Shown here: one piece after another, positions 1 to 64,000 of the stretch
Layout of the letters: each line of letters begins with the position of its first letter
Position numbering within the stretch: the stretch's first letter is position 1
NCBI GenBank assembly: GCA_021732085.1
Contig: JAKFVQ010000003.1
Span: 1 to 64,000 of the forward strand
DNA length: 64,000 nucleotides
Direction of reading: 5' to 3'
From: Candidatus Obscuribacterales bacterium
GTDB lineage: Bacteria > Cyanobacteriota > Vampirovibrionia > Obscuribacterales > Obscuribacteraceae
The notes under the pieces: generated by a model
What the model saw: only the letters and a program-made list of their open reading frames with translations
Database searches by the model: none
What the model was told of the DNA's origin: nothing
Made by a program: the position numbers and the translations under genes

Positions 1-63
1 CAAAACGCCACCAGAAAACTCCTTAACTTTAGGAAAAAACAGTGAGCCGCATGTTACGTTGTA

Positions 64-124
64 ATGGTGTCTTTTATGGATGAGGCAACGGTCTTGTCAT
101 GGTGTCATTTTTCAGTGAGGCAAC
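64..124. repeat. Two-copy imperfect direct repeat, 35-base period
   Basis: Units 64-89 and 99-124 share ATGGTGTC at the left and TGAGGCAAC at the right, with five mismatches between. The role is unknown; it could be a paired binding site or a remnant of a larger element. Confidence 0.5.
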
Positions 125-135
125 ACGTACCTAAG

Positions 136-153
136 GCTCACTATCGAGTGAGC
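136..153. terminator. Hairpin, possible terminator
   Basis: A perfect 7-base-pair stem (GCTCACT / AGTGAGC) closes a four-base loop. On the plus strand it is followed by a weak T stretch (ACTACTTTT). It could end a gene lying left of the window or the minus-strand hydrolase gene at 396-1442; the missing strong U-tract makes the call tentative. Confidence 0.3.
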
Positions 154-395
154 ACTACTTTTGGAATGAAGTATTAATGACCCTTGTTTTGGTATTCTTG
201 GCAGCATGAACCATCTCGTTCACATGAGGTAGAAGGCAAAGGCATCTGTTCCACCGAAATCTGAATTTCGAATGTTCAAGGCTTCGAGCCCAGACGCCAG
301 CGCGTCCAAGCACATAACACGGACCAACACGTGACGCAATTGCTGCGATGTTATCGTCGATACGCAATTGGCTACGACGCTAGTTCGCTGTGACG

Positions 396-1442
396 CTATT
401 CGCTGCGAGAAACGTTAGTCTCTTGCGAGCTGCCACTGGTCAACAGTTCTTTGCCAGATTCCAGTTCAGCTGCGGTCTTAGAGATATTGTGATTATCCAA
501 CCATCCAACGATTGTTTCCATCGTGTCCGGTCTGATGTGCGATGTTTCGATCAAGATGTGACCGCGGTTTTCAAACCAGCGTACTTGCTGATCTTGCGAC
601 TTCAAGCGAGACATCAAAAGCACGACGGCATCGGCGCGAACGCAGCGATCATCTTTTGCTTGCAGTACCAAAACTGGATTGTTCGGACGAATGTTCGGAA
701 CGTATGCCAAAGTTTGATTAATGCTGTTGCGGCTAGCGATTAGCTCGGTAGCGCTCATCTTGCGGCGCAGCATTGGATCATGCGTTAGCTCATTTACGAT
801 CTCCGGATCTTCGCTGGCATACTTTTTGACGTATGGCATCAAATCAAGCTGCTTGCGGAAATTTGCCACAATCGCCGGCACGTTCTTGACGGTGTTCGAA
901 TCAACAAAGTGGTGCGCACGAATGGCTGGTGAAGATAGAACCAAGCCATCGGCAAGGTTTGGACGAGCACTGGCAATTCTAATCGCCATGTCCGCTCCCA
1001 TGCTTTCACCTACAATGTATAGCGGCATGCCTGGGTGATCTTCTTTCAGTCTATCTGCCAGCTTGACGAGATCCTCTGACGTCTTGCCGTAGTGGATCTT
1101 TTGCTTGCAATCTTTTGCAGAGCAGAACTCATGCGGATAGTCTTTAGTAAGTCGGCCATAACCGCGCATATCGGTTGCGTATACTAGAAATCCTTTTTCA
1201 GCCAGAGTCTTGCCAAGCTCGTCATATGATTGCCCGTGCATTACAAGACCGTGTAAGGCTAGAATAACGCCCTTCGCCGGCCCCGTAGGTGCCCAGTGAT
1301 AGATAGGCATATTCATTAGATATTCGAGATCCGTGTGGTACTGACACTCTATCTCTGTAGCGGTCGCTGGAAGCGTCGACGCTAACAAAGACAATGCCAG
1401 AGCGCACCGCGACAAAGCACGGCGGAACTCCAAAGTAACCAT
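396..1442 (-). CDS. Exported alpha/beta hydrolase, monoacylglycerol lipase-like
   Basis: Serine hydrolase of the Hydrolase_4/monoglyceride-lipase type, expected to cleave an ester, outside the cytoplasm. The 348-residue product begins with a signal peptide (basic start, Leu/Ala-rich core, Ala-Thr-Ala near residue 28). The HG oxyanion motif is at 64-65, the nucleophile elbow GESMG is at 145-149 with Ser147, and the other triad members fit Asp264 (KDDRC) and His295 (RGHIL). A 'MRGYG' segment at 92-96 is typical of the family. Length is usual for the family plus a short C-terminal tail rich in Ser and Glu. It is transcribed away from carB with a 347-base gap. The substrate cannot be read from sequence; a lysophospholipase or chlorophyllase-like role is equally open. 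Confidence 0.85.
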   Translation of the reverse strand: MVTLEFRRALSRCALALSLLASTLPATATEIECQYHTDLEYLMNMPIYHWAPTGPAKGVILALHGLVMHGQSYDELGKTLAEKGFLVYATDMRGYGRLTKDYPHEFCSAKDCKQKIHYGKTSEDLVKLADRLKEDHPGMPLYIVGESMGADMAIRIASARPNLADGLVLSSPAIRAHHFVDSNTVKNVPAIVANFRKQLDLMPYVKKYASEDPEIVNELTHDPMLRRKMSATELIASRNSINQTLAYVPNIRPNNPVLVLQAKDDRCVRADAVVLLMSRLKSQDQQVRWFENRGHILIETSHIRPDTMETIVGWLDNHNISKTAAELESGKELLTSGSSQETNVSRSE

Positions 1443-1789
1443 AAGCTTGACCCCCTTTCGAAGCTTAGGCCGGCATTCTCAGCGGGCAATCTTAGGAAGC
1501 CCGTAACAGTCTCTTACCAACCTTGGCGAGGGTTCTAAACGTGTTTAGCGAGGATTCGACGAAATACTGAACAGCAATTTAGCGACAGACCTTTGTAAAG
1601 ATTCACCAGCTGCCGTTTTTGCTCTTCAGGACGTGTAAACTTAGAATGTTCAATTTTGGGATTGGTTCCCGGCCAAACGGATTAATCTCAAAAGAAAGAG
1701 CGGCGAGCATCGGTGAGTGACCGTAGCGAAACGTTCGAATAATCACGTAGAGGAGCCGAAGCCTATCCTGGTGACGGAAGAACAATCGA
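1443..1789. other. Divergent intergenic region between hydrolase gene and carB
   Basis: 347 bases that must hold the promoters of both divergent genes. A GGAAG ribosome site sits at about 1776-1780, nine bases before the carB ATG. No PyrR-type attenuator hairpin, tRNA or other RNA structure was evident by eye, and carA is not upstream. Confidence 0.45.
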
Positions 1790-4700
1790 ATGCCTAAACG
1801 GACTGATATTAAAAAGATTCTGGTATTAGGGGCCGGACCGATAACGATCGGGCAGGCGTGTGAGTTTGATTATTCAGGCACACAATCTTGTAAGGCATTA
1901 AAGGATGAGGGCTACGAAGTCATTCTCATCAACTCCAATCCGGCGACAATCATGACCGACCCCAACCTTGCTGATCGGACATATCTTGAACCGGTGACCG
2001 CTGAGTTTGCCAGAGAAGTGATTATTCGCGAACGACCGGATGCCTTGCTTCCAACCATGGGTGGGCAGACCGCACTTAATGTAGCCGTTCAACTGCACGA
2101 ACAAGGCATTCTAGCTGAATACAATGTAGAGCTTATCGGCGCTAAGGTCGATGCGATTAAATTGGCTGAGGATCGAGAACTCTTCAAAGACAAGATGATC
2201 GAAATTGGACTTTATGTACCTAAGTCCGGAATCGCCCGGCACCTTAGCGAGGTCCGCGACATTGCAGCCGAAATTGGTTTCCCAATTATCATAAGACCAG
2301 CGTTTACCCTCGGTGGCACCGGCGGTGGTATTGCCTACAATCAAGAAGAGCTAGAGCCAATTGCCCTTGAAGGATTGAATGCCAGCCCAGTGCACGAAAT
2401 CTTGCTCGAACAAAGCGTGCTTGGATGGAAAGAAATCGAGCTGGAAGTAATGCGCGACTGCATGGATAACGTCGTCATTATTTGTTCGATCGAGAACTTC
2501 GATCCAATGGGAATCCACACCGGCGACTCCATAACAGTGGCTCCTGTTCAGACCTTGACCGATCGCGAGTATCAGGAATTGCGCGATGCGGCGATCAAAG
2601 TAATTCGTGCCGTAGGAGTTGATACCGGCGGTTCTAACATTCAATTCGGTATCAGCCCGGAAAACGGCCAGGTTTGCGTGATCGAAATGAACCCGCGCGT
2701 CTCGCGTTCCTCCGCACTGGCCAGCAAAGCCACTGGCTATCCGATTGCCAAGATTGCTGCCAAGCTCGCCGTCGGTATGACGCTTGATGAGATTCCAAAC
2801 GACATTACTGAAATCACCCCAGCTTCATTTGAACCGGTTATCGATTACGTTGTCACCAAGGTTCCTCGCTTCAACTTCGAAAAGTTCAGAGGTTCAGATA
2901 ATACCCTTACGACGCAAATGAAGTCGGTTGGTGAGGTAATGGCAATCGGAAGGTCCTTCCAGGAATCTTTCCAGAAAGCATTGCGCGGGCTTGAACTGGG
3001 CTTGCCGGGATTCACGTCCGTGCAGACCCGACAAAAGGCTGATCGCGCAGAATGGCGCCGCCGTCTCGCCGTGCCAAGCAATCACAGAGCGACCGATATC
3101 TTCGGCGCGCTTGATGCAGGAGTCTTGATCGAAGAAATTCACGAGCTCTCTCACATCGATATGTGGTTCCTGGATAACTTGTTGGAGATCTGGCAAGAAA
3201 GCCGCGCGCTCTCCTCAGCCGTGCACTCGGTGCAGGAGCTGGACGAAAGATATCTGCGCAAGCTCAAACGCACCGGATTCAGTGACAAGCAAATCGCTCG
3301 TCTGATATCAGAGCGCACAGGAAACTCCGCTAGTGAAGACGATATATATGCTGCCCGTCAGCAGCACAAAGTTTTCCCCGTCTATAAGACAGTTGATACC
3401 TGCTCTGCTGAGTTCCAAGCTCACACTCCTTATATGTATTCCACTTATGAGGATGAGTCGGAGGTTCCACCCAGCGACAAGAAGAAGGTAATGATTCTGG
3501 GCGGCGGACCTAATCGCATCGGTCAGGGAATTGAATTCGACTATTGTTGCGTGCAGACCACGATGGCAATCCGCGAACTGGGCTTCGACGCAATCATGGT
3601 CAATTCGAATCCTGAAACTGTTTCTACCGATTACGATGTGTCGGACCGCTTGTATTTCGAACCACTCACATTGGAAGACGTCTGCAATATTTGCGCGGTT
3701 GAAAAACCCGAAGGTGTTATCGTTCAGCTTGGTGGACAAACGCCGTTGAAGCTTGCAGCGGGATTGGAAAAACGCGGAATCAAAATCCTGGGCACTTCGC
3801 CCGACTCAATCGATCTTGCAGAAGACAGATCTCGATTCGGCGCTGTACTTGAAAAATTGAATTTGCGCCAACCTCAAGGCGGAACGGCGACCACGGCCCC
3901 GGAAGCGATGAAGATTGCCGAATCGATCGGCTTCCCAGTGTTGGTGCGCCCCAGTTATGTACTTGGGGGAAGCGCCATGCGAATCATCTTCACCACCGAA
4001 GAGTTGGAGCAATGGTTGACCACAGGATTCTCCGTGCAGCCTGATCATCCTGTCTTGATCGATCAATTCCTGGAGAACGCGGTTGAAGTTGATGTGGATG
4101 CTGTGTGCGATGGACAGCAAACAGTTATCGCAGGAATCATGGAGCACATCGAGCAGGCTGGTATCCACTCGGGTGATAGCACTTGCGTGCTGCCGTCGCA
4201 ATCGATACCTCTGCAAATCATTGAAGAGATCCGTGTTGCCACACGCAAGCTTGCTGAGGAATTGAAAGTAATCGGGTTGATGAATATTCAATTCGCCTTG
4301 AAAGATAATCTAGTCTATGTGCTTGAAGTCAATCCGCGCGCAAGTCGTACGGTGCCATTTGTGTCTAAGGCAACTGGTGTTGCATGGGCACAGGTCGCCG
4401 CAAAAGTGATGCTCGGTAAAACGCTCGCCGAATTGAAGGTCGGTGATCGTTTATTGCCTCCTCATATATCTGTGAAATCGGTAGTGATACCATTCAAGAA
4501 ATTTCCTGGCTCGGAAATCTCGCTCGGACCTGAGATGCGCTCAACCGGCGAAGTTATGGGAATTGCATCGCAATTCGGACTGGCATTTGCCAAAGCCCAA
4601 ATCGCTGCCGGACACGATCTTCCGGTAAAGGGACGTGTGTTCTTGAGCGTCTCAGATGCATACAAGTCAGACGTTGTACCGGTTGCTCAGAGCCTTTATC

Positions 4701-5065
4701 AGCTCGGATTTGAAATTGTGGCTACTCGAGGAACTGCTGCCACCGTTCACGCTGGTGGCATACCTGCCTCGGTCGTAAACAAGGTTTCGGAAGGACGTCC
4801 GAATCTTGTGGACAGGATCAAGAACCGCGAGATTAATCTGGTAATCAACATTCCGTCCGGACGCTCTGCCCACCGCGACGACCAATTAATTCGCCGCGCA
4901 GCAATCAACTACAACGTACCGGTCGTCACCACACTCTCGGGAGCAAAAGCGACAGCAGCTGCCATCGCAGCATTGCAACAAGGAAACCTCGGAGTCAACA
5001 GCTTGCAGGAATACCATCAGAAGATCGCGCAACTAGAGAGCCAGGTCCGCCCTGTCCTTCGGTAA
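1790..5065 (+). CDS. carB: Carbamoyl-phosphate synthase large subunit
   Basis: Makes carbamoyl phosphate from bicarbonate, glutamine-derived ammonia and two ATP for pyrimidine and arginine synthesis, with the glutaminase subunit CarA as partner. The 1091 residues match the family length. Two homologous ATP-grasp halves are visible: the first opens near residue 15 ([19 protein letters not shown]), the second near 571 ([15 protein letters not shown]). The allosteric MGS-like domain runs from about 948 to the end. Glu-Met-Asn-Pro-Arg and Glu-Val-Asn-Pro-Arg metal-site motifs appear in the two halves. A GGAAG ribosome site precedes the ATG. carA is not in the window. The SRPBCC gene follows after one base, so the two are likely co-translated. 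Confidence 0.98.
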
Positions 5066-5066
5066 A

Positions 5067-5498
5067 ATGCCAAAGGTATCAGCCAAAGAATCATTGCTCG
5101 TCGGTGCAGAGCCTGAAAAGGTGTATCGTGTTCTGCTCGATCCGACGCATCACAAGCGCATTCTGCCAGATGCATTTGTGCGATACGAATCTGAGAGTGA
5201 GGGAATCGTTTCCTTTGCTCTTAAGGTCGGTGGTATCACGCGCGAGTTTCGTGTGGAAGTTCTGGAAATAGAAAAGGATCGCTTACTGCGCGAGAAAGAT
5301 CTTGCCACGGGGATCGAAACCGACTTTCGTCTTGAGCCGCACCAACAAGGTACGCTCGTGACTATTTCCACCTCCTACGAAGCGCCGTCCAACATCGCTG
5401 GAACTATCGAAGCATTTACTGCTCCGAAGTTTCTATCAAAGCTCTATAACGAAGAGCTGATAAAACTTGGGCGTTATATTCTAACGATCCCAGACTGA
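5067..5498 (+). CDS. SRPBCC-fold protein coupled to carB
   Basis: A 143-residue soluble protein with the pattern of a START/SRPBCC (Bet v 1-like) helix-grip fold: an N-terminal strand, a 'PEKVYRVLLDPTHHKRILPD' helix region (17-36), a run of alternating beta strands to about 110, and a long C-terminal helix ending at 143. Proteins of this fold bind small hydrophobic ligands or act as carbon monoxide dehydrogenase subunit G-like factors. No catalytic residues can be named. The ATG lies one base after the carB stop, implying translational coupling, although a metabolic link to carbamoyl phosphate is unknown. A perfect hairpin follows the stop codon. Confidence 0.75.
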   Translation: MPKVSAKESLLVGAEPEKVYRVLLDPTHHKRILPDAFVRYESESEGIVSFALKVGGITREFRVEVLEIEKDRLLREKDLATGIETDFRLEPHQQGTLVTISTSYEAPSNIAGTIEAFTAPKFLSKLYNEELIKLGRYILTIPD

Positions 5499-5505
5499 GA
5501 TCAAA

Positions 5506-5525
5506 GATGCCCTCAGCAGGGCATC
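5506..5525 (+). terminator. Likely terminator of the carB operon
   Basis: A perfect 8-base-pair stem GATGCCCT/AGGGCATC with a four-base loop starts seven bases after the stop of the SRPBCC gene. The U-tract is weak (AATTTAGAG), so Rho-independent action is plausible but not certain. Confidence 0.6.
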
Positions 5526-5714
5526 AATTTAGAGAAAATCCTATGCAAGCCGGATTTCTGTGCTGGTCGTCCTTATTCCCCTCTGAAGTATATAGGCCAG
5601 CGTTCTTATGATTTTGGGGGGCCGGTGAGAGTGGCCTTAGCTCCAGGTGCTATACGCTTTACTGCACTAACCTGAGAAGAAGTTCGGCGCTTAAACCGTT
5701 AAGAAGAGAAGATA

Positions 5715-6428
5715 CTATTCGCCGGGTCTCAATACCCAAGGGATCTGATGCTTAATACGATCGCGCTCACCTTGATCCGTTAGTTTATCAAAAAGCAGAT
5801 TGGTGAACTTAGAATAGGTGGCTGTCTGATCCGGATCTGCTATTTCTCCGTAGCCTGCGTCGCGCATTGCGTTCCACTGATGTTCACTGGTCTTGGCGAA
5901 TTCTACAAACTTGTCAGCTAGTTCCTTCTGATTCAAATTTGCGCCCTGATCATTGATCCATTTCTCTAAGTCATTGAGAACATCGAGACGATTTTCTGGT
6001 ATATCATTCTCTATTTCTTCTTGCTTCGTTTTTTCAGACTCATTGGTCTTTTCGCCCAGCTTGCCTGCTGCTTCACCTATTCCGGCGCCGGCTGCAGCGG
6101 CTGCTTCTCCGGCTTTCGCCGCGCCTGCACCACCTTTGCCTGCTCCTTCTATCGCCCCATGTGCAGCTTCATGTGCTGCTGTGGTCGAATCGGTTTTGGC
6201 ACCGGTGGATGGATCTAATTCCGCATGTGCTTTTTCATGCATGGCGATGTCGATTGTTGGTAATCCGCCGGGAGGCTTGGTATCAGTTCCCGACTTTGCA
6301 CCACTTACAGTGCTCTCCGAACGCACGTCGTTTAAGGCATGCTCCATCGCGGATTTTCCTACTGCTTCGGCGCCTTCTGCGGCGAACTCTTTCGGTGCAG
6401 CGTTTGATTCCAAGTTTCCGTCAGCCAT
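5715..6428 (-). CDS. Low-complexity Ala/Gly/Glu-rich protein of unknown function
   Basis: Not recognised. The start at 6428 is chosen over a longer frame beginning at 6503 because GGGAGGA lies seven bases before this ATG; the product is then 237 residues. It has no signal peptide or membrane segment. Residues up to about 60 are acidic and Ser/Ala-rich, the middle is an Ala-Gly-Lys block (about 90-130) with His-containing 'AHEAAHG'-like text, and the last 100 residues look like a small helical domain rich in Asp, Glu, Gln and Trp. The His pattern resembles HExxH only loosely and is not taken as a protease site. Codon pattern and the strong ribosome site support a real gene. Confidence 0.6.
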   Translation of the reverse strand: MADGNLESNAAPKEFAAEGAEAVGKSAMEHALNDVRSESTVSGAKSGTDTKPPGGLPTIDIAMHEKAHAELDPSTGAKTDSTTAAHEAAHGAIEGAGKGGAGAAKAGEAAAAAGAGIGEAAGKLGEKTNESEKTKQEEIENDIPENRLDVLNDLEKWINDQGANLNQKELADKFVEFAKTSEHQWNAMRDAGYGEIADPDQTATYSKFTNLLFDKLTDQGERDRIKHQIPWVLRPGE

Positions 6429-6625
6429 GACACGTCCTCCCGATCCATAATCGGATCCCTCGATCTGTAAACCAGATCTCTCCTGTACCGCATTAAATAC
6501 CAAAAGACGCGATGCGAGAACGGGTAATTCGCCCTTCGCTACTGTGGTAATATGCAGCCGCCGTGAAACTCAGGGTTCCGGGCGTTTCAAGTCATACTAG
6601 GAGAATAGACGTGCAAGCTGCGTGC

Positions 6626-7306
6626 TTAGTAGCCGCCGGCTTTGGCAGTTGCGCCTTGAACGATGGCAACACCAGCTGATGTTCCAAGTCGTGTAGCACC
6701 GGCATCAATCAATGATTTCGCTTTTGCATAGTCGCGAATTCCGGCGCTTGCTTTAATTGCTACTTTGTCGCTGCCGAGTGTTTCTTTCATCAGACGTACA
6801 TCCTCAACGGTCGCGCCGATTCCATCTTTGACAAAACCGGTGGAGGTCTTCACGAACGCTGCGCCTGCATCTGCTGTTGCGCGGGTCGCTGCCACTTTCT
6901 CCTGATTGGTCAGCAAATCGCATTCGATGATCACTTTGACGATTTGATCGCGAGCTACTTTTACAATTGCTCTGATTTCGTCGCGCACATACTCAATCTG
7001 CTTGTCTTTGAGAGCGCCAATATTGATGACCATGTCGATTTCTTCCGCGCCTTCGGAGATCGCTCGCTGCGCCTCGGCAATTTTGAGGTCGGTTAGATTC
7101 TGTCCCAGAGGAAAGCCGATAACGCTCGCGACTGCGACCTTGGTCGAGGACAGCGCTTTAACAGCGTGGCGCACATAATAAGGATTGACGCAGACTGCAA
7201 AAAATCCATTTTCTGCGGCTTCCTGGCAAAGCTGTTCGATGTCTTTGACTGTGGCTGCCGGGTTGAGATTGGTGTGATCAATATATTTGGCGATCTCAGA
7301 GCTCAT
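6626..7306 (-). CDS. deoC: Deoxyribose-phosphate aldolase
   Basis: Class I aldolase that splits 2-deoxyribose 5-phosphate into acetaldehyde and glyceraldehyde 3-phosphate in deoxynucleoside breakdown. The 226-residue product has the short-form DeoC length. The Schiff-base Lys is Lys153 in FVKTSTGF, the second active-site Lys is Lys185 in KASAGIRD, and Asp91 in EIDMVINIG fits the third catalytic residue. KASAGIR replaces the commoner KASGGIR. An AAGGGG ribosome site lies just before the ATG. No other deo gene is next to it; the low-complexity gene lies downstream on the same strand after a gap of about 200 bases. Confidence 0.96.
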   Translation of the reverse strand: MSSEIAKYIDHTNLNPAATVKDIEQLCQEAAENGFFAVCVNPYYVRHAVKALSSTKVAVASVIGFPLGQNLTDLKIAEAQRAISEGAEEIDMVINIGALKDKQIEYVRDEIRAIVKVARDQIVKVIIECDLLTNQEKVAATRATADAGAAFVKTSTGFVKDGIGATVEDVRLMKETLGSDKVAIKASAGIRDYAKAKSLIDAGATRLGTSAGVAIVQGATAKAGGY

Positions 7307-7390
7307 GACTTACCCCTTGCGTTAGTTTAGAAGCCTCTCACCAAGGCTGAAGCTTGCAGAACGCACCATTATATATGACCTTTAAAAATA

Positions 7391-7429
7391 GAACGAGAGC
7401 AGTTTATTCAGGGTAAACTCCTCTCGTTC
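7391..7429. terminator. Strong hairpin with T-tracts on both sides
   Basis: GAACGAGAG (7391-7399) pairs perfectly with CTCTCGTTC (7421-7429) and AGTTTA (7401-7406) pairs with TAAACT (7414-7419), leaving one C-C mismatch and a seven-base loop. Read on the minus strand the stem is followed by TATTTTTAAA, a good U-tract; on the plus strand by TCTTTCC. No gene is known to end here on either strand, so it may close an unannotated RNA or attenuate transcription. Confidence 0.6.
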
Positions 7430-7740
7430 TTTCCGCTTCAATAAAAGGTTTGCAGGTCTGCGATGGGTTCATTCCATCTACGACTCGGCTACCTGCGGTA
7501 GTCGCGCCTGCTCATCGTATTGCCATTTTTGCCATTTAACTAACGTAGTGGTGCCAACCAACCTAGGAGTCACTCAGGCGGTACCGGATTCGTGGAGCGG
7601 GGCGTATTGATTACGTCTCTTCCAGGAGCGGGACCTGATGATGTCATAGTATGTCCCCGACTTGCCAAACGCATGACACGGATGTGGAATTTTCGTGAAA
7701 TCAGAAATTGCTATGACAACTTCCTGGGTTGCCGCTCCGA

Positions 7741-7746
7741 TATAAT
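7741..7746 (+). promoter_or_regulatory. Candidate -10 box for the DUF5132-like/P-type ATPase pair
   Basis: A perfect TATAAT lies 90 bases before the start codon and immediately before the folded leader. The -35 region is poor (AACTTC at 17-base spacing), so this would be an activator-dependent or weak promoter. Transcription would start near 7752, at the base of the hairpin. Confidence 0.4.
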
Positions 7747-7747
7747 A

Positions 7748-7810
7748 GCGGGCGGAGCACCCAGTTAGTTTTGGGCAAGGCGAAACATTGACGGTGCTTT
7801 GGGCGCCCGT
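7748..7810 (+). promoter_or_regulatory. Structured 5' leader RNA, riboswitch-like
   Basis: The 7-base-pair outer stem is GCGGGCG (7748-7754) with CGCCCGT (7804-7810, one G-T pair). The inner 6-base-pair stem is AGCACC (7756-7761) with GGTGCT (7793-7798), separated from the outer stem by an asymmetric internal loop. The apical part (7762-7792) is G-rich. An AGAGGA ribosome site at about 7824-7829 follows. It does not match a riboswitch class I can name. Confidence 0.45.
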
Positions 7811-7836
7811 AAATACAAAATCCAGAGGATAAATGC

Positions 7837-8136
7837 ATGTTGAAGGAATTGGCGGAAGTTCTCGGAAGCAAATGGGGGCTAATTGGTCTGGGCGCTCTGC
7901 TCCTTGTGAGCGGCGGCGGCAAGAAAGCCGTGCGCAAAGCTGCCAAAGGTGTTATCAAAGCCGGGCTTGCAGTGTCCGATAGTACAAGGGAATACGTGGC
8001 AGAGCTCAAGGAGCAGACCAGCGACCTCATCGCCGAAGCGAAGGCGGAAAAGAACGAGTCCCAGACCCATGCTGGCATCAATCCTGAGCCCAAGAAATCC
8101 AAGAAGAAAGACAAAGAACCCAAAACAGTCGACTAG
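7837..8136 (+). CDS. Small membrane protein, DUF5132/PacL-like, partner of P-type ATPase
   Basis: A 99-residue protein with one N-terminal hydrophobic segment (about 12-26), then an amphipathic Lys/Ala-rich helix and the pattern REYVAELKEQTSDLIAEAKAE (61-81) seen in DUF5132 proteins and, in layout, in mycobacterial PacL (DUF1490) scaffold proteins, which sit next to heavy-metal P-type ATPases. The last 20 residues are almost all Lys, Pro, Asp and Glu. Unlike PacL proteins it has no His/Asp metal-binding cluster, only one His. It starts after an AGAGGA ribosome site and ends three bases before the GTG of the ATPase gene, so the two are probably an operon. The family assignment is by pattern, not by a search. 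Confidence 0.7.
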   Translation: MLKELAEVLGSKWGLIGLGALLLVSGGGKKAVRKAAKGVIKAGLAVSDSTREYVAELKEQTSDLIAEAKAEKNESQTHAGINPEPKKSKKKDKEPKTVD

Positions 8137-8139
8137 TCC

Positions 8140-10317
8140 GTGGCTGGCTTGGATTACGAGATTGTGCACAGCCTCCCGGGGCGCATCCGCTTGCGGATGC
8201 CGCGCTTGAGGACTGACGATGTTTTTGCCGAGCGTTTTCAATCCTATTTATATGGATTGTCCGGCATTAGTTCCATTCGCCTCAGTAGGGACTGCGCATC
8301 TTTAACCCTGAACTTTGATGAGGCTTTCTTTTCTCCAGAAGATACGTTCGCGCAGCTCGATGAAAAGGACATCCTCCTTTGTGACTCGCCCTTAGGTAAG
8401 GAGAGTCGGCAGCTCGAGCGCAATGAGATTTACCGCCTTGCTAACGTCTTGGAGGCGCCTCCGAAACTGCAACTCTTTTTGGGCGCTCTCTCGTTTGTTG
8501 CAAGCGCATTTTCATTGCCCGCCGCAATCACTCGCGGCTTGCTTGTTTTATCGAGCATTCCAATATTTGGTCGTGGAATTCGGACCGCTATTGAAGAGCG
8601 TCGCCCACCTGTGGAATTTCTTGATGGGCCGGCGGTGGTGCTACTGGCTTTTGAAGGCGCATTCCTTCCCGCTGCGTTCATGTCGACATTGATTGCATTT
8701 GGTGAATACATTCGCGATGTGGCGGCTTCGCGAAGTGAGGCGATGATAGACGAGCTTTTAAGTTTGTCACGCAGTTCTGCTTGGTTGATTAAGAATGAGC
8801 AGCGTGTCAAAGTCACTGTCGCTAAAGTTCGCGTCGGTGATGAAGTCGTCGTTTATACCGGGGAGAAAGTGCCTGTAACCGGGACTGTCATCAAAGGCAG
8901 CGCGACGATAATCAGATCAGATACCGCCGCGGATTCTCTGCCAATTGAAGTGCAAGCCGGTGATACCATCCAGGCGGAGAGTATTTTGCTGGAAGGGAAA
9001 GTTTATCTGCGTTGCACGGCACAAAGAATGCAGCTTGTAATGGATCGCATTATGGAGCGCGAGAGGCGCCGTTTACTTTATCGCACCCATTATCAGCGAA
9101 GCGCGCTGAAACAAGGATATCGTATAGTTGCACCGATCATGTTTTTTGCCGCGATCGCATTTTTGTTATCGCGAAATATAAATCAGGCATTGAGCATTGT
9201 TTGCTTTGACGTCGTTACTGGGATAAGAATTGCGTTGCCGACCGCCATCCTTTCTTATATGTATGGCGCCGGACAAACAGGTGTCTTGATCAAAACCGGC
9301 GTGGCTCTGGAAACCCTTTCTGAGATTGACGTATTTATATTTGCACGCACGGGTGTAATTACATCCGGCGAATCAGAAGTAATGGAGGTCGTTTCGCTCA
9401 GCGCTTCGGATGACGGAAAATCTCGTGAATTGGCCGATGTGATGAAAAAGGCTGCAGCTGTAGAGTACCGCTACCACCATCCAGCGGCCCGGGCGATTTA
9501 CAGATACGCGAAGCGTCATGATATCGCGATTGTCGAGCGGCAGAATTCACAACTTTATCCCGGTATGGGAGTGGCGGCGGATGTTGATGGGCAACGTATT
9601 ATCGTCGGCAGCCGTCGTTTGATGAAAAGCCAAAATATCTCTGTCGATCGCTCGAAGGAAGATGATAAACGCATAAGAGCACGCGGGGAATCTGTTGCGT
9701 ACGTTTCATGTAATAACGAAGTGATCGGTCTTATCGCTTACAAGGATCGCACCAGACCGGAAGCACATGAGGCACTTGCTGAGCTACGCGCGCTCGGAAT
9801 GAAGGACATTGTTTTGACCTCTGGTGAGGTTGGTGAATCTGTGGACGCTACGGGGAAAGAGATTGGGATTGATAGAGTCTTTGCGCAACTCACTCCTGAA
9901 GAGAAGTCAGATTTGGTGCGCGATTTTCAATTGCGTGGACAGAAGGTCGCAATGGTTGGGGACGACGTATCCGATGCACTAGCGATGGCTCAAAGCGACC
10001 TCTCAATAGCTTTCAATGAAAGTACAGATGTGGCTCAGTATCGCGCAGACATTATTATTACGGATGATGACCTGACTCACTTGCCACGGGCACTGTCAAT
10101 GGCGAAGGACGCTCGTTCTTTCATGAGACAAAATCTCTTGCTGGTGACGATTCCCAATTGGCTCGGTTTGGTGTTGTCGCTAACCAACGTTATTGGTCCA
10201 GCCAAAGCAACTGTGCTCAACAATGGGTCTGTTATTCTTGCGGCGCTAAATGGACTGCGTCCTGTATTTGCATATGGGTCATCGATAAAGAAAAGATCTG
10301 ACGATCTGGATGCTTGA
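8140..10317 (+). CDS. Heavy-metal-type P-type ATPase homologue lacking catalytic motifs
   Basis: A 725-residue membrane protein with the P1B layout: an N-terminal HMA-like domain (1-70, HSLPGRIRLRMP), a membrane block, A domain, further membrane segments, then P and N domains. The key motifs are changed. DKTGT is ARTGV with Ala402 where the phosphorylated Asp should be. The TGES loop is AADS (263-266). The membrane CPC-type motif has no Cys pair (CFDVVTGIR). GDGxND is GDDVSD (607-612). The HP motif (His447-Pro448) and the N-domain GxGVxA and VGS text are kept. The frame is intact. Start is GTG at 8140, three bases after the upstream gene, without a clear ribosome site. It cannot run a normal transport cycle and may be a regulatory or structural pseudoenzyme. 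Confidence 0.9.
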   Translation: MAGLDYEIVHSLPGRIRLRMPRLRTDDVFAERFQSYLYGLSGISSIRLSRDCASLTLNFDEAFFSPEDTFAQLDEKDILLCDSPLGKESRQLERNEIYRLANVLEAPPKLQLFLGALSFVASAFSLPAAITRGLLVLSSIPIFGRGIRTAIEERRPPVEFLDGPAVVLLAFEGAFLPAAFMSTLIAFGEYIRDVAASRSEAMIDELLSLSRSSAWLIKNEQRVKVTVAKVRVGDEVVVYTGEKVPVTGTVIKGSATIIRSDTAADSLPIEVQAGDTIQAESILLEGKVYLRCTAQRMQLVMDRIMERERRRLLYRTHYQRSALKQGYRIVAPIMFFAAIAFLLSRNINQALSIVCFDVVTGIRIALPTAILSYMYGAGQTGVLIKTGVALETLSEIDVFIFARTGVITSGESEVMEVVSLSASDDGKSRELADVMKKAAAVEYRYHHPAARAIYRYAKRHDIAIVERQNSQLYPGMGVAADVDGQRIIVGSRRLMKSQNISVDRSKEDDKRIRARGESVAYVSCNNEVIGLIAYKDRTRPEAHEALAELRALGMKDIVLTSGEVGESVDATGKEIGIDRVFAQLTPEEKSDLVRDFQLRGQKVAMVGDDVSDALAMAQSDLSIAFNESTDVAQYRADIIITDDDLTHLPRALSMAKDARSFMRQNLLLVTIPNWLGLVLSLTNVIGPAKATVLNNGSVILAALNGLRPVFAYGSSIKKRSDDLDA

Positions 10318-10351
10318 ACGAAGCAAGTATTGAATCAGAAGGATCGCAGAA

Positions 10352-11212
10352 CTAGCTAGATATGGAGGGATCGTAATAAATGGTCGGCTGCTCATCATTT
10401 GGCTGTGCTTCACTCTGCGGAGCCTTTCCGTTTGTATTTGCACTATCATCTTTGAACTTCTTAGCCTTCGCATCAAACGTTAGCAATACATCTATATAAT
10501 TCGGCGAACCAGGCGGCAGTGCTTCCAGAGGGCTGCTTTCTGCGAGCGCCTTCACCGCAGAGCTGTCGAATGATGCAATGCCTGAGCTCTTCTCGACGAC
10601 GGTTCGTTTGACAGTGCCGTCTTTGTAGACACGAACATAAAGTCTGACTCTGGACTCTGCTTGCTCAGCCGGAGGCGTCCATCGCCGTTTAACGTCTTTC
10701 ACTATTCGTGCAACATAGGGTTCTAAGTGCAGCACTTTGTGTGTTAATTGGACGTCGGAACTATTGTTCGCAAGTCTTGCCTCGAATAAGAGCGCCCTGC
10801 CTAGATTGCTCGGTTGCAAGGCATTTAAGGTAGCAATTGATTCACTTACTTGATTTTGGATTTCATCGCTGTTCTTATCATCCACAGATGGAATAACTGA
10901 AGCAAGTGATCCATCGCTATTCACTGTGACTAAAATAATAGCCTTATCTTTCAACCCCTGAACGGGCTGCCACTGCGATTCTAACTCCTTCTCGAAATAT
11001 CTTGTGTAGAGTTTGATTTGCGAATCGAAAATACTTTTTCTGAGGGATTGCATTTTGTCTGTTTCGATAGCATCCACAGACCAGCAAAATGAAACCGCCA
11101 TCAGAGCAACTAAAAGGATCGAAACTATCATCAAATGGTTGGTACAGATTTGCTGCCACAGCCAGTTCATAGGTCTGGTATGAGTTAGTAGTTTCATATT
11201 CCCCAGGACCAT
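10352..11212 (-). CDS. TonB C-terminal-like membrane-anchored periplasmic protein
   Basis: A 286-residue protein with one membrane anchor (about 27-45) and two energy-transducer-like regions: 70-135, with a TonB-like 'AIILVTVNSDGSL' strand pair, and a clearer TonB/TolA C-terminal-type domain at about 168-255 (YVARIVKDVKRRW, then VRVYKDGTVKRTVVEKSSG). The tail is hydrophilic. TonB-family domains of this kind contact outer-membrane proteins, but ExbB and ExbD are not nearby and the short N-terminal anchor is followed by no Pro-rich spacer, so energy coupling is unproven. Start codons at 11212 and 11197 are both possible; each has only a weak GGGGA nearby. It converges with the ATPase gene. Confidence 0.75.
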   Translation of the reverse strand: MVLGNMKLLTHTRPMNWLWQQICTNHLMIVSILLVALMAVSFCWSVDAIETDKMQSLRKSIFDSQIKLYTRYFEKELESQWQPVQGLKDKAIILVTVNSDGSLASVIPSVDDKNSDEIQNQVSESIATLNALQPSNLGRALLFEARLANNSSDVQLTHKVLHLEPYVARIVKDVKRRWTPPAEQAESRVRLYVRVYKDGTVKRTVVEKSSGIASFDSSAVKALAESSPLEALPPGSPNYIDVLLTFDAKAKKFKDDSANTNGKAPQSEAQPNDEQPTIYYDPSISS

Positions 11213-11577
11213 TCCCCGCTTTCCATCTTCGCGTTCATGGGATTAGTTATACACGCTCTTGAGTGACATTGTGGTGACAGCGCAGGTAGGATAAGTACAA
11301 CCATTTCCAGCAGCCGAGTGTGAATGGCGCCGAGAGGGAGAGTGCGAGTGGGAGCGCACGCAGCCTGCCTGCTTCGAAAAAAGACATATTTGAGAGTGAT
11401 ACCAATGCTGGTGGCGAAACAATAAGCTAAACGTTGTCTAATGTGAACTGGGTTTCATCTGTTGCAATCCGCGAGACCCTTTCGGATACGTGGTTACACC
11501 CCTCATAGTCAAAAATACTTCACACATCCTGACAAGTGATCGCTACAATGACCTTACAGGCAAAGAAGGTCGCACCC
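11213..11577. other. Divergent intergenic region with one REP-like repeat
   Basis: 365 bases between the TonB-like gene and the PHP-domain gene. It holds one copy of the dispersed GGGAGCGC repeat (11349-11376). A weak promoter-like pair, TTGCAA near 11463 and GATACG 17 bases later, could serve the PHP gene. No small ORF or RNA fold stands out. Confidence 0.4.
11349..11376 (+). repeat. REP-like repeat, copy 1
   Basis: TGGGAGCGCACGCAGCCTGC matches the dispersed family seen also at 19830, 30554, 44331 and 60706. Here the inner hairpin is degenerate. Confidence 0.5.
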
Positions 11578-13608
11578 ATGGGCGAAGGGCGCACTAATTA
11601 CACCAGCGCGGAGCTGTTATCGGATTACCAGAATCCGGACGGTGGTCGAGACATGCTTGTTCAGGCAGTGAAAGAACTGCCAAACGCCGCCAAAGAGCTG
11701 GCATACGAAGCCTGGCAGAATCCTGTAGACACAGCTATAAGTGTAGGGAAAACGGTTGGAACAGGCGCAGTCATGGGCGCAGCCCTGGGGTATCTGATTC
11801 CGGGACGCGGAACGGTCGCTGCGATCATCGGTACCGCTTTTACGATTCCAGCTGTAGTTAACACATACAAGCATTTCAACCACGCATATCAGGCGGCGCA
11901 AAACAGCAATGCAGACGTCAATGCTATAGCTAAGGCTTTTGCAAAAGATGCTCTTGTTGAAACAGGAAACTTTGCACTCGGTACAGCCGGCGGTTTGGTC
12001 GGTTCCGAGATCGGACGCGGAATCGCAATGAGCCGAACACCAGTTGGTGAGTTTGGTCAGTCAGTTCAACGATTTGTCTTGAAAGCCGAGAATAAGGCTT
12101 ATGACACCGTATCTTCTATGTTTGCACGCAGTCCACAACTTGCTGCGGAAACAGGCACACCGGCAAGCGGCAGGCTCGAAATAAGGGATCTTGATTCAGC
12201 CGTAAAAAGGAGCGGCGCCGCTAACACACGAGACATAGATCGGATGATGGCAGCTTCGCCAGAAGGACAGCCACCAGCCGGTCCATCTGCAAAAGAAATG
12301 GAAATGGTTTATGGCTCGCTCCACGGGCACTCGGTTTATTCCGATGGCATGGGCAAACCAGCCGAGATTTATGCGAAGGCACGAGAGCAAGGTTTACAGT
12401 TCACAGCAATCACTGACCACAATCACAAGGCAGCGCGCGGCGGCGTTCAACCCGGCGATCCAAGATATCCTGGGCATCAGAAGAACCCAACTGTCGCCGA
12501 CGCTCCGGAAGCATACACGGAGACTATTTGGGCGGCCAACCAGGCAACCAAGCCCGGCGAATTCGTTGGTATTAGTGGCGTGGAGGTGGGCACCATCGGC
12601 AAAGTTGGCAGTACGTCAAAAGGTGGCACCAACCACGTCAATATATTAGAAGTACCAGACTTTTTTGAAAGCGTTCGTTCACCAAAACAAGGATTTGCAC
12701 CGCCGAATGTCATCAAAGTTGCCGATGGCGACATGAAAGCCATAGTCACTCACCTCGATGGAATGAAGGACTCGACCGGTGGTCGTCCAGTTATTCAACT
12801 AAACCACCCACGCTACGGCGCTGACGAAAGCCCGAATTTGGATCCGTCGGTGCGCGGTCGCGATTATGGACAGAAATCATTTAAGAGCCAGAAGGAATGG
12901 CGTGAACGTTTTGGCAAGTACGCATCGCAGATTGAGATTATTAATGGCGACGCTATAAGTCCGAAGAAATCGGCTGTGGAAAGCCGTCACATTCATGCCG
13001 ATGATTTTGCCGGATACATTGATAAGGGACTACATTTAAGTCCGACATTCGGACGCGATTTCCACTATGGCGATCCTGGCGGTACGAATGCTGCAACCGG
13101 CATTCTCGTCAAGCAGCTAGATAAGCCATCCTTGATGGATGCTCTACGTGAGCGCCGCACGATTGCAACAACTAATAAAGAGCTGCTCAGCGGTCGCATG
13201 ACGGCTAACGATCAGCATATGGGGTCTATCCTCGATCAACAAAGGCATCATGATGTAAATGTCAAAGCGCATGTCGGTGGCAAAGTGACACCAGAGGCGA
13301 AATACACTGTCAATTTGTGGGGCGATGCCAAAATCGGCGATAAGAATCTTGCAGAAATCGTACAATCCAAAGTACTTTCTGGAACCGAACTAAAAGCTGC
13401 CGGTAACACAGTCAGCTTTGACACAGTTCAACACACCATCGGCGCAAAGAGCGCATACTTCCTCGAAATCCAAAGACTCGGAGCTGGATCTGCAGTTCCC
13501 GAGCGAATGTGGACCGCCCCAGTTTGGGTCGAACCAGACGTCTCGACAGGCTCTTCATTAGCAATCAACGCGCTAATCGGCCTCGGCGCCACCACATTGC
13601 AGAGATAG
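11578..13608 (+). CDS. PHP-domain phosphoesterase with N-terminal membrane-like region
   Basis: About 676 residues. Residues 1-130 form a Gly/Ala-rich, partly hydrophobic region that may insert in or bind a membrane. From about 247 a PHP domain begins: LHGHSVYSDG with the metal His pair, TDHNHK near 280, and GRDFHYGD near 494, all typical metal ligands of PHP phosphoesterases. The last 120 residues look like a beta-rich add-on. PHP enzymes hydrolyse phosphate esters or nucleotides with a trinuclear metal centre. The ATG at 11578 is preferred because AAGG precedes it by eight bases; GTG 11536 and ATG 11548 lie upstream in frame without a ribosome site. It ends 17 bases before the first histidine kinase frame, suggesting a shared transcript. 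Confidence 0.8.
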   Translation: MGEGRTNYTSAELLSDYQNPDGGRDMLVQAVKELPNAAKELAYEAWQNPVDTAISVGKTVGTGAVMGAALGYLIPGRGTVAAIIGTAFTIPAVVNTYKHFNHAYQAAQNSNADVNAIAKAFAKDALVETGNFALGTAGGLVGSEIGRGIAMSRTPVGEFGQSVQRFVLKAENKAYDTVSSMFARSPQLAAETGTPASGRLEIRDLDSAVKRSGAANTRDIDRMMAASPEGQPPAGPSAKEMEMVYGSLHGHSVYSDGMGKPAEIYAKAREQGLQFTAITDHNHKAARGGVQPGDPRYPGHQKNPTVADAPEAYTETIWAANQATKPGEFVGISGVEVGTIGKVGSTSKGGTNHVNILEVPDFFESVRSPKQGFAPPNVIKVADGDMKAIVTHLDGMKDSTGGRPVIQLNHPRYGADESPNLDPSVRGRDYGQKSFKSQKEWRERFGKYASQIEIINGDAISPKKSAVESRHIHADDFAGYIDKGLHLSPTFGRDFHYGDPGGTNAATGILVKQLDKPSLMDALRERRTIATTNKELLSGRMTANDQHMGSILDQQRHHDVNVKAHVGGKVTPEAKYTVNLWGDAKIGDKNLAEIVQSKVLSGTELKAAGNTVSFDTVQHTIGAKSAYFLEIQRLGAGSAVPERMWTAPVWVEPDVSTGSSLAINALIGLGATTLQR

Positions 13609-13625
13609 TCCTGTGATCCAGCAAG

Positions 13626-16256
13626 GTGTGCCACAAAACTAGAGAAGAGGCCCCAGGAAGAGTCCTCAGCATTTTAACCCAGAAACCCAAATTCGCCAGC
13701 AGAAGGTGCTTCAATAATTCGGTGGGGTTCTGGCATAATGTGGTGGGGGGACACGCTTTGCGACTGCTGCTTCTTGTATTTGTTTTAGTGGCTGTGCTGG
13801 GTGAGCTGACCTTTGGCTGGTTCATTTTTCAGTCCTATGAAAAAAGCAAAAGCCTGGATGCAAGGTGTAAGGTGCTTCAGGATATTGTCAGGCAGCGCGA
13901 GATAATAGGGCTGCGGGACGTCAGGCAATTTGTTAATCCGTCACTCTGGGCAGCGTTACAACAGAAGTTGCCGCAAGATCCAGCAGTGCGCGAACGAATC
14001 CATACGTGGATTAATACGGATTTGCAGATTTACAAGGATGTTCTGAAAACCGATCCGTCTACTAGCGATTATGTCAAAGATCTTGAGCAGGCGTTTGCAA
14101 AGTGGATGGGCGTAACCGACGGCATATTCGGAAGGCTGGAATCGCTTGAATGGACTGCCGACAAGAAATCAAAAGTACTTTCCGACGGCGAAATCGGTCA
14201 GCTTTGGCGACGTTATAACAACGAGACGGCTCGGCTCGAAAATGTTTTGTACGACAAGAGATCAGGCGTTGCGGATCGCTTCTTCTTCCCGGCCGAATAT
14301 GTGCAGGAATGGCAACGAAGCAATGAACGACTTGATGATTTGCTAATTGGACTGTTGGCGTTCAATACAGCGATTGCTCTTCTTGCAGCTTGTTTCTTGC
14401 AGTGGGGACCGCAAAAACTACTCAAGGATCTAAACGATAACACCAGTTTCTTCCAGAAATGTTTGATGCTTGTTTGGACCCCGATTTTGTTCGAATTGAT
14501 CTTTATTGCCGTTCTGGCAAGTATGTTCTATCACAATAATGCTGAATTGATTAGCGGTCAAAAGTGGTTCTTCTTAGATAAAAACACGAAGACGCTGGTT
14601 GATGAGCTGATCGAGATGAATGGGGCCGTTGCTCCGTCGGAGTCCAAGCGTCAGCGAATCACCGACATAATAGAAACTCTGCGCCTTCGAACAGAAAATC
14701 GTCCGCAGCAGGTCGCGGCGCTGGATGAAATTGAAAAAGCGCTTAAATCGGTGTACGCATTCTATCCACAATTCCAGGACGCGGCTGAAAAGAAAAATGC
14801 TGATGAACAGGCGCGACTACAACAGATATTTGTCACCGATCTTACGCGGGCTGCAATTTATGCTCAGTATTCAAAGCCCGAGATAGGTCAGCAAAAACTT
14901 GTACAGGGCAGGCAGGAAGCACTAAAGCACGAGATTGAAGTAAGCAGGAACATGGAAATTGGTCTTGCTCTTTCAATATTGTTCAATTTGGCATTGGCAC
15001 TATTGTTGAATTCGTACTTCAACAAATCTACTTCGAAACGGCTTGATGTGATCACGTCAAATATAGGACGATTGGCTGAGCGAAAGCCATTACTCCCAGA
15101 GTTGAAGGGCGAGGATGAATTCGCCAGACTGGACAATACGTTCCACCAAATGTCGGACCTATTGTTGGAGACGATAAAGAAGGAACGCTCAGCGATCGAT
15201 AATGCCGGAGATGTAATCTGCTCTCTTGAGGCGGACTTGAAAATTGCACTTGTGAATCCGGCCTGCACTTCCACATGGGCTCGCACTGAAGATGCATTGA
15301 TCGGTCACGCGCTCTCAGAGTTTGTGCAATCAACGGATCGCAAAATCACGACTGAGAAAATCGAGCTTGCTCGAAAGGAAAATGGGATAAGTTCGTTCGA
15401 GAATCGAATTGACACTCCAGACGGACAAGTACTGGATATGCTCTGGTCCGTGCAATGGTCTGAACCAGAGCAGCAGTATTTTTGTGTGGTCCAGGACATA
15501 ACAGAGAAAAAACAGATCGAGCGCCTCAAACAAGAATTTATCGCGATGGTGAGCCATGATCTGCGGACGCCATTAACTGCGTCGACCATGTTCTTGGAAC
15601 TCCTAGAGGTTGGTGTTTACGGCGAACTTTCCGAGCAAGGAAGCCAATCGCTGGTGTCATGCACGAAAGAAGTTCAGGAACTGATCGCGCTGATTAAAGA
15701 CCTTCTCGATATTGAAAGGCTCGAATCCGGCAAGATTGATTTTGAATTCAGCGCCGTTTCTGTTGAGGACATTGTTGATGATGCGGTGGACACACTGAAA
15801 CCGCACATAAAGAGCAAAAATTTGAAGGTGGAGAAGAACTACGGCGAAGATGGATTGGTTGGCGATCAGGATCGCTTGACACAAGCATTCATTTCGCAAT
15901 TAGCCAACGCCGTGAATTTAGCTATCAGTGGTAGCCAGATAAAAATTGACGCCACTAATATTGACGATTTGATCCATTTCAAGATTTCGTTTATGCCAGA
16001 AGATCCATCTGTGGATTTTGATGATGGAGTTTTTGAAAAGTATAAAAAGAACCGCTTGAAGAATCCCTCAGGAACTGGTGGTACGCGGCTTGGCTTGCCG
16101 CTATCGATGGCGATAGTACATCGGCATGGTGGAGCGGTTCAGGCTGAGAGAAAATTGGAGCAAGGCAAGCCCGTATTCATCTTGTGCATGGTTGTGCCTG
16201 TGACCCGTAAATCACCGGCGCAATCAGTCGCTATTAAAATTCCGGTGACGGCATGA
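13626..16256 (+). CDS. Sensor histidine kinase with duplicated sensor and degenerate ATP domain
   Basis: Up to 876 residues. Two sensor units follow one another, each a membrane segment, an extracytoplasmic stretch and a second membrane segment. The second unit begins with the PILFELIF signature also found at the N termini of the kinases at 16267 and 26975. HAMP, PAS and HisKA domains follow. The H-box is intact (MVSHDLRTPL; His codon 15555-15557). In the ATPase domain the N-box keeps NA but the G1 DxGxG box is replaced by a Pro/Asp/Glu-rich stretch (about 15990-16030), while a GTGG-type G2 remains. It may therefore be phosphorylated by another kinase. The start is uncertain: the frame opens with GTG at 13626, and GTGs at 13722 and 13740 sit just before the first membrane segment. 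A gap of ten bases leads to the next kinase. Confidence 0.88.
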   Translation: MCHKTREEAPGRVLSILTQKPKFASRRCFNNSVGFWHNVVGGHALRLLLLVFVLVAVLGELTFGWFIFQSYEKSKSLDARCKVLQDIVRQREIIGLRDVRQFVNPSLWAALQQKLPQDPAVRERIHTWINTDLQIYKDVLKTDPSTSDYVKDLEQAFAKWMGVTDGIFGRLESLEWTADKKSKVLSDGEIGQLWRRYNNETARLENVLYDKRSGVADRFFFPAEYVQEWQRSNERLDDLLIGLLAFNTAIALLAACFLQWGPQKLLKDLNDNTSFFQKCLMLVWTPILFELIFIAVLASMFYHNNAELISGQKWFFLDKNTKTLVDELIEMNGAVAPSESKRQRITDIIETLRLRTENRPQQVAALDEIEKALKSVYAFYPQFQDAAEKKNADEQARLQQIFVTDLTRAAIYAQYSKPEIGQQKLVQGRQEALKHEIEVSRNMEIGLALSILFNLALALLLNSYFNKSTSKRLDVITSNIGRLAERKPLLPELKGEDEFARLDNTFHQMSDLLLETIKKERSAIDNAGDVICSLEADLKIALVNPACTSTWARTEDALIGHALSEFVQSTDRKITTEKIELARKENGISSFENRIDTPDGQVLDMLWSVQWSEPEQQYFCVVQDITEKKQIERLKQEFIAMVSHDLRTPLTASTMFLELLEVGVYGELSEQGSQSLVSCTKEVQELIALIKDLLDIERLESGKIDFEFSAVSVEDIVDDAVDTLKPHIKSKNLKVEKNYGEDGLVGDQDRLTQAFISQLANAVNLAISGSQIKIDATNIDDLIHFKISFMPEDPSVDFDDGVFEKYKKNRLKNPSGTGGTRLGLPLSMAIVHRHGGAVQAERKLEQGKPVFILCMVVPVTRKSPAQSVAIKIPVTA

Positions 16257-16266
16257 GGATTATTAG

Positions 16267-18204
16267 ATGCTGAATCGTCTGACAATCTCTCAAAAAGGAC
16301 TGCTGCTTCTTGCAGTGCCGATTGCCTTTGAAATAATCCTGGTAGGAACATTGCTCGCCATTCTGTTTCCTATGCAAAATGCCCTGCAGCAATCATCGCA
16401 ATACGTCAGCAAAACAAATGCTTTAAAACAATTGGCTAACGATATGAACATTGTTAATGCTGCACTGCTTAATGGCATGCGCAGCCGAATCTACGGTATC
16501 CATGATTTTGTTGAGCGTCCCGCTGGAATGAGCTTCGATGCATTTGAAAAGCGTGCGGATGTGATGATAAACGATGCTTTCAATGCTGAGCCGCGTGCAT
16601 TCCTTGCCATTCCGCTGAAAAAATATAAGCTATGGACAGATTCAACGCAAGAGCATCTCGCTGATTATGGCAAGGCGACAAGCAGCGCCGCTGCGACGAG
16701 CCAACCGAACAATTATAAGAAGCGCTTTGATGAATTCCAGGCGTTAGTTTTGAAAGCTCAGTATGCCGCTGGCGCAGGACGCTTAGCACAAGCGAGCCAG
16801 GCATCAGCAGAGGCGTATAAAACGCTGGCAAAACTGTACGTTGACGTGAATAGTGAGTTGACCAAACTTTCTGCCCAGGACAAGCAGATACGCGAGGACG
16901 CATTGGGTCAGGATGAGTCTCGATTGCAAGCAGTTTCTCAACAAGTGACGATTGTGCTGGTGGCTGGTGTTCTGATCAATATAATTCTGGCGGTCATGCT
17001 GGCAATTGTATTTAGCAAAGTCGCTTCCGGTCGCCTTTTGTTCTTGATGGACAACACAAAGCGATTGACGGAAGGTACCGAACTCAACCCCACGCTGGCT
17101 GGCAGTGATGAGCTTGCCTTATTGGATAAGTCATTTCACGATATGGCGGTGCGTCTGGAAACATCTCGTCGCAAAGAACAGGCAATTATCCAGAATGCAT
17201 CCGAGGTCTTATGCTCTCTTGATGCCGATTGGAGTTTCGTGGATGCCAATCCTGCCGCGCAGAGAGTCATCGGTTTTGCGCCTGAGGAGCTTCGTGGTAA
17301 GCGGCTTGAACAGTTTCTTTCGGAGTCTGATTGGAATGCGACAAGGGTATGTCTAGCAGAGGCGAAATTTAACTCTAATCCGATCAACTTTGAGAATGAA
17401 TTGATTGTTAGCAATGGTGCAAGAATACCCATGCTCTGGTCTGTGAAATGGAACCAGGAGCAAGGAAAGGTATTTTGCCTGGCCCGAGATATCACGGAGC
17501 GAAAGCGTTTGGAGAGAATGCGCCAGGAATTCGTTAATATGGTTAGTTCTGACCTGCGAACACCGCTTTCCCACCTGGATTCTTTTCTCGGCAAATTGAC
17601 TGAAGGTGGTTTCGGCGATCTAAACAAGGATGGCAGCGATCAAGCACGGAAGTCCATGAGAAATAACAAGCGCTTACTTGAGCTGGTGAATGATCTATTG
17701 AATCTCGATAAGTTGAGTTCAGGGCAGATGGATCTGAAGATCTCCGAATGCAGTGCAATTGATCTCTCGCAGCGTTCTATTGATGCTGTGGTGGGCTTTG
17801 CTGGTAAGGTCGGAATTAAACTTGTTAATAATGCAGAAGACGTGAATCTCGATTGCGATGGCGATCGAGTTGTGCAAGTACTCGTTAATCTTATCGGTAA
17901 CTCGGTGAAATTTTCTCCCAAGGGTAGCCAGGTCATATGCTGGGCAACCCCTGATTCTGATCACATGATCAAGTTCAGCGTGCAGGACTTTGGAAGAGGC
18001 ATACCCGAGGCAATGTGCAAGTCCGTCTTCGAGAAGTTCAAGCAGGTTTCGAAAGCAGATGCGACAGAGAAGGGCGGAAGCGGATTAGGACTGGCAATTT
18101 GCAAGACCATCGTCGAATGCCATGGCGGCGAGATTGGCGTGGATAGTGAGCTTGGTAAGGGCAGCACATTTTGGTTCCGGATTCCTCAGCGCCAGAAAGC
18201 TTGA
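16267..18204 (+). CDS. Histidine kinase homologue with Ser in place of the H-box His
   Basis: 645 residues: membrane segment 1 (about 10-32), extracytoplasmic part, membrane segment 2 (about 225-248), HAMP, PAS (about 305-418), HisKA and HATPase. The H-box reads MVSSDLRTPL: residue 428, where the phosphoacceptor His belongs, is Ser (codon TCT, 17548-17550). The catalytic domain is complete: N-box NLIGNSVKFSP, G1 DFGRGI, G2 GGSGLGLA. It should bind ATP but cannot autophosphorylate at the usual site. The neighbouring kinase has the opposite defect, so a heterodimer in which this protein phosphorylates its neighbour is a natural reading. ATG follows TGAGG by eight bases. No response regulator is adjacent. 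Confidence 0.92.
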   Translation: MLNRLTISQKGLLLLAVPIAFEIILVGTLLAILFPMQNALQQSSQYVSKTNALKQLANDMNIVNAALLNGMRSRIYGIHDFVERPAGMSFDAFEKRADVMINDAFNAEPRAFLAIPLKKYKLWTDSTQEHLADYGKATSSAAATSQPNNYKKRFDEFQALVLKAQYAAGAGRLAQASQASAEAYKTLAKLYVDVNSELTKLSAQDKQIREDALGQDESRLQAVSQQVTIVLVAGVLINIILAVMLAIVFSKVASGRLLFLMDNTKRLTEGTELNPTLAGSDELALLDKSFHDMAVRLETSRRKEQAIIQNASEVLCSLDADWSFVDANPAAQRVIGFAPEELRGKRLEQFLSESDWNATRVCLAEAKFNSNPINFENELIVSNGARIPMLWSVKWNQEQGKVFCLARDITERKRLERMRQEFVNMVSSDLRTPLSHLDSFLGKLTEGGFGDLNKDGSDQARKSMRNNKRLLELVNDLLNLDKLSSGQMDLKISECSAIDLSQRSIDAVVGFAGKVGIKLVNNAEDVNLDCDGDRVVQVLVNLIGNSVKFSPKGSQVICWATPDSDHMIKFSVQDFGRGIPEAMCKSVFEKFKQVSKADATEKGGSGLGLAICKTIVECHGGEIGVDSELGKGSTFWFRIPQRQKA

Positions 18205-18353
18205 TGAAAGCTTGACTGCAGATAGTTTCCGTAATTTCAAAAAATGAAATAAGGAATGTATCGCTCCTAATTTTCCCTGCCTAAATCGTGGCGGATTAGT
18301 AAGTGTCATGCTACGTTTAAATTTCGTGTCCTTTCACCACGGGAAATTAATTC

Positions 18354-19823
18354 ATGCAACGCTCCACTGAGCGACGGATTGTCGCTGCGTCTTCTTTGCT
18401 TTTGTCATTTTCTTTTCTAATTTCTTGCCCGAGTTCATTTGCATCAGACGGTGGTGCACTTGCACCAGTATTCGGAATTCTAAAAGGACCAGCCAAGCTT
18501 GTCGGTGGTGTGCTTGAAGGCGCTGGTGGAGTAGTTGAAGGTCCCGCCAAAGTTGTTGGCGGCGTCCTTGATGTCGGCGGTGGTGTTGCCGAAGCCGTGC
18601 TCGGTGGAAACAAATCCGGCAAAACAAACAAAGTCCCCAAGACTGCTAAGTCAAAGTTTCAAGATGATGATGCCGACGGTGTTGAAACTGCAAGCATGAT
18701 GAAGAGTGGTGCAGGGCAAGTCTCTACTGCGCAGCTGGCTCCAGCAATTGCTGCGCAGGATGCACCGGCACAAGTATCACCGCGCAAACATAGATCAGTT
18801 GGACGTGACTTTCCAATCTTGCAAGGTGAAGTCTCAACTTATCAGCCTCACACGGTGGTGAGCCAGTCAATTAATACTTTGGTTGATGCTGCGCTGGCTA
18901 AAGATGGGCGCACTGTGCCACTGAACAAAGCTGTTGATAAATACAGCAAGCTTCACTCAAAGATTATTGCTTCGGTCGGCAACCAAATAAATTTTGCCGT
19001 TCCCAATCGTGGTTTTGAACCATCAATTGAAGCCGGCAATGTTGTAACCAATGAAGCCACCAAAGTGAAGAGTTTAGCTGCGGCAGAATTGGCTCGTCAA
19101 AAGCAGGTCGACGAAACCCACGTTAAAGTCGTTGCTAGCATCATGCAGATGGCTATGGGAATGGGAATGGCCGATCGTGTGAAAGGACAGCAGAAGGTTA
19201 ACGATGAGTATATTCGACTGCGCGAGCTGGTCGGTGAAGAGCAAGCTAACAGCACGATGAATTCAATGTTGCAGTGGAGCACACATCCGCAGATCAAAGA
19301 ACAGGAAAGCGCATTTAACAAGGACGTGTGGGATGTAAATGAGCAGCGCGACAAGAAGCTGACCATTATGACCACCGCGTTGAATAGCGATCCTGTTGTT
19401 GCTGATGTTCTGAGCCGCATCCATAAATACAATCACAAGAGCAAATTCGCTCGGGTTTCGAGCCGAGTCGTGCAAACAACGCTCGCTACTATTGCGCTTG
19501 GTCCTGACTTTGTCGGAGCTGGCGGAAAGATTGCGCTTTCGGTATTCGTTGGCGCAACAGGCGGGCCTGAGCAAGACAAGATCATGAAAGAGTTGTATTT
19601 AGGAGAAAGACTCGACAGCCGGTCAAATGTGCTTAACTCAGAAATTCAACTGGCGATGGAAAATTATCAAATAGGCAAACTGACTCGCAATGCGGTTTTG
19701 ATGGCCGCAGCCGAAGCTGTTGTTCAACAAATGGCAGGTCCTGAAGTAGTGCCTGATATTTTTGGACGCACTCCCGAGACAAGCTTGAACGCACTGCCGA
19801 TCAATAACTCGTTCGCCAAGTAA
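18354..19823 (+). CDS. Exported protein of unknown function
   Basis: Not recognised. 489 residues beginning with a signal peptide (arginine-containing start, Leu/Ser core, cleavage likely after Ser-Phe-Ala near residue 32). Residues 36-88 are a Gly/Val-rich block of short repeats (GGVLEGAGG, GPAKVVGGVLD), followed by a Thr/Ser/Ala linker and, from about 160, a mainly helical domain with Met-rich stretches. No Cys pair, no lipobox and no membrane segment after the signal is seen. GGGAA lies about seven bases before the ATG. It follows the Ser-box kinase by 149 bases and could be its extracytoplasmic ligand or output, but this is only position-based. Confidence 0.7.
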   Translation: MQRSTERRIVAASSLLLSFSFLISCPSSFASDGGALAPVFGILKGPAKLVGGVLEGAGGVVEGPAKVVGGVLDVGGGVAEAVLGGNKSGKTNKVPKTAKSKFQDDDADGVETASMMKSGAGQVSTAQLAPAIAAQDAPAQVSPRKHRSVGRDFPILQGEVSTYQPHTVVSQSINTLVDAALAKDGRTVPLNKAVDKYSKLHSKIIASVGNQINFAVPNRGFEPSIEAGNVVTNEATKVKSLAAAELARQKQVDETHVKVVASIMQMAMGMGMADRVKGQQKVNDEYIRLRELVGEEQANSTMNSMLQWSTHPQIKEQESAFNKDVWDVNEQRDKKLTIMTTALNSDPVVADVLSRIHKYNHKSKFARVSSRVVQTTLATIALGPDFVGAGGKIALSVFVGATGGPEQDKIMKELYLGERLDSRSNVLNSEIQLAMENYQIGKLTRNAVLMAAAEAVVQQMAGPEVVPDIFGRTPETSLNALPINNSFAK

Positions 19824-19829
19824 ACTTAG

Positions 19830-19853
19830 TGGGAGCGCAAGCATCCGGCCTAC
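19830..19853 (+). repeat. REP-like repeat, copy 2
   Basis: TGGGAGCGCAAGCATCCGGC lies just after the stop of the exported-protein gene, between two convergent genes, where such elements often sit. A diverged right arm may continue to about 19900. Confidence 0.5.
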
Positions 19854-19901
19854 TAATGCGGCTGTTGAGCTCGAGCACAAGCAGACTGCCTATCTGATTC
19901 C

Positions 19902-21437
19902 CTACCGGCACAACGCCTTCAGCGAATCGGAGATCGCCGTGGATTCTTGCGTGTGTCCGCGCTCGAAGCTGCGCATGTAGATGATGTTCTTATCGAACTT
20001 CCACCTGTCCAGTAAGTATATCTCCATGCTGCCGCACTTCGGACAAATGTCCTGCGATAAGAACGGATATAAGGAAATCCAGTTGTTATTTCCTGCATTG
20101 AGGATCAGCTGACCCTTCGGAAAGCCGCGATTCAACCGAAGTTCATCTTGCCGCAATGCAGGATGGTCACCTGTCACTTTCAAGCAGATCATTTTGATCG
20201 TACCTGTAGGTAACACGTCGATTGCGCGCACGACTCTTATTGGATAGTCGCACAGGAATGCTGTGTGTTCGATAGCCGTTTTCAACAACTCTGCCAGTCT
20301 GACAGTTTCTTTCTCGATTTGAGATTCAGCTGTCGGACCACGGTGGTGCGCGAAGTCGTTGCGCGCCCTCACTAGCTGTTCGATAGCTTTGCCAAAGCCG
20401 CGCTCTACCAATTCGACCTTTAATTCAAGAATGGATTTTGCTAGCGGAATGTCTTTCGTCGATGTGTCTTTCCAAATTGCAGAACACTTACGAATCAATT
20501 CCCGCCAGTGTCCAACGGACACTCCTGTCATGATTGAATTCTTCAGAGCTAATACAATTGAAGGATCATTTGGGGCTGTGATGGAGAGCGATAAACCCGC
20601 GATTAAGGCTAGCAGATTCTCCACTAGACGCAGCTGCTCTTTGTACTTCTCTGATGCGTCGGTGATGCACTCAAGTGTGCGGTAAGGATTTGCAATCGGA
20701 TAGGGATATTCCGTCGCCAAACGCTGTTGAAAATCAGGAACAGGAGCCTGGATAAGTTCCGCGCCTGAATGCTTAATTATTCTTCTTGCTTTGGGCTGCG
20801 TTTCGCTAGTTGCGCCGGCTGCTGGAGCCGAAGCCGAAGCCGCAGGAGCATTCAATCCTGCCCAGTCATTCGATAGCGAATTCTTGAAATGAGCCAGCGT
20901 TTGGATCGTGTTCAGCTTGCTGATTGCTTCACTCAACTTATCTGCCTCATGCGGATCTGCAAACTCCCAGTAAAGTGAGAGCATCTGATAAACGCGTTTT
21001 ATTGAAGTTGGATTGAATGAGATGCAGCAGTCATACTTAGCATCGGCTGCGCCAGCTTCAGATGTGTGCCCGTAAATAATCACCGACAATTCCTTGCTCA
21101 TTGCCATGAAACAAAATTCGTCGAGCGGACCTTTTCGGTGCTCTGAGAAATTTGAGCAAGCAAGGGCCGATTGATTCAATATGTTCATCATTGAACGCGG
21201 TGGGAGAATCCAAGAAGCATCGTCTGCCGACCAATAAATCAATACGGATTGATTGCGCAGAACATCGTGCTCGCTTATGGTCTTTTCGATCTTGCGCAAT
21301 AAGGGGAGAAGTTCAGCACGTTTCACCGCGACGTTTGCGGTGCCTGGCGGCAAATCTGATGCTTGTTCCAGGAGCTGCGTGATGTTCTGCGCTCTGTCAT
21401 CATTTACGAAGTTGGAGTTCTGATTCCAGGTCTGCAT
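19902..21437 (-). CDS. HEPN-motif and zinc-knuckle protein, partner of helicase-nuclease
   Basis: 511 residues from the ATG at 21437, chosen over a TTG at 21458 because AAAGGAG precedes it by nine bases. The N-terminal 200 residues are a mixed fold with no recognised motif, followed by an Ala/Pro-rich linker (about 195-225). A helical region then carries RNDFAHHRG: Arg359-x4-His364 with a polar residue after Arg fits the HEPN RNase motif (Rx4-6H). Near the C terminus there is a CPKCG zinc knuckle. The ATG follows the stop of the helicase gene by a single base, so the two are translationally coupled. HEPN proteins often act as toxins or RNases in defence. The fold is inferred from the motif only; a DUF4145-like non-catalytic domain is an alternative. 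Confidence 0.65.
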   Translation of the reverse strand: MQTWNQNSNFVNDDRAQNITQLLEQASDLPPGTANVAVKRAELLPLLRKIEKTISEHDVLRNQSVLIYWSADDASWILPPRSMMNILNQSALACSNFSEHRKGPLDEFCFMAMSKELSVIIYGHTSEAGAADAKYDCCISFNPTSIKRVYQMLSLYWEFADPHEADKLSEAISKLNTIQTLAHFKNSLSNDWAGLNAPAASASAPAAGATSETQPKARRIIKHSGAELIQAPVPDFQQRLATEYPYPIANPYRTLECITDASEKYKEQLRLVENLLALIAGLSLSITAPNDPSIVLALKNSIMTGVSVGHWRELIRKCSAIWKDTSTKDIPLAKSILELKVELVERGFGKAIEQLVRARNDFAHHRGPTAESQIEKETVRLAELLKTAIEHTAFLCDYPIRVVRAIDVLPTGTIKMICLKVTGDHPALRQDELRLNRGFPKGQLILNAGNNNWISLYPFLSQDICPKCGSMEIYLLDRWKFDKNIIYMRSFERGHTQESTAISDSLKALCR

Positions 21438-21438
21438 T

Positions 21439-24400
21439 CTAAGATTCTCCTTTAGCAAATGCCTGACTTATGGCTTCGCGTAAAAGTTGCTTTTCACGCT
21501 CGTTCTTTTGATACCACTCGCGCGAGCTGATTCTATGTATTCTCGGGATCGATCTGCTAAGTACGGTTTGTCGCCACAGTTCTCGATGCTTCGCGCTGGC
21601 AAGCAACCTGTGCTGCGGACCGTCGCATTCTATGCCGATTCCGAAAAGTCCGGTCTTGGGGTTCTCGACCGCTATGTCGATGTCGAATGCATCATTCGCT
21701 TCTTTTTCGCGCATCACTAATTCGTATCCGAGCCCGGAAATGTAGGATGCCACGTCAGCGATAAAGGGATCTTCAACTTTAGCTTCCAAACGTGCTCGAG
21801 CGTCGTCGCTGGCTGCTAATCGGCCGAGGCTTCTTTCTGCCTCAACTAAGGAGCCGTTGCTGACCTTCTGTGCATAATCCATGTAGGCTTGTACATAATC
21901 TCGCGGAATGTTTGGGTTGCCATTGTGTCTGAGATATTCGGAGATCTTTTCGGTCGGCAGTGAAGTGACCAGAATTACTTTTCGCTTCGCTCTTGTGATG
22001 GCAACATTGAGGCGTCGTTCTCCTCCATCTTGGCCTAGTTTTCCGAAGTTGCGACGGAAACTTCCTGTCGGGTCATAGCCAAATGTAGTGGAGAAGATGA
22101 TGATGTCGCGCTCGTCGCCTTGAACATTCTCAAGGTTCTTTACGAAGAAACCGAGGTCTTCTCCATCCTCTGTTCGTTTGGACTCTTCTTCGAACACGCG
22201 CTTGAAATAATCATCTCTTGCAGCCAGATCCTCAAGTACTTCTTCGATTAGCGCTGCTTGTTTTAGATTGAACGTTACTACGCCAACCGTCGGTCGCTTG
22301 CCTGGTGACATTAGCCAGAGACCTTTAAGCACCTCAGCTACTTTCAATGCTTCGCCACGGTTTACTTGCTTGTCGTAAACCGAATTGACGTTGATCACTT
22401 CGATAGGGCGAACCGTCTTCACGACATTGGCGGGATGCTTACTCGGGATGCTCAATGTGCCCGAATAAAATGCCGAGTTTGAAAATGCGATAAGCTCGCG
22501 GAACTCAGAGCGGTAGTGAATCTGCAAGGAGCGTGATGGCAGTACAGAGCTTGCCAAATTTAACAGGTCCGGGCAATCTTTGATTTCGCGACGGTTGAGT
22601 GATTCCTCTATGCGGTCGCGCTCGGCTTGCGGAAGCGTGTCATCGATCTCTTCCTCATCATTGTAAGCATCGTCGTTTTCAGCGCGTGAAGCGAAGAAAT
22701 TCGGTGGAGGCATCTGCTTTTCGTCACCGCTAACGATTGCACGTTTTGCGCGGAACAATGTCGGCAAAGCGTATTCAACTAATAGCTGCGAAGCTTCGTC
22801 GAAAATTACTGCGTCGAATAAACCAGCTGTTAGTGGAAGTAAGCGACTTGCTGTTTCCGGATTCATCAACCAGATTGGGCGTAAGCTCATCAAGCCGAGC
22901 TTGGTGCCAGTGGCAACCAGCTCTCGTAAGCGCCGCGCCCTAGCACCGCTAAGTCTGGTAATATCTTCCCATTTCTTGGGAGCGGCAACGGAAGCTTCGG
23001 GGCTGGGCTCAGCTAATATGCGTCGGTTTAGGTTTCGAAGTTGCTCCTCGGCCTCAGCAAGAGATTTCACCTTATAGTTGATCTCTTCCTTTGAGATTGT
23101 GAGCACTGGTTCGTTGGTTTCGAGCGTGCTCTTCCATGCAAGGCAAGCTTCTCTGCGAATAACTCTGCGTACTCTCTTTAATAGATCGATTCCGCCAGCT
23201 TTCGGCTCGAACTGCATGGTTGGATTCTGTGATGCTTCACCGCCGAGAGTTCCCCAAACTGATGCATCGAGCGCAACTTTAAGCGCATCGCCTCGGGCAA
23301 AACCCTGGGCTGAGGTCAGCTGCGCTTCATGCTCGCGAAGCGCAGCAAAAACTTCAAGCGCATCGCGGCTCAAAGACTGCGCACGCAGTCTGAATTCTTG
23401 GAATGGAATTATGGTTCCAAGGAAACGATGCATGTGACGCGATGCTTCGATGTTACCTTTGCCGGACGAAATCACTTTCTTCTGGGCTTGCAGCCACTCA
23501 TCATCAAACCACTGTCCAAGGCGATTTAGGCAATTTAGACTTTCGGTTTTAACAGCGTGACGTTTTATCACACCTTTCAAAACTGTGCTGAATTCATCAA
23601 AAGCGGTTGATTCGGATCGCTTCGCAAATTCACGTGCCTGGTATGGCAGCGGACACGAACGAAGTTTTTGCGAAAGGTCTGCTACAGGAGCTAGCTGATT
23701 GAGAAGTATCGAGATTGCATTCTGAAGATGATAAAGATCAAGTGGTTGAGCGGATGTTTCCAGTCCAAGTGTGTTGTTGATCTTCTCAACTAGTTGTCTA
23801 TGCGGGCGAAGCTCACGTTCCAATATAGCGGCGCGCAAAAATTCGTGCATCGTTTTCTCATTGTTCCGTAATTTATAGGAACGCAAAATGTTGCCGAGAC
23901 GATACCGATTCAAGGCGCGCAACGGATTAATTTGATTAAGAAGCCCACCTTCTGAAAGTGCCGAACTTGTGATCCATATATATTTTCTGATCACAGCATT
24001 CGGCAAAGTTGCCAGAGTGTCGAACAGCTGATGTGAATGATCGAACTTGTTGAGTTTGCTCAAAGCCTCTGAAGCTTGGGTCAAAGAGTTGATCGCTTCG
24101 CCGCCCACGGAGCTCTTCGTTTCCGCATCGGGGAAGAAGTGTCCAGCCCAGCGAGATAAATTCAAGCGTACTTCCTTTGGAATTTCGCGAATGTATTCTT
24201 CATTCTCTTTGAGCCAAGCTACATAAACAGACACATCATCCACATCGGCAGAGCGTGGGAATTCCGCCAGCGTCTTGAATCGCTGCTCCTCAGCTTTCAT
24301 GAAGCGCGTGAATTCAGTAGTGATCATCTGCGCGTCGGCATGATCGGGGGCGAAAACCTTGAGATCCTGCAACGGCGAAATTTCGTATTTCGATTCCAAC

Positions 24401-26463
24401 CAAAGATGTGCGATCGAAACGCATTCTTCAACAAGTGCTAATGAGCTTGCGTGATCATATTCTCTAAGATTGGCTCTTAGGCTCGGAATCTTGATTACGA
24501 ATGATTCGGCTGATTCGATCTCTATGAGTTCGGAAAGTATGCTGCGATAGCTGAGCCCGATCGTTTCATCAACATGATGCAGTGTATTGTGATACTTGTT
24601 CAACTCCATTTCTAAAGTTTGAATACGCGAGATTAAATTCGCACGTTCCTTTCGCAGCAACGTAACAGGAGCGCTTTGTCCTGCATTTCTCTCGTCTAGT
24701 TGTTCTCGTAGTGCCCTTACTACGGATTGCCGATCTTTTGTAATGTCGGTTATGAAAAATAGCCTGCGACCAAGACCTTCTGCTTTCAAACGTCGCTCGA
24801 CCACACTGAGAGCGGCTTGCTTTTGGCAGACCACCAGTACTGTTTCATTGCGTGCAACACAATCAGCGATGATATTGACGATTGTCTGGCTCTTACCAGT
24901 TCCGGGTGGACCTTCTATATGAAGCCCCTTTGATTTGCGTGACTGTTGGACCGCTGCTTCCTGGCTTGGATCTGCTGTAATCACACCGAAATCGTCCATA
25001 TCAAAAGCTGCGCCAACGGCTAATTCTTCGGCTGCTACTTCGTTGTCTTCGCCATCAGCATCATTTTGGTCTGCGACGCGCAAGGCAATTTCAAGTGCTG
25101 TACCTGCCATTGGCAAACCGGAGATATTGCGCAAGTCATCTGCAACTGCTTTGCCTGAGAAGTCACAATGGAAGAGTGCTGCTGAGTATGACAAGACTGG
25201 TTTTTCAAGTTCGGATACATATTCTTTTCCTGGTACTTGAACAAGCTCTTCGTCATAGCATTTGCAAAATTTGTTGAATGTATCGACTATTTCGATGGCA
25301 GAAACTTCTTCCTTACTTGTGATTTGAGTGAGCGCTTCATTCCATTTTTCCTCATCAGCTGGGCTCAGTCCGAGGATTCCTGGCAATGCCGGATTCAAAC
25401 GAACTTCATCACTGTCGCAGCTTGCCAGTGTTACTTTAGCTTTGCTTCCGAGCGGTGCTTCCACTCTGGCTGGAAAAAGTAGTACCGGCGCCACACGCAG
25501 TTTCGTTTTTGTATCGTCGTTACCGCGAGTCCTCATTACGATAAATGGGAAGCCCAGAAACAAACCATGCTTGCCTGTATCTCTTTTGAATGTTGTGCTC
25601 TTTTGAACGAGATTTCGAATTCGTCGCTCAAGCATTGGGACGGTGCTAAGTAAGACTGGATCGACTTCGAAGTCGGAGCTGCTAGGCGCCAACAAATGTT
25701 CGAGAATTTCTTGCGCATGATGTTTTGCGCTGGAGAGTTCCGTGAGATCAAGGGTGCCTGAATTGCGTGATATGCGAAGACAAACCAGCGGACCCTGGTT
25801 TATAGTGGCCATGATGCTGCGTTCGCCGAACTTTAGAATTTCGGTTACGTACTGCTGTTTTGGTAGCCTTACCCAGAGTTCTTTGGGCACCGATAGCAAT
25901 ACCAGGCATCGCTCCAGTGGCATTACCCGTTCTAAACGATAAGTGTCGGCAAGATTGTCGATCGCTTCAATTCCGCACCTTGCAAAACCCTCGATTCGGC
26001 TGTCTATTTCGTCATAAATTTGGGTGCGTGATAAGGAAAGAAACGGATTTACAGCCTCCGGATCGAACTTGACCAGTCTGCCCTGCGCGGACTTCTTTCC
26101 CCTTTTGCCGAAACAAATGGTGCCGAACTGTGCCGCTTTCTTCAAAAGCTGCTCAGCTGGTAGAAAATTCTCCGGACCAGCCGCAAGCAAAATTATCAGA
26201 TCTTCGTCGGTTAGATTCGGGCAATCGAGAAGGGACTGCACGATGTCGTTTTCGGAAGCTGGATATTGAGCGCGCTTTTGCACCCACTCTGCGTCGAGTT
26301 CTTCTCGCGTCTTGGAGAAAAGTATTTTTGAAAGGAGGCTTTCATCAATTGCAAGTTTGGCATCACGAATCCTCTTTTGTACGGATTCCGTGCGTTCGCT
26401 CAATCCGAGAAACGCTTCTTGTGTGTTACCAGCGCTAAGGTTGGATTCACCAATTTCAGCCAT
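21439..26463 (-). CDS. SF1 helicase with C-terminal Vsr/PD-(D/E)xK-like nuclease domain
   Basis: 1674 residues. Helicase core of the DUF4011/COG1112 type split by a long helical insert: Walker A GPPGTGKSQT at 518-527 (Lys524), Walker B FDEAS with Asp1222-Glu1223, motif III GDEKQMPPP shortly after, and motif VI NVAITRAKRK near 1485. The C-terminal 110 residues resemble the MTES_1575/Vsr-like nuclease: Asp1594 and Asp1596 in AFDIDIAV, Glu1612 in IGIECDGPQH, then a conserved helix with Trp and Arg. Such proteins occur in anti-phage and anti-plasmid systems and probably remodel and cut nucleic acid. The HEPN-like gene follows after one base. Long and intact, no frameshift. Confidence 0.9.
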   Translation of the reverse strand: MAEIGESNLSAGNTQEAFLGLSERTESVQKRIRDAKLAIDESLLSKILFSKTREELDAEWVQKRAQYPASENDIVQSLLDCPNLTDEDLIILLAAGPENFLPAEQLLKKAAQFGTICFGKRGKKSAQGRLVKFDPEAVNPFLSLSRTQIYDEIDSRIEGFARCGIEAIDNLADTYRLERVMPLERCLVLLSVPKELWVRLPKQQYVTEILKFGERSIMATINQGPLVCLRISRNSGTLDLTELSSAKHHAQEILEHLLAPSSSDFEVDPVLLSTVPMLERRIRNLVQKSTTFKRDTGKHGLFLGFPFIVMRTRGNDDTKTKLRVAPVLLFPARVEAPLGSKAKVTLASCDSDEVRLNPALPGILGLSPADEEKWNEALTQITSKEEVSAIEIVDTFNKFCKCYDEELVQVPGKEYVSELEKPVLSYSAALFHCDFSGKAVADDLRNISGLPMAGTALEIALRVADQNDADGEDNEVAAEELAVGAAFDMDDFGVITADPSQEAAVQQSRKSKGLHIEGPPGTGKSQTIVNIIADCVARNETVLVVCQKQAALSVVERRLKAEGLGRRLFFITDITKDRQSVVRALREQLDERNAGQSAPVTLLRKERANLISRIQTLEMELNKYHNTLHHVDETIGLSYRSILSELIEIESAESFVIKIPSLRANLREYDHASSLALVEECVSIAHLWLESKYEISPLQDLKVFAPDHADAQMITTEFTRFMKAEEQRFKTLAEFPRSADVDDVSVYVAWLKENEEYIREIPKEVRLNLSRWAGHFFPDAETKSSVGGEAINSLTQASEALSKLNKFDHSHQLFDTLATLPNAVIRKYIWITSSALSEGGLLNQINPLRALNRYRLGNILRSYKLRNNEKTMHEFLRAAILERELRPHRQLVEKINNTLGLETSAQPLDLYHLQNAISILLNQLAPVADLSQKLRSCPLPYQAREFAKRSESTAFDEFSTVLKGVIKRHAVKTESLNCLNRLGQWFDDEWLQAQKKVISSGKGNIEASRHMHRFLGTIIPFQEFRLRAQSLSRDALEVFAALREHEAQLTSAQGFARGDALKVALDASVWGTLGGEASQNPTMQFEPKAGGIDLLKRVRRVIRREACLAWKSTLETNEPVLTISKEEINYKVKSLAEAEEQLRNLNRRILAEPSPEASVAAPKKWEDITRLSGARARRLRELVATGTKLGLMSLRPIWLMNPETASRLLPLTAGLFDAVIFDEASQLLVEYALPTLFRAKRAIVSGDEKQMPPPNFFASRAENDDAYNDEEEIDDTLPQAERDRIEESLNRREIKDCPDLLNLASSVLPSRSLQIHYRSEFRELIAFSNSAFYSGTLSIPSKHPANVVKTVRPIEVINVNSVYDKQVNRGEALKVAEVLKGLWLMSPGKRPTVGVVTFNLKQAALIEEVLEDLAARDDYFKRVFEEESKRTEDGEDLGFFVKNLENVQGDERDIIIFSTTFGYDPTGSFRRNFGKLGQDGGERRLNVAITRAKRKVILVTSLPTEKISEYLRHNGNPNIPRDYVQAYMDYAQKVSNGSLVEAERSLGRLAASDDARARLEAKVEDPFIADVASYISGLGYELVMREKEANDAFDIDIAVENPKTGLFGIGIECDGPQHRLLASAKHRELWRQTVLSRSIPRIHRISSREWYQKNEREKQLLREAISQAFAKGES

Positions 26464-26529
26464 TCGAACAAGTTCTCCGATCCTGATTTACCAGACTCAC
26501 TTGACAAGAAATCGCAAGTAATCATGCAC

Positions 26530-26728
26530 TATATTAACCTTCATTGTTCCTTGATGAACGCCTGTCCTCGAAGATCTGGTGCCCATTCGGATAATTCTAA
26601 TCTGACGGTAGCGAACAGATATACTATTGGTATCATATGTAGTGGTCTCTGACATGCCACCTCAAATGGTGCCCTCCTCTGGAAAAAGTTTGCTTATATC
26701 CGATGTGTGAGTGTCGGATATCTTTTTT
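26530..26728 (+). ncRNA. Candidate small RNA ending at a strong terminator
   Basis: Proposed only because the terminator at 26696-26728 must end something on the plus strand and no reading frame lies before it. The left limit is a guess from the TATATT box at 26530-26535; a TTGACA at 26501 is 23 bases away, too far for a standard promoter. No known RNA family was recognised. Confidence 0.25.
26696..26728 (+). terminator. Rho-independent terminator without an upstream gene
   Basis: ATATCCGA (26696-26703) pairs perfectly with TCGGATAT (26714-26721) around a ten-base loop, followed by CTTTTTT. Orientation is plus by the T-tract. Confidence 0.75.
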
Positions 26729-26974
26729 AGCGACGCATTTTTCGTAGCACTAAGTGTCTCCTGGATGTCTGTCACCCTAATAAGTTCGGAACGTCAGAAT
26801 CTGATAAAGCCGTGTCTGGGTGTATGGGGACCATAAGGTACAGCTCTGGGGTCTGCGACTCTTGGGCTCAGGGGCGGGAATGCGAAAAGTGGGCATAATA
26901 TTCGGGTCAGATAGCTGTTTTGTGTCGGATAAAGCTGGCTGATCCGTGAGTGACATTTGGTCGTACTGCAAGCA

Positions 26975-29170
26975 ATGCAAGTAGAACTGAAAATCAAACA
27001 CAAAGGGCTGATTCTGGTTGCGGTCCCGCTTTTGTTCGAACTCGTTTTCCTGGCAGTTCTTTCGGGGCTTCTCAGGCAGGCCGATTATAAAACCTGGCAA
27101 GAGATGCATTCGAAGACTGTTGTGTACGAATCCAGCGCTTTGTCTAGACTCTTCCATGATGCCGGCATCGCGATGGGTGGCTACGCTCTGACAAAGAGCC
27201 CCTTATTTCGCGAGCGTTTCGATTCCATAGTCTCTTCAATTCCCAGGGAATTTAAGCATCTTCAAAAATTGGTGGGACGTAATTCCTCTCAGAAAGGCAG
27301 CTTAAAGCGTCTTGAGACTTATACAAACTCTGGATTGCATCTCTTGTCTACTGCTCGCGATGCTATCGAAATCGGCGGAGAAGGTGTTTCGCGTGTTCGC
27401 AGCCTCTACAGCGAGATGAAAGGTGTTTCGAAGAACATCAGCACTGAGCTCGACAATCTGACCGCCGAAAGCAGGAAAATCGAGGAAGATGGTCCGAATG
27501 CGAGAAAACAGTCCGACCAGATGGTTCGTGTCTTTCTTGCAATTGGTGTTCTGTTCAATATAGGTCTAGCCTTCGTTCTTTCGTACTTCTTTAGTAATGG
27601 AATTACGAAAAGACTTTTCATTCTTACGGATAATGCAAATCGCCTGGCACGCGCCGAGCAGCTTTCAGATCCAATTAAAGGCACTGACGAAATAGCTCAT
27701 CTCGATGCCGTATTTCATAACATGGCTGATGCTTTGGCTGAAGCAAGCCGGAAAGAAAGAGCAATCGTCGAGAATGCTGCCGATGTTATTTGCTCAATCG
27801 ATGCCGACAATAAATTCACTAAAATTTCTCCTGCATGTAAGAAACTTTGGGGATATGAACCTTCTGAGTTAATCGGTACGCGCTATTTGAACCTGGTGAT
27901 AAGCGATGATGTAGAAGAGACTGCAATTGCAACACGTGCTCTCAGAAAAGGGCAGCACACCGCTTCGTTCGAAACCAGAACCTATCGAAAAGATAGGTCA
28001 ATCGTAACTGTTCTCTGGTCCGCATTCTGGTCACCGACAGAGAATTCTATGTTCTGTGTCGCGCACGATATTACTGAGCGCAAATTGATTGAAGAGGCAT
28101 TGAAGGAGAGCGAGCGGCGAGTCAGGTCCATAATTGAAAACACTCTTGTGTCTTTGATTGTGATTGATCGTTTCGGCATGATTGAATTAGTCAATCCGCA
28201 AACGGAAAAATCATTTGGCTATCCAGCCGAGGCTGTCCTTGATCAAAACATCGGTATCTTGTTTCCGCAATTCATGTCGGCCGAGGATAACTTCATTGAA
28301 GAATTGTTCGCGCAAGCCTCAGGCCGGATAGCTGATTTAGAAATGATGCGAGCCGATGGAGAACTGTTTCCTGTTGAATTTTCGCTTTCCCAACTCGAGA
28401 CTAACGAGGGAACCCGTTTCATTGCAAACATTCTCGATGTTTCCGAAAGACAAGAGTTCGAAAAGTTAAAGCGCGAATTCGTCTCGACCGTGAGCCATGA
28501 ATTGCGAACGCCTCTTACTTCAATTCGTGGCTCTTTGACATTGTTAAATACCGGCATGCTGGGCAATCTCAATGAGAAGGGTGAGCGGATGGTGAGTATC
28601 GCTGAACGCAATACAATTCGCTTGATCAACTTAATCAACGACATCTTGGATGTTGAGCGTTTGGCTTCAGGTAGAGTGGAAATGCAATTTGATAATACAG
28701 AAGTTTCCAGCATCATCGAACGTTCTGTCGAATCCGTGCGTTCATTTGCGGATCAGCACTCAGTCAAACTTGAAGTGGGTGATCTGCGACCGCTCACTCG
28801 CGTCTATGCTGACGGCGATCGAATAATTCAAGTCGTGATCAACCTTTTGTCGAACGCAGTGAAATTCTCGCCCAAAGATAGCACCGTAACTCTTAACATA
28901 AAAGAAGAGACCGAGTGGGTGGAGCTGCAAGTTATCGATCGCGGGCGCGGTATTCCGGAAAAATATAAGGCTCTTGTTTTTGAACGCTTTCAACAAGTCG
29001 AAGTCTCGGATGCGAAGCGAAAGGGTGGCACAGGCCTGGGTCTTGCAATCTGCAAAGGAATTATTGAGCAGCATAAAGGTTCTATAGGCGTTGAAAGTGA
29101 AGAAGGGAAAGGCAGCACTTTCTGGTTCCGTCTTCCGAAAGCTCCTCAAGGTGAGGCTGTGATGGCATGA
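26975..29170 (+). CDS. Sensor histidine kinase, intact, with two PAS domains
   Basis: 731 residues from ATG 26975, preferred to TTG 26957 because it places the start as in the paralogue at 16267. Layout: membrane segment with the PLLFELVF signature, extracytoplasmic domain, membrane segment 2 (about 184-207), HAMP, PAS 1 (about 265-385), PAS 2 (about 385-490), HisKA with His508 in TVSHELRTPL, and HATPase with NLLSNAVKFSP, DRGRGI and GGTGLGLA. It is the complete member of a three-kinase paralogous set in this window. Its stop overlaps the ATG of the response regulator gene (ATGA), so that protein is the likely phosphate acceptor. Confidence 0.95.
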   Translation: MQVELKIKHKGLILVAVPLLFELVFLAVLSGLLRQADYKTWQEMHSKTVVYESSALSRLFHDAGIAMGGYALTKSPLFRERFDSIVSSIPREFKHLQKLVGRNSSQKGSLKRLETYTNSGLHLLSTARDAIEIGGEGVSRVRSLYSEMKGVSKNISTELDNLTAESRKIEEDGPNARKQSDQMVRVFLAIGVLFNIGLAFVLSYFFSNGITKRLFILTDNANRLARAEQLSDPIKGTDEIAHLDAVFHNMADALAEASRKERAIVENAADVICSIDADNKFTKISPACKKLWGYEPSELIGTRYLNLVISDDVEETAIATRALRKGQHTASFETRTYRKDRSIVTVLWSAFWSPTENSMFCVAHDITERKLIEEALKESERRVRSIIENTLVSLIVIDRFGMIELVNPQTEKSFGYPAEAVLDQNIGILFPQFMSAEDNFIEELFAQASGRIADLEMMRADGELFPVEFSLSQLETNEGTRFIANILDVSERQEFEKLKREFVSTVSHELRTPLTSIRGSLTLLNTGMLGNLNEKGERMVSIAERNTIRLINLINDILDVERLASGRVEMQFDNTEVSSIIERSVESVRSFADQHSVKLEVGDLRPLTRVYADGDRIIQVVINLLSNAVKFSPKDSTVTLNIKEETEWVELQVIDRGRGIPEKYKALVFERFQQVEVSDAKRKGGTGLGLAICKGIIEQHKGSIGVESEEGKGSTFWFRLPKAPQGEAVMA

Positions 29171-29532
29171 AGATTCTAATCATTGATGATGAGGAAGACA
29201 TTCGCTACGTTTGCGGAAGCAGCCTGGAATTAATCGGCGGCGTTGACGTCTTCGAAGCTGATGGCGGCCATCAGGGAATTAATCTTGCCGCGTCAGAAAA
29301 GCCCGACGCCATCCTTCTGGACATGATCATGCCGGACATGGATGGTGCTGCCACAATTACTGCATTAAAGAAGAATCCTGAGACAGCCTCAATTCCTGTA
29401 ATTTTCCTTACAACCAGAACTTTAAGCCTAGATTTTGCGAGAATGAAGAGTCTAGGGGCCGCTGGCTGGATAGTAAAACCGTTTGATCCAATGACTATTA
29501 CTGACCAGATCAAAGAGATTATAAATAAGTGA
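29167..29532 (+). CDS. CheY-like single-domain response regulator
   Basis: 121 residues, a receiver domain only. Acidic pair DDEED (7-11), phosphoacceptor Asp52 in LLDMIMPDMDG, Thr82/83 and Lys104 in VKPFDP are all in place. There is no DNA-binding or output domain, so it must act by protein contact or pass phosphate on. The gene overlaps the kinase gene by four bases upstream and the next gene by four bases downstream, forming a tight three-gene operon. Confidence 0.95.
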   Translation: MKILIIDDEEDIRYVCGSSLELIGGVDVFEADGGHQGINLAASEKPDAILLDMIMPDMDGAATITALKKNPETASIPVIFLTTRTLSLDFARMKSLGAAGWIVKPFDPMTITDQIKEIINK

Positions 29533-31292
29533 AATCCATAGATCGATTATCACCTACTGCAAAGTTCCTTCTGGTATTGCTAATCAATTTCTTCATACCA
29601 GGATTGGGCAATATAGTTGTTATCGGAAGGTCTTTCGGTAACTGCGTTCTTTTTCTCTTTTGTTTTTGGGCTTGGACCGGAGGGAATCATGCCATAACAT
29701 TTGGCTGGGCAGTCTTGATGGCAGTAAAGGCTTTAACTGAACTGTATCCACCTGAATCAGTTACGAATTCTCGCATCCGCAATGCGTACCCACAGAAATC
29801 AGAACCAATAACTCGTACTTTAGAGACTGAAGAAAATTCCTATGCGTCGTCCAACTTTAATCAAAAATTGAGAGAGTTGGAGAAGCGCGATTTCAATGCT
29901 GAACTTGTTGCTCATAAGAAGAAATCGCGTGAGTTTGAAATGCAAGCCGGAGATCGGCTATCTGACGAAGAATTCGAGTGGGACGATAGAGATTCTGATC
30001 ATCTTGAAGCTCAGCCAGAAGTGCCGAAGATTTCAGCAAGGGACGCGGTAGCTCAGGATTCGAGGGAGCAATATGGCAGTGAATTGCCTGCAGGTTACTC
30101 AGATTATGTGACTATACCAAAGGCTAAGAGTGAGAAGAACGAGCCGCTTCATGTTTACGCTAAGGATTCGACGAAGGCTCGTTCTGATTCCAAACTCAAA
30201 CCGCCGCCGCTGCCTTCGTATTCGGCTGATCCTGTGCAGGCAGCTCGAAAACCTACGGGGACTGTACCTGAAGGAACGCCAAAATTAGTTCAGCCGGATT
30301 TGCCCGCGGTTTCTTCCGCTGATGTCCAGGGCGTCGAACTCTCAGAACGCGGTGGTTTAGCTCACAATGATTCTGCCCACGTGAAAATAAAGTCCGACTC
30401 GGAGACCGACTACAAACCGTATCAAACCGGTCGCTCCAGTGAGAGAGCGGAGCGTGAGCTAGTTTCTGTTTCAGGTGCTTCTGTTGGAAGAACGGATATC
30501 GAACCATCTTTTTCAAGCGGTTCTGCAAGCCAGGGTCTCCAGTCTACTTCTGATGGGAGCGCAGGCTTCCAGCCTGCTTCTTCTAGCCGCATCGATCCAA
30601 ACATAGCAAGTGTCAACGCCGTTTCGTCAGCCATTTCCCTTACCGAGTCGAGCACTGCCAACTTAGTGCAGCCATCCAGCGCAACTTTGCTGAATGAGTC
30701 GAGCAACGCGAGCCTACTTTCCCATCGAGCAGTCTCAAGTTCGTCCGGGGAATCAACAGCTTCCGTGAAGTCAGCTACCGACGGCTTGCTTAAGAATACA
30801 TCCAGTACAAATCTGATCGAGAATTCCTCCCTGGCTACAGCCAGTCTTAGTAAATCGGGTTCGGAGCAGCTAGTTACAAGCACAACGGACCAGTTACTGA
30901 GCTCCACCGGTGGTCCAAGCACCTCCTTACTTTCCAATGTCTTATCCGGCGCTGCTTACTCAGATCCTCTTCAAACTGTTATGAGCGCTGGCAGTAGCAT
31001 CTTGGGACCAGGACTTTCAGGCAGTTCTTTGAATTCTGACACTCCCTCCCTGATGACAGGCACTAGTAGTAGTAGTAGCTCCGCAGCCGACATCAGTGGG
31101 CAAGGCGAAAGTGCCTTTGGGCAAGGATTTTTCGGGGGATCCGATGTCTTAAATCTCGGCTCAAACACAGCCGATATTTTCGCCGCATTTGGCGTACCCA
31201 TCAGCTCCAGCGCTCCGGAAACGACTAACTGCTCCAAATGTGGGGCTCTCTTAGACTGCAAATCGTCCGCCTGCTCTGCTTGCGCCGGATAG
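29529..31292 (+). CDS. Membrane protein with Ser-rich linker and C-terminal zinc ribbon
   Basis: 587 residues from GTG 29529, overlapping the response regulator stop. Hydrophobic segments at about 10-75 give two or three membrane spans. A charged region rich in Glu, Lys and Pro follows, then from about 270 to 560 an extreme Ser/Thr/Leu-rich stretch with degenerate ten-residue units of the type LxESSxANL. The end carries Cys568, 571, 577, 582 and 585 in a zinc-ribbon arrangement. The coding region includes a REP-like repeat read in frame (30554-30580) as GSAGFQPAS. The operon position suggests an output of the kinase/regulator pair. Function is not recognised. Confidence 0.75.
   Translation: MKSIDRLSPTAKFLLVLLINFFIPGLGNIVVIGRSFGNCVLFLFCFWAWTGGNHAITFGWAVLMAVKALTELYPPESVTNSRIRNAYPQKSEPITRTLETEENSYASSNFNQKLRELEKRDFNAELVAHKKKSREFEMQAGDRLSDEEFEWDDRDSDHLEAQPEVPKISARDAVAQDSREQYGSELPAGYSDYVTIPKAKSEKNEPLHVYAKDSTKARSDSKLKPPPLPSYSADPVQAARKPTGTVPEGTPKLVQPDLPAVSSADVQGVELSERGGLAHNDSAHVKIKSDSETDYKPYQTGRSSERAERELVSVSGASVGRTDIEPSFSSGSASQGLQSTSDGSAGFQPASSSRIDPNIASVNAVSSAISLTESSTANLVQPSSATLLNESSNASLLSHRAVSSSSGESTASVKSATDGLLKNTSSTNLIENSSLATASLSKSGSEQLVTSTTDQLLSSTGGPSTSLLSNVLSGAAYSDPLQTVMSAGSSILGPGLSGSSLNSDTPSLMTGTSSSSSSAADISGQGESAFGQGFFGGSDVLNLGSNTADIFAAFGVPISSSAPETTNCSKCGALLDCKSSACSACAG
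30554..30580 (+). repeat. REP-like repeat, copy 3, inside a gene
   Basis: The best-formed copy: TGGGAGC, then GCAGGCT and AGCCTGC forming a perfect 7-base-pair hairpin with a three-base loop. It is read in frame within the Ser-rich part of the host gene. Confidence 0.6.
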
Positions 31293-31405
31293 TCCTGCGA
31301 GGCTGTCATAATTTCAGATTTTTACGTTATCGGAACGGCTTCTTGAGGAATATCTTTTAGAAGCGGTTTGGCCTGTTTGCTTGGGCTTGGCGAGGCAACT
31401 AAAAG

Positions 31406-33079
31406 ATGACATACTCGGGCGAAATTGAGCAATTAATCCAAGACTCGATTAACGCCATTCAGGAAAATAGAATTCCCGATGCAGAGCGGGATCTGAAAAA
31501 GGCGATTGCGCTTTTCTCCCAGGATCCTGAGGCTGAGCTACTGTGTCCTGAATTTGCTTATCTTCTGATACTGCTCGCTACTGCTTACACCCGTTGGGAA
31601 AAGACTGACAAAGCAGAAACGCTCTATTTCAAGGCCATTGAAACTCTCGAACAATCCGTGGAGCCCGCAAACAAATTGCTGTGCAAAGCTTTGAACGAAT
31701 TGGCGGAGCTTTATCTGGCGGTCAACAAATTGGTTCAAGCTGCACCACTTCTTGAAAGGGCGAACACCATCGCAGAAGAGTGGCTTTCGAAAGAAGACGC
31801 TGAAAGCATGTTCATTATGCGCAACCTTTCCAGAGTATCCTTTCGCCTGGGCAAATTCACACAAGCCAAGAATCTTGCCGAAAAACTTCTAAAAACACAA
31901 GAAACAGTATTCGGTAGCAGGCATGCCGAAGTCTCTGACACGCTTGAGTTGCTGGGCACGATCAATCAGTCGAATCGTAAATATGATGCGGCATCAGCAC
32001 AATACAAACGTGCGCTGTCCATTCAGGAGGGACTATACGGATCTCAAAGTGACGGAGTTGCCCGTGTTCTGCGTAAGTTGGCTTCATTGCATTGCGATCG
32101 TCATGATCACACCTTAGCAAAACCACTGCTGAAAAAAGCACTGGCGATTAAGAAGACACTGAAGCGAACTCAAGATGAAGAGTACGGCTATCTCTATCAT
32201 CAGTTGGCAGAAGTATATTACGTCGAATGCAACTACCAACCCTCGGAACTCTATTTCAAAAAGGCACTTGCTATTCGCAAGCGCTTGATAGGCTCTCATT
32301 GTCTCGAGGTTGCCGATACGCTTTCTGGGCTAGGCAAATTGCATTGTGCTTTGAAGCGATACAAAGAAGCTGAGCAGAGTCTAAATTTTACGTTGCAAAT
32401 TCAGATGGATCTTCTCGGTCCATATAATAAGGAAGTTGCATCAACTTTGTCGAAGCTGGCAGGCGTGTATATGTCTCAAGGGCGCTTCAACGAAGCTAAC
32501 TTGATGAAGGATCAAGCAATGACCTGTCAGGTGCAGCACATGCAACTGACTGTTGATGACTTTGATCCATACGACAGAGCGGTTTTGTATCACAGTCAGG
32601 GCGCCTACAAAGAGGCGGAAGAGTTCTATCATAAAGCACTTGCTAAGGTCGAGCGGAATCTTGGAACAGACCATTTTCGTCTTGCGGAAATATTGACAAA
32701 GTTGGCTGAATTGCATCGATCTGTTGAACGCTACGACAAAGCAGAAATGCTCTTGTTGCAAGCGCTGAAGATCTTCCAGCGTATGCAGCATCGCGCGGTA
32801 CTAACAACTTATGCAGTTCTTGCCGATCTATATATGTTCCAAGAGAGGCATCGCGAAGCCGAGGATATCTATGTTCAAGCTTTAGCTATGATTGAGGATG
32901 CAGCTGGCGTTCGTCAAAGCGATCAACTATCGATCATGGGTGGCTATGAGAAATTATTGAGCGTCACTGGACGAAAAGCAGAGGCCGATAAAATCCGCAC
33001 AAAGCTGCGCGCAATCAGAAAGAAAACCAAGAGTTATCAGGCTATTATCGAGAAGCCGGTTCGGCCAGAATCTGTTTAA
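31406..33079 (+). CDS. Kinesin-light-chain-type TPR protein
   Basis: 557 residues, almost wholly tetratricopeptide repeats of the 42-residue kinesin light chain type, visible as recurrent 'Ax.LLe.AL.I.e...G..H..VA.tL..La.ly...gry.eAe' text from about residue 40 to 520. No signal peptide or membrane segment, so it is probably a cytoplasmic scaffold. There is no enzymatic domain. Start ATG 31406 has only a weak AAAAG nearby. It is separated from the zinc-ribbon gene by 113 bases and may have its own promoter. Confidence 0.85.
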   Translation: MTYSGEIEQLIQDSINAIQENRIPDAERDLKKAIALFSQDPEAELLCPEFAYLLILLATAYTRWEKTDKAETLYFKAIETLEQSVEPANKLLCKALNELAELYLAVNKLVQAAPLLERANTIAEEWLSKEDAESMFIMRNLSRVSFRLGKFTQAKNLAEKLLKTQETVFGSRHAEVSDTLELLGTINQSNRKYDAASAQYKRALSIQEGLYGSQSDGVARVLRKLASLHCDRHDHTLAKPLLKKALAIKKTLKRTQDEEYGYLYHQLAEVYYVECNYQPSELYFKKALAIRKRLIGSHCLEVADTLSGLGKLHCALKRYKEAEQSLNFTLQIQMDLLGPYNKEVASTLSKLAGVYMSQGRFNEANLMKDQAMTCQVQHMQLTVDDFDPYDRAVLYHSQGAYKEAEEFYHKALAKVERNLGTDHFRLAEILTKLAELHRSVERYDKAEMLLLQALKIFQRMQHRAVLTTYAVLADLYMFQERHREAEDIYVQALAMIEDAAGVRQSDQLSIMGGYEKLLSVTGRKAEADKIRTKLRAIRKKTKSYQAIIEKPVRPESV

Positions 33080-33260
33080 TTGATCGATTAGTTTTGTGTT
33101 GATGCACGACTATTTGCTAGCACCGGTTGCGCATTTTCCCACCCAGAGTCGTGACAAAAGAGTCCGCTCCTCCACAGAGTCAAGGCTACGTGCTCTCAGT
33201 GGTGGATGCCAGGCACTGCCAGTGAGTCGTATTCTTGCTCTGGCTGGGTAAATAGCTTGT

Positions 33261-34298
33261 ATGACAGTTTTCTTTGCTCCAATTGCACGATTATTAGGTG
33301 ACCTGGTCGTTTGCTTGCAGCCTTTGCAGGAACTGATTGCCTCGGGTGAGGAAGTTCACTTAGTGGTAAGGTCGCAATCTCAGCTGGGTTTGGCTGAGTG
33401 TATTCCCGGTCTAGCCGGACATATTCTTGAGCCGGCATTTCTGGAAAGATACAACACTGAAAAATCAGTGACATCGTTCAAGAAACTCTTGTTGGATAAT
33501 TCTTCGGCTGACCCCTGTCTCGAGCGCAAAACTTTATCAACAGGCACTACTGACAGCAAGGTTCTAAATCTACGCGACCACCCACTGCAAACAGACTTCG
33601 TTTGGGGTTCGGCGGCCTATGAGTTGAAGTACCCTGGATATCGTATTTCGAAAGTCATTTCCGAGGTTAGCACGTCGTTCGGTGTGCATTATGATCCATT
33701 AGTCCTGCGTCCGCTAAAATCCGCGTCTATAAAAGGAATGCATGCGAAGACTGTTCTTATCCCTGGCACGGCCAGTCCGATCAAATCGTGGTCGACAGCT
33801 TCATGGTTGCGAACATACAGAACACTCTCTTCTCGAGGAGAAAGCTGCATCCTCATTGGCGAGCCCGAAAAGTATGATCAAGTGCAAGAACTGATTGACG
33901 CAGGCATCCCATGGAAGCCCACGCCAACACTAACAGACGCTATAAACATTATCAGTTCGGCTGCAAGAGTGGTTTCCGTGGACACTGGTCTTATGCATCT
34001 GGCTGTGCATCAAGGGACACCGACAATCGCGTTGTTTCGTGCTGATGCATTCTTCGCTCGCAATTTCCCACACGTTCGAAACTTGTTCGCCGCGCCTTGC
34101 GAAAGAGAATGTGTGGAACAAGAGTTCAATCGACAGCCGAACGGTTCAATCTTCTATTCAAGCTGGGATGAGGAGAGTTCAGTCAATTACTGGTCCACGC
34201 TGAATTGCCTTAGCTCGGGGAAACGATGCATGGAATCTATTTCGGTAGCATCGGTTCTCGAAGCGATCGACAAAGTTCGGACTCCTGTTAGAGTTTAA
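33261..34298 (+). CDS. Glycosyltransferase family 9 (heptosyltransferase-like)
   Basis: 345 residues with the two-domain GT-B layout. The C-terminal half has the GT9 donor-site signature DTGLMHLA at about 240-247 followed by QGTPTIALF, and an IPGTASPIKSW segment like the start of the second Rossmann domain. GT9 enzymes add heptose or related sugars to lipopolysaccharide core or other surface glycans. The N-terminal half keeps a 'LGDLVVCLQPLQEL' start in place of the more usual G-D-x-x-x-T-P segment. No other glycan gene is next to it. Confidence 0.8.
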   Translation: MTVFFAPIARLLGDLVVCLQPLQELIASGEEVHLVVRSQSQLGLAECIPGLAGHILEPAFLERYNTEKSVTSFKKLLLDNSSADPCLERKTLSTGTTDSKVLNLRDHPLQTDFVWGSAAYELKYPGYRISKVISEVSTSFGVHYDPLVLRPLKSASIKGMHAKTVLIPGTASPIKSWSTASWLRTYRTLSSRGESCILIGEPEKYDQVQELIDAGIPWKPTPTLTDAINIISSAARVVSVDTGLMHLAVHQGTPTIALFRADAFFARNFPHVRNLFAAPCERECVEQEFNRQPNGSIFYSSWDEESSVNYWSTLNCLSSGKRCMESISVASVLEAIDKVRTPVRV

Positions 34299-34416
34299 CT
34301 TCAACCCGTTTGGTGTAATTTCATTGCGAGAAATGAAAGTGCGCAGTCGTTTCCGGCAATGAGTGTTGTGACGTTCTAGTTATATGTGCTTGGAAGCAAG
34401 CCGAATCATCGCCCAA

Positions 34417-37400
34417 TTACGGCAACAGAGATTTAAATTGTTTGTATTCGGCATCAGTTTTCGCTTGACGCATGCCAACCTGGCACTGCTCTCTTGCGTG
34501 ATCATTAAAACCGGACAGCGAGTATGCCTTGATGAGTTCAACCCGGGCCTTGTGAAAATCGGGATTCTGTTCTACGAGATTTGTAAGCACATCGATTGCT
34601 TGTTCCAGTCGTCCAGCCTTTACGAGCGATCGGCCGTATAACATGTGATCGTCAACACTTAGCCCCTGAAGTTTGTAAGTATGAGCAAACTCCGTCGAGG
34701 CTTTTGCATAATCCCCACCGAGATAGAATGCGTGCGCAAGCAGAGAACGCGGTCTCGGGTCGTTAGGATTCTGCCTGACGGCAAGCGCTAAAACGGTAGC
34801 TGCTGAGTTGTACTTGCCTTGACGAATGAGTTCGTATCCAAGTTGAACGGGGTCTCCTTTGATGTCCTTCAAACTGATTGTATCGGCCGATGCATCAGCA
34901 AGCCGTCGCGTTCCCGCTCGAGCTTTAACAGCTTCGATGGCTGCGTCTACTCTGGCTAATGCGCGTTGATAGGTGCGATTGTTCGGATTTGCCTTAGTGG
35001 CATTCTCCAGGTCGACGTTTGCTTCCCCGTACATTCGTTTTGCTGCGTAGAGAATTCCGCGTTGCCCAAAACTATCCGCTGTCGCATAGCCCAGATTTAT
35101 TGCTTTGGTCAGTTCGCCGAGAGCTTTGTCTGATTTGCCATCTTTTATAAGCATTTGCGCAAGAATGTAATGCAGCTCGCCTTGTCCGGGATTGGATGAT
35201 AGAGAGGCGTTGATGTCCGCCTTCGTCCCCTTATAATCGCCAGATTGAAATCGCAAAATTGCCCGCTCTCTTAAATAGATCGCATTATTTGGTGAGGTCT
35301 CAATTGCTTTACTCAAATAAACAACTTGGTTCTTTGGTTGTTTTAGATCGCGATATGCCGTTGAGAGTAAATAATAAATTTCATCCGTTTTTTGGGGCTG
35401 TCTTGAAAGGGCCAGCTTGAGTTCTGTAATTGCCGCATCATAGCGTCCTAACTTTAAGGCGCTTTGTGCTTTGAGCTTGTGGGGCTCAGGATTCGCTTTG
35501 TCTATTGACGCTGCCTTGTCAGCTGCAGCATTGGCTTTGTCGTACTGGTTCAAATCTAAATACGCTTTTGCAATTCCCATTGCGGCCAGCATTTCGTCTG
35601 ACTTAAGGGAAAGCACTTTTTCGTAGTCTTCGATACGCTTTTGGGGATCATCCGGCATTGAGATGGCATGACCCATGTAAGCTTGCCAATTGCTTGGCTG
35701 CTCTTTGATGATCTTCTCGTATTCCAGGCGCGCGCCTTTGAGATCGCCTTTGGTGATTTTTTCACTTGCTTGCCCAAGCGTTGCTTGCTTTGTCACATTC
35801 CCGATAAGGGTCATCAGTGATACTGCTATTAAGCAAGTTGTTGAGCCTAGAATTATGGATTGCCGCAGTTGCCTTTGTTTTAGGATCTTTAGTTTTAGGT
35901 CCTCATCTTTGACTGCTACCTGATCGCTGAGAAATGCTTTGGGATCGACTTCGACTTTCTTTTGAACCTGCTCAGCAAACAGTTCTCGGCTAGCTTCCGG
36001 AATCTCGTCAGGCTTAAAGTTGATACCACTTTGAGCAAGTTCCGAAATTGTTCCACCGACTGTCTTACGGCTCTTTGGTTTTGCTACTTCAATTTTGTCA
36101 GCCAGCTTGTCGGCAAGCCCAGCTTTGCCGTCAGCCAGGGTTTCAAATGAACCCGAAGCAGCTTGATCAAGTTCGGCATTCAGTGCCGCAAGTTCTGCCC
36201 GCGATTCTTCCAGCTCTACTTGGATTCGCTCTTTACGCATTTTGCGTTTGCGATCAGGAATGCGATCAACTGATTGTGTGATCACTTGCGGACCGGTTTC
36301 TTCTTTGCGAGCTTGAACAAGAGCATTCTCTAAGTCGCGCAGTACAACCGAGGACTGGTAGTCGGTCATCTCCTGGATATCCACTTGTTGGAAGAACCTG
36401 CTGCTGCTGCTAAGTTTCGCTTGCACGAACTCTGTCAATTCGAAATGCATTTCTTCCCGCAAGCTGCTAAGTTCGTTTCGACCTGGAGTCTGATGCTCTT
36501 TTGTGATCCGCAGTCGAGGCGGACGGTCATTTGATTTCGGAATCTCGGCCGGAAGCATCTTGTGTGGATCCCCGAAGCTTCCAGGTTCCGGAGCCCCATC
36601 AACTTGTGTTTGGCCTGACAAATAATTTGATGAATTTTCTGCAGAATCCGTGGATCTAGGACCTGATAAATAAATGGGAGCATTTTGACCGAACTGTTCA
36701 TCTCGAGGTCCCGATAAATAGATGGTGCTATCAGTCTCCTGTAAGCTTGCTTCGACTCGTTCGGCTTGCTGAGCCAAACTCATTGCCAGATTTGGAGAGG
36801 AGAAAGCCATGTCATTTTTCTGCAAGATATCCACGCCATCAACAGGCTCTAATCGTAGGTCATCTGGGAGGAGTGCTTCCTCGATTTTAGCAGCTTGTCC
36901 TTGCGCGGCTGGGTGAGCATCGAATTCGGGTTCGCAGTCGGAACGCGTGACTTGCCATTGGCTCTCTTCTGTTTCGTCTACAGCCCACTGGTCTGTGTCG
37001 TCGTATTCTTCATCGTCATCGTCATCGGCATCGCTTGTGGCACCGCCCATGCTTGTTGCATGAGAATTGCCGTCGGCAGGCAGATCATCGCCCGATGTCA
37101 TTCCTTCTAGTAAGTAGAGTGACTCCCAGTTCTTTTTGCAGCGCTGCACGATTTCGTGCAGAGGATCGCTTTGCTGTAATTTCAGTTCATCGAGCAGTTG
37201 ATCAATGCTTACTCCGATGTCTTGCGATAACTCGTCACCTACAAGCCTGCTGGACATTTGAATGAGATCGAAATGTCCGTCGGTTAGCTGTAGTAGTTTG
37301 CACAGAGCATCTACACCGTTGAGTGTGTTGGCACCTTGCTGATATTTTGCACCGGTGATCACTTTGCCATAGGAGATGCCAACCCAGCCAGAGCCGTCTT

Positions 37401-37518
37401 TGCTAAGTACCCGAATGACGGAGTGCTTGGCTAGGTCTCTTCGAGTTGCACAGAGTAATGCAGGACGCAAGCCGTATTTGTCAGTAATCAGTCCGGATGT
37501 AAGAGTGTTTAAGTTCAT
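34417..37518 (-). CDS. TPR membrane protein with PATAN/DUF4388-like N-terminal domain
   Basis: 1033 residues. Residues 1-90 resemble the PATAN/DUF4388 domain found in bacterial regulators (LTSGLITDKYG, then GISYGKVITGA). A disordered acidic region follows with three 16-residue repeats at about 264-311, each opening with (I/N)YLSG(P/Q). After a Lys/Glu-rich stretch, one membrane segment lies at about 550-570, and the rest is TPR units to the end. It is the last gene of a minus-strand group with Tad-like pilin and VWA genes, 24 bases after the TadE-like gene, so it may be part of that assembly. No ribosome site is seen before the ATG. Confidence 0.8.
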   Translation of the reverse strand: MNLNTLTSGLITDKYGLRPALLCATRRDLAKHSVIRVLSKDGSGWVGISYGKVITGAKYQQGANTLNGVDALCKLLQLTDGHFDLIQMSSRLVGDELSQDIGVSIDQLLDELKLQQSDPLHEIVQRCKKNWESLYLLEGMTSGDDLPADGNSHATSMGGATSDADDDDDEEYDDTDQWAVDETEESQWQVTRSDCEPEFDAHPAAQGQAAKIEEALLPDDLRLEPVDGVDILQKNDMAFSSPNLAMSLAQQAERVEASLQETDSTIYLSGPRDEQFGQNAPIYLSGPRSTDSAENSSNYLSGQTQVDGAPEPGSFGDPHKMLPAEIPKSNDRPPRLRITKEHQTPGRNELSSLREEMHFELTEFVQAKLSSSSRFFQQVDIQEMTDYQSSVVLRDLENALVQARKEETGPQVITQSVDRIPDRKRKMRKERIQVELEESRAELAALNAELDQAASGSFETLADGKAGLADKLADKIEVAKPKSRKTVGGTISELAQSGINFKPDEIPEASRELFAEQVQKKVEVDPKAFLSDQVAVKDEDLKLKILKQRQLRQSIILGSTTCLIAVSLMTLIGNVTKQATLGQASEKITKGDLKGARLEYEKIIKEQPSNWQAYMGHAISMPDDPQKRIEDYEKVLSLKSDEMLAAMGIAKAYLDLNQYDKANAAADKAASIDKANPEPHKLKAQSALKLGRYDAAITELKLALSRQPQKTDEIYYLLSTAYRDLKQPKNQVVYLSKAIETSPNNAIYLRERAILRFQSGDYKGTKADINASLSSNPGQGELHYILAQMLIKDGKSDKALGELTKAINLGYATADSFGQRGILYAAKRMYGEANVDLENATKANPNNRTYQRALARVDAAIEAVKARAGTRRLADASADTISLKDIKGDPVQLGYELIRQGKYNSAATVLALAVRQNPNDPRPRSLLAHAFYLGGDYAKASTEFAHTYKLQGLSVDDHMLYGRSLVKAGRLEQAIDVLTNLVEQNPDFHKARVELIKAYSLSGFNDHAREQCQVGMRQAKTDAEYKQFKSLLP

Positions 37519-37541
37519 GTCTGCAAGTGCGGCTTATATCG

Positions 37542-37997
37542 TTATTTCGTGTTGACTATCGGAAAGGTGTAGGTTTGCGTAAATGTATATTGTTCATTGC
37601 CGTAGGTGCCGCCAAAAAGACTCATTGGTGCAAATGGAATCTTTGCATCGGATACCGTGGTGACTGTGACATAAGGGCTTGTTTCCGCCGGTGGCGTGCC
37701 ATTGTAGTCTTGATAAACAAGATTCTTCAGTGCCGGAGCCGTCATGAATGTAGAGTTGCTTTCGAACGAAGTCAATACAGTCTTCGCAGCAGCAGTAGCT
37801 TGTGTGGCATCTTGCGTTTCAGCGGCCGCCCGCGCAGCGTCTCTGCAAGCAGTATCATTTATTTGTGCGCAGAGGATCAGCGTCGCTAGGTAGACTCCGA
37901 AGATTGCAAATATTACCAGAAAAATAGAACTGCATGCCATCTCGACGATGACACTAGCCCGATTGCTTCTCGATTCACTTTTACGCAACATCATCAC
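37542..37997 (-). CDS. TadE-like minor pseudopilin
   Basis: 151 residues with the TadE/TadF layout: a basic start, the sequence RASVIVEMACSSIFLVIFAIF (13-33) giving a Glu-containing hydrophobic helix as in TadE pilins, and a periplasmic part with Thr- and Ala-rich text. Pilins of this kind are processed and inserted in Flp/Tad pilus systems. The frame opens with GTG at 37997 and in-frame ATGs follow at 37994 and 37991, just after an AGGG site, so the true start may be one of these. The gene lies 38 bases after the VWA/TadG-like gene on the same strand. Confidence 0.75.
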   Translation of the reverse strand: MMMLRKSESRSNRASVIVEMACSSIFLVIFAIFGVYLATLILCAQINDTACRDAARAAAETQDATQATAAAKTVLTSFESNSTFMTAPALKNLVYQDYNGTPPAETSPYVTVTTVSDAKIPFAPMSLFGGTYGNEQYTFTQTYTFPIVNTK

Positions 37998-38035
37998 CCT
38001 AATTTATGAGCACCCCATGAATTTGCTGGACTACC

Positions 38036-39826
38036 TTAAGGCGCCGGTGGGGGCGGATCATTGTATTGTTCCTGTACGAGTTGTACTAAGTGGCGTGCAA
38101 CCTTTTGGAAAGCCTCGCGTAATTTTTTGCTGTCTGTTACCTGGTGGAACGTCGCTCCTTGTCCAGAAATAGCAGCAATGCCACCACTGGTTGGATTGGA
38201 ATTCGTGTCATTAAGGATTGCCGTTTGATTTGGAATCAATGCCGAATTTGTCGCCAGACCGATTGTGTAGACTGCTACGCCGGCTTTTTGTGCTTCGACA
38301 GCTGCTTTTCTAGCGTTTGCCCAAACGTCGTTGTCGAGTGGCCCGCCTGCGGTAGGCTGTCCATCTGTAAACAGGATAACTGCTTTTACCGCATTTATCC
38401 GCCCATTCGCTTTTAATTGGTCTACTGCGGTTTTGACAGCCAGTCCAATGTTTGTGCTTCCTTTTGCCACAAGTGGTGGCATCGCATTCAGGACATCGTT
38501 GTACTTAGTTGCGTTGTCTGCTTTGTCCAGCGTAATCAATGGAACTGGAATACTAACGGTGGCACCATAAGGGGTGTTATCGTCGAGTGTCCTTCGATTC
38601 TCCCCGCTTGTTGCCGATGTACCTACCATGTGGTCGAAGGCTACTAAGCCGAAGTGTGCGTCAGCATTGTTGTTAATGATCTGACAAAAAATACCGACTG
38701 CATCTTTTGCGTCCTGGATAGGCTGCAGGTGCAACATCGCTTCTTTGAAATATTCAGCCTGGTAGCCACTCTTAGCGGCGACTGTAACTGTATCTGCTTT
38801 GCTAGATGTTCTTAATGCTTCGGTTTCTAGATTTCCTCGTGAGGCCTCGACCATGGTGGCAATATCGGGGAAGCTGAATCCGCTTTTCGTTGTGAACCCG
38901 CCAAATGTGTCATTGCCATCGAGGTTTACGACAAGATCTGTGAAGGAACCTGTATGGCTACCATCGAATGTTGGAGCACCATAAAAGTTGCCCGGTGCCT
39001 GACCTTGTTCAGGAAACACATTATTGGATCGCATGCCCTTCGCATTTGCATCATCGGCAACTTCTTCTGAGAACTCCATTCCTCTGCCGACGGAACTTAG
39101 TGCCATCGGGAAGGCGGCGTTGAAGCTAGTACCAGTAGCTGGCGGTCTTGCGATGTCGCGAATAGTGCCATGATTAGTGCTGGTATTAGTGGGGGTCTTA
39201 TAAACAATCTTTTGCAGTGTGTCATCCCATTGGCGTTTCACCAAAGTGATTTTTGTCTCGTCATCAATTGAGCCGGATACGTCGAAACAAACGACGACAT
39301 CAAGCTGGGGCACAGCTCCGTGCGATGCTGCTGTAATAACCTGCTTATTGAGTCCCAGGAACTTTCCAAACGCTGGAACCATTCCATATGCTGCCGTAAG
39401 TCTGACGACGCGGCCATTGGCATCACCTTCGGGCAATGGCTGTTTAGTAACTGGATCTAGAAACTCAAAAAATAGCTCTGATTGCAATGCGCTTGGACTG
39501 CCGCCTTTGCTTGTAACTATCGAGGAATCAGTCAGTAGTTGTCCGAGTACCGTATTCTGTTTATATAAATTGAGCGCAACCTTCTTCGCGTTTGCGTGCG
39601 CCGCGACCGGATCTTTGATGTCTGCACTAGCTAAAGTTGCAACTGCAGCCAGTGCCGCGGCATCAGTAGAGTTTTTCAACATTTGCGATGCTAGCACTGT
39701 GCGCGATACTTCAAAGGCAAACATTGCTAAAATTGGCAAGACTAACAAACCCAAGAGTGTTAGTAACATAATTACAGATGCACCACGCTCGGTGCGTTGC
39801 TTCGATTGCGGCTTGACCATCTTCAT
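38036..39826 (-). CDS. TadG-like protein with von Willebrand factor A domain
   Basis: 596 residues. N-terminal TadG-type hydrophobic helix (about 15-38) followed by the Ser/Thr/Asp/Ala pattern 'NSTDAAALAAVA' common to TadE/TadG proteins. A VWA domain follows with the MIDAS motif DVSGS at about 180-184, interrupted by a 150-residue insert, and resumed with ILFTDGQPTAGG and a Rossmann-like end. The C terminus is Pro-rich. Likely an extracytoplasmic adhesin or pilus-tip protein binding a divalent metal. Its ATG overlaps the stop of the upstream TadE-like gene by one base. Confidence 0.85.
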   Translation of the reverse strand: MKMVKPQSKQRTERGASVIMLLTLLGLLVLPILAMFAFEVSRTVLASQMLKNSTDAAALAAVATLASADIKDPVAAHANAKKVALNLYKQNTVLGQLLTDSSIVTSKGGSPSALQSELFFEFLDPVTKQPLPEGDANGRVVRLTAAYGMVPAFGKFLGLNKQVITAASHGAVPQLDVVVCFDVSGSIDDETKITLVKRQWDDTLQKIVYKTPTNTSTNHGTIRDIARPPATGTSFNAAFPMALSSVGRGMEFSEEVADDANAKGMRSNNVFPEQGQAPGNFYGAPTFDGSHTGSFTDLVVNLDGNDTFGGFTTKSGFSFPDIATMVEASRGNLETEALRTSSKADTVTVAAKSGYQAEYFKEAMLHLQPIQDAKDAVGIFCQIINNNADAHFGLVAFDHMVGTSATSGENRRTLDDNTPYGATVSIPVPLITLDKADNATKYNDVLNAMPPLVAKGSTNIGLAVKTAVDQLKANGRINAVKAVILFTDGQPTAGGPLDNDVWANARKAAVEAQKAGVAVYTIGLATNSALIPNQTAILNDTNSNPTSGGIAAISGQGATFHQVTDSKKLREAFQKVARHLVQLVQEQYNDPPPPAP

Positions 39827-40353
39827 TAGCGCATTAACCCTTGAGAGTTTTCGACGAAATGTCGTTGGCTTACCTTGAGATTATAAGCAGTCGTGATTCC
39901 TGGAATTGAACCGAAAACCTGGGAGTCAACCTTCATTAGCGGATCTACAGATGTATCGATGTTTACTTGCAATTGATACGTATTTGCTGCCAAGTTTGGC
40001 GGAGTCGTTAATTTAGTTTTCGTTGTGCTCTTTGTTTTATCGGAAATTTTTGTGATGACGATTTCAGTTTCAACATTGTTGAGCTTGATACCGTCGCAAG
40101 TATCCAAAGCAAGATGGGCTGTATCTAGTGCCAGCTGTTGGGCTGAGGGGTCCGCACTAGTTGAAGTCGAGTAGGAACGAGCTTTTGAGGCAGTTAATGC
40201 TGCAGTTTGTGCGGCATGGAAAACGAACCCGCTTCGTATTGCAATCGTGGCATAATTTACCAGGGGGTAAAAAAGTACCAGCAATATCGTCCATAATACA
40301 AAAGGCAGTTCAACAATCGAATTACCCTTAGGTCTTCGGTAGATGCTTCTCAC
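39826..40353 (-). CDS. TadE-like minor pseudopilin
   Basis: 175 residues. A Glu-containing hydrophobic helix follows the basic start (NSIVELPFVLWTILLVLFYPL), then 'AAQTAALTASKARS', the TadE-type post-helix text, and a beta-rich C-terminal part. GTG start at 40353 overlaps the stop of the upstream TPR gene by four bases, and the stop overlaps the VWA gene start. Tightly coupled to the VWA protein, hence probably part of the same surface structure. Confidence 0.75.
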   Translation of the reverse strand: MRSIYRRPKGNSIVELPFVLWTILLVLFYPLVNYATIAIRSGFVFHAAQTAALTASKARSYSTSTSADPSAQQLALDTAHLALDTCDGIKLNNVETEIVITKISDKTKSTTKTKLTTPPNLAANTYQLQVNIDTSVDPLMKVDSQVFGSIPGITTAYNLKVSQRHFVENSQGLMR

Positions 40354-40922
40354 TTAGCACCTCCCGATTCTTCGAAGCCCCTTGGAACGGGGCGAGGTTT
40401 TTTGTGCGTCGCTTTGCTGCGGCCTGTTAAAGCGGCAGTAGACAACCACTGCATTGCCGACTTGCTAGTATCGTCTGTCACTTTTGAAAGAGATTGACTG
40501 CACCATTCGGTAAGTTCGTCGAATCGTTTGGCTGCAAGCAGGGCTTCGCCTGCTCGAACTGCATAGATGCCCTTTGACGAATCAAGGTTAAAAGCACGTT
40601 TTAACTCGAAGGCGCCTTCAGCAAATTTGTTACTGCGAAATAGAGACTCGCCCAGTAGATAATGTAAGTTTGCATCAGCAGGAGCAGCCTCGCTTGCCCC
40701 CTCCAAAACTTTTGCTGCCTCAGCTGGTTTGTCAGTAGCTAAATATGCTTTCGCCAAATCCTCGGCAGATTTTTTGTCGCTGGAATTTTTTTGATAAGCT
40801 GCCTGAGCAGTAGAAACATCTTTGATAGGGTCAGCACTTGCAGGCGACAAGTAGGACATACTCTGAAAAACAGAGAATGACAAAACTATCGCCATGTATC
40901 GAGGCTGATTTTGATTCTTCAC
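40350..40922 (-). CDS. Exported TPR protein at the head of the Tad-like cluster
   Basis: 190 residues. A signal-peptide-like start (about 1-30, ending Ser-Ala-Asp) is followed by about three TPR units (45-155) and a basic C-terminal tail with Lys-Pro-Arg. TadD-type lipoproteins in Tad clusters are also TPR proteins, but there is no lipobox Cys here. It is the first gene of a five-gene minus-strand run (TPR, TadE-like, VWA/TadG-like, TadE-like, DUF4388-TPR). Confidence 0.75.
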   Translation of the reverse strand: MKNQNQPRYMAIVLSFSVFQSMSYLSPASADPIKDVSTAQAAYQKNSSDKKSAEDLAKAYLATDKPAEAAKVLEGASEAAPADANLHYLLGESLFRSNKFAEGAFELKRAFNLDSSKGIYAVRAGEALLAAKRFDELTEWCSQSLSKVTDDTSKSAMQWLSTAALTGRSKATHKKPRPVPRGFEESGGAK

Positions 40923-41057
40923 GGTTGCTGCTCAGCGTTATGTTAACCGGGACTGGGTATTTCACTAAGAGTGAGATACCCGCTGAAGCCATAGTTAGTA
41001 ACATTTTGTGGATAGTAACGTTAAGATACACCTAGAGTTTAAGCACTGAGGAGAAGG

Positions 41058-42299
41058 ATGTCAACTGGTTCTAACAGCAGTCCGAGTAAAGTCGGTAATC
41101 TCCTGCTGGAGGCGGGTCTTCTGACGAAAACCGAACTTCAGGAAGGAATGGAAATGGCGGCGACCTTGGGGTTACCCATAGGAAAAACTATGGTCATGTC
41201 CGGCGTTCTCAAAGAAAGAACCGTTCGGGCAGCCGTGTTTGTTCAGTCCATGCTCAAAGATGGCTTAATCGAACGGGAAATTGCCGTAAAAGCTTTGGTT
41301 ATGGCAGACCACGAGAGCCGACCTGTCGAAGACTGTTTGATGGAATTGGGTTGGAAACCGCTTTCGGACAGTGCAGTCAACAAGATTGGACAATTACTTG
41401 TTGATGCTGGAGCAATGTCGGCGACCGATTTGAAAGAGGCGCTCGAGCATGTAAACACAATGGGACTGCCTCTTGGAAGAGTCATTGTTTTGACTGGTAA
41501 AGCCAAAGGGTCAGTAGTCTGGTGCGCTTTGAATGCTCAAATGTTTCTGCGCGAAAAACGGATCACTAGAAAACAAGCAGTTAACGCGGTGAAAGCCGTT
41601 CACGAAAGGCAGACTAGTTTCGAGCAGGGCTTGCGAGAGCAGGGTCTGGAGAAGCTGGTTCCAGAGCACAGGATTAAGCTCGGAGAATTGTTGGTGCTCT
41701 CCACTGTCGTTGGCGAGGAGGATATTCTCGGCGCTGTCGAAGAAAGCGTAGTTCGCGAAAAGGCTCTGGGTCAGGTTCTTGTCCAGATGAATTTGATCAG
41801 TAGAGAACGCTTAGCTGATGCGTTAAAACTGCAGGAGATGACTGATAATAAAACTCTGTCGCCCTTGCAGGCAGTTGATGTTCTTCGCACTGTGCACACT
41901 CACAATAAGACACTGAACCGTGCTGTTGCCGAATTGGGGCTGCTCAAGCCTGAAGCGCAAGAGCAAGTAAAGTTGGGCGAGTTGCTTAAACTTTGCGGAT
42001 GGATCACTGAAGCTGAGATTAATGAGGCCGTAGAACTAGCAAGTAAGAATTCCAACTTGCTCGGTAAAATGCTGGTCGCCTTCGGCTTTATCGATGAGGG
42101 AATGTTGTACAGCTCTCTTCGATGTCAATTTTTGCTGCGCGAAGGTTTCATAAAACGCGAACAAGCAATTATCGCGTTGCATTACAGTCAACGAACTGGA
42201 TGCCCATTCGATCAGGCTCTGCAAGAATTAGGCTACACGATAAAAACGGTTTCGATGGATGATGTCGATACCGCTTCTGCGGGCAATAAATCTGCTTAA
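41058..42299 (+). CDS. Protein of four exact-period 98-residue repeats, MshEN-like
   Basis: 413 residues built from four repeats starting at residues 11, 109, 207 and 305, a period of exactly 98. Each opens with K(V/I/L)G(N/Q/E)LL, then a helix, then (L/P)GkxxVxxG, a second half-repeat, and closes near a conserved LxELG. The K/R-LGxLL...LxxAL pattern is like the MshEN domain of GspE-type ATPases, which binds c-di-GMP, but no ATPase follows here. No signal peptide or membrane segment. GAGGAGAAGG directly precedes the ATG, a strong ribosome site. Divergent from the Tad-like cluster by 135 bases. A c-di-GMP or protein-binding role is only a suggestion. Confidence 0.75.
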   Translation: MSTGSNSSPSKVGNLLLEAGLLTKTELQEGMEMAATLGLPIGKTMVMSGVLKERTVRAAVFVQSMLKDGLIEREIAVKALVMADHESRPVEDCLMELGWKPLSDSAVNKIGQLLVDAGAMSATDLKEALEHVNTMGLPLGRVIVLTGKAKGSVVWCALNAQMFLREKRITRKQAVNAVKAVHERQTSFEQGLREQGLEKLVPEHRIKLGELLVLSTVVGEEDILGAVEESVVREKALGQVLVQMNLISRERLADALKLQEMTDNKTLSPLQAVDVLRTVHTHNKTLNRAVAELGLLKPEAQEQVKLGELLKLCGWITEAEINEAVELASKNSNLLGKMLVAFGFIDEGMLYSSLRCQFLLREGFIKREQAIIALHYSQRTGCPFDQALQELGYTIKTVSMDDVDTASAGNKSA

Positions 42300-43132
42300 A
42301 GTTTCTTGAGTAGCGATTCCCATCGCTTCCATGCAGCGTCGCGTGCGCTCTTGTTTCCTGCATCTGCTTTTGGATAATCGCCAACTCGCATGAAACCATG
42401 AGATGATGCTGGGTATGTCACCGGCTCGAAAGTTTTCTTAGCTTCCTTCATTACTTTTATGCCATCAGGAATTGTCGCTCCAACTCGTGAATCGCGCTCG
42501 GCATAAAAGCCATAAACAGGACAGGAAATGTTAGCTACTTGCTCTTTTGTGTTAGGACATGTTCCGTAAAATGAGAAAGCGGCTTTCAGATTTTTATTCT
42601 TGTTAGCATAATCAAAAGTCTGCTTGCCGCCCCAGCAGAATCCGCTCACAGCCAGCTTTCCATTGCACGCAGGTAATGTGGTGACATACTTGGCCGCAGC
42701 ATCTAGATCGGCGCCAATTCCTTCCGGTGTCAACTTACCGATCTCCCTTCGTGCATTATCGTCGCCGCCTAATTCTGCTGTGCCACCACCACCAGGGGCA
42801 ACTCCAGAGAGCAGATCAGGTGCAATTGCAATGTAGCCGCGTGCCGCAAGTTGATCTGCTACGCTGCGGACCCAATCGGTTAACCCGAAAATCTCATGAA
42901 TAACCAGAACGGCTGGCGCCTTGCCTTTAACTTCAGGATAGGCCACGAAGCATTTGAGTTTTCTTTTTCCACTTGTTATGTCGACAAATTCAAGATGTCG
43001 AGGTGATTTCTCAATATTGGCTTTTGCCCAATCTTGTGCGAATGTCGCCGGGCAAGAAAACGCTTGTGATAGAAGCATCCCCACAGATAATGATGAGCAA
43101 AGCACTGCTTTGGCTGGTTTGAATAAACGCAC
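42296..43132 (-). CDS. Exported dienelactone hydrolase family protein
   Basis: 278 residues from GTG 43132, chosen because AGGAG stands about seven bases before it; a longer frame to 43471 would run through the divergent PhoD-like gene. Signal peptide about 1-32 (Leu/Ser core, FAQ). The DLH triad is visible: Cys166 in GFCWGG, an Asp in the YAERDSRVG segment, and His in SSHGF near the C terminus. HEIFGL supplies the usual Glu. The family hydrolyses cyclic enol lactones and other esters. It converges with the repeat protein gene, overlapping its end by four bases. Confidence 0.88.
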   Translation of the reverse strand: MRLFKPAKAVLCSSLSVGMLLSQAFSCPATFAQDWAKANIEKSPRHLEFVDITSGKRKLKCFVAYPEVKGKAPAVLVIHEIFGLTDWVRSVADQLAARGYIAIAPDLLSGVAPGGGGTAELGGDDNARREIGKLTPEGIGADLDAAAKYVTTLPACNGKLAVSGFCWGGKQTFDYANKNKNLKAAFSFYGTCPNTKEQVANISCPVYGFYAERDSRVGATIPDGIKVMKEAKKTFEPVTYPASSHGFMRVGDYPKADAGNKSARDAAWKRWESLLKKL

Positions 43133-43226
43133 GAGAAATCTCCTATTGAAACTCTTCCGGGTTTCCGAGACAAGCAGATGAGAGCACCTGAAGTCGCCTC
43201 TATTATACTGTGCTAAAATCTTCGAC

Positions 43227-44270
43227 ATGAGACGACGAAATTTCCTTACAATTCTTGCCGGTACAATTGCTTTCGCGCTTTCTGGTTTTAAAGCGGCGCG
43301 AGCCAAAACAGCCGATGATCTCAAAGGTCCACTTACAAAAATTGCTTTTGGATCTTGCTGCATACATGACGGGCCACAGCCTATCTGGGATGTGATTGCT
43401 GCAAATAAGCCAGATGTTTTTCTATTTATTGGCGATAACATATACGCCGATACAGAAGATATGGCTGTCATGGCAGAGAAGTATCAGATGCTCGGAAGCA
43501 AGCCTGGCTACGCTAAATTCCGCACTTCTACACCGGTGCTGGCAACCTGGGATGACCATGATTACGGCATCAATGATGGTGGTGTCGAATATCCGAAGAA
43601 GGAGGAGAGCAAAAAAATCATGCTCGACTTTTTCGGAGAGCCAGCTAAATCAGAACGCAGGCAACGTCCCGGGATCTACACATCTTATAGTGTTGGGCCC
43701 AAAGGAAAGAAGCTGCAATTAATTCTGTTGGATTTGCGCTGGTTCCGCACCGCTTTGAATTACGATAAGGCTACTGATGGCTATTTCCCGGATCCAAGTC
43801 CGAAGGCGACGATTCTCGGAGATCAGCAATGGCAGTGGGTTGAAGAAGAATTGAAAAAGCCTGCTGATTTGCGAATCATTGTGAGCAGCACGCAGTTCGT
43901 TTCGCCGGATCACAAATGGGAAAAATGGGCAAATTTCCCGAATGATAAGAAACGCATGATCGAACTCATCGACAAGAATGAGATCAAAAATGCAATCTTC
44001 ATTTCTGGCGACATGCATTATGCTGAGCTTTCCGCAGAGGACTCACCGAAAGGATTTAAGATCTACGATCTGACTGCAAGCGGAATGAATTTGGTTGAAA
44101 ATGGCAGTCAATATCCAAATCGCTACAGGATTAGCCTCTATGACAAGACCCCTCATTTTGGGTTGATCGAAATTGATTGGCAGAAGAAGACGGCTAATCT
44201 GGCGCTGAAAATCGTGAGTGAAAAAGGCGAGACTGTGCTTTCTGACAAGGTTAGCTATCCGATTGCCTAG
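43227..44270 (+). CDS. PhoD-like alkaline phosphatase/phosphodiesterase, Tat-exported
   Basis: 347 residues. The N terminus MRRRNFLTI with a hydrophobic core ending in ARA is a twin-arginine signal. The metallophosphatase set is complete in order: FGSCC (about 43), GDNIYAD (about 72-78), TWDDHDYGINDGG (about 107-119) and SGDMHYAEL near 259. These bind Fe and Ca/other metals in PhoD enzymes, which release phosphate from phospho mono- and diesters. The protein is shorter than PhoD of Bacillus. Its start lies 94 bases from the divergent DLH gene, so a shared control region is likely. Confidence 0.9.
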   Translation: MRRRNFLTILAGTIAFALSGFKAARAKTADDLKGPLTKIAFGSCCIHDGPQPIWDVIAANKPDVFLFIGDNIYADTEDMAVMAEKYQMLGSKPGYAKFRTSTPVLATWDDHDYGINDGGVEYPKKEESKKIMLDFFGEPAKSERRQRPGIYTSYSVGPKGKKLQLILLDLRWFRTALNYDKATDGYFPDPSPKATILGDQQWQWVEEELKKPADLRIIVSSTQFVSPDHKWEKWANFPNDKKRMIELIDKNEIKNAIFISGDMHYAELSAEDSPKGFKIYDLTASGMNLVENGSQYPNRYRISLYDKTPHFGLIEIDWQKKTANLALKIVSEKGETVLSDKVSYPIA

Positions 44271-44310
44271 CCCACTTGTTCAATGGCAGTCCAATCGTCT
44301 ACGCTGGACA

Positions 44311-44328
44311 GAATACTTTGAAGTATTC
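44311..44328. terminator. Palindromic hairpin between convergent genes
   Basis: GAATACTT (44311-44318) and AAGTATTC (44321-44328) form a near-perfect inverted repeat between the PhoD-like and TolC-like genes. There is no clear U-tract; a bidirectional terminator is plausible. Confidence 0.4.
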
Positions 44329-44330
44329 GC

Positions 44331-44357
44331 CATGCAGGCTCGAGGCCGGCGCTCCCG
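44331..44357 (-). repeat. REP-like repeat, copy 4
   Basis: Read on the minus strand: CGGGAGCGCCGGCCTCGAGC followed by CTGCATG, a copy of the dispersed GGGAGCGC family. It abuts the end of the TolC-like gene. Confidence 0.5.
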
Positions 44358-44361
44358 GTGA

Positions 44362-45900
44362 TTACATTTGTGCTGTGATTGCGCGCAGTGCGAGCTGGCC
44401 GTTATGGTATTCGACTTGTGCGTCTATTGTTCTCATGCGGGCTTCGTTCAGTTGGCGTTCGCGTTCTGTTACTAGGAATACGGTGCTGTCCCCTGCTTGA
44501 AGGCGTTCGCGTTCTCCGAGATAAACTAGATTTGCTTTCTCGACTTGTCTTTCCAGTGCGGCAAATCGCAGATATGCCAAATTTATCGCGGAGATTGCGT
44601 CGTAAACCTCATTGCGGATGCGTTGCTCTTCGGCGGCGCGATCTTTTCGTAGTTTGTCGATGCGTAACTTGGCTGCCTGCAACTTCCCTCGCGCTGTGCG
44701 CATGAGCACTGGTTGGCTAAAGGTCAGTTGACCACGATAAGTGCGTCCAATTCCTTTTAAGCCACCGTCATGTCCTGCTGTAATCACAGCGTTAAGTGCG
44801 GGCAAAAGTTGATTCTCTGCTAACTTCCGCTGCAACTCGGCTATTTGTAATTGAACGTCAATTGCTTTTAGTTCAGGTCGACGTGTCAATGCCAGTATCA
44901 CGGATCGTTCTGAATCCTCTGTTGAGTATTCCTGCGGGCGAGGCATTTCATCAGGGCAATTTATCTCATCCGGCAACGGCAGTGGAGCTCCACCGAGGTC
45001 GAATAGTACAGCTGAGAGCCTGAAGGAGAAGCGCTGAAAATCACGTTTTGCTTGTGTGAGATCTGCGTCGCGACGTTCCACATCTTCTTCTGCTTCAGTC
45101 ACGTAGATTTTTGCAAGATCACCATTGGCTTCTTGCTGTCTGCTTATCCCAACTACCAATTTTGCTAAGTCTAAAATATGTGCAGCTACTTTTATCTTCT
45201 GATGCGCTCCTGCCCAGCTCCAGTAGACAGCCCCCGATTTTAGAAGCGTATCCAGGCGCGTCAAAGAGAAAGTTTGTATGGCAAGGTTCTCTCCGAGTTT
45301 CGCTTCTTTTTCTGCTACTGATTGTTCATTGTAGAAAAGCCCACGCATAACAGGTACGAATACACCACCGGAAATTTCACCATGCTTGCCAGTTTCGATG
45401 TAAGGCGATTGTGAGCTTAAGGGGTTGTATCGGTATTGGAGGAACGTTCTTATCCCGGATCGAAATGGTAATTCGATTTTTGGATAATTGAAGAGAACAT
45501 ATTTTGCCTCCCCAATTTTGGATGTGTTTTGCATTCTGGTGTATCCACTCTCGTTTGATAAGAGTGGATCGAAAACGCCTTGCTTTTCTATTCTAAGCGC
45601 CGTCGCGATCCGCTGTTGATCGAGGGCGCCTTTTAATCCCGGGAAATTTGAGTCCACTGCTCGTAAATAAATATCGAGTGTCAACTTCCCTTTCGCTTGA
45701 ATTACCTTACGTGCCATGTCCGCATCGGTAGCGGGGTTGGCGCTGCTTTGAGCCATATTGATTGGATTAATCAGGACCGGATTAGAGATATCCGGCGGCT
45801 TACCATCAGCGGTCGAATTCGGGGCTGGATCTGCTGCGCGCGATTCAAGCGCCGTCAATGCAAGAATGATCAACAGTAGTATCCAGATTCCCGCGCGCAC
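44362..45900 (-). CDS. TolC-family outer-membrane efflux protein
   Basis: 512 residues: signal peptide (1-22), then the two-fold OEP layout with long coiled helices (LAKLVVGISRQQEANGDLAKIY around 245 and 'LDKLRKDRAAEEQRIRNEVYDAISAIN' text near 440). The C-terminal half carries the family's 'ArpELkAidvqlq' segment. It should form the outer-membrane exit duct of the ABC/HlyD exporter encoded upstream. GTG start overlaps the HlyD stop by one base (TAGTG). Confidence 0.85.
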   Translation of the reverse strand: MRAGIWILLLIILALTALESRAADPAPNSTADGKPPDISNPVLINPINMAQSSANPATDADMARKVIQAKGKLTLDIYLRAVDSNFPGLKGALDQQRIATALRIEKQGVFDPLLSNESGYTRMQNTSKIGEAKYVLFNYPKIELPFRSGIRTFLQYRYNPLSSQSPYIETGKHGEISGGVFVPVMRGLFYNEQSVAEKEAKLGENLAIQTFSLTRLDTLLKSGAVYWSWAGAHQKIKVAAHILDLAKLVVGISRQQEANGDLAKIYVTEAEEDVERRDADLTQAKRDFQRFSFRLSAVLFDLGGAPLPLPDEINCPDEMPRPQEYSTEDSERSVILALTRRPELKAIDVQLQIAELQRKLAENQLLPALNAVITAGHDGGLKGIGRTYRGQLTFSQPVLMRTARGKLQAAKLRIDKLRKDRAAEEQRIRNEVYDAISAINLAYLRFAALERQVEKANLVYLGERERLQAGDSTVFLVTERERQLNEARMRTIDAQVEYHNGQLALRAITAQM

Positions 45901-47342
45901 TATTTAGACCTGTTGCTTCTATCCAAATGATTGGTTTCTGGTCTTGGTACTGTCGGCTGGAATCCGTTGAATTGTCGCCACAGTTCAAACCATAGTGGAA
46001 CGTCTCTGAGAAGTACCCATCCGCTAGCTTGAGCGCCTGGCCGCAAAACTGCCGGATCGGGCCAGTGTTCTTCTTTTTTGTTGTGAATTTGTTCGTGATC
46101 CTGCTCGACTATGATGCGGTAGTGATGCGTGCCGTCATCGACAGCATCAATCACTGCAACTCGTCCAGCAAATGTACCGACTGCAACTGACGGCCAGCCT
46201 ACGAATTGAAGGGACGGCCAACCGGAGATTGACACGCGGACAGGATCTCCAAGGCGCACAAGTGGGGCATCATAATCGCGAATGAGGAGAGCCGCGGCCC
46301 GGTCATCTGTCTTTGGAGCTATGGTGGCAAGGGGGACGCCTGCATTTACCATTTCACCTGCGCCCACTCGATTCAATCTGACCACCCGGCCTGAAGTCGG
46401 AGCAATAATGATTCTCTGACCACGTCGCTGGCTGAGATTCTGAATTTCGATATCGATCTTTGCAATGTCAGCGGTGGTGCTTGCAATCACCTGATTGGCA
46501 TCGGCCTGGGATGCTCGTATTGCGTTTATTGACGCATTTGTATCCGCCGAAATTTTCTTTAGATCTAATCCGGCTATACTTTTATCTTTTGCGACAACAT
46601 CATAAGCGGCTTTTGCTCTCTGTAACTCGGTTTTTGCTCGCGTATTGTCCAGTAAAGCAAGCTGCTGCTCCCTTTGAGAGCGCAGCCCTTTCTCATAAAG
46701 AGCTGTGATTCGATCCAACTGCCATTGTGTAGTTTTGACGCCTTGCTCTGCGACATCGACGCTTTGCTGCGCTGCAAATAAGCGTGCTTTAGCTTGCTCG
46801 ATGCGCTCCTGCGCGGCTGGCACGGCAGCATTCCTTGAAGCTGACTGATCCTCCAATTGGCTGCCCAGCGAAGAAACTCTTTCTTTTGCTAGGTCCCTTT
46901 TGTTTTCCAGAGCTGCCTTTTGATCTTCCAGCATTTTGAGCTGCGTTTCACTCAGAAACCGCGGGTCAATGTCCGATATTTCGGCGATCTTCTCTCCCGC
47001 CGTTACGTCTTGTCCGTCCTTCACGTACCATTTGACCAGACGTCCTGAAATTTGCGCTTCTATTGTTTGCGGTCTATGCATCGGCGAAAATACGATAATT
47101 TCACCTGTGCCCGCAACTGATTGCCGCCAGGGGACAAACATGAAAAACACGGTAGTGGCAATAAAAGCGACTAGTAGGGCCGCACCGAATATGGTCGGAC
47201 CCCAGCCTATCTTTACCATGTCTAGAGACGCGAGCCTATCTTCTCGTCCCCGCTTCCGCTTTGCCAGCACCTCAGGCGCTGCCATCGATTGCTGTGCTGC
47301 ACTCTGTCCAGATCCAGGTGGTATCGTATTTGGCGACTGCAT
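45900..47342 (-). CDS. HlyD-type membrane fusion protein
   Basis: 480 residues from ATG 47342, preferred to 47360 because CAGGGG lies six bases before it. One membrane segment at about 40-62 (IFGAALLVAFIATTVFF), a biotinyl-lipoyl half (about 70-115), long coiled coils (about 120-310) and the second lipoyl half with 'APTSGRVVRL' near 315, then a beta-barrel part. This is the periplasmic adaptor joining the ABC transporter to the TolC-like duct. It overlaps or abuts both neighbours, so ABC, HlyD and TolC genes form one operon. Confidence 0.88.
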   Translation of the reverse strand: MQSPNTIPPGSGQSAAQQSMAAPEVLAKRKRGREDRLASLDMVKIGWGPTIFGAALLVAFIATTVFFMFVPWRQSVAGTGEIIVFSPMHRPQTIEAQISGRLVKWYVKDGQDVTAGEKIAEISDIDPRFLSETQLKMLEDQKAALENKRDLAKERVSSLGSQLEDQSASRNAAVPAAQERIEQAKARLFAAQQSVDVAEQGVKTTQWQLDRITALYEKGLRSQREQQLALLDNTRAKTELQRAKAAYDVVAKDKSIAGLDLKKISADTNASINAIRASQADANQVIASTTADIAKIDIEIQNLSQRRGQRIIIAPTSGRVVRLNRVGAGEMVNAGVPLATIAPKTDDRAAALLIRDYDAPLVRLGDPVRVSISGWPSLQFVGWPSVAVGTFAGRVAVIDAVDDGTHHYRIIVEQDHEQIHNKKEEHWPDPAVLRPGAQASGWVLLRDVPLWFELWRQFNGFQPTVPRPETNHLDRSNRSK

Positions 47343-47343
47343 G

Positions 47344-49164
47344 CTAACCCCTGGATCCATATTGCGTATTGTCGAGCTGGCGAAGCAGCATTACTAGATT
47401 CGGGAAGAGTTCCTGAAGTTCTCCATCAACGCGCTTGATCAATTCCTGCGGTGTCCCGGATTCAACAACCTTGCCCTTGGTCAAGACAACAATTCGATCA
47501 GAACGCGTGATGCTGTCAGCATCCTGCGAAATGTCGATAATTGTCCAGGTCTGATCGGGTGCGTATATCTTGTCCAAAATGTTCAGCTTGCTTTTCTCTT
47601 CAATTGCGGTAAAGGCTTCGTCAAGAATGAGCAATTCCGGTCGTTTCACTATGGCTCGTGCAATTAGCAGTTTTTGAATTTGCCCGCGAGAAAGGCTCTT
47701 GCCCGCTGCACCAACTTCGGTTTGTAAGCCGTGTGGTAAGTGACTGAATTCGTCAAAATGCACCATATCGAGCGCCCACATCACATCTGAATAGCTAACC
47801 TCCGGCCGGCCAAGGCTAACGTTTTCAATGATTGTTCCCGGGAAAATCTCGTTGGCATCGCTGACAAGCGCAACCGACTGGCGCAAGCTATTGAGCTCAA
47901 TATCCCTTACATCGATTCCATTTATTTGGGCTATCCCTTCGCTTGGATCGACTAGCCCGCAGAGGATTTTTGCAAGCGTCGTTTTGCCAGATGCGTTGTG
48001 TCCAAACAGGCTGATGCGCTCGCCTGCAGATAAGTTCAAATCCAAACCATTCAATACCTTGTCGCCTTCCGGGTAAACGAAGGTGAGAGCTTTGATATCG
48101 ATGCTTGCGCCCTTACCTGTTTTCGGTAGAGCTTCTCCGCCCTTGCGCTCTAGCTGCAAATCCTCCACATATCCGATTTTGCCGAGAGCCGATAGGAGTT
48201 CAAAAACATTTTGCATATTGCGGACTATGCGCTCTACGGCAGGCACGACTAGATTGACGATAAGCAATGAGGCGACGAGTTGACCCATTGTCAGATGCCT
48301 GTTCACTACCATGTAACCACCGATGCCCAGCACTCCTGCACTGGACATCGCCTGGAAAAAGAATAAAGCACCATTTTGGCGGAAGAGTACATTGAAGTGA
48401 ACGCGGCGACGCTTTATGTACTCAACTAAGAGCTTGTCCGTGTGTTGAATCAAATAGGCAGGAATTGAGTTCGTTTTTACGCCGGCTTCGCAGCGTGCCA
48501 ATTCTTCGAGCCATTCGGCAATCTTATATCGTTGTGTCGTCTCTTCTGAGCGCGTGTGGTAGCCGCCAAATCCGAAAACAAACATTTCCAGTAAAAGGAA
48601 ACTGATCACAAAAGCATCATAAAGAAGAAGCCATGGACTGTAAAATCCAAGCAGGGTTAGACCGACCACGACCTGCAGTATCGCAGCTGGTGCGTCCAGC
48701 AGCAGGCTAAACCAGGCCGATTGAACTGTGATGGTGTCGAAGAAACGATTCACCAACTCGGGCAAATATTCGCTAGTTAAAGTTGAGTGTTTAATGCGTG
48801 GCACGCGGTAAGCAAGGCGCAAAGCGACGCGAGCAAATGTTCGTTGCCTGATCCGCTCGACGATCCATAAAATCAACAAACGCAGCAGCGCCACGAAAGC
48901 CAGTGCCAGAAGCACGGCGACTGCCAGCAATGTTAGCGGTTGCATGAACACGCCGGCGGCAATCGTATTTACCATTACTTGCGTTGCAAGCGGTACTGAA
49001 AGCGAAAGCAGTCCGGTGAAGAATGTATAGACTAGAATCAAAAACACGTCTTGCCGATCTTCAAAAATCATTTGAAGAAGGCGTTGATGTGGTGAGGTTT
49101 TCGTAGTTGGCCGCTCAACTGTCCCTGGCGGATATAGAACGCGTACGATTTGATCGACGTTCAT
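47344..49164 (-). CDS. ABC transporter, fused membrane and ATPase domains, altered H-loop
   Basis: 606 residues: six-helix membrane domain (about 40-320), then an ATP-binding domain with Walker A GHNASGKT near 387-394, signature LSRGQ in place of LSGGQ, and Walker B LLILDEA. The H-loop His is replaced by Gln547 (IDISQDADS). No N-terminal C39 peptidase domain is present, so cargo with a double-Gly leader would not be cut. With HlyD and TolC homologues it resembles a type I secretion or large-molecule exporter. A protein-bound substrate is not evident; two unknown exported proteins lie just upstream at 49407-50896. Confidence 0.88.
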   Translation of the reverse strand: MNVDQIVRVLYPPGTVERPTTKTSPHQRLLQMIFEDRQDVFLILVYTFFTGLLSLSVPLATQVMVNTIAAGVFMQPLTLLAVAVLLALAFVALLRLLILWIVERIRQRTFARVALRLAYRVPRIKHSTLTSEYLPELVNRFFDTITVQSAWFSLLLDAPAAILQVVVGLTLLGFYSPWLLLYDAFVISFLLLEMFVFGFGGYHTRSEETTQRYKIAEWLEELARCEAGVKTNSIPAYLIQHTDKLLVEYIKRRRVHFNVLFRQNGALFFFQAMSSAGVLGIGGYMVVNRHLTMGQLVASLLIVNLVVPAVERIVRNMQNVFELLSALGKIGYVEDLQLERKGGEALPKTGKGASIDIKALTFVYPEGDKVLNGLDLNLSAGERISLFGHNASGKTTLAKILCGLVDPSEGIAQINGIDVRDIELNSLRQSVALVSDANEIFPGTIIENVSLGRPEVSYSDVMWALDMVHFDEFSHLPHGLQTEVGAAGKSLSRGQIQKLLIARAIVKRPELLILDEAFTAIEEKSKLNILDKIYAPDQTWTIIDISQDADSITRSDRIVVLTKGKVVESGTPQELIKRVDGELQELFPNLVMLLRQLDNTQYGSRG

Positions 49165-49259
49165 CTTGCCTGCCTTTTGCGCGAAGCTTTCATATCTTGC
49201 GTATTTCGAGTTTTCTGTTTTAGGTTCATGCGCAGTTCATTGCAAGCGGTTTCTTCCAT

Positions 49260-49275
49260 CTGATCGGCAGATCAG
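49260..49275. terminator. Hairpin downstream of unknown exported gene
   Basis: Perfect CTGATC/GATCAG stem with a four-base loop. No U-tract on either strand; low-confidence end signal for the minus-strand gene at 49407. Confidence 0.25.
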
Positions 49276-49360
49276 AAGCCTCGTATTTTCGCCTGAATCA
49301 GTCAACCTGTCTAGTGTTCAGCGTTTATCTAGTTCGTATGGCGGATTGATATATTGCAGC

Positions 49361-49380
49361 CATCAAGTTCGTTCTTGATG
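49361..49380 (-). terminator. Hairpin directly after the gene at 49407-49943
   Basis: Perfect 7-base-pair CATCAAG/CTTGATG stem with a six-base loop, 27 bases past the stop on the minus strand. A U-tract is missing, so it may be an mRNA-stabilising fold. Confidence 0.35.
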
Positions 49381-49406
49381 ACCTCATCGCTCTATATGGC
49401 GCGCCT

Positions 49407-49943
49407 TTAGCGGTTGAGAATCGAATCCACACTTGCAGGATTATCGCGGAGGACCGAATCAACACTTGGCAAAGGATCGCTCATCAGCATCTTTACTTGT
49501 GGACCAGTGGGCACGAACGGTGATTGCATCTGCCTTCGCGCCTGTCCTGCCAACACAGAGCTGAAAATTGAACCACTCAAAGCGGATTCCTGTGCGAACA
49601 CTTCACCCATTCGTCTAGTCATTGAGGGGGTTGACATCTCGCGCGCGGCCAGAGGGTTGATACTGCGTTCGGTCAAACCGACTCCTGACAATGGACCGGT
49701 GCCTGACACCCCAAAGCCGCCTGAGGTGTTTCCCAAACCGAATCCAGCGCCATTCGGGTAAAGCTTGTCCGGGCTGAGTTGCGCTGCACTCATAGCTCGT
49801 GGCCAGAATGCGCCCGGGCTACTATTGGGTATGCCGAAGGACATTCCGGTATCGTCTTGCTGAGCTTCAAGTCGTGCCTGCGCGCTGACAAGCAAGCAAA
49901 GAGCAAGTGATGAACTAGTCTTCCAAAAGGTACTGATCGGCAT
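49407..49943 (-). CDS. Small exported protein of unknown function
   Basis: 178 residues with a signal-peptide-like start (about 1-25). The rest is rich in Gly, Ser, Pro and Met, with 'GFGLGNTSGGFGVSGTGPLSG'-type low-complexity text around 67-87 and a C-terminal pair of related lines (SVDSVLRDNPASVDSILNR). No domain is recognised. Its start is two bases after the stop of the exported gene at 49946, so both are co-transcribed toward the ABC exporter operon. Possible cargo or accessory of that exporter. Confidence 0.6.
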   Translation of the reverse strand: MPISTFWKTSSSLALCLLVSAQARLEAQQDDTGMSFGIPNSSPGAFWPRAMSAAQLSPDKLYPNGAGFGLGNTSGGFGVSGTGPLSGVGLTERSINPLAAREMSTPSMTRRMGEVFAQESALSGSIFSSVLAGQARRQMQSPFVPTGPQVKMLMSDPLPSVDSVLRDNPASVDSILNR

Positions 49944-49945
49944 TT

Positions 49946-50896
49946 CTACATCGCTGGATCTGATGCATATGATTGTACAACTGCGTTGGAAACTTCCATC
50001 AATCCAAAGTGCATTTCTTCAATCAACGATTTGACATCGGAAAGCATCGCCATGCGTTGATCCAAAAGTTCAATTGTGATGTTGCGTTTGGTCCTTGCAT
50101 CAGGATTATTCACGCGCGCTTTGGCGATCACTCCTGTGCGCTGCCAGTCGGCAATTAATCGCTGACGTCGGGACCCAGTTGCCGGTGCCGAATTTGGTGT
50201 TTTATCCATAACTGAATTCACCGATGAGTCACCGGGTGCAGTATCAGCAAAATAATGCCAAACGCTGTTAGGGAAATAGAAGCTCGATTTGTTTGCTGTT
50301 AAAAAGGCATCCAAAATAGGCGGCAATCCGTGTTCCAACTTTGCCTCTTGCCTCTCTTGTCGCAAGGCGAGCGCAGAAAGCGACGTCTGCACAGATCCGT
50401 CAAAAACCTCCAGAACATTTGTTGGAATGTCCGTGATTGGTGAAAGCGCAAGCGAGTAACCGACAATCTTCGTGACACCACCGCTAAGTAAGTTGACCTG
50501 GCTGTTTCTATGTGTGAGGCGATTGCGACGTTCTGTCAGTAGTGCGCGCGATTCATCGGCGCTGGCAATGGCTTTATCAACTTTTCCTCTAGTTGCATTA
50601 ATCTGCAAATTTGTAGCTTGGATAAGCGAATTCAATTTCTCTCTGATGTAAATGATTCGCTGTTTCTTTTCCGCCTGGTTTGCTTGATCTGATGAGATAC
50701 TTTGCTGTGCATTCTTCAATTCCAGCAACACCGGAGTGACGCCGGAAATGTTGCACATCTCTCGGGCAACGGGTGAAAATTTCTCGGGCAACCACCATTG
50801 GTCTTGTGCCTTCGCGCATGGTATCAAAAAAAATAAAGTCAGCAAGCATGCTAATGCTGAAGAAAAATAGTTCAGTCTTTTTCTGTAGATTTTCAT
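49946..50896 (-). CDS. Exported helical protein of unknown function
   Basis: 316 residues. Signal peptide (about 1-30, ending Ala-Lys-Ala). Residues 55-130 are a long coiled-coil stretch rich in Gln, Lys and Glu, followed by mixed sequence and a second helical stretch near 265-315. One Cys in the mature part. No family is recognised. A coiled-coil exported protein next to an ABC/HlyD/TolC set might be structural, but only the position supports that. Confidence 0.65.
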   Translation of the reverse strand: MKIYRKRLNYFSSALACLLTLFFLIPCAKAQDQWWLPEKFSPVAREMCNISGVTPVLLELKNAQQSISSDQANQAEKKQRIIYIREKLNSLIQATNLQINATRGKVDKAIASADESRALLTERRNRLTHRNSQVNLLSGGVTKIVGYSLALSPITDIPTNVLEVFDGSVQTSLSALALRQERQEAKLEHGLPPILDAFLTANKSSFYFPNSVWHYFADTAPGDSSVNSVMDKTPNSAPATGSRRQRLIADWQRTGVIAKARVNNPDARTKRNITIELLDQRMAMLSDVKSLIEEMHFGLMEVSNAVVQSYASDPAM

Positions 50897-51119
50897 TGAT
50901 TGCAGTTATTGGCAGGTCTTCGTCGGTCCGCAAAATTACATTGCCAGCAGCGTGATCCTAGCAGATTTCAAGCTCTATTGAGTTTGAAAATATCGATTCA
51001 CTTTGCTGAGCGTAAGACCCGAACATTTGCTAACATGTACGCGCTTAAGATATATGAGCAATACGGTTGCCATTGTTCTGGCTAGCCAGCTGCTATGCAA
51101 GTGAAAGTGAGATTTAAGA

Positions 51120-51836
51120 ATGAAAAGTGATTTTCTCGATTATTCCGCAGGTGATGTTACTTGCCAAGCATTCGTGGCTTATGACGACAAGAGCACAGAT
51201 AAACGACCGTGCGTTCTGATTTGTCATGCATGGGGCGGACAGAGCGAGTTCGAGCAAGAAAAGGCAGAAAAACTTGCTGAGTTGGGCTATGTCGGATTTG
51301 CCGTAGACGTTTATGGCAAAGGCAAGCGCGGCACCAATATGGATGAAAATGCCAAGCTGATGCAACCGTTTATCGACGACCGTAAGCTATTACTTAGCCG
51401 CTTACGTGGCGCTCTTGCAGCAGCAAAGAACCATCCTCTGGTCGATGCCAATCGAATTGCGGTAATGGGATATTGTTTCGGTGGACTTTGTGCATTGGAC
51501 CTTGCCCGTTGTTGCGATCCAGATGTTAAAGGGGCGGTGAGCTTCCATGGCTTATTTACTCCTCCGAATATAGGCGCGCAAGGAAAAATTTCCGCAAGCA
51601 TTTTGATACTTCACGGTTACGATGATCCAATGGCGAAGCCTGATAGCGTATTGGAAGTCGCTGATGAATTGAACAAGGCTGGTGCCGATTGGCAATTGCA
51701 CGCGTATAGTCACACGGTTCACGCTTTTACATCGCCCACCGCGGATATGCCTGAACATGGAATTTTATACAACGCTTCGGCCGACCGCCGTTCCTGGATA
51801 GCGATGAAGAACTTCTTCCAAGAGCTCTTCGCCTGA
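51120..51836 (+). CDS. Dienelactone hydrolase family protein, cytoplasmic
   Basis: 238 residues with no signal peptide. The nucleophile is Cys119 in GYCFGG, an Asp in the LHGYDDPMAKP segment fits the triad, and His sits in SHTVHAF near 200. The Trp-Gly-Gly oxyanion-type text (CHAWGGQSEFE) follows a beta strand early on. This is the second DLH gene in the window, unlike the exported one at 42296-43132, suggesting different substrates or sites of action. Ribosome site weak. It stands alone between divergent and same-strand neighbours. Confidence 0.88.
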   Translation: MKSDFLDYSAGDVTCQAFVAYDDKSTDKRPCVLICHAWGGQSEFEQEKAEKLAELGYVGFAVDVYGKGKRGTNMDENAKLMQPFIDDRKLLLSRLRGALAAAKNHPLVDANRIAVMGYCFGGLCALDLARCCDPDVKGAVSFHGLFTPPNIGAQGKISASILILHGYDDPMAKPDSVLEVADELNKAGADWQLHAYSHTVHAFTSPTADMPEHGILYNASADRRSWIAMKNFFQELFA

Positions 51837-51953
51837 TTCGGGTCTTAGTTTCTTTGCCAGCTTCTATTCCTCGGAAATTCTAGGGAAAACCGATTTGCTT
51901 GTCCCCATGAATTGGAATATAAATGATGGGTGACCATAGGCGGAGTGCCATAA

Positions 51954-54701
51954 TTGTCGGAGCAGGAAAAAGACTCTGAATCAATTTCCCTGTCCGATGG
52001 CGTCCTGCTGAAGGAAGTTACTCCCGGCGGGGGGGCCAGATCGTCCGGTGAGCCTCCGGTCATGATAAAGGAGCCCACCGACGAACCGGGAATTTCAATA
52101 TCGGCAAGCGCTGATAACGATGCCCTTTTGCCGGCGCCAGTTTTAGAGACGCCGACTGTTGAGCCTCTTGGTGAATGTAGTGAGCGTCCCCCTCTAGCTG
52201 GCCAGCTTTTGTCTGAACCGGAGCCGCCACTAAGCTCCTCTGCTGCATTCGAGCAAAAGGCAAGTCTGCCAAATGGTTTTGAGTTACTTGCACGACTCCT
52301 GAGCTATTCTTCAAAAGTTATCTTGAAAGCTGTCGCTATTTTTGCGACTACTTTTGTAGTGCTGGTAATCATTCTGTGTTCGACTATATTTCTGTTCGGG
52401 CGGCAAATTGTAGATGCAGCCGATGCTGAGTTAAAAAAACAACCATACATCGCATTTCCAGTTAAGGGATTAGCGGATCCACTGTTCGATGGTTCTGAGC
52501 TTTCTCGAAAAACATATTTCAAGGCAGCTGAAAATGCCGCTTATGGCTGGTTGAAATATGGGGTTGGCATTAGCGCCGGAGTGCCTGCACGCAAAGTCAG
52601 ATATCTTCAGTTTTTGGATGAAGCTTTCCGGCTGCCATACGAACTGAATTTCACCGTAGCACTAAACGAATTGTCCAAGCTTCAGGCAATGCAAAAAGAT
52701 GGAACTGATATCCGGGCGCTGCAGCTTTTCACATACTACGGACTGGGACTTTCGCAGCGAGAGCTAATAAGGGATGCATTCACACCGGACAGCCCGGTGT
52801 ATTTTGAAAAAGCAAAAAATATTGCAGTTGAGCAGGTGGGCAAGCACAATTTCTTATTCGGTGATTTGGAGCGCCGCCTTGCGCAGGTCTACTTAAGTAA
52901 CCTGAAGTTTCAGGAGGCGGACTTGCATGCTAAAGCTGCTTTAGAGTGCGATTCAGCCAATGCCCCGCTGGAGCAGACGGCTGCTGTCTGGGATCGCCAG
53001 CTACTTTTAGATATCTCAAAAATGCAAAATGCCAGGTCTCAAATTGAAGCTAGATGGGATGCATTACTTGCCCAGGAAAAGCGCGTGCACGGTGAAAAAA
53101 GTTTGCCGCTAGCCGAAGCGCTGGTGGGATATGCACAGTACTTTTTATACAACAAGGAATATGGTAAGTCCCTTCAAGAAGGCGAGAAGAGCTTCGCTAT
53201 CTTAAAGCAGCTGTCAGAAGTAAAGCCAACATTTCCCTCATGGCAGCATCCCAATATTACATTATTCGGTAGGGTCTTAATCCCTGAAACGGAATGGAAA
53301 AATTCCAATGCTGCAAATGGCTTTTTGAATTTTATGGGCAATATTCGACGAAGCCTGGCTGCTTCAAGGTCGTCGGATCCTCTAATGCACAAAAGATTGA
53401 AAGAGTTGGATTCAGCGTACGTTTCGTGGGTTGTGCGCTGCTATGGAGATAATCCAAGGCGGGTCTTTCAATTTATGGAGAAAGTGGCGGACGATTATTC
53501 TTCCGGTAAGGATTATGCTACGGCAGATGCTTATTACAAAAAGGCGCTTTCCGTCGGTGCTCAAAGCAACATGTGGGTTGAGTCAAATCGGCAAGAGAAG
53601 TCCTTACCTAGCGACTCTTCAGTTCGTTCTTACCTGCTATGCATGGCTAAAACCGCACACAATGCTTTCCTCTTAGGTAATCTTAGCGAGGGGCTAACAA
53701 TCTCGCGAAACTTGCTGAACTTTCTCGATCCTTACAAAAATTGGATATCTTCACATAACTCTTATGACGTCGTTCAGGAACTCATTTATGCCTTTGGAGA
53801 ACTTCCGAGAACTAGCCATACAGATGAAATTAAGCAGCTTCAGGCGAAGTTGGTTGAAATTGTGGAAATGAAAAGGTTCAACAAAGCTGCTTTTGGTTTT
53901 GGGTATGCACACGACAGGTCAATAATGCTCGCTGAATTGTACGAACTGCAAAAGGATTATCCAGCGGCTCAAAAGTATTATCGAGAAGCGTCTGAGAAAA
54001 CGCCGTCGAACATTCGTAATCTTGGTGCTTATGCCGAGTTTTTGGCCCGGCATGGAGACAAGAAAGAAGCTGGGAAACTCTTTGAACAATTCGAAGCGAT
54101 AACTTACTCTATTGAACAGCCCAAGCATTTAGAGGTGATAACTGTAGTCGCCGATGCGAGGCTGAAGGCCATTATGGACCGTTCCGCGGACAAATCATAC
54201 ATGTCTGATCCGCATTTTCAATGGGTTCCGGCAGTTCAAAAGTCCATTTGCGATAACTCGAACACGTCGGCGAATTTCGGTGAGCGCGCATCCATCATTG
54301 ATTTGCGTCCGATAATTCGGGATTCAAGAGAGGCGCCGGCTCTAAAAGATGAACCGCCACCGCCAATAATCAAAACTCCCTCCGGAGATAGCACGATTGT
54401 TTATGGTGTCAACCCTGCAGGAACAGTTTATGATACCGAATCTGCAAGAGCAGACATTGCCACTTTGAGCGCAAAAGACTTAGATTATGTCAAAAGGAAT
54501 TTTAAGTGGTACAAAGACCTTTATAGAAAAGGAGAGGTCTTGCGCGAAAATTTGTCTGACGAAAAAGTCGCGTGGTTCAGCAAATTTCCTCGAAGTCTAA
54601 GAGACCTGAAACCGGTAACTCTTTTGATTATTTCGGAAGAAGATTCTCAATCGCTCAAAAAGATGCTTGGCAGAAAACTAACCAGCAAGAAGCTCAACTA
54701 G
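51954..54701 (+). CDS. Large membrane-anchored TPR-like protein
   Basis: 915 residues from TTG 51954, supported by GGCGGAG eight bases upstream. An acidic, Pro/Ser-rich N-terminal segment (1-110) is followed by a single membrane anchor (about 122-147) and a long helical, TPR-like part (about 180-790). Repeats are irregular; 'ADAYYKKALSVG', 'AELYELQKDYPAAQKYYREA' and 'AYAEFLARHGDKKEAG' are typical. The C-terminal 150 residues contain a Pro-rich linker and a short charged end. It faces the two kinase genes with only two bases between stop codons; a functional tie to them is possible but unproven. Confidence 0.75.
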   Translation: MSEQEKDSESISLSDGVLLKEVTPGGGARSSGEPPVMIKEPTDEPGISISASADNDALLPAPVLETPTVEPLGECSERPPLAGQLLSEPEPPLSSSAAFEQKASLPNGFELLARLLSYSSKVILKAVAIFATTFVVLVIILCSTIFLFGRQIVDAADAELKKQPYIAFPVKGLADPLFDGSELSRKTYFKAAENAAYGWLKYGVGISAGVPARKVRYLQFLDEAFRLPYELNFTVALNELSKLQAMQKDGTDIRALQLFTYYGLGLSQRELIRDAFTPDSPVYFEKAKNIAVEQVGKHNFLFGDLERRLAQVYLSNLKFQEADLHAKAALECDSANAPLEQTAAVWDRQLLLDISKMQNARSQIEARWDALLAQEKRVHGEKSLPLAEALVGYAQYFLYNKEYGKSLQEGEKSFAILKQLSEVKPTFPSWQHPNITLFGRVLIPETEWKNSNAANGFLNFMGNIRRSLAASRSSDPLMHKRLKELDSAYVSWVVRCYGDNPRRVFQFMEKVADDYSSGKDYATADAYYKKALSVGAQSNMWVESNRQEKSLPSDSSVRSYLLCMAKTAHNAFLLGNLSEGLTISRNLLNFLDPYKNWISSHNSYDVVQELIYAFGELPRTSHTDEIKQLQAKLVEIVEMKRFNKAAFGFGYAHDRSIMLAELYELQKDYPAAQKYYREASEKTPSNIRNLGAYAEFLARHGDKKEAGKLFEQFEAITYSIEQPKHLEVITVVADARLKAIMDRSADKSYMSDPHFQWVPAVQKSICDNSNTSANFGERASIIDLRPIIRDSREAPALKDEPPPPIIKTPSGDSTIVYGVNPAGTVYDTESARADIATLSAKDLDYVKRNFKWYKDLYRKGEVLRENLSDEKVAWFSKFPRSLRDLKPVTLLIISEEDSQSLKKMLGRKLTSKKLN

Positions 54702-54703
54702 GA

Positions 54704-57031
54704 TCAACCAGCCTGATCCATTGTTGCAAGACCTACCGTTTCTTCTTCTTTTTCTTCTTTTTCGCAATGTTTCAATTCCGAAGCTTCTTCTTTTACTTCA
54801 CGCATTTCTTCCTCTGATGGCAAATCATTTTTAACCCATTCAATCGATTCATATCGATCAATCAAGTCTAATTGCGTGCATTTCTGAATCACATGTGAGA
54901 GGTCCGGCATGGAACTGGATAACGGATTGGGAAGAAGTGATGTCGAGATCGGTGTGGGATCCGCACCGACTGCCAGAAAATACATGGTCGCCCCTAAGGC
55001 ATAAATATCACTTTGAATAGTGGCGTTTCCTGCAAACTGCTCAGGCGGTGTGTAAGCGTGTTTGCCCGCGCAATCGGATGTTTTCTTCCTCCTTCTTTCT
55101 GCGACGCTAAAATCGATCAGTTTGATTTTGCCGTTAGGTTGTAGGATGATATTGTCCGGTGTGAAATCGCGATGAACGACAGGCGGATTCTGTTCGTGCA
55201 AATATTGCAAGATGGAGCACATCTGTTTGCATAGGTTTAGGATTTGCTCCTCAGTGAGAACACCATCTTCTGCGACCACTTGGCGAAGAGTTCTTCCTTC
55301 AACGTGCTCAAGAACAATGTAGACTCTTCCGTCCTCGTAAAACATATCCAGCATTTCCACAATTGATTCGTGAGAAAGCTGACCCAAAATGGCGCTTTCA
55401 TTTTCGAAGTCCTTAGCTGACTCTATTTTTGCGCCAAATGATTCACCGGGGGTTAGTTGGAACTCTTTCAATACTACTGTTCGTGAATCAGCGTCTTTTG
55501 CCAGGTAAAGCACGGCTTGCCCACCGGAAGCGATCGTGGATGAAACCGTGTATCTTCCCACCTTCAATATTTGCCCAGTGATTAATTGACCTTCTTTTGA
55601 GGCGCTTTCTTCGCGCCCGGCCAGGACCTCAAACCAGATCTGTGTATATTGCGGTTCCCGCATTACCGCTGATCCGACCAAAGCCTGCTGCACCTTATCA
55701 TCCAGATAAACCGCTGGGCAATGTTTTCTTATCGCTTGGAACAGTTTAAGTTTTTCCGCTGCGCTAAGTTCCCATAGCCTTATTTCGATTGTCCGCCCGA
55801 ATGAGTTTGTAATCTCCAAATAGTCGTTATGAATGTCCATTTTATTTGCTAATGACTCATAGAAATAAGCCACCTTTCGTAGGACTTGCAGTATTTCTAT
55901 ATCGCGCTTTGTGTTGTCTATTTTGAGTTTTCCTGACCGGAACTTGATTGAAGCAACATCTTTCCAGAGAATCTGCGTTCCAGGATCTCTAGCGGCCAGG
56001 CGGAGAAAATCTGTAAACCATCCTTTTATGGGCAGTTTCTTTATGCGGTCGGAGTACACTTCCAGGTCGTATTCCGTACTTGTGAAGTTCCAGCAAAATG
56101 CGAAATAGGAGCGCATGAAGAGAACGGTAAGGCAGGTTGACAATCCATAGATGTAGAGACAGATTATTACAAAGACGGTGTGAAATTGGGGAGCCATAGA
56201 AGGGAACCCGAGAAGTTCGTCAACGCCTAGATTGAAATAGATGCACAGGGTTATAACTGTTGGGAGCGCGCAAATGTACGGCAATGCTATCACAGGATTG
56301 AACCATGTCGAGTTATAGAACTCGCGTGGTTTCCTGCTGCTATCGTCAATTTGTTGCCGGAACCTTATGCACTCTTCAAGGTTCGCTTCCTTTGATAACG
56401 ACAAATTTTTTCGGTCGCCCGCAATTGAGCGGAAGATTGTGTATGCTGTATTGAGCAGCATCAAAGTTATTCCGACTGGCGGAAGTAAACATGCCCATGT
56501 CAGAAGAAGCGGGCGGACATCAAGCGTGAAGTCCCGTATCCAACGGTGGTCCGAAAAGTTCTTCGCAACTGATGCGTAAGAATGCGCCCAAAATGCTGAC
56601 ATTGTTTTGCTTTTGATTAGTGGTTTCGATAATTTATCGAGAACAATGAGAGCCGTTACAAAGAAGATTGGTGGCAGAACATAGAGCGGATTTAGCTTCT
56701 TACCAGCATGAAAATACTTGCGGAGTGCTTCCATTCCGTGAGGTGCATCAAGGAGAGGAGTGCCATGTTCGTTTTGCCCGTCACGCAGAACTTGCTCTAG
56801 GTTGAGAGGTGCTTCTTCGTTGAAGTAACCTATGATGCCCAGGATCGCGAGCATGTGAAAGCCGCTTGCAAAACGCCAAGCAAAAGGCATTGAGGAAAAT
56901 TCGTCACCCAGTGCATAGAGCAGTCGCCCGGACGGTTGTCGTAAAACCACCTCGCGCAGCGTGTGTCCTTGTGTGGAGGGTTGCGCAATCGCTATATCGC
57001 TGATGAGGCTGCTTCCAGCTTCTGGCTTCAT
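54704..57031 (-). CDS. Membrane-anchored Ser/Thr kinase with DFS motif
   Basis: 775 residues. N-terminal half has several membrane segments (about 50-70, 115-135, 175-200, 240-265, 290-315), then a PH-like/soluble stretch, then a kinase domain at about 490-745: glycine loop SGGQAVLY, Lys in VVLKEF, His620-Arg621-Asp622 in VHRDFTPDN, and Asp640-Phe-Ser in place of DFG. All catalytic residues remain; Ser for the DFG Gly is tolerated in some kinases. The tail is Glu/Lys-rich. Start overlaps the stop of the second kinase gene by four bases (ATGA), so the two are coupled. Confidence 0.88.
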   Translation of the reverse strand: MKPEAGSSLISDIAIAQPSTQGHTLREVVLRQPSGRLLYALGDEFSSMPFAWRFASGFHMLAILGIIGYFNEEAPLNLEQVLRDGQNEHGTPLLDAPHGMEALRKYFHAGKKLNPLYVLPPIFFVTALIVLDKLSKPLIKSKTMSAFWAHSYASVAKNFSDHRWIRDFTLDVRPLLLTWACLLPPVGITLMLLNTAYTIFRSIAGDRKNLSLSKEANLEECIRFRQQIDDSSRKPREFYNSTWFNPVIALPYICALPTVITLCIYFNLGVDELLGFPSMAPQFHTVFVIICLYIYGLSTCLTVLFMRSYFAFCWNFTSTEYDLEVYSDRIKKLPIKGWFTDFLRLAARDPGTQILWKDVASIKFRSGKLKIDNTKRDIEILQVLRKVAYFYESLANKMDIHNDYLEITNSFGRTIEIRLWELSAAEKLKLFQAIRKHCPAVYLDDKVQQALVGSAVMREPQYTQIWFEVLAGREESASKEGQLITGQILKVGRYTVSSTIASGGQAVLYLAKDADSRTVVLKEFQLTPGESFGAKIESAKDFENESAILGQLSHESIVEMLDMFYEDGRVYIVLEHVEGRTLRQVVAEDGVLTEEQILNLCKQMCSILQYLHEQNPPVVHRDFTPDNIILQPNGKIKLIDFSVAERRRKKTSDCAGKHAYTPPEQFAGNATIQSDIYALGATMYFLAVGADPTPISTSLLPNPLSSSMPDLSHVIQKCTQLDLIDRYESIEWVKNDLPSEEEMREVKEEASELKHCEKEEKEEETVGLATMDQAG

Positions 57032-59493
57032 TGATTCGTTGCCTCATCACTTCCGATGGCCGGCGCATCATCATTGGATAAGCTATCAATACTTGTACCG
57101 GCTAACCCTTGTAGTCGATGCTTAATGGAAACAAAAGATTCCGGTCGTTTCTCCTCCTCGAATTCTGTACAGTCTGAAACCAGGCTCCTAATTCTTTCTG
57201 AAATGGATGGATGGTCGATTACGCATTGTGTTAGTGCTACAGGATCATGAGCTGTTAACAGGTAGTAGAGCGTGCATCCAAAACTATAAATATCACTTTT
57301 GATCGTTGGCTTTCCTCTCAGTTGTTCAGGCGCGATGTAACACTGTTTGCCGATAAGTGTGCCCGTTACGCCTTCCATGAATTGATGCGCTGCGCCAAAG
57401 TCAATCAATTTGATTATGCCTTCATTGTTCTCCATGAGATTGTCGGGTGTTAAGTCACGGTGAACGACGGGCGGATTCTGCAAATGAAGAAACAGCAATA
57501 TTTCGCAGATTTCCGAAGCCCATCGTTCGACCGTTTTTTCGCTCCTTGGACCTTTCCGTTGTACTATCGATCTCAAGTCCTGTCCATCGACAAATTCGAT
57601 CGTAAGATAACGAGTATCAGTTTCCTCGAACATTTCCCTAACTTGCGCTATGCCGGGGTGCTGAAGTGAACTGAGGATTTGAAACTCACGTTGGAATGTT
57701 TCGAGCATGCGTTCACGCTGAAGCGCACTGCTTGGTAGCACGTATTCTTTTATAACGACACGCTCATGGCTGTCATTGGCTCGTGCAAGGTAAACTGTGG
57801 AAAGCGCTTTAGCTGCCAGCTTCCGTATAATTCTATATTTGTTATCGTTTAAGAAATCGCCGCTACTTTTTGGCGAGAAAATCGTGGAAGAAAACTTGTC
57901 GCTTGCAATAAGAGCACTTGTTTTGATTTCTTGCATAAGTTGAAGTCTCAAGGCAACTGCACGTGAGTCAAACTTGCAGCGCGGTGCATATTCGTCTGCT
58001 GCCGCTATGAGTTCAGCCAATTCAGCGCGATCTATTTCTGCAACTTTCAGCTCAATAGCATCCAAGCATCCAAATTTGAGTTTGAGTGCCTGCGAAGGTC
58101 CGGGTTCTGATAAGTCCACGGACCTGAGGCTGTTCCATGTTTTTAGTGGAGAGAATCCAAATAGATTTCCAGCCCTATTAGGAGACAGGATTCCTTGTTG
58201 ACTTATGATCAGTGTTTTCTCTTTTCTGCTTGGCAGGAATGCGCAACCCATGACTGCTACGGGAACCGCTCCGTAGCCAGCGACTATTGACGCAAGAAAA
58301 AGTCTGAAGTTGCTATGCTGGAACACATCGAGGCCCATGTTTGCATCTCGCACAGATGCTTGGAGCCAATTAAGAATTGTGAGCCCGAGAGGGTCCGGAC
58401 AGAATGCGACTAAGAAGAATAAGGATGCGTAACAAGTGCTCAGCCATAAGAGTGTGTCGCTTATGTTTTTAAGGGCGAGATAATGTTCAGGAAGGTGTAC
58501 TGTTTTACTGCGGATGTTTGCTGTGTCGATCAATGCGTCTAAGAAATTGTCTCCGGCAACGAAAACTCGATTGGCGAAAATTTGAAAGCTGGAACTCAGA
58601 CGGATCGCAAGTGGACTGAGCGCAACAAAAATCACAAGCGATAGAATTGCAGAGGTGAAGTAAATGTAGCTTTCGGAAGGACCGCCTCCTGAGGCGATGT
58701 TCGCATCTAGCAGTGAAGCGTAAAGCCAGAATGCCGTCCCCATTCCGAGCTGGCTAAAGCAAATAGAGACGATCAGGCTTAGTATCCCCACATATGCACC
58801 GAGATAGGCTGCCCTGCTAGTCAAGAATGAGTTCACGCTTCTGGTAAGCGCTGATGACGGCTGCCCTCCACTTGTGAGTGCTTTCCTTCGTTGAATGCTC
58901 CTGTTAAATGAAAGCGCGATGACGGACGCAGCCGGAAATAGCAACGAAATGAGAATGCAAGCAAGCAGCGACCAGAGGATGTATGGATGACGATAGGTAC
59001 TTATAATGGAACGTTCCATTGATGCAATAAGCCAGGTGCTTGCTGAAAATGCAAGCACGCGCATGGTGAACCTACTGCTTGTTATTGATTGTAAGAATGT
59101 CTTGAGTATGCTGAGATCTTCTTCCGTTGACTCAGCAAGAGCATCTTGGGGGCGAATGTTGAAAGCGTGACGGCATAGTCTTGTGAGGGAGTTTATTGCA
59201 GGTGTGAGTTGGCTCATCCACGTGGAGTTTAACTGGTGCATGACTGTGATACCAAATATGGTGAACCACAGAAAAAGCGTATAGTATGGATAAACCTGGG
59301 AAAATTGGTTCATGTGTATGGCGCCACTGGCCCATAGAAATGGTTCGGCCAATATCCCCAGTGCGCAAAGCGAATAAATGGCTTTCGTGATCGTAGGTTT
59401 GGAGCGAAGATTTGCTGCAGCGGTAATTAGGCCATGCTGCAATGAGCGCTGGACGACTATCGTTTTTGCGTCTGAATCGCCCTGTGAATCCAT
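57028..59493 (-). CDS. Membrane-anchored Ser/Thr kinase with Gly-poor P-loop
   Basis: 821 residues, laid out like its downstream neighbour: about eight hydrophobic segments up to about 430, a soluble stretch, and a kinase domain from about 550. Lys in RVVIKEY, His678-Arg679-Asp680 in VHRDLTPDN and DFG at 698-700 are present. The glycine-rich loop is changed to LAAKALSTVYLA, with no glycines, which may slow or alter ATP binding. The placement of the kinase at the C terminus behind a multi-span N terminus is the reverse of PknB-type proteins. First of the two coupled kinase genes. Confidence 0.88.
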   Translation of the reverse strand: MDSQGDSDAKTIVVQRSLQHGLITAAANLRSKPTITKAIYSLCALGILAEPFLWASGAIHMNQFSQVYPYYTLFLWFTIFGITVMHQLNSTWMSQLTPAINSLTRLCRHAFNIRPQDALAESTEEDLSILKTFLQSITSSRFTMRVLAFSASTWLIASMERSIISTYRHPYILWSLLACILISLLFPAASVIALSFNRSIQRRKALTSGGQPSSALTRSVNSFLTSRAAYLGAYVGILSLIVSICFSQLGMGTAFWLYASLLDANIASGGGPSESYIYFTSAILSLVIFVALSPLAIRLSSSFQIFANRVFVAGDNFLDALIDTANIRSKTVHLPEHYLALKNISDTLLWLSTCYASLFFLVAFCPDPLGLTILNWLQASVRDANMGLDVFQHSNFRLFLASIVAGYGAVPVAVMGCAFLPSRKEKTLIISQQGILSPNRAGNLFGFSPLKTWNSLRSVDLSEPGPSQALKLKFGCLDAIELKVAEIDRAELAELIAAADEYAPRCKFDSRAVALRLQLMQEIKTSALIASDKFSSTIFSPKSSGDFLNDNKYRIIRKLAAKALSTVYLARANDSHERVVIKEYVLPSSALQRERMLETFQREFQILSSLQHPGIAQVREMFEETDTRYLTIEFVDGQDLRSIVQRKGPRSEKTVERWASEICEILLFLHLQNPPVVHRDLTPDNLMENNEGIIKLIDFGAAHQFMEGVTGTLIGKQCYIAPEQLRGKPTIKSDIYSFGCTLYYLLTAHDPVALTQCVIDHPSISERIRSLVSDCTEFEEEKRPESFVSIKHRLQGLAGTSIDSLSNDDAPAIGSDEATNQ

Positions 59494-59527
59494 ATGCTTT
59501 GTTTAAGAACCGACTGGAGTTAATAAA

Positions 59528-59559
59528 CCCGCCAGAGTAGTCTCTTAAACCATGGCGGG
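59528..59559 (-). terminator. Probable terminator of the oxidoreductase gene
   Basis: CCCGCCA (59528-59534) pairs with TGGCGGG (59553-59559) around an 18-base loop; on the minus strand GTTTATTAAC follows. It lies between the stop of the oxidoreductase gene and the kinase gene start. Confidence 0.4.
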
Positions 59560-59625
59560 CCCTCACAGGCTAGCTGGCAAAGAAATATGAGCAATGGCGC
59601 TGCCGAGTATATTAAGTCCGTACGC

Positions 59626-60663
59626 CTAAACTTTCACTAGCAGTTTCCCTAGATTCTTTCCTTCAAACAGGCTGTTCAGGGCGTCTGGGAGTTTGTCGAA
59701 ACCCTCGACGATTGTCTCTTCGAAGACTATCTGCTTGTTCTTGACCCATGGCGCGACTATCGCAAGCATCTCGTCCATTCGGCTTGTGTAATCGCGGGCG
59801 AGAATCCCCTGAATCGTAGCTCTCTGATATAGCATGTGCTGTAGCAAGCGAGGACCGAGTTCTGGCTTGTCCAACTTTCCATCATACTGGCTGATTGCAC
59901 CGCAGATTACTATGCGCGCCCGCAATTTGATTAGTGGAATGACCGCGTCTGTGATCATGCCTCCGACATTGTCAAAATAGATGTCCACACCGCCTGTAGT
60001 GCGTTGGATTTCTTCGGCTAAGCATTCGGTCGTCTTGAATTCGCGATAATCGATAGCACCGTCAAGGTTGAGTTTATCTGTCAAAAAGCGGCACTTCTCT
60101 GCTCCGCCGGCAATGCCAAAAACTTTGCAGCCGGCTTTCTTTCCAAATTGGGCAACCAACGAGCCGACCGCACCGGCAGCTCCTGAAACAAGTAGAGTTT
60201 CGCCGGGGCGAGGTTTGCCGGCTTCCATTAGACCAAACCAGGCTGTCCTTCCCGGCATTCCAAGAACACCCAGTGCAGTTGAGACGGGCGCGTCGTTTGG
60301 ATTAAGTTTGCGCAGTTCGCTGGCATGACACTTGGCAAATTTTTGCCATCCGGAGTACGCAAGGACCCAGTCTCCTTCAACAAAGTTCTCGTTTTCACTG
60401 GCAACAACTTGGCCGACGACTCCGGCTCTTTGCACAATGCCGAGTGGATGCGGCACATCATATGTTCTGATTTCGTGCTGCTGGATCCGCATGTAAGGAT
60501 CGACGCTGATGTACGCTGCTTTAATCAGTACTTCATTTTGCGAGAGTGCGGTCGATAGCTCAGTTACTCGTCTCTCGTAATTTTGTTCGGAGACTCTCTC
60601 ACTCGGGCGCTTACTGTAAATCCACTGATCATTTTTCATTATTAGCGCGGTTTTTTGTTGCAT
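59626..60663 (-). CDS. Medium-chain NADP-dependent oxidoreductase, zinc-free
   Basis: 345 residues of the leukotriene B4/curcumin reductase-like (MDR) type, which reduces alkenal or enone double bonds with NADPH. The N-terminal GroES-like half is followed by a Rossmann half with GAAGAVGSLVAQFGKKAGC near 160. Catalytic text includes 'YISVDPYMR' near the start. No structural zinc Cys cluster is present. AGGTG precedes the ATG at 60663 by about six bases. It stands alone upstream of a REP-like repeat. Confidence 0.9.
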   Translation of the reverse strand: MQQKTALIMKNDQWIYSKRPSERVSEQNYERRVTELSTALSQNEVLIKAAYISVDPYMRIQQHEIRTYDVPHPLGIVQRAGVVGQVVASENENFVEGDWVLAYSGWQKFAKCHASELRKLNPNDAPVSTALGVLGMPGRTAWFGLMEAGKPRPGETLLVSGAAGAVGSLVAQFGKKAGCKVFGIAGGAEKCRFLTDKLNLDGAIDYREFKTTECLAEEIQRTTGGVDIYFDNVGGMITDAVIPLIKLRARIVICGAISQYDGKLDKPELGPRLLQHMLYQRATIQGILARDYTSRMDEMLAIVAPWVKNKQIVFEETIVEGFDKLPDALNSLFEGKNLGKLLVKV

Positions 60664-60705
60664 GGTTCACCTGGCAATGTGATGGAGTCGGTAGGCAGTA
60701 CTTTC

Positions 60706-60735
60706 TTGCGAGGCAGCTTGGAAGCCGCGCTCCCA
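60706..60735 (-). repeat. REP-like repeat, copy 5
   Basis: On the minus strand TGGGAGCGCGGCTTCCAAGC followed by TGCCTCGCAA, matching the dispersed family. It lies between the divergent oxidoreductase and cyclophilin genes. A diverged second arm may reach to about 60682. Confidence 0.55.
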
Positions 60736-60926
60736 TAAACGTTCCGCACGCGAATTATTGTTTCCGAATGCGTAAGTGTAGCCCGAACTTTGTAATTCAG
60801 AAAGCTCGGATGTCAAGCCTGGGCGGCTGTTGTATATGCTGAAGACTACAGCTGACAGGAAATTGCATATCTGGATGTGATAGCATTTCTTTCACGCACA
60901 AAGGTTCAAGAATTAAGGAGCGAAAA

Positions 60927-61547
60927 ATGCGTTTGAATCGACGTTCGATACTTATTGGGATGATTAGTGTTGCAGCTGCCTCTGCTTCTTTAAGCGCCTA
61001 TGCCGCTGATGCACCTGCTGCCAAGAAGGGTCCTGGTACCTATGCTGTTTTCAACACCAACATGGGCACTTTCACAGCCAAGCTTTTCGATAAAGATGCT
61101 CCGAAAACTGTAGCCAACTTCGTTGGACTGGCAAGCGGAACCAAAGAGTGGACCGATCCCAAAACTGGAGCAAAGGTCAAAAAGCCCTTCTACAACGGAC
61201 TCATATTCCACCGAGTAATAAATGGGTTCATGCTCCAGGGCGGATGCCCGCTGGGACAGGGAATCGGCGGACCAGGCTATAAGTTTGCCGATGAATTCAG
61301 CCCGAAATTGCGTCATAGCAAAGAGGGGATTCTATCAATGGCCAATTCGGGACCGGGCACCAATGGCAGCCAGTTCTTCGTAACTCTTGGACCTACACCT
61401 CACCTTGATGACAGGCACTCCGTATTCGGCGAAGTGGTCAGTGGCATGGACGTGGTCAAGAAAATTGGTGCGACACCGACCGGCGCGCAAGATCGACCAA
61501 TCAAAGATGTCGTCATGAAAGAAGTAAAAATCGAAGTAGTCAAATAA
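60927..61547 (+). CDS. Exported cyclophilin-type peptidyl-prolyl isomerase
   Basis: 206 residues. N terminus NRRSILIGM with a hydrophobic core ending AYA could be a Tat or Sec signal. The cyclophilin domain is complete: FHRVINGFMLQGGCP with the catalytic Arg, MANSGPGTNGSQFFVTL, and HLDDRHSVFGEVV. It speeds Pro cis-trans turns of proteins outside the cytoplasm. AAGGAG lies six bases before the ATG. The neighbour at 61614 is a close paralogue without signal. Confidence 0.95.
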   Translation: MRLNRRSILIGMISVAAASASLSAYAADAPAAKKGPGTYAVFNTNMGTFTAKLFDKDAPKTVANFVGLASGTKEWTDPKTGAKVKKPFYNGLIFHRVINGFMLQGGCPLGQGIGGPGYKFADEFSPKLRHSKEGILSMANSGPGTNGSQFFVTLGPTPHLDDRHSVFGEVVSGMDVVKKIGATPTGAQDRPIKDVVMKEVKIEVVK

Positions 61548-61613
61548 GGCGCCTTCAATTCATCTCTCAGGAATCTTTGATCTCTAATATTCAATCAGTA
61601 AGAGGAGGCTTCA

Positions 61614-62144
61614 ATGAGTGGAGCTAATGGATCCGGAACATACGCCGTATTCGACACAACACTTGGTTCATTTACAATTCGTTTGTTCGAGAAGGAATGT
61701 CCAAATACCGTCGGTAACTTTGTGGGTTTAGCCACTGGTGACAAGGAATGGACAGATCCAAAATCTGGTGGAAAGGTCAAAAAGCCGTTTTATAACGGAT
61801 TGATTTTCCATCGCGTCATCAACGGTTTCATGATTCAGGGCGGATGTCCTGAAGGCAGCGGCAGAGGTGGCCCCGGCTACAGATTCGCCGATGAATTCAA
61901 TCCGAACTTGAAACATACCAAGGAAGGTATTCTCTCTATGGCGAATGCTGGACCGAACACCAACGGCAGCCAGTTCTTCGTCACTCTAGGACCGACGCCT
62001 CACCTGGATAACAGACATTCTGTTTTTGGTGAAGTTGTCGAAGGAATGGATGTGGTTAAAAAGATCGGCACCACACCTTGCGGTCCCGGTGATCGTCCGA
62101 AAACTGACGTAGTCATCAACAATGTCAAAATAGAAAACAGGTAG
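61614..62144 (+). CDS. Cytoplasmic cyclophilin-type peptidyl-prolyl isomerase
   Basis: 176 residues, no signal. FHRVINGFMIQGGCP, MANAGPNTNGSQFFVTL and HLDNRHSVFGEVV match the neighbour, implying tandem duplication and split targeting. AGAGGAGG precedes the ATG by six bases. The insert 'DPKSGGKVKKPFYNG' is shared by both copies. Confidence 0.95.
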   Translation: MSGANGSGTYAVFDTTLGSFTIRLFEKECPNTVGNFVGLATGDKEWTDPKSGGKVKKPFYNGLIFHRVINGFMIQGGCPEGSGRGGPGYRFADEFNPNLKHTKEGILSMANAGPNTNGSQFFVTLGPTPHLDNRHSVFGEVVEGMDVVKKIGTTPCGPGDRPKTDVVINNVKIENR

Positions 62145-62161
62145 TGAAAAGGACTGTAGGT

Positions 62162-62449
62162 ATGCGCATTCCATTTGTCTCGTACCTGCTCTCCATATCA
62201 CTTTTAGTTGCCTGTTTTATCAGTGGTATTGATTTAGCCTCGGCGGCGGACGACCTTGCTACGGTCCGCGCCGAGGCAAATCGGCGTCTTGGGGATCTCC
62301 AATCGGCAGAAAACATGCTGGTTTCTGATATTAATACGTGCAACCAAGAAATTGAAAAATACAATCAAAGAATTGCAGCAAAGCAAGCTGCGCTAAAACA
62401 AGTGCAGGATGAGATCAAGAAAATAGAACTCGCTATGAGGTGGTTTTAG
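62162..62449 (+). CDS. Small exported coiled-coil protein
   Basis: 95 residues from ATG 62162, with AAAGGA eight bases before; a GTG at 62144 is an alternative and overlaps the cyclophilin stop. Signal peptide about 1-28 (ASA), then a single long helix with heptad-like Leu/Ile/Ala spacing, ending in Arg-Trp-Phe. One Cys in the mature part. It sits between cyclophilin and VOC genes in one direction, so probably in one operon. No family recognised. Confidence 0.6.
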   Translation: MRIPFVSYLLSISLLVACFISGIDLASAADDLATVRAEANRRLGDLQSAENMLVSDINTCNQEIEKYNQRIAAKQAALKQVQDEIKKIELAMRWF

Positions 62450-62452
62450 ACC

Positions 62453-63085
62453 ATGGGCACTGTAAGAAGTCTTCGTCCAACAATTTGCTCTAAAAATCGG
62501 GTGGCGATTCCAGCTAAATTGCTGATTGCGTTATGTGCTTTCATGCTCGGTTCGGCTACATCTGCAAGCGCCGCCGAATCCGCAAAAAAGAAGGTCGATC
62601 CAGTTCCTAAAGGGTTTCACACTTTGACCGCGTCGCTTCAATTGAAGAATGCATTTTCTGCGATCGAATACTACAAGAAAGCATTTGGTGCAAAGCAGCT
62701 TGAGTTGTATACAACCTCTGATGGTAAGAAGGTAGTACACGCCGAACTAAAGATTGGCGATTCGATCTTGATGTTGAATGATGATTTCTCCAATAAAGAA
62801 CATCCTGATCAGGTCCAAACAACTTTGCATATGTCCGTGCCTGATGTCGATAAAGCCTTCGAGCAAGCTATCAGCGCCGGAGCAAAGGCAGAAATGCCGC
62901 TTCAAAACATGTTCTGGGGAGACCGCTATGGAGAACTTATAGATCCATTTGGTCAGAGATGGTCGATGTCGAGTCATATCGAAGATGTTGCGCCTGATGA
63001 GATTAATAAGCGGGCACGCGAGTATTTCGAAAAAATGAAAATGACGACTGACGAATCAATTAAGCAGGCAGATACACCAAAGTAA
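62453..63085 (+). CDS. Exported PhnB-like VOC (glyoxalase-fold) protein
   Basis: 210 residues, signal peptide about 1-40 ending in Ala-Ser-Ala, then a VOC/PhnB-like domain (about 50-180): 'AIEYYKKAFGAKQLELY', 'HAELKIGDSILMLNDD', 'WGDRYGELIDPFGQRWSMSSH'. The closing Glu/His-type metal residues of glyoxalases are partly kept, but PhnB-like proteins often lack catalysis. A Glu/Lys-rich C-terminal helix follows. An extracytoplasmic VOC protein is unusual; most are cytoplasmic. Starts three bases after the small coiled-coil gene. Confidence 0.85.
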   Translation: MGTVRSLRPTICSKNRVAIPAKLLIALCAFMLGSATSASAAESAKKKVDPVPKGFHTLTASLQLKNAFSAIEYYKKAFGAKQLELYTTSDGKKVVHAELKIGDSILMLNDDFSNKEHPDQVQTTLHMSVPDVDKAFEQAISAGAKAEMPLQNMFWGDRYGELIDPFGQRWSMSSHIEDVAPDEINKRAREYFEKMKMTTDESIKQADTPK

Positions 63086-63101
63086 TTACTCAATCGACAT
63101 T

Positions 63102-64000
63102 TTATGTACCTGCAAGCGGTGTGCCGCGCGCTTTGAAGATCTTCTGAAGTTCAAGCAAGCAAGTATAGGTCGGAAGCAACCAGATCATTTGCTCGCTTCC
63201 ACATGACTCTTTGGCGCTATCCAGAGCGCGGTCGAGGGAAGGTTCAACTGTGATTTTGTCTGCAGGAACCCCGGCGTACTTCAGTCTCACTGCAAGATCG
63301 TGGCAGCGCGTGCCGCTGACTACAAATGGTCCTGCACACCCGGCTAGCTGCTCGAAGTCAGCGTCCCAGATCCACGACACATCACGCCCATCGGCGTAAT
63401 TATCGTTGAGAGCAATCAAAAACTTTCCTTGGGGATCGCGTGCCGCTGCCTGTAAGGCTTGTGATGCTCCAGCTGGATTCTTGATCAGCTGAATTAGGAT
63501 TTGCTTTCCATCAAGCATAACGCGCTCTGAACGTCCGAATAAAGTGGAGTAAGTGCACAAGCCTTTCTTTATCGCTTCTGCCGGCAGCCCGAGTTTGAAA
63601 GCAAGAGCTGCTGCTGCCAGTGCGTTGTAAACATTGAAGGTACCGGGCAGATTCAACTCAATTTCTATTTTTTGATTCTCGTAATGGAGAGTGAACTGCG
63701 ATCCAGTTGCAAGAACCTTCACATTCTCGGCGAAGACATTTGGTTCTGGGCGCTTATGACCGCACGCACAGCGGTAATGTCCGAGTTGTCCATAAACGAG
63801 CAAATCATACACATATTCATTTCCGCAAGCCGGACAATAGGAAAGCTCTGATGTATTGGCCTCACCAATGTGCTCACGACTTTGCGATTCTCCGCAAGTT
63901 TCGCTTGCCAGATTCTTTATTCCATAAAACAGACGCTCTACATTTGGCACCATCTGGGCTACGTTGGGATCGTCGGCATTCAGGATAGCTGGCGAAGAAT
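63102..64000 (-). CDS. murT: MurT-like Mur ligase, 3' part, cut by window edge
   Basis: The frame is open to the right edge, so the gene is partial. Text just inside the edge (LNADDPNVA) is typical of MurT. The Zn-ribbon inserted in MurT proteins is seen at about 63730-63845: CPACG and then CACGHKRP. The C-terminal DUF1727-type domain follows, with GKFLIALNDNYADGRD, SWIWD and a C-terminal helix. With GatD, MurT amidates the glutamate of lipid II. gatD is not in the window; it may lie beyond. ATG 63953 inside the gene is not the start. Confidence 0.88.
   Translation of the reverse strand, partial: SSPAILNADDPNVAQMVPNVERLFYGIKNLASETCGESQSREHIGEANTSELSYCPACGNEYVYDLLVYGQLGHYRCACGHKRPEPNVFAENVKVLATGSQFTLHYENQKIEIELNLPGTFNVYNALAAAALAFKLGLPAEAIKKGLCTYSTLFGRSERVMLDGKQILIQLIKNPAGASQALQAAARDPQGKFLIALNDNYADGRDVSWIWDADFEQLAGCAGPFVVSGTRCHDLAVRLKYAGVPADKITVEPSLDRALDSAKESCGSEQMIWLLPTYTCLLELQKIFKARGTPLAGT

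Follow-up and report, generated by a model that had tools for sequence, protein, structure and literature searches.

P-type ATPases are defined by a phosphorylated aspartate. In a survey of 9,634 P-type ATPases, the DKTGT motif around this residue was intact in 99.77%, and the 22 proteins with an altered motif carried scattered single changes (PMC3896382). These variants resemble the proteins described here in their altered phosphorylation motif. However, they are scattered point changes and possibly errors, whereas the loss reported below is conserved and affects several motifs. The ATP7B variant D1027A (PDB 7xuk) has the same Asp-to-Ala exchange at the same site, made to block phosphorylation; that exchange was engineered, whereas the alanine discussed here is natural and fixed. 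We found no described family or clade of pseudo-P-type ATPases in the literature searched, most subscription papers being outside that search.

A parallel for the gene arrangement is provided by the PacL-Ctp effluxosomes of Mycobacterium tuberculosis (PacL1-CtpC, PacL2-CtpG and PacL3-CtpV), where PacL proteins attach to the metal-binding domains at the N-termini of several P-ATPases and collect these pumps in one platform (PMC9374683, PMC13043812). As in our locus, a small membrane protein with one helix and a charged, Ala/Glu-rich tail is encoded beside a P1B ATPase, but the Ctp proteins are regarded as active pumps. Genes for DUF6110 proteins typically accompany those for P1B6 ATPases (PMC9374683). 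These pairs show the same gene pairing as our locus and likewise lack the metal-binding tail, although the link of our small protein to DUF6110 is a weak match below the cut-off, and the pumps of those pairs have not been described as dead. The active HMA_2-type P1B ATPases of Obscuribacterales and cyanobacteria (TIGR01525-like) are homologous to our protein over the full length and share with it the HMA_2-like N-terminus, TM4 and TM6 motifs without CPC, and the PacL-like partner gene. They keep DKTGT, TGES and GDGxND, whereas the pseudo proteins lack the Asp and carry A402, D609 and a basic linker.

The gene under study lies in the window, by which we mean the whole stretch of 64,000 nucleotides that was analyzed, from a Candidatus Obscuribacterales genome (4.8 Mb, 70% complete). 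The first-pass annotation had described a full-length P-type ATPase in an intact frame. The frame indeed runs from a GTG start to a stop codon at 10315-10317 with no internal stop, and the product matches TIGR01525 (heavy-metal P-type ATPase) with 388.1 bits against a cut-off of 346.25. The features are collected in Table 1.

Table 1. Features of the pseudo-P1B ATPase and of the adjacent small gene (positions refer to the window).
Feature	Position	Strand	Residues and evidence
PacL-like small membrane protein, 99 aa	7837..8136	+	adjacency; DUF5132 22.3 bits, cut-off 25
Pseudo-P1B ATPase, 725 aa, GTG start	8140..10317	+	TIGR01525 match, motifs, tree
HMA_2-like N-terminal metal-associated domain	8158..8334	+	residues 7-65; PF19991 29.8 bits, cut-off 30
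AADS replacing TGES	8926..8937	+	residues 263-266; alignment
Clade-specific basic linker RIMERERRRLLYRT	9046..9087	+	residues 303-316; active relatives ...SAPVYET
TM4 motif VTGIRIALPT	9214..9243	+	residues 359-368; as in active relatives, likewise without CPC
ARTGV replacing DKTGT	9343..9357	+	residues 402-406; direct reading and alignment
HP dipeptide, nucleotide-binding domain, kept	9478..9483	+	residues 447-448; alignment
GMG (GxG), nucleotide-binding domain, kept	9562..9570	+	residues 475-477; alignment
GDDVSD replacing GDGxND	9958..9975	+	residues 607-612; active relatives GDGIND
TM6 NNGS, kept	10219..10230	+	residues 694-697; invariant in 12-sequence alignment

The replacement of DKTGT by ARTGV, claimed in the first-pass annotation, was seen directly and by alignment. 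Residue 402 is Asp in all 43 active relatives compared, and Ala (8/9) or Ser (1/9) in the pseudo sequences, the phosphorylated aspartate thus being gone from all nine. Direct reading and alignment also agree on GDDVSD in place of GDGxND, with a clade-specific Asp at residue 609 in all nine pseudo sequences versus Gly in 43 of 43 active ones. Since the split at residues 402 and 609 is complete between the two groups, the motif loss is not chance. With the phospho-aspartate residue absent, it follows from the sequence that a normal pump cycle would be impossible, a verdict that does not extend to, for example, passive transport.

Two other claims about the motifs stood in part. AADS does replace TGES, but the catalytic glutamate was not simply lost: it is Asp in the window protein, a conservative exchange, and Asp or Glu in eight of the nine pseudo sequences. 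What went is the threonine (T263, gone in 9/9) and the glycine (G264, gone in 8/9). Similarly, the metal-site CPC motif is absent as described, yet its absence does not mark lost function. The CPx (or SPC/TPC) motif in TM4 is missing both from the pseudo-pump and from all 43 active sub-family members compared, which carry a F[STAC]TG[IV]R[IV][AS]xPT-like sequence in its place, and this sequence is retained in the pseudo proteins. Judged by this comparison, the missing CPC motif is ancestral and thus uninformative about loss of function; as a sign of decay it was ruled out.

The HP motif and the N-domain glycines remain in the window protein, as had been noted. Four of the nine sequences (clade A, see below) retain HP, GxG, K589 and the two aspartates of GDGxND, D608 and D612, and may therefore still bind nucleotide and Mg2+; the other five (clade B) have shed more of these residues. 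In the membrane, T360, G361, P367, P672, N673, N695 and G696 are at least 97% invariant across pseudo and active proteins. Residues fixed in the pseudo group include Gln618 (9/9), and in the linker R315 (9/9) is accompanied by R311 (8/9), where active proteins have D/E and A, respectively. The NNGS of TM6 recalls the HN motif of P1B6 ATPases. It reads HNG[ST] in some cyanobacterial relatives, namely the active HMA_2 ATPases of loci L102-L104, and NNGS in Obscuribacterales.

Structure prediction gave a model with a pLDDT of 61.5 from an alignment of four sequences, and active-site geometry was therefore not read from it. Helices in this low-confidence model span residues 108-123, 128-153, 158-171, 175-211, 300-344, 347-379, 645-681 and 687-705, and its best Foldseek matches are P1B pumps, including ATP7B D1027A.

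Our searches covered relatives, all 50 genomes of the family, and draws of 386 genomes across the phylum and 382 across the class. Proteins without the phosphorylated Asp were found in nine genomes, which belong to a single family (Candidatus Obscuribacterales). Clade A comprises the window genome, G002 (81% identity), G003 (55%) and G030 (43%); clade B comprises G006, G009, G016, G019 and G023 (about 35-38%). In a maximum-likelihood tree of 59 proteins, the nine sequences form one group with 100/100 support, adjoining the active HMA_2-type ATPases of Obscuribacterales. Among the remaining homologues, those with motifs read retain DKTGT, in Obscuribacterales and cyanobacteria alike. The loci read from the 386 phylum-wide genomes gave active homologues only, and the class-wide draw of 382 contained no pseudo copy besides those in the same nine genomes. 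Mobile copies were considered and rejected: among the matches listed, plasmid matches reached at most 31% identity, a comparison by identity and not by motif.

The loss is therefore conserved in several genomes, and active DKTGT paralogues are separate from the pseudo group while occurring mostly in the same genomes. Orthologues with intact DKTGT, which would have made the window gene a decaying copy, were not found; the intact relatives are only paralogues on other contigs. The deoC gene adjoins the pseudo gene in all four clade A genomes, so that these copies are positional orthologues rather than scattered errors, and all of these syntenic orthologues are pseudo. For clade B pseudo genes no conserved neighbor was found. 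A sequencing error, which the first-pass annotation had also considered, is excluded by an independent MAG that encodes an 81% identical protein with the same ARTGV and GDDVSD. That the proteins form a pseudoenzyme family is near certain.

Some observations concern the surroundings of the gene. The divergent deoC and PacL-like genes are separated by a 530-base intergenic stretch (7307-7836), in which there was no Rfam match. An Ala/Gly-rich protein of 262 aa (5715-6503, minus strand) has no Pfam match, and its positional counterpart in G002 (locus L035, 8683-9411) shows far weaker conservation than deoC, which separates it from the pseudo-pump operon. Convergent to the pseudo-pump is a gene for a TonB C-terminal-domain protein (10352-11212, minus strand); such a protein, about 52% identical, also adjoins the pseudo-pump in G002 (L035). 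A PHP-domain protein with a long N-terminal region (11536-13608, plus strand) is kept as a neighbor in G002 and partly in G003.

A dN/dS-type comparison of orthologues had been named as a check of the pseudoenzyme reading. Between the pseudo genes of the window and G002, synonymous sites are saturated (pS 0.80), whereas pN is 0.13 and the frame is intact, which amounts to constraint at the protein level. In the same comparison, pN is 0.073 for the active pair and 0.014 for the adjacent deoC. The pseudo gene is thus evolving faster than the active pump, yet it is clearly constrained, and the pseudo clade is under purifying selection. Together with the clade-wide loss, this strong constraint supports the earlier view of a pseudoenzyme kept for a non-catalytic role.

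Constraint is also distributed differently along the two kinds of protein. We compared domain conservation in seven pseudo and 12 active sequences, with near-duplicates removed and domain borders set by hand. The HMA_2 domain (0.42 in pseudo versus 0.31 in active proteins, a difference reached by 0.3% of circular shifts) is the only domain better conserved in pseudo than in active Obscuribacterales proteins. Conservation was lower in the pseudo proteins for the actuator (A) domain (0.41 versus 0.61) and for the second half of the P domain (P2, 0.43 versus 0.64). Constraint has left the A and P domains, which carry catalysis, for HMA_2 at the N-terminus. Such a pattern would be that of a protein in which catalysis was abandoned and a binding function retained or refined. 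In terms of profile scores, the pseudo homologue at locus L009 reaches 31.2 bits with PF19991, the window protein falls just short of the cut-off, and the active paralogue scores 53.6.

The PacL-like gene ends three bases upstream of the pseudo-pump start. It encodes, by eye, one hydrophobic helix followed by a charged, Lys/Glu/Ala-rich helix or tail, and this combination beside a P1B ATPase fits the PacL pattern. The tail, KKSKKKDKEPKTVD, lacks a C-terminal metal-binding motif of the DLHDHDH type, and the protein resembles DUF5132 rather than the DUF1490 of PacL proteins, the DUF5132 score being below the gathering score. The G002 orthologue matches DUF6110 (14.4 bits) and DUF1490 (13.4 bits), both below cut-off; through these weak matches the small protein is linked to the PacL family of M. 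tuberculosis. DUF5132 was not mentioned in PMC9374683, PMC13043812 or the rest of the literature searched. In clade A, a PacL-like gene adjoins the pseudo gene in three genomes out of four, lying upstream in the window genome, G002 and G003, and none was found next to the G030 pseudo gene or the clade B genes. The same family occurs beside active HMA_2 ATPases of Obscuribacterales and cyanobacteria; because few sequences went into the iterated profile, adjacency and not profile E-values is the evidence here.

Variants of this arrangement were seen elsewhere. At an active HMA_2 ATPase locus, a longer PacL-like protein (L047 2422-3132, minus strand; ORF of about 237 codons, extended C-terminal tail) adjoins a typical one (L047 2138-2398). 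On plasmid NZ_CP059451.1 (170525-172600), a match of 27% identity in an Azospirillum P-type ATPase also spans a gene annotated with a YtxH domain, which may be a further pairing of the PacL-like kind.

The window genome also encodes an active paralogue (G000:C8:54291-56405, 40% identity to the pseudo-pump), in an operon with the order DUF5132-like protein, small HMA_2 protein and active ATPase. Pseudo and active genes are in separate operons, and Rfam matches near them gave no riboswitch of note as a clue to the metal. Among the 50 family genomes, eight have both the pseudo and the active HMA_2 gene, one has the pseudo gene only, six the active gene only and 35 neither (Fisher p = 4.4e-5). Because common ancestry adds to this association, the co-occurrence is support rather than proof.

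As an explanation, we suggest, at an even chance of being right, that the protein is a non-pumping member of a PacL-type efflux platform, where it would modulate active pumps. The tree and the substitution pattern support a single origin from an active HMA_2-type metal ATPase before an Obscuribacterales group diversified, followed by retention under selection. The HMA_2 domain would dock the DUF5132/PacL-like membrane protein encoded directly upstream, and in the platform so formed the pseudo-pump would meet the active paralogue, for which a separate PacL-like partner is encoded. With its membrane half intact (and, in clade A, probably with ATP or metal binding still in place), the pseudo-pump might then sense metal and would stabilize, titrate or inhibit active pumps, possibly in response to metal. 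The nine-genome clade, the shift of constraint to HMA_2, the PacL-like neighbor, the co-occurrence and the kept membrane residues are consistent with this proposal. It is weakened by the separate operons, by the part that common ancestry may have in the co-occurrence and by DUF1490 and DUF6110 matches that stay below cut-off.

Some observations that weaken the platform proposal would suit a stand-alone membrane metal sensor (transceptor) independent of any active pump, in which metal at the HMA_2 or membrane site would shift the dead cytoplasmic domains and signal to another partner. Clade B and G030 have no PacL-like neighbor, and in G030, the one genome with the pseudo gene only, no active HMA_2 pump was found (the bin is 66% complete). 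Retention of HMA_2 and the membrane-site residues without catalysis would also be expected of a sensor. We nevertheless consider it unlikely, given the strong co-occurrence with active pumps and the lack of a conserved regulator neighbor: in clade A it is deoC and the PacL-like gene that recur, and in clade B no neighbor does. Some other residual activity, either passive movement of ions across the membrane half or HAD-type chemistry at a different residue such as D608 or D609, appears more improbable still. The TM4, TM5 and TM6 motifs are retained, clade A keeps K589, D608 and D612, and D609 is a new invariant Asp; but relaxation compared with active proteins is strongest in the A and P2 domains, and clade B sheds further P-domain motifs. 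Moreover, in HAD enzymes the motif IV acids serve to bind Mg2+ rather than as nucleophiles. That the gene is a duplicate in decay, or the product of an error in sequencing or assembly, is barely conceivable. The higher pN of the pseudo gene, relative to both the active paralogue and deoC, would fit decay, but nine independent genomes in one clade share clade-specific invariant residues, and the frames are intact at saturated synonymous divergence. Orthologues and constraint thus ruled it out.

Returning to the non-pumping platform member, its broader form is a tentative one, held at somewhat less than even confidence: that a clade-wide, natural pseudo-P-type ATPase has a dedicated, non-catalytic place in a metal efflux platform of the PacL type, as a subunit or a sensor. 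If this is true, P-type pumps, like kinases and proteases, would have yielded regulatory pseudoenzymes. A conserved clade without the aspartate would distinguish the capacities of the fold itself (binding, scaffolding, sensing) from the work of the motor. The PacL-like link would offer a concrete, testable route by which a motorless pump may act as a natural regulator or structural part of a multi-pump platform.

Follow-up and report, generated by a model that had tools for sequence, protein, structure and literature searches.

Kinases that are split over two proteins are already known in nature. In group A Streptococcus, the adjacent and co-transcribed sensor kinases FasB and FasC form a heterodimer and no homodimers; H246 of FasC is required whilst the FasC kinase domain is dispensable, the ATPase being supplied by FasB (PMC12675982, 2025). 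CheA3/CheA4 of Rhodobacter sphaeroides carry the acceptor and the ATPase on two proteins, neither of which autophosphorylates alone (PMC3591291). Complementation has also been engineered: EnvZ H243A and a G2 mutant complement each other in vitro as a heterodimer (PMC4734776), whereas the cis kinase MtrB shows no such complementation (PMC5956149).

Here we describe two adjacent sensor kinase genes, K1 and K2, in a 64,000-nucleotide stretch of DNA (the window) from Candidatus Obscuribacterales bacterium. As with FasB/FasC, two neighbouring sensor kinases are involved and we infer that the His comes from one and the ATPase from the other. However, no lost His has been described in FasB, and the Fas kinases are six-TM proteins, encoded only as separate genes in an operon that has its own response regulator. 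Here the HisKA domains are accompanied by HAMP and PAS domains, both partners are lesioned, genomes carry several independent pairs each and some forms are fused. CheA3/CheA4 lack whole domains and have no membrane sensor, whereas K1 and K2 are full-length sensor kinases with motif-level lesions. The EnvZ mutants (PMC4734776, citing Yang and Inouye 1991) have the same two lesions in a HisKA kinase and act in trans, but were engineered and are not natural. Like DivL and RetS (PMC12189002), the present proteins have the HisKA fold without canonical activity and would act through another kinase; however, DivL and RetS modulate an otherwise complete kinase (CckA and GacS), whereas here the partner is also incomplete. 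What is new is therefore not the two-protein kinase but its repeated evolution, the fused form and the survival of intact and half-way stages. The opposite orders of the halves, alongside lesions in both partners and several pairs per genome, further set this family apart. Obligate two-part kinases produced by mutual loss have usually been shown only with engineered mutants; here they have apparently arisen naturally, and several times. We found no description of the complementary-lesion pattern in these organisms in the literature searched, which excluded most subscription journals.

The K1/K2 locus

K1 and K2 each score above the Pfam cut-offs for HisKA and HATPase_c. K1 matches HisKA at 8.4e-16 and HATPase_c with just 27.4 bits; the HATPase_c match of K2 is 3.8e-27. 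Neither protein combines the His with intact N, G1 and G2 boxes, but the pair jointly does (Table 1), placing the acceptor His on one protein and the intact ATPase on the other, as judged by sequence only. The initial annotation had claimed that K1 keeps its H-box His and has lost its G1 box, that K2 has Ser428 in place of the His and keeps its N, G1 and G2 boxes, that the genes are ten bases apart and that a third family member is intact; all of these claims held.

Table 1. Positions in the window of the kinase pair, its motifs and other genes
Feature	Position	Strand	Description
K1	13626..16256	+	Two sensor regions, HAMP, PAS, HisKA with His644, degenerate HATPase
K1 H box, SHDLRTP	15552..15572	+	Phospho-acceptor His644 intact, codon CAT 15555-15557
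K1 G1-box position	15990..16004	+	FMPED, not DxGxG; model loop also without G1
K1 G2 box, GGTRLGLPLS	16077..16106	+	One of three glycines substituted
K2	16267..18204	+	Sensor, HAMP, PAS, HisKA with His replaced by Ser428, HATPase intact
K2 H box, SSDLRTP	17545..17565	+	Ser428 codon TCT 17548-17550
K2 N, G1, F and G2 boxes	17887..18102	+	All intact; N box NLIGNSVKFS 17887-17916, G1 DFGRG within 17974-18012, G2 GGSGLGL 18073-18102
518-aa gene	19902..21458	-	Unknown family
1674-aa SF1 helicase	21439..26463	-	DUF4011-like part, C-terminal MTES_1575 nuclease
Kinase 3	26957..29170	+	Intact paralogue; reference, outside the pair
Receiver-domain protein adjoining kinase 3	29167..29532	+	Response_reg 2.3e-23; no evidence of serving the pair

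The G1 position of K1 was set by alignment to DRGRG of kinase 3. Damage to the K1 ATPase is broader than this box, extending to part of the N box (SQLANAVN, in which the first Asn and the Lys are gone) and to one G2 glycine. A hidden G1 box in K1 would have refuted the initial annotation, and none was found by profile alignment, ortholog alignment or in an AlphaFold model of the PAS-HisKA-ATPase region (pLDDT 80.6). The model retains the ATPase fold, with no DxGxG in the loop after strand 317-324 and a disordered lid, and has RetS and DivL among its structural neighbours. K1 carries two sensor regions with four predicted TM helices, and its true start is likely to be a GTG at ~13737, because the ortholog in relative G002 has an in-frame TAG upstream. 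Given the ten-base gap and an AGGA ribosome-binding-like motif lying over the K1 stop codon, translation of the two genes is probably coupled, an inference from sequence alone. No response regulator adjoins the pair at this locus.

Full-length orthologs of K1 and K2 were found only in three of 50 family genomes, namely the window's own (G000), G002 and G023, where they are always adjacent and in the same order. Both lesions are present in the G002 pair (70% identity for K1 and 72% for K2), which is flanked by genes matching the window in size and order, and in the more divergent G023 pair (33% and 41%). Ser is kept at the His position in all three K2 orthologs. G002 also encodes a second, paralogous pair in the same order, with Ile at this position. 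A K2-type Ser kinase occurring alone was the other observation that would have counted against the initial annotation; none without a K1 neighbour was found among the 50 family genomes. The G023 K2 gene (L051:9825-11513) contains one in-frame TAA at the N box, after which the frame, G1 and G2 are intact; the stop may have arisen by nonsense mutation recently or may reflect an error of assembly.

Both genes are under purifying selection, since fourfold-degenerate sites are saturated relative to G002 (65–67% different) while divergence at second codon positions is low (15–16%). This saturation of synonymous sites made Yang-Nielsen and Nei-Gojobori Ka/Ks mostly unusable. Compared with G002, the DHp of K1 is 93% identical and its degenerate ATPase 70%; for K2 the values are 94% and 89%.

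Complementary lesions across the genome and the family

The initial annotation missed both the family-wide spread of the pattern and its occurrence inside single fused proteins. We scored 62 kinase modules of G000, a draft metagenome-type assembly (4.8 Mb, 70% complete), for the His and eight ATPase motif positions, the score being a proxy for activity. Eight modules lack the His yet have a perfect ATPase score, and all eight are either fused (L055, L056, L057, L058 and L101) or directly adjacent (the window pair, L080 and L084) to a His-bearing module. ATPase scores of 6 or less were found in 7/8 partners of His-less modules compared with 2/45 other His-bearing modules (Fisher p = 1.8e-6, uncorrected for shared ancestry), and at a cut-off of 5 the partners still number 6/8 (p = 3e-5). 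In the partners of L101 (6/8) and L080 (7/8) the ATPase damage is only mild. The L070 tandem pair, slightly over our 60-base distance limit, has both modules intact. One further module, L091:2611-4173 (G000:C14), has an intact His, damaged G1 and G2 boxes and no adjacent partner; the adjoining gene encodes what we take, from reading its sequence, to be an unrelated NFACT-family-like protein. ATPase-degraded modules can thus exist without an adjacent partner, and we infer that any ATP-supplying partner of L091 is encoded elsewhere. L082 is a milder solo case of ATPase damage with the His retained.

We extended the scoring to 163 non-redundant modules from G000 and its relatives, whose genomes are also drafts. 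Apart from the solo protein L111, the sole module with both lesions, 29/29 modules whose His is substituted have a full ATPase score (8/8), and 29/29 with an ATPase score of 5/8 or below retain the His. The co-variation of His and ATPase motifs that the initial annotation had proposed to check therefore holds across the family. Ten different residues (S, Q, F, R, Y, G, I, T, N or E) replace the His in an otherwise unchanged context, Ser being the commonest (13/30).

Complementary lesions also recur within single polypeptides. We counted 28 fused double kinases for which the contig covers both modules: 21 complementary, five intact (four in G023 and one in G001), one half-way and one reversed. 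In none do both lesions fall in one module. Module 1 lacks the His and module 2 has a ruined ATPase in all 21 complementary fusions. In the half-way case (L066, G023) the module 1 His is the sole loss. In the reversed case (L206/L257, G018) the ATPase of module 1 is damaged, whilst module 2 has an intact ATPase and a His within SHGMRT. The kinase CrdS needs an acidic residue beside the His for activity, and even E to G abolishes it (PMC3510030). As SHGMRT lacks this residue, the module 2 His of L206/L257 is, by analogy with CrdS, probably not phosphorylated. Four genera of the family have complementary fusions; the reversed form belongs to a fifth. No fused double kinase was found outside G000 in 386 phylum-level genomes at the threshold used, nor any full-length His-less module in a scan of named genomes (80 loci, many phyla); both searches reach fairly close relatives only.

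Each module conserves what its partner has lost. Within the 21 complementary fusions, ATPase sequences share a mean pairwise identity of 0.50 for module 1 vs 0.25 for module 2, and sequences of the DHp/HisKA region one of 0.39 vs 0.54; the ATPases of the five intact fusions stand at 0.58 and 0.57. Moreover, a phosphatase position (T or N; PMC3510030) lies four residues past the His; it is T, S or N in 21/21 acceptor modules, and T in only 4/21 of their partners. From this contrast we infer that the acceptor module alone faces the response regulator. Separately, an acidic residue beside the lost His is retained in 21/21 His-less fused modules (Asp in 20 and Glu in one; e.g. L056:3822-7652). This remains unexplained, as its known role is in phosphorylating the His that is now lost.

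In a maximum-likelihood tree of the HAMP-PAS-DHp region, from which the H box was removed, nearly all lesioned modules of fused kinases cluster by module, and tandem K1 and K2 fall in separate clades among single kinases. An AU test rejects a single clade for tandem and fused modules (p-AU 0.031 for the His-less and 8e-5 for the ATPase-dead modules). These results support separate origins of the tandem and fused versions. Given that L257 is reversed and that the positions of L080 and L084 are uncertain, the origins number two at minimum, both well supported, and about six at most; placement of L080, L084 and L101 is limited by long branches. We also considered whether the window pair arose by splitting of a fused double kinase; neither the tree nor the AU tests support this.

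Inferred trans phosphorylation and rival explanations

We consider it likely that K1 and K2 constitute one asymmetric kinase in which the ATPase of K2 phosphorylates the His of K1 in trans. The sequences show the lesions and how they complement each other, their recurrence, the reciprocal constraint and the conservation of K1 and K2; physical pairing, phosphotransfer in trans and the output regulator are all inferred, without biochemistry, and the obligate heterodimer suggested by the initial annotation is thus supported as an inference only, in the absence of phosphotransfer data. In this model the HisKA helices of K1 and K2 would dimerise and the sole working ATP site, that of K2, would act on His644. 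A response regulator would receive the phosphoryl group from K1 alone, which would probably also remove it. Homodimers of either protein would be dead, so that activity would need the pair. The same arrangement would have evolved several times in the family, mostly after fusion of two kinase genes: once partnership was enforced, one His and the opposite ATPase would become dispensable and decay.

The argument for trans rests on which lesions survive. Under trans phosphorylation, complementary losses leave one working half-site and a double loss in one module leaves none; under cis phosphorylation the reverse applies. Therefore, the near-exclusive survival of complementary lesions points to trans phosphorylation, although this is an inference and the handedness is undetermined. 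By sequence, the nearest solved structures include VicK-like ones and that of HK853. HK853 phosphorylates in cis, and it is the handedness of the hairpin loop that sets cis or trans. The presence of HK853 among the nearest solved relatives counts against the joint-kinase model, as do the lack of an adjoining regulator, the TAA in the G023 K2 gene, the solo kinase L091 and the unexplained retention of an acidic residue beside the lost His. For an AlphaFold model of the fused pair (pLDDT 80, pTM 0.50), Foldseek returned only single kinases. Natural fused homologues enforce proximity of the two modules; for K1 and K2 there are no binding data.

On balance we lean towards a bolder reading, in which enforced partnerships, whether by fusion or tight operon, repeatedly converted symmetric dimers to an obligately asymmetric state, and in which the intact, half-way, reversed and complete stages are all extant. 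The lesion pattern would then report trans phosphorylation, and each pair would integrate two sensors into one His. Ancestral-like and intermediate states in living relatives allow a direct test of the change from symmetric to asymmetric dimer. With this system, cis and trans phosphorylation can also be tested against each other using sequence only, and a two-signal requirement for one output becomes testable.

The rival that survives best, which we nevertheless regard as unlikely, is that K2 is an ATP-binding pseudokinase acting only as an allosteric regulator in the manner of DivL or RetS, while a different, intact kinase (kinase 3, for example) phosphorylates the His of K1. Partner-regulating pseudo-kinases are known (PMC12189002), the genes for kinase 3 and a receiver protein are close by, and the solo ATPase-degraded L091 exists. 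However, in 21/21 complementary fusions the His-less module keeps a constrained 8/8 ATPase while that of the acceptor decays, which fits service to the attached His. If the role were regulation only, strict pairing of one His with one ATPase in repeated independent origins would not be predicted. Moreover, a DivL-type regulator needs a complete kinase partner, and K1, without a G1 box, is not one.

It is very unlikely that K2 acts as a Ser kinase or that it uses Ser428 as its phosphosite instead of a His. Ser is the commonest replacement and is constant in the three K2 orthologs; however, some of the ten residues that fill this position family-wide cannot be phosphorylated, and we rejected Ser as a new phosphosite on these grounds. 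We likewise rejected, as very unlikely, decay of both genes or sequencing error: the assembly is an incomplete draft and one ortholog has a stop codon, but in independent assemblies the frames stay open and both lesions persist, with the codon-position divergence and the identities to G002 in the K1 DHp and K2 ATPase given above.

Atypical modules and neighbouring genes

Two proteins of G000 depart from the common builds. L111:1516-3828 (G000:C11) is a membrane PAS protein with the kinase fold, in which the His is replaced by Gln and the ATPase motifs are gone, making it a complete pseudo-kinase. L101:4655-7765 (G000:C32) is a 1037-aa double kinase of different build, whose first HisKA helix has diverged beyond recognition with its ATPase intact; its second module is near intact. 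Within the window, between the pair and kinase 3, the gene of unknown family overlaps and adjoins the SF1 helicase gene, and the helicase has matches to PDC-S37 (1.1e-141), which is a candidate defence family in PADLOC, and to Hhe.
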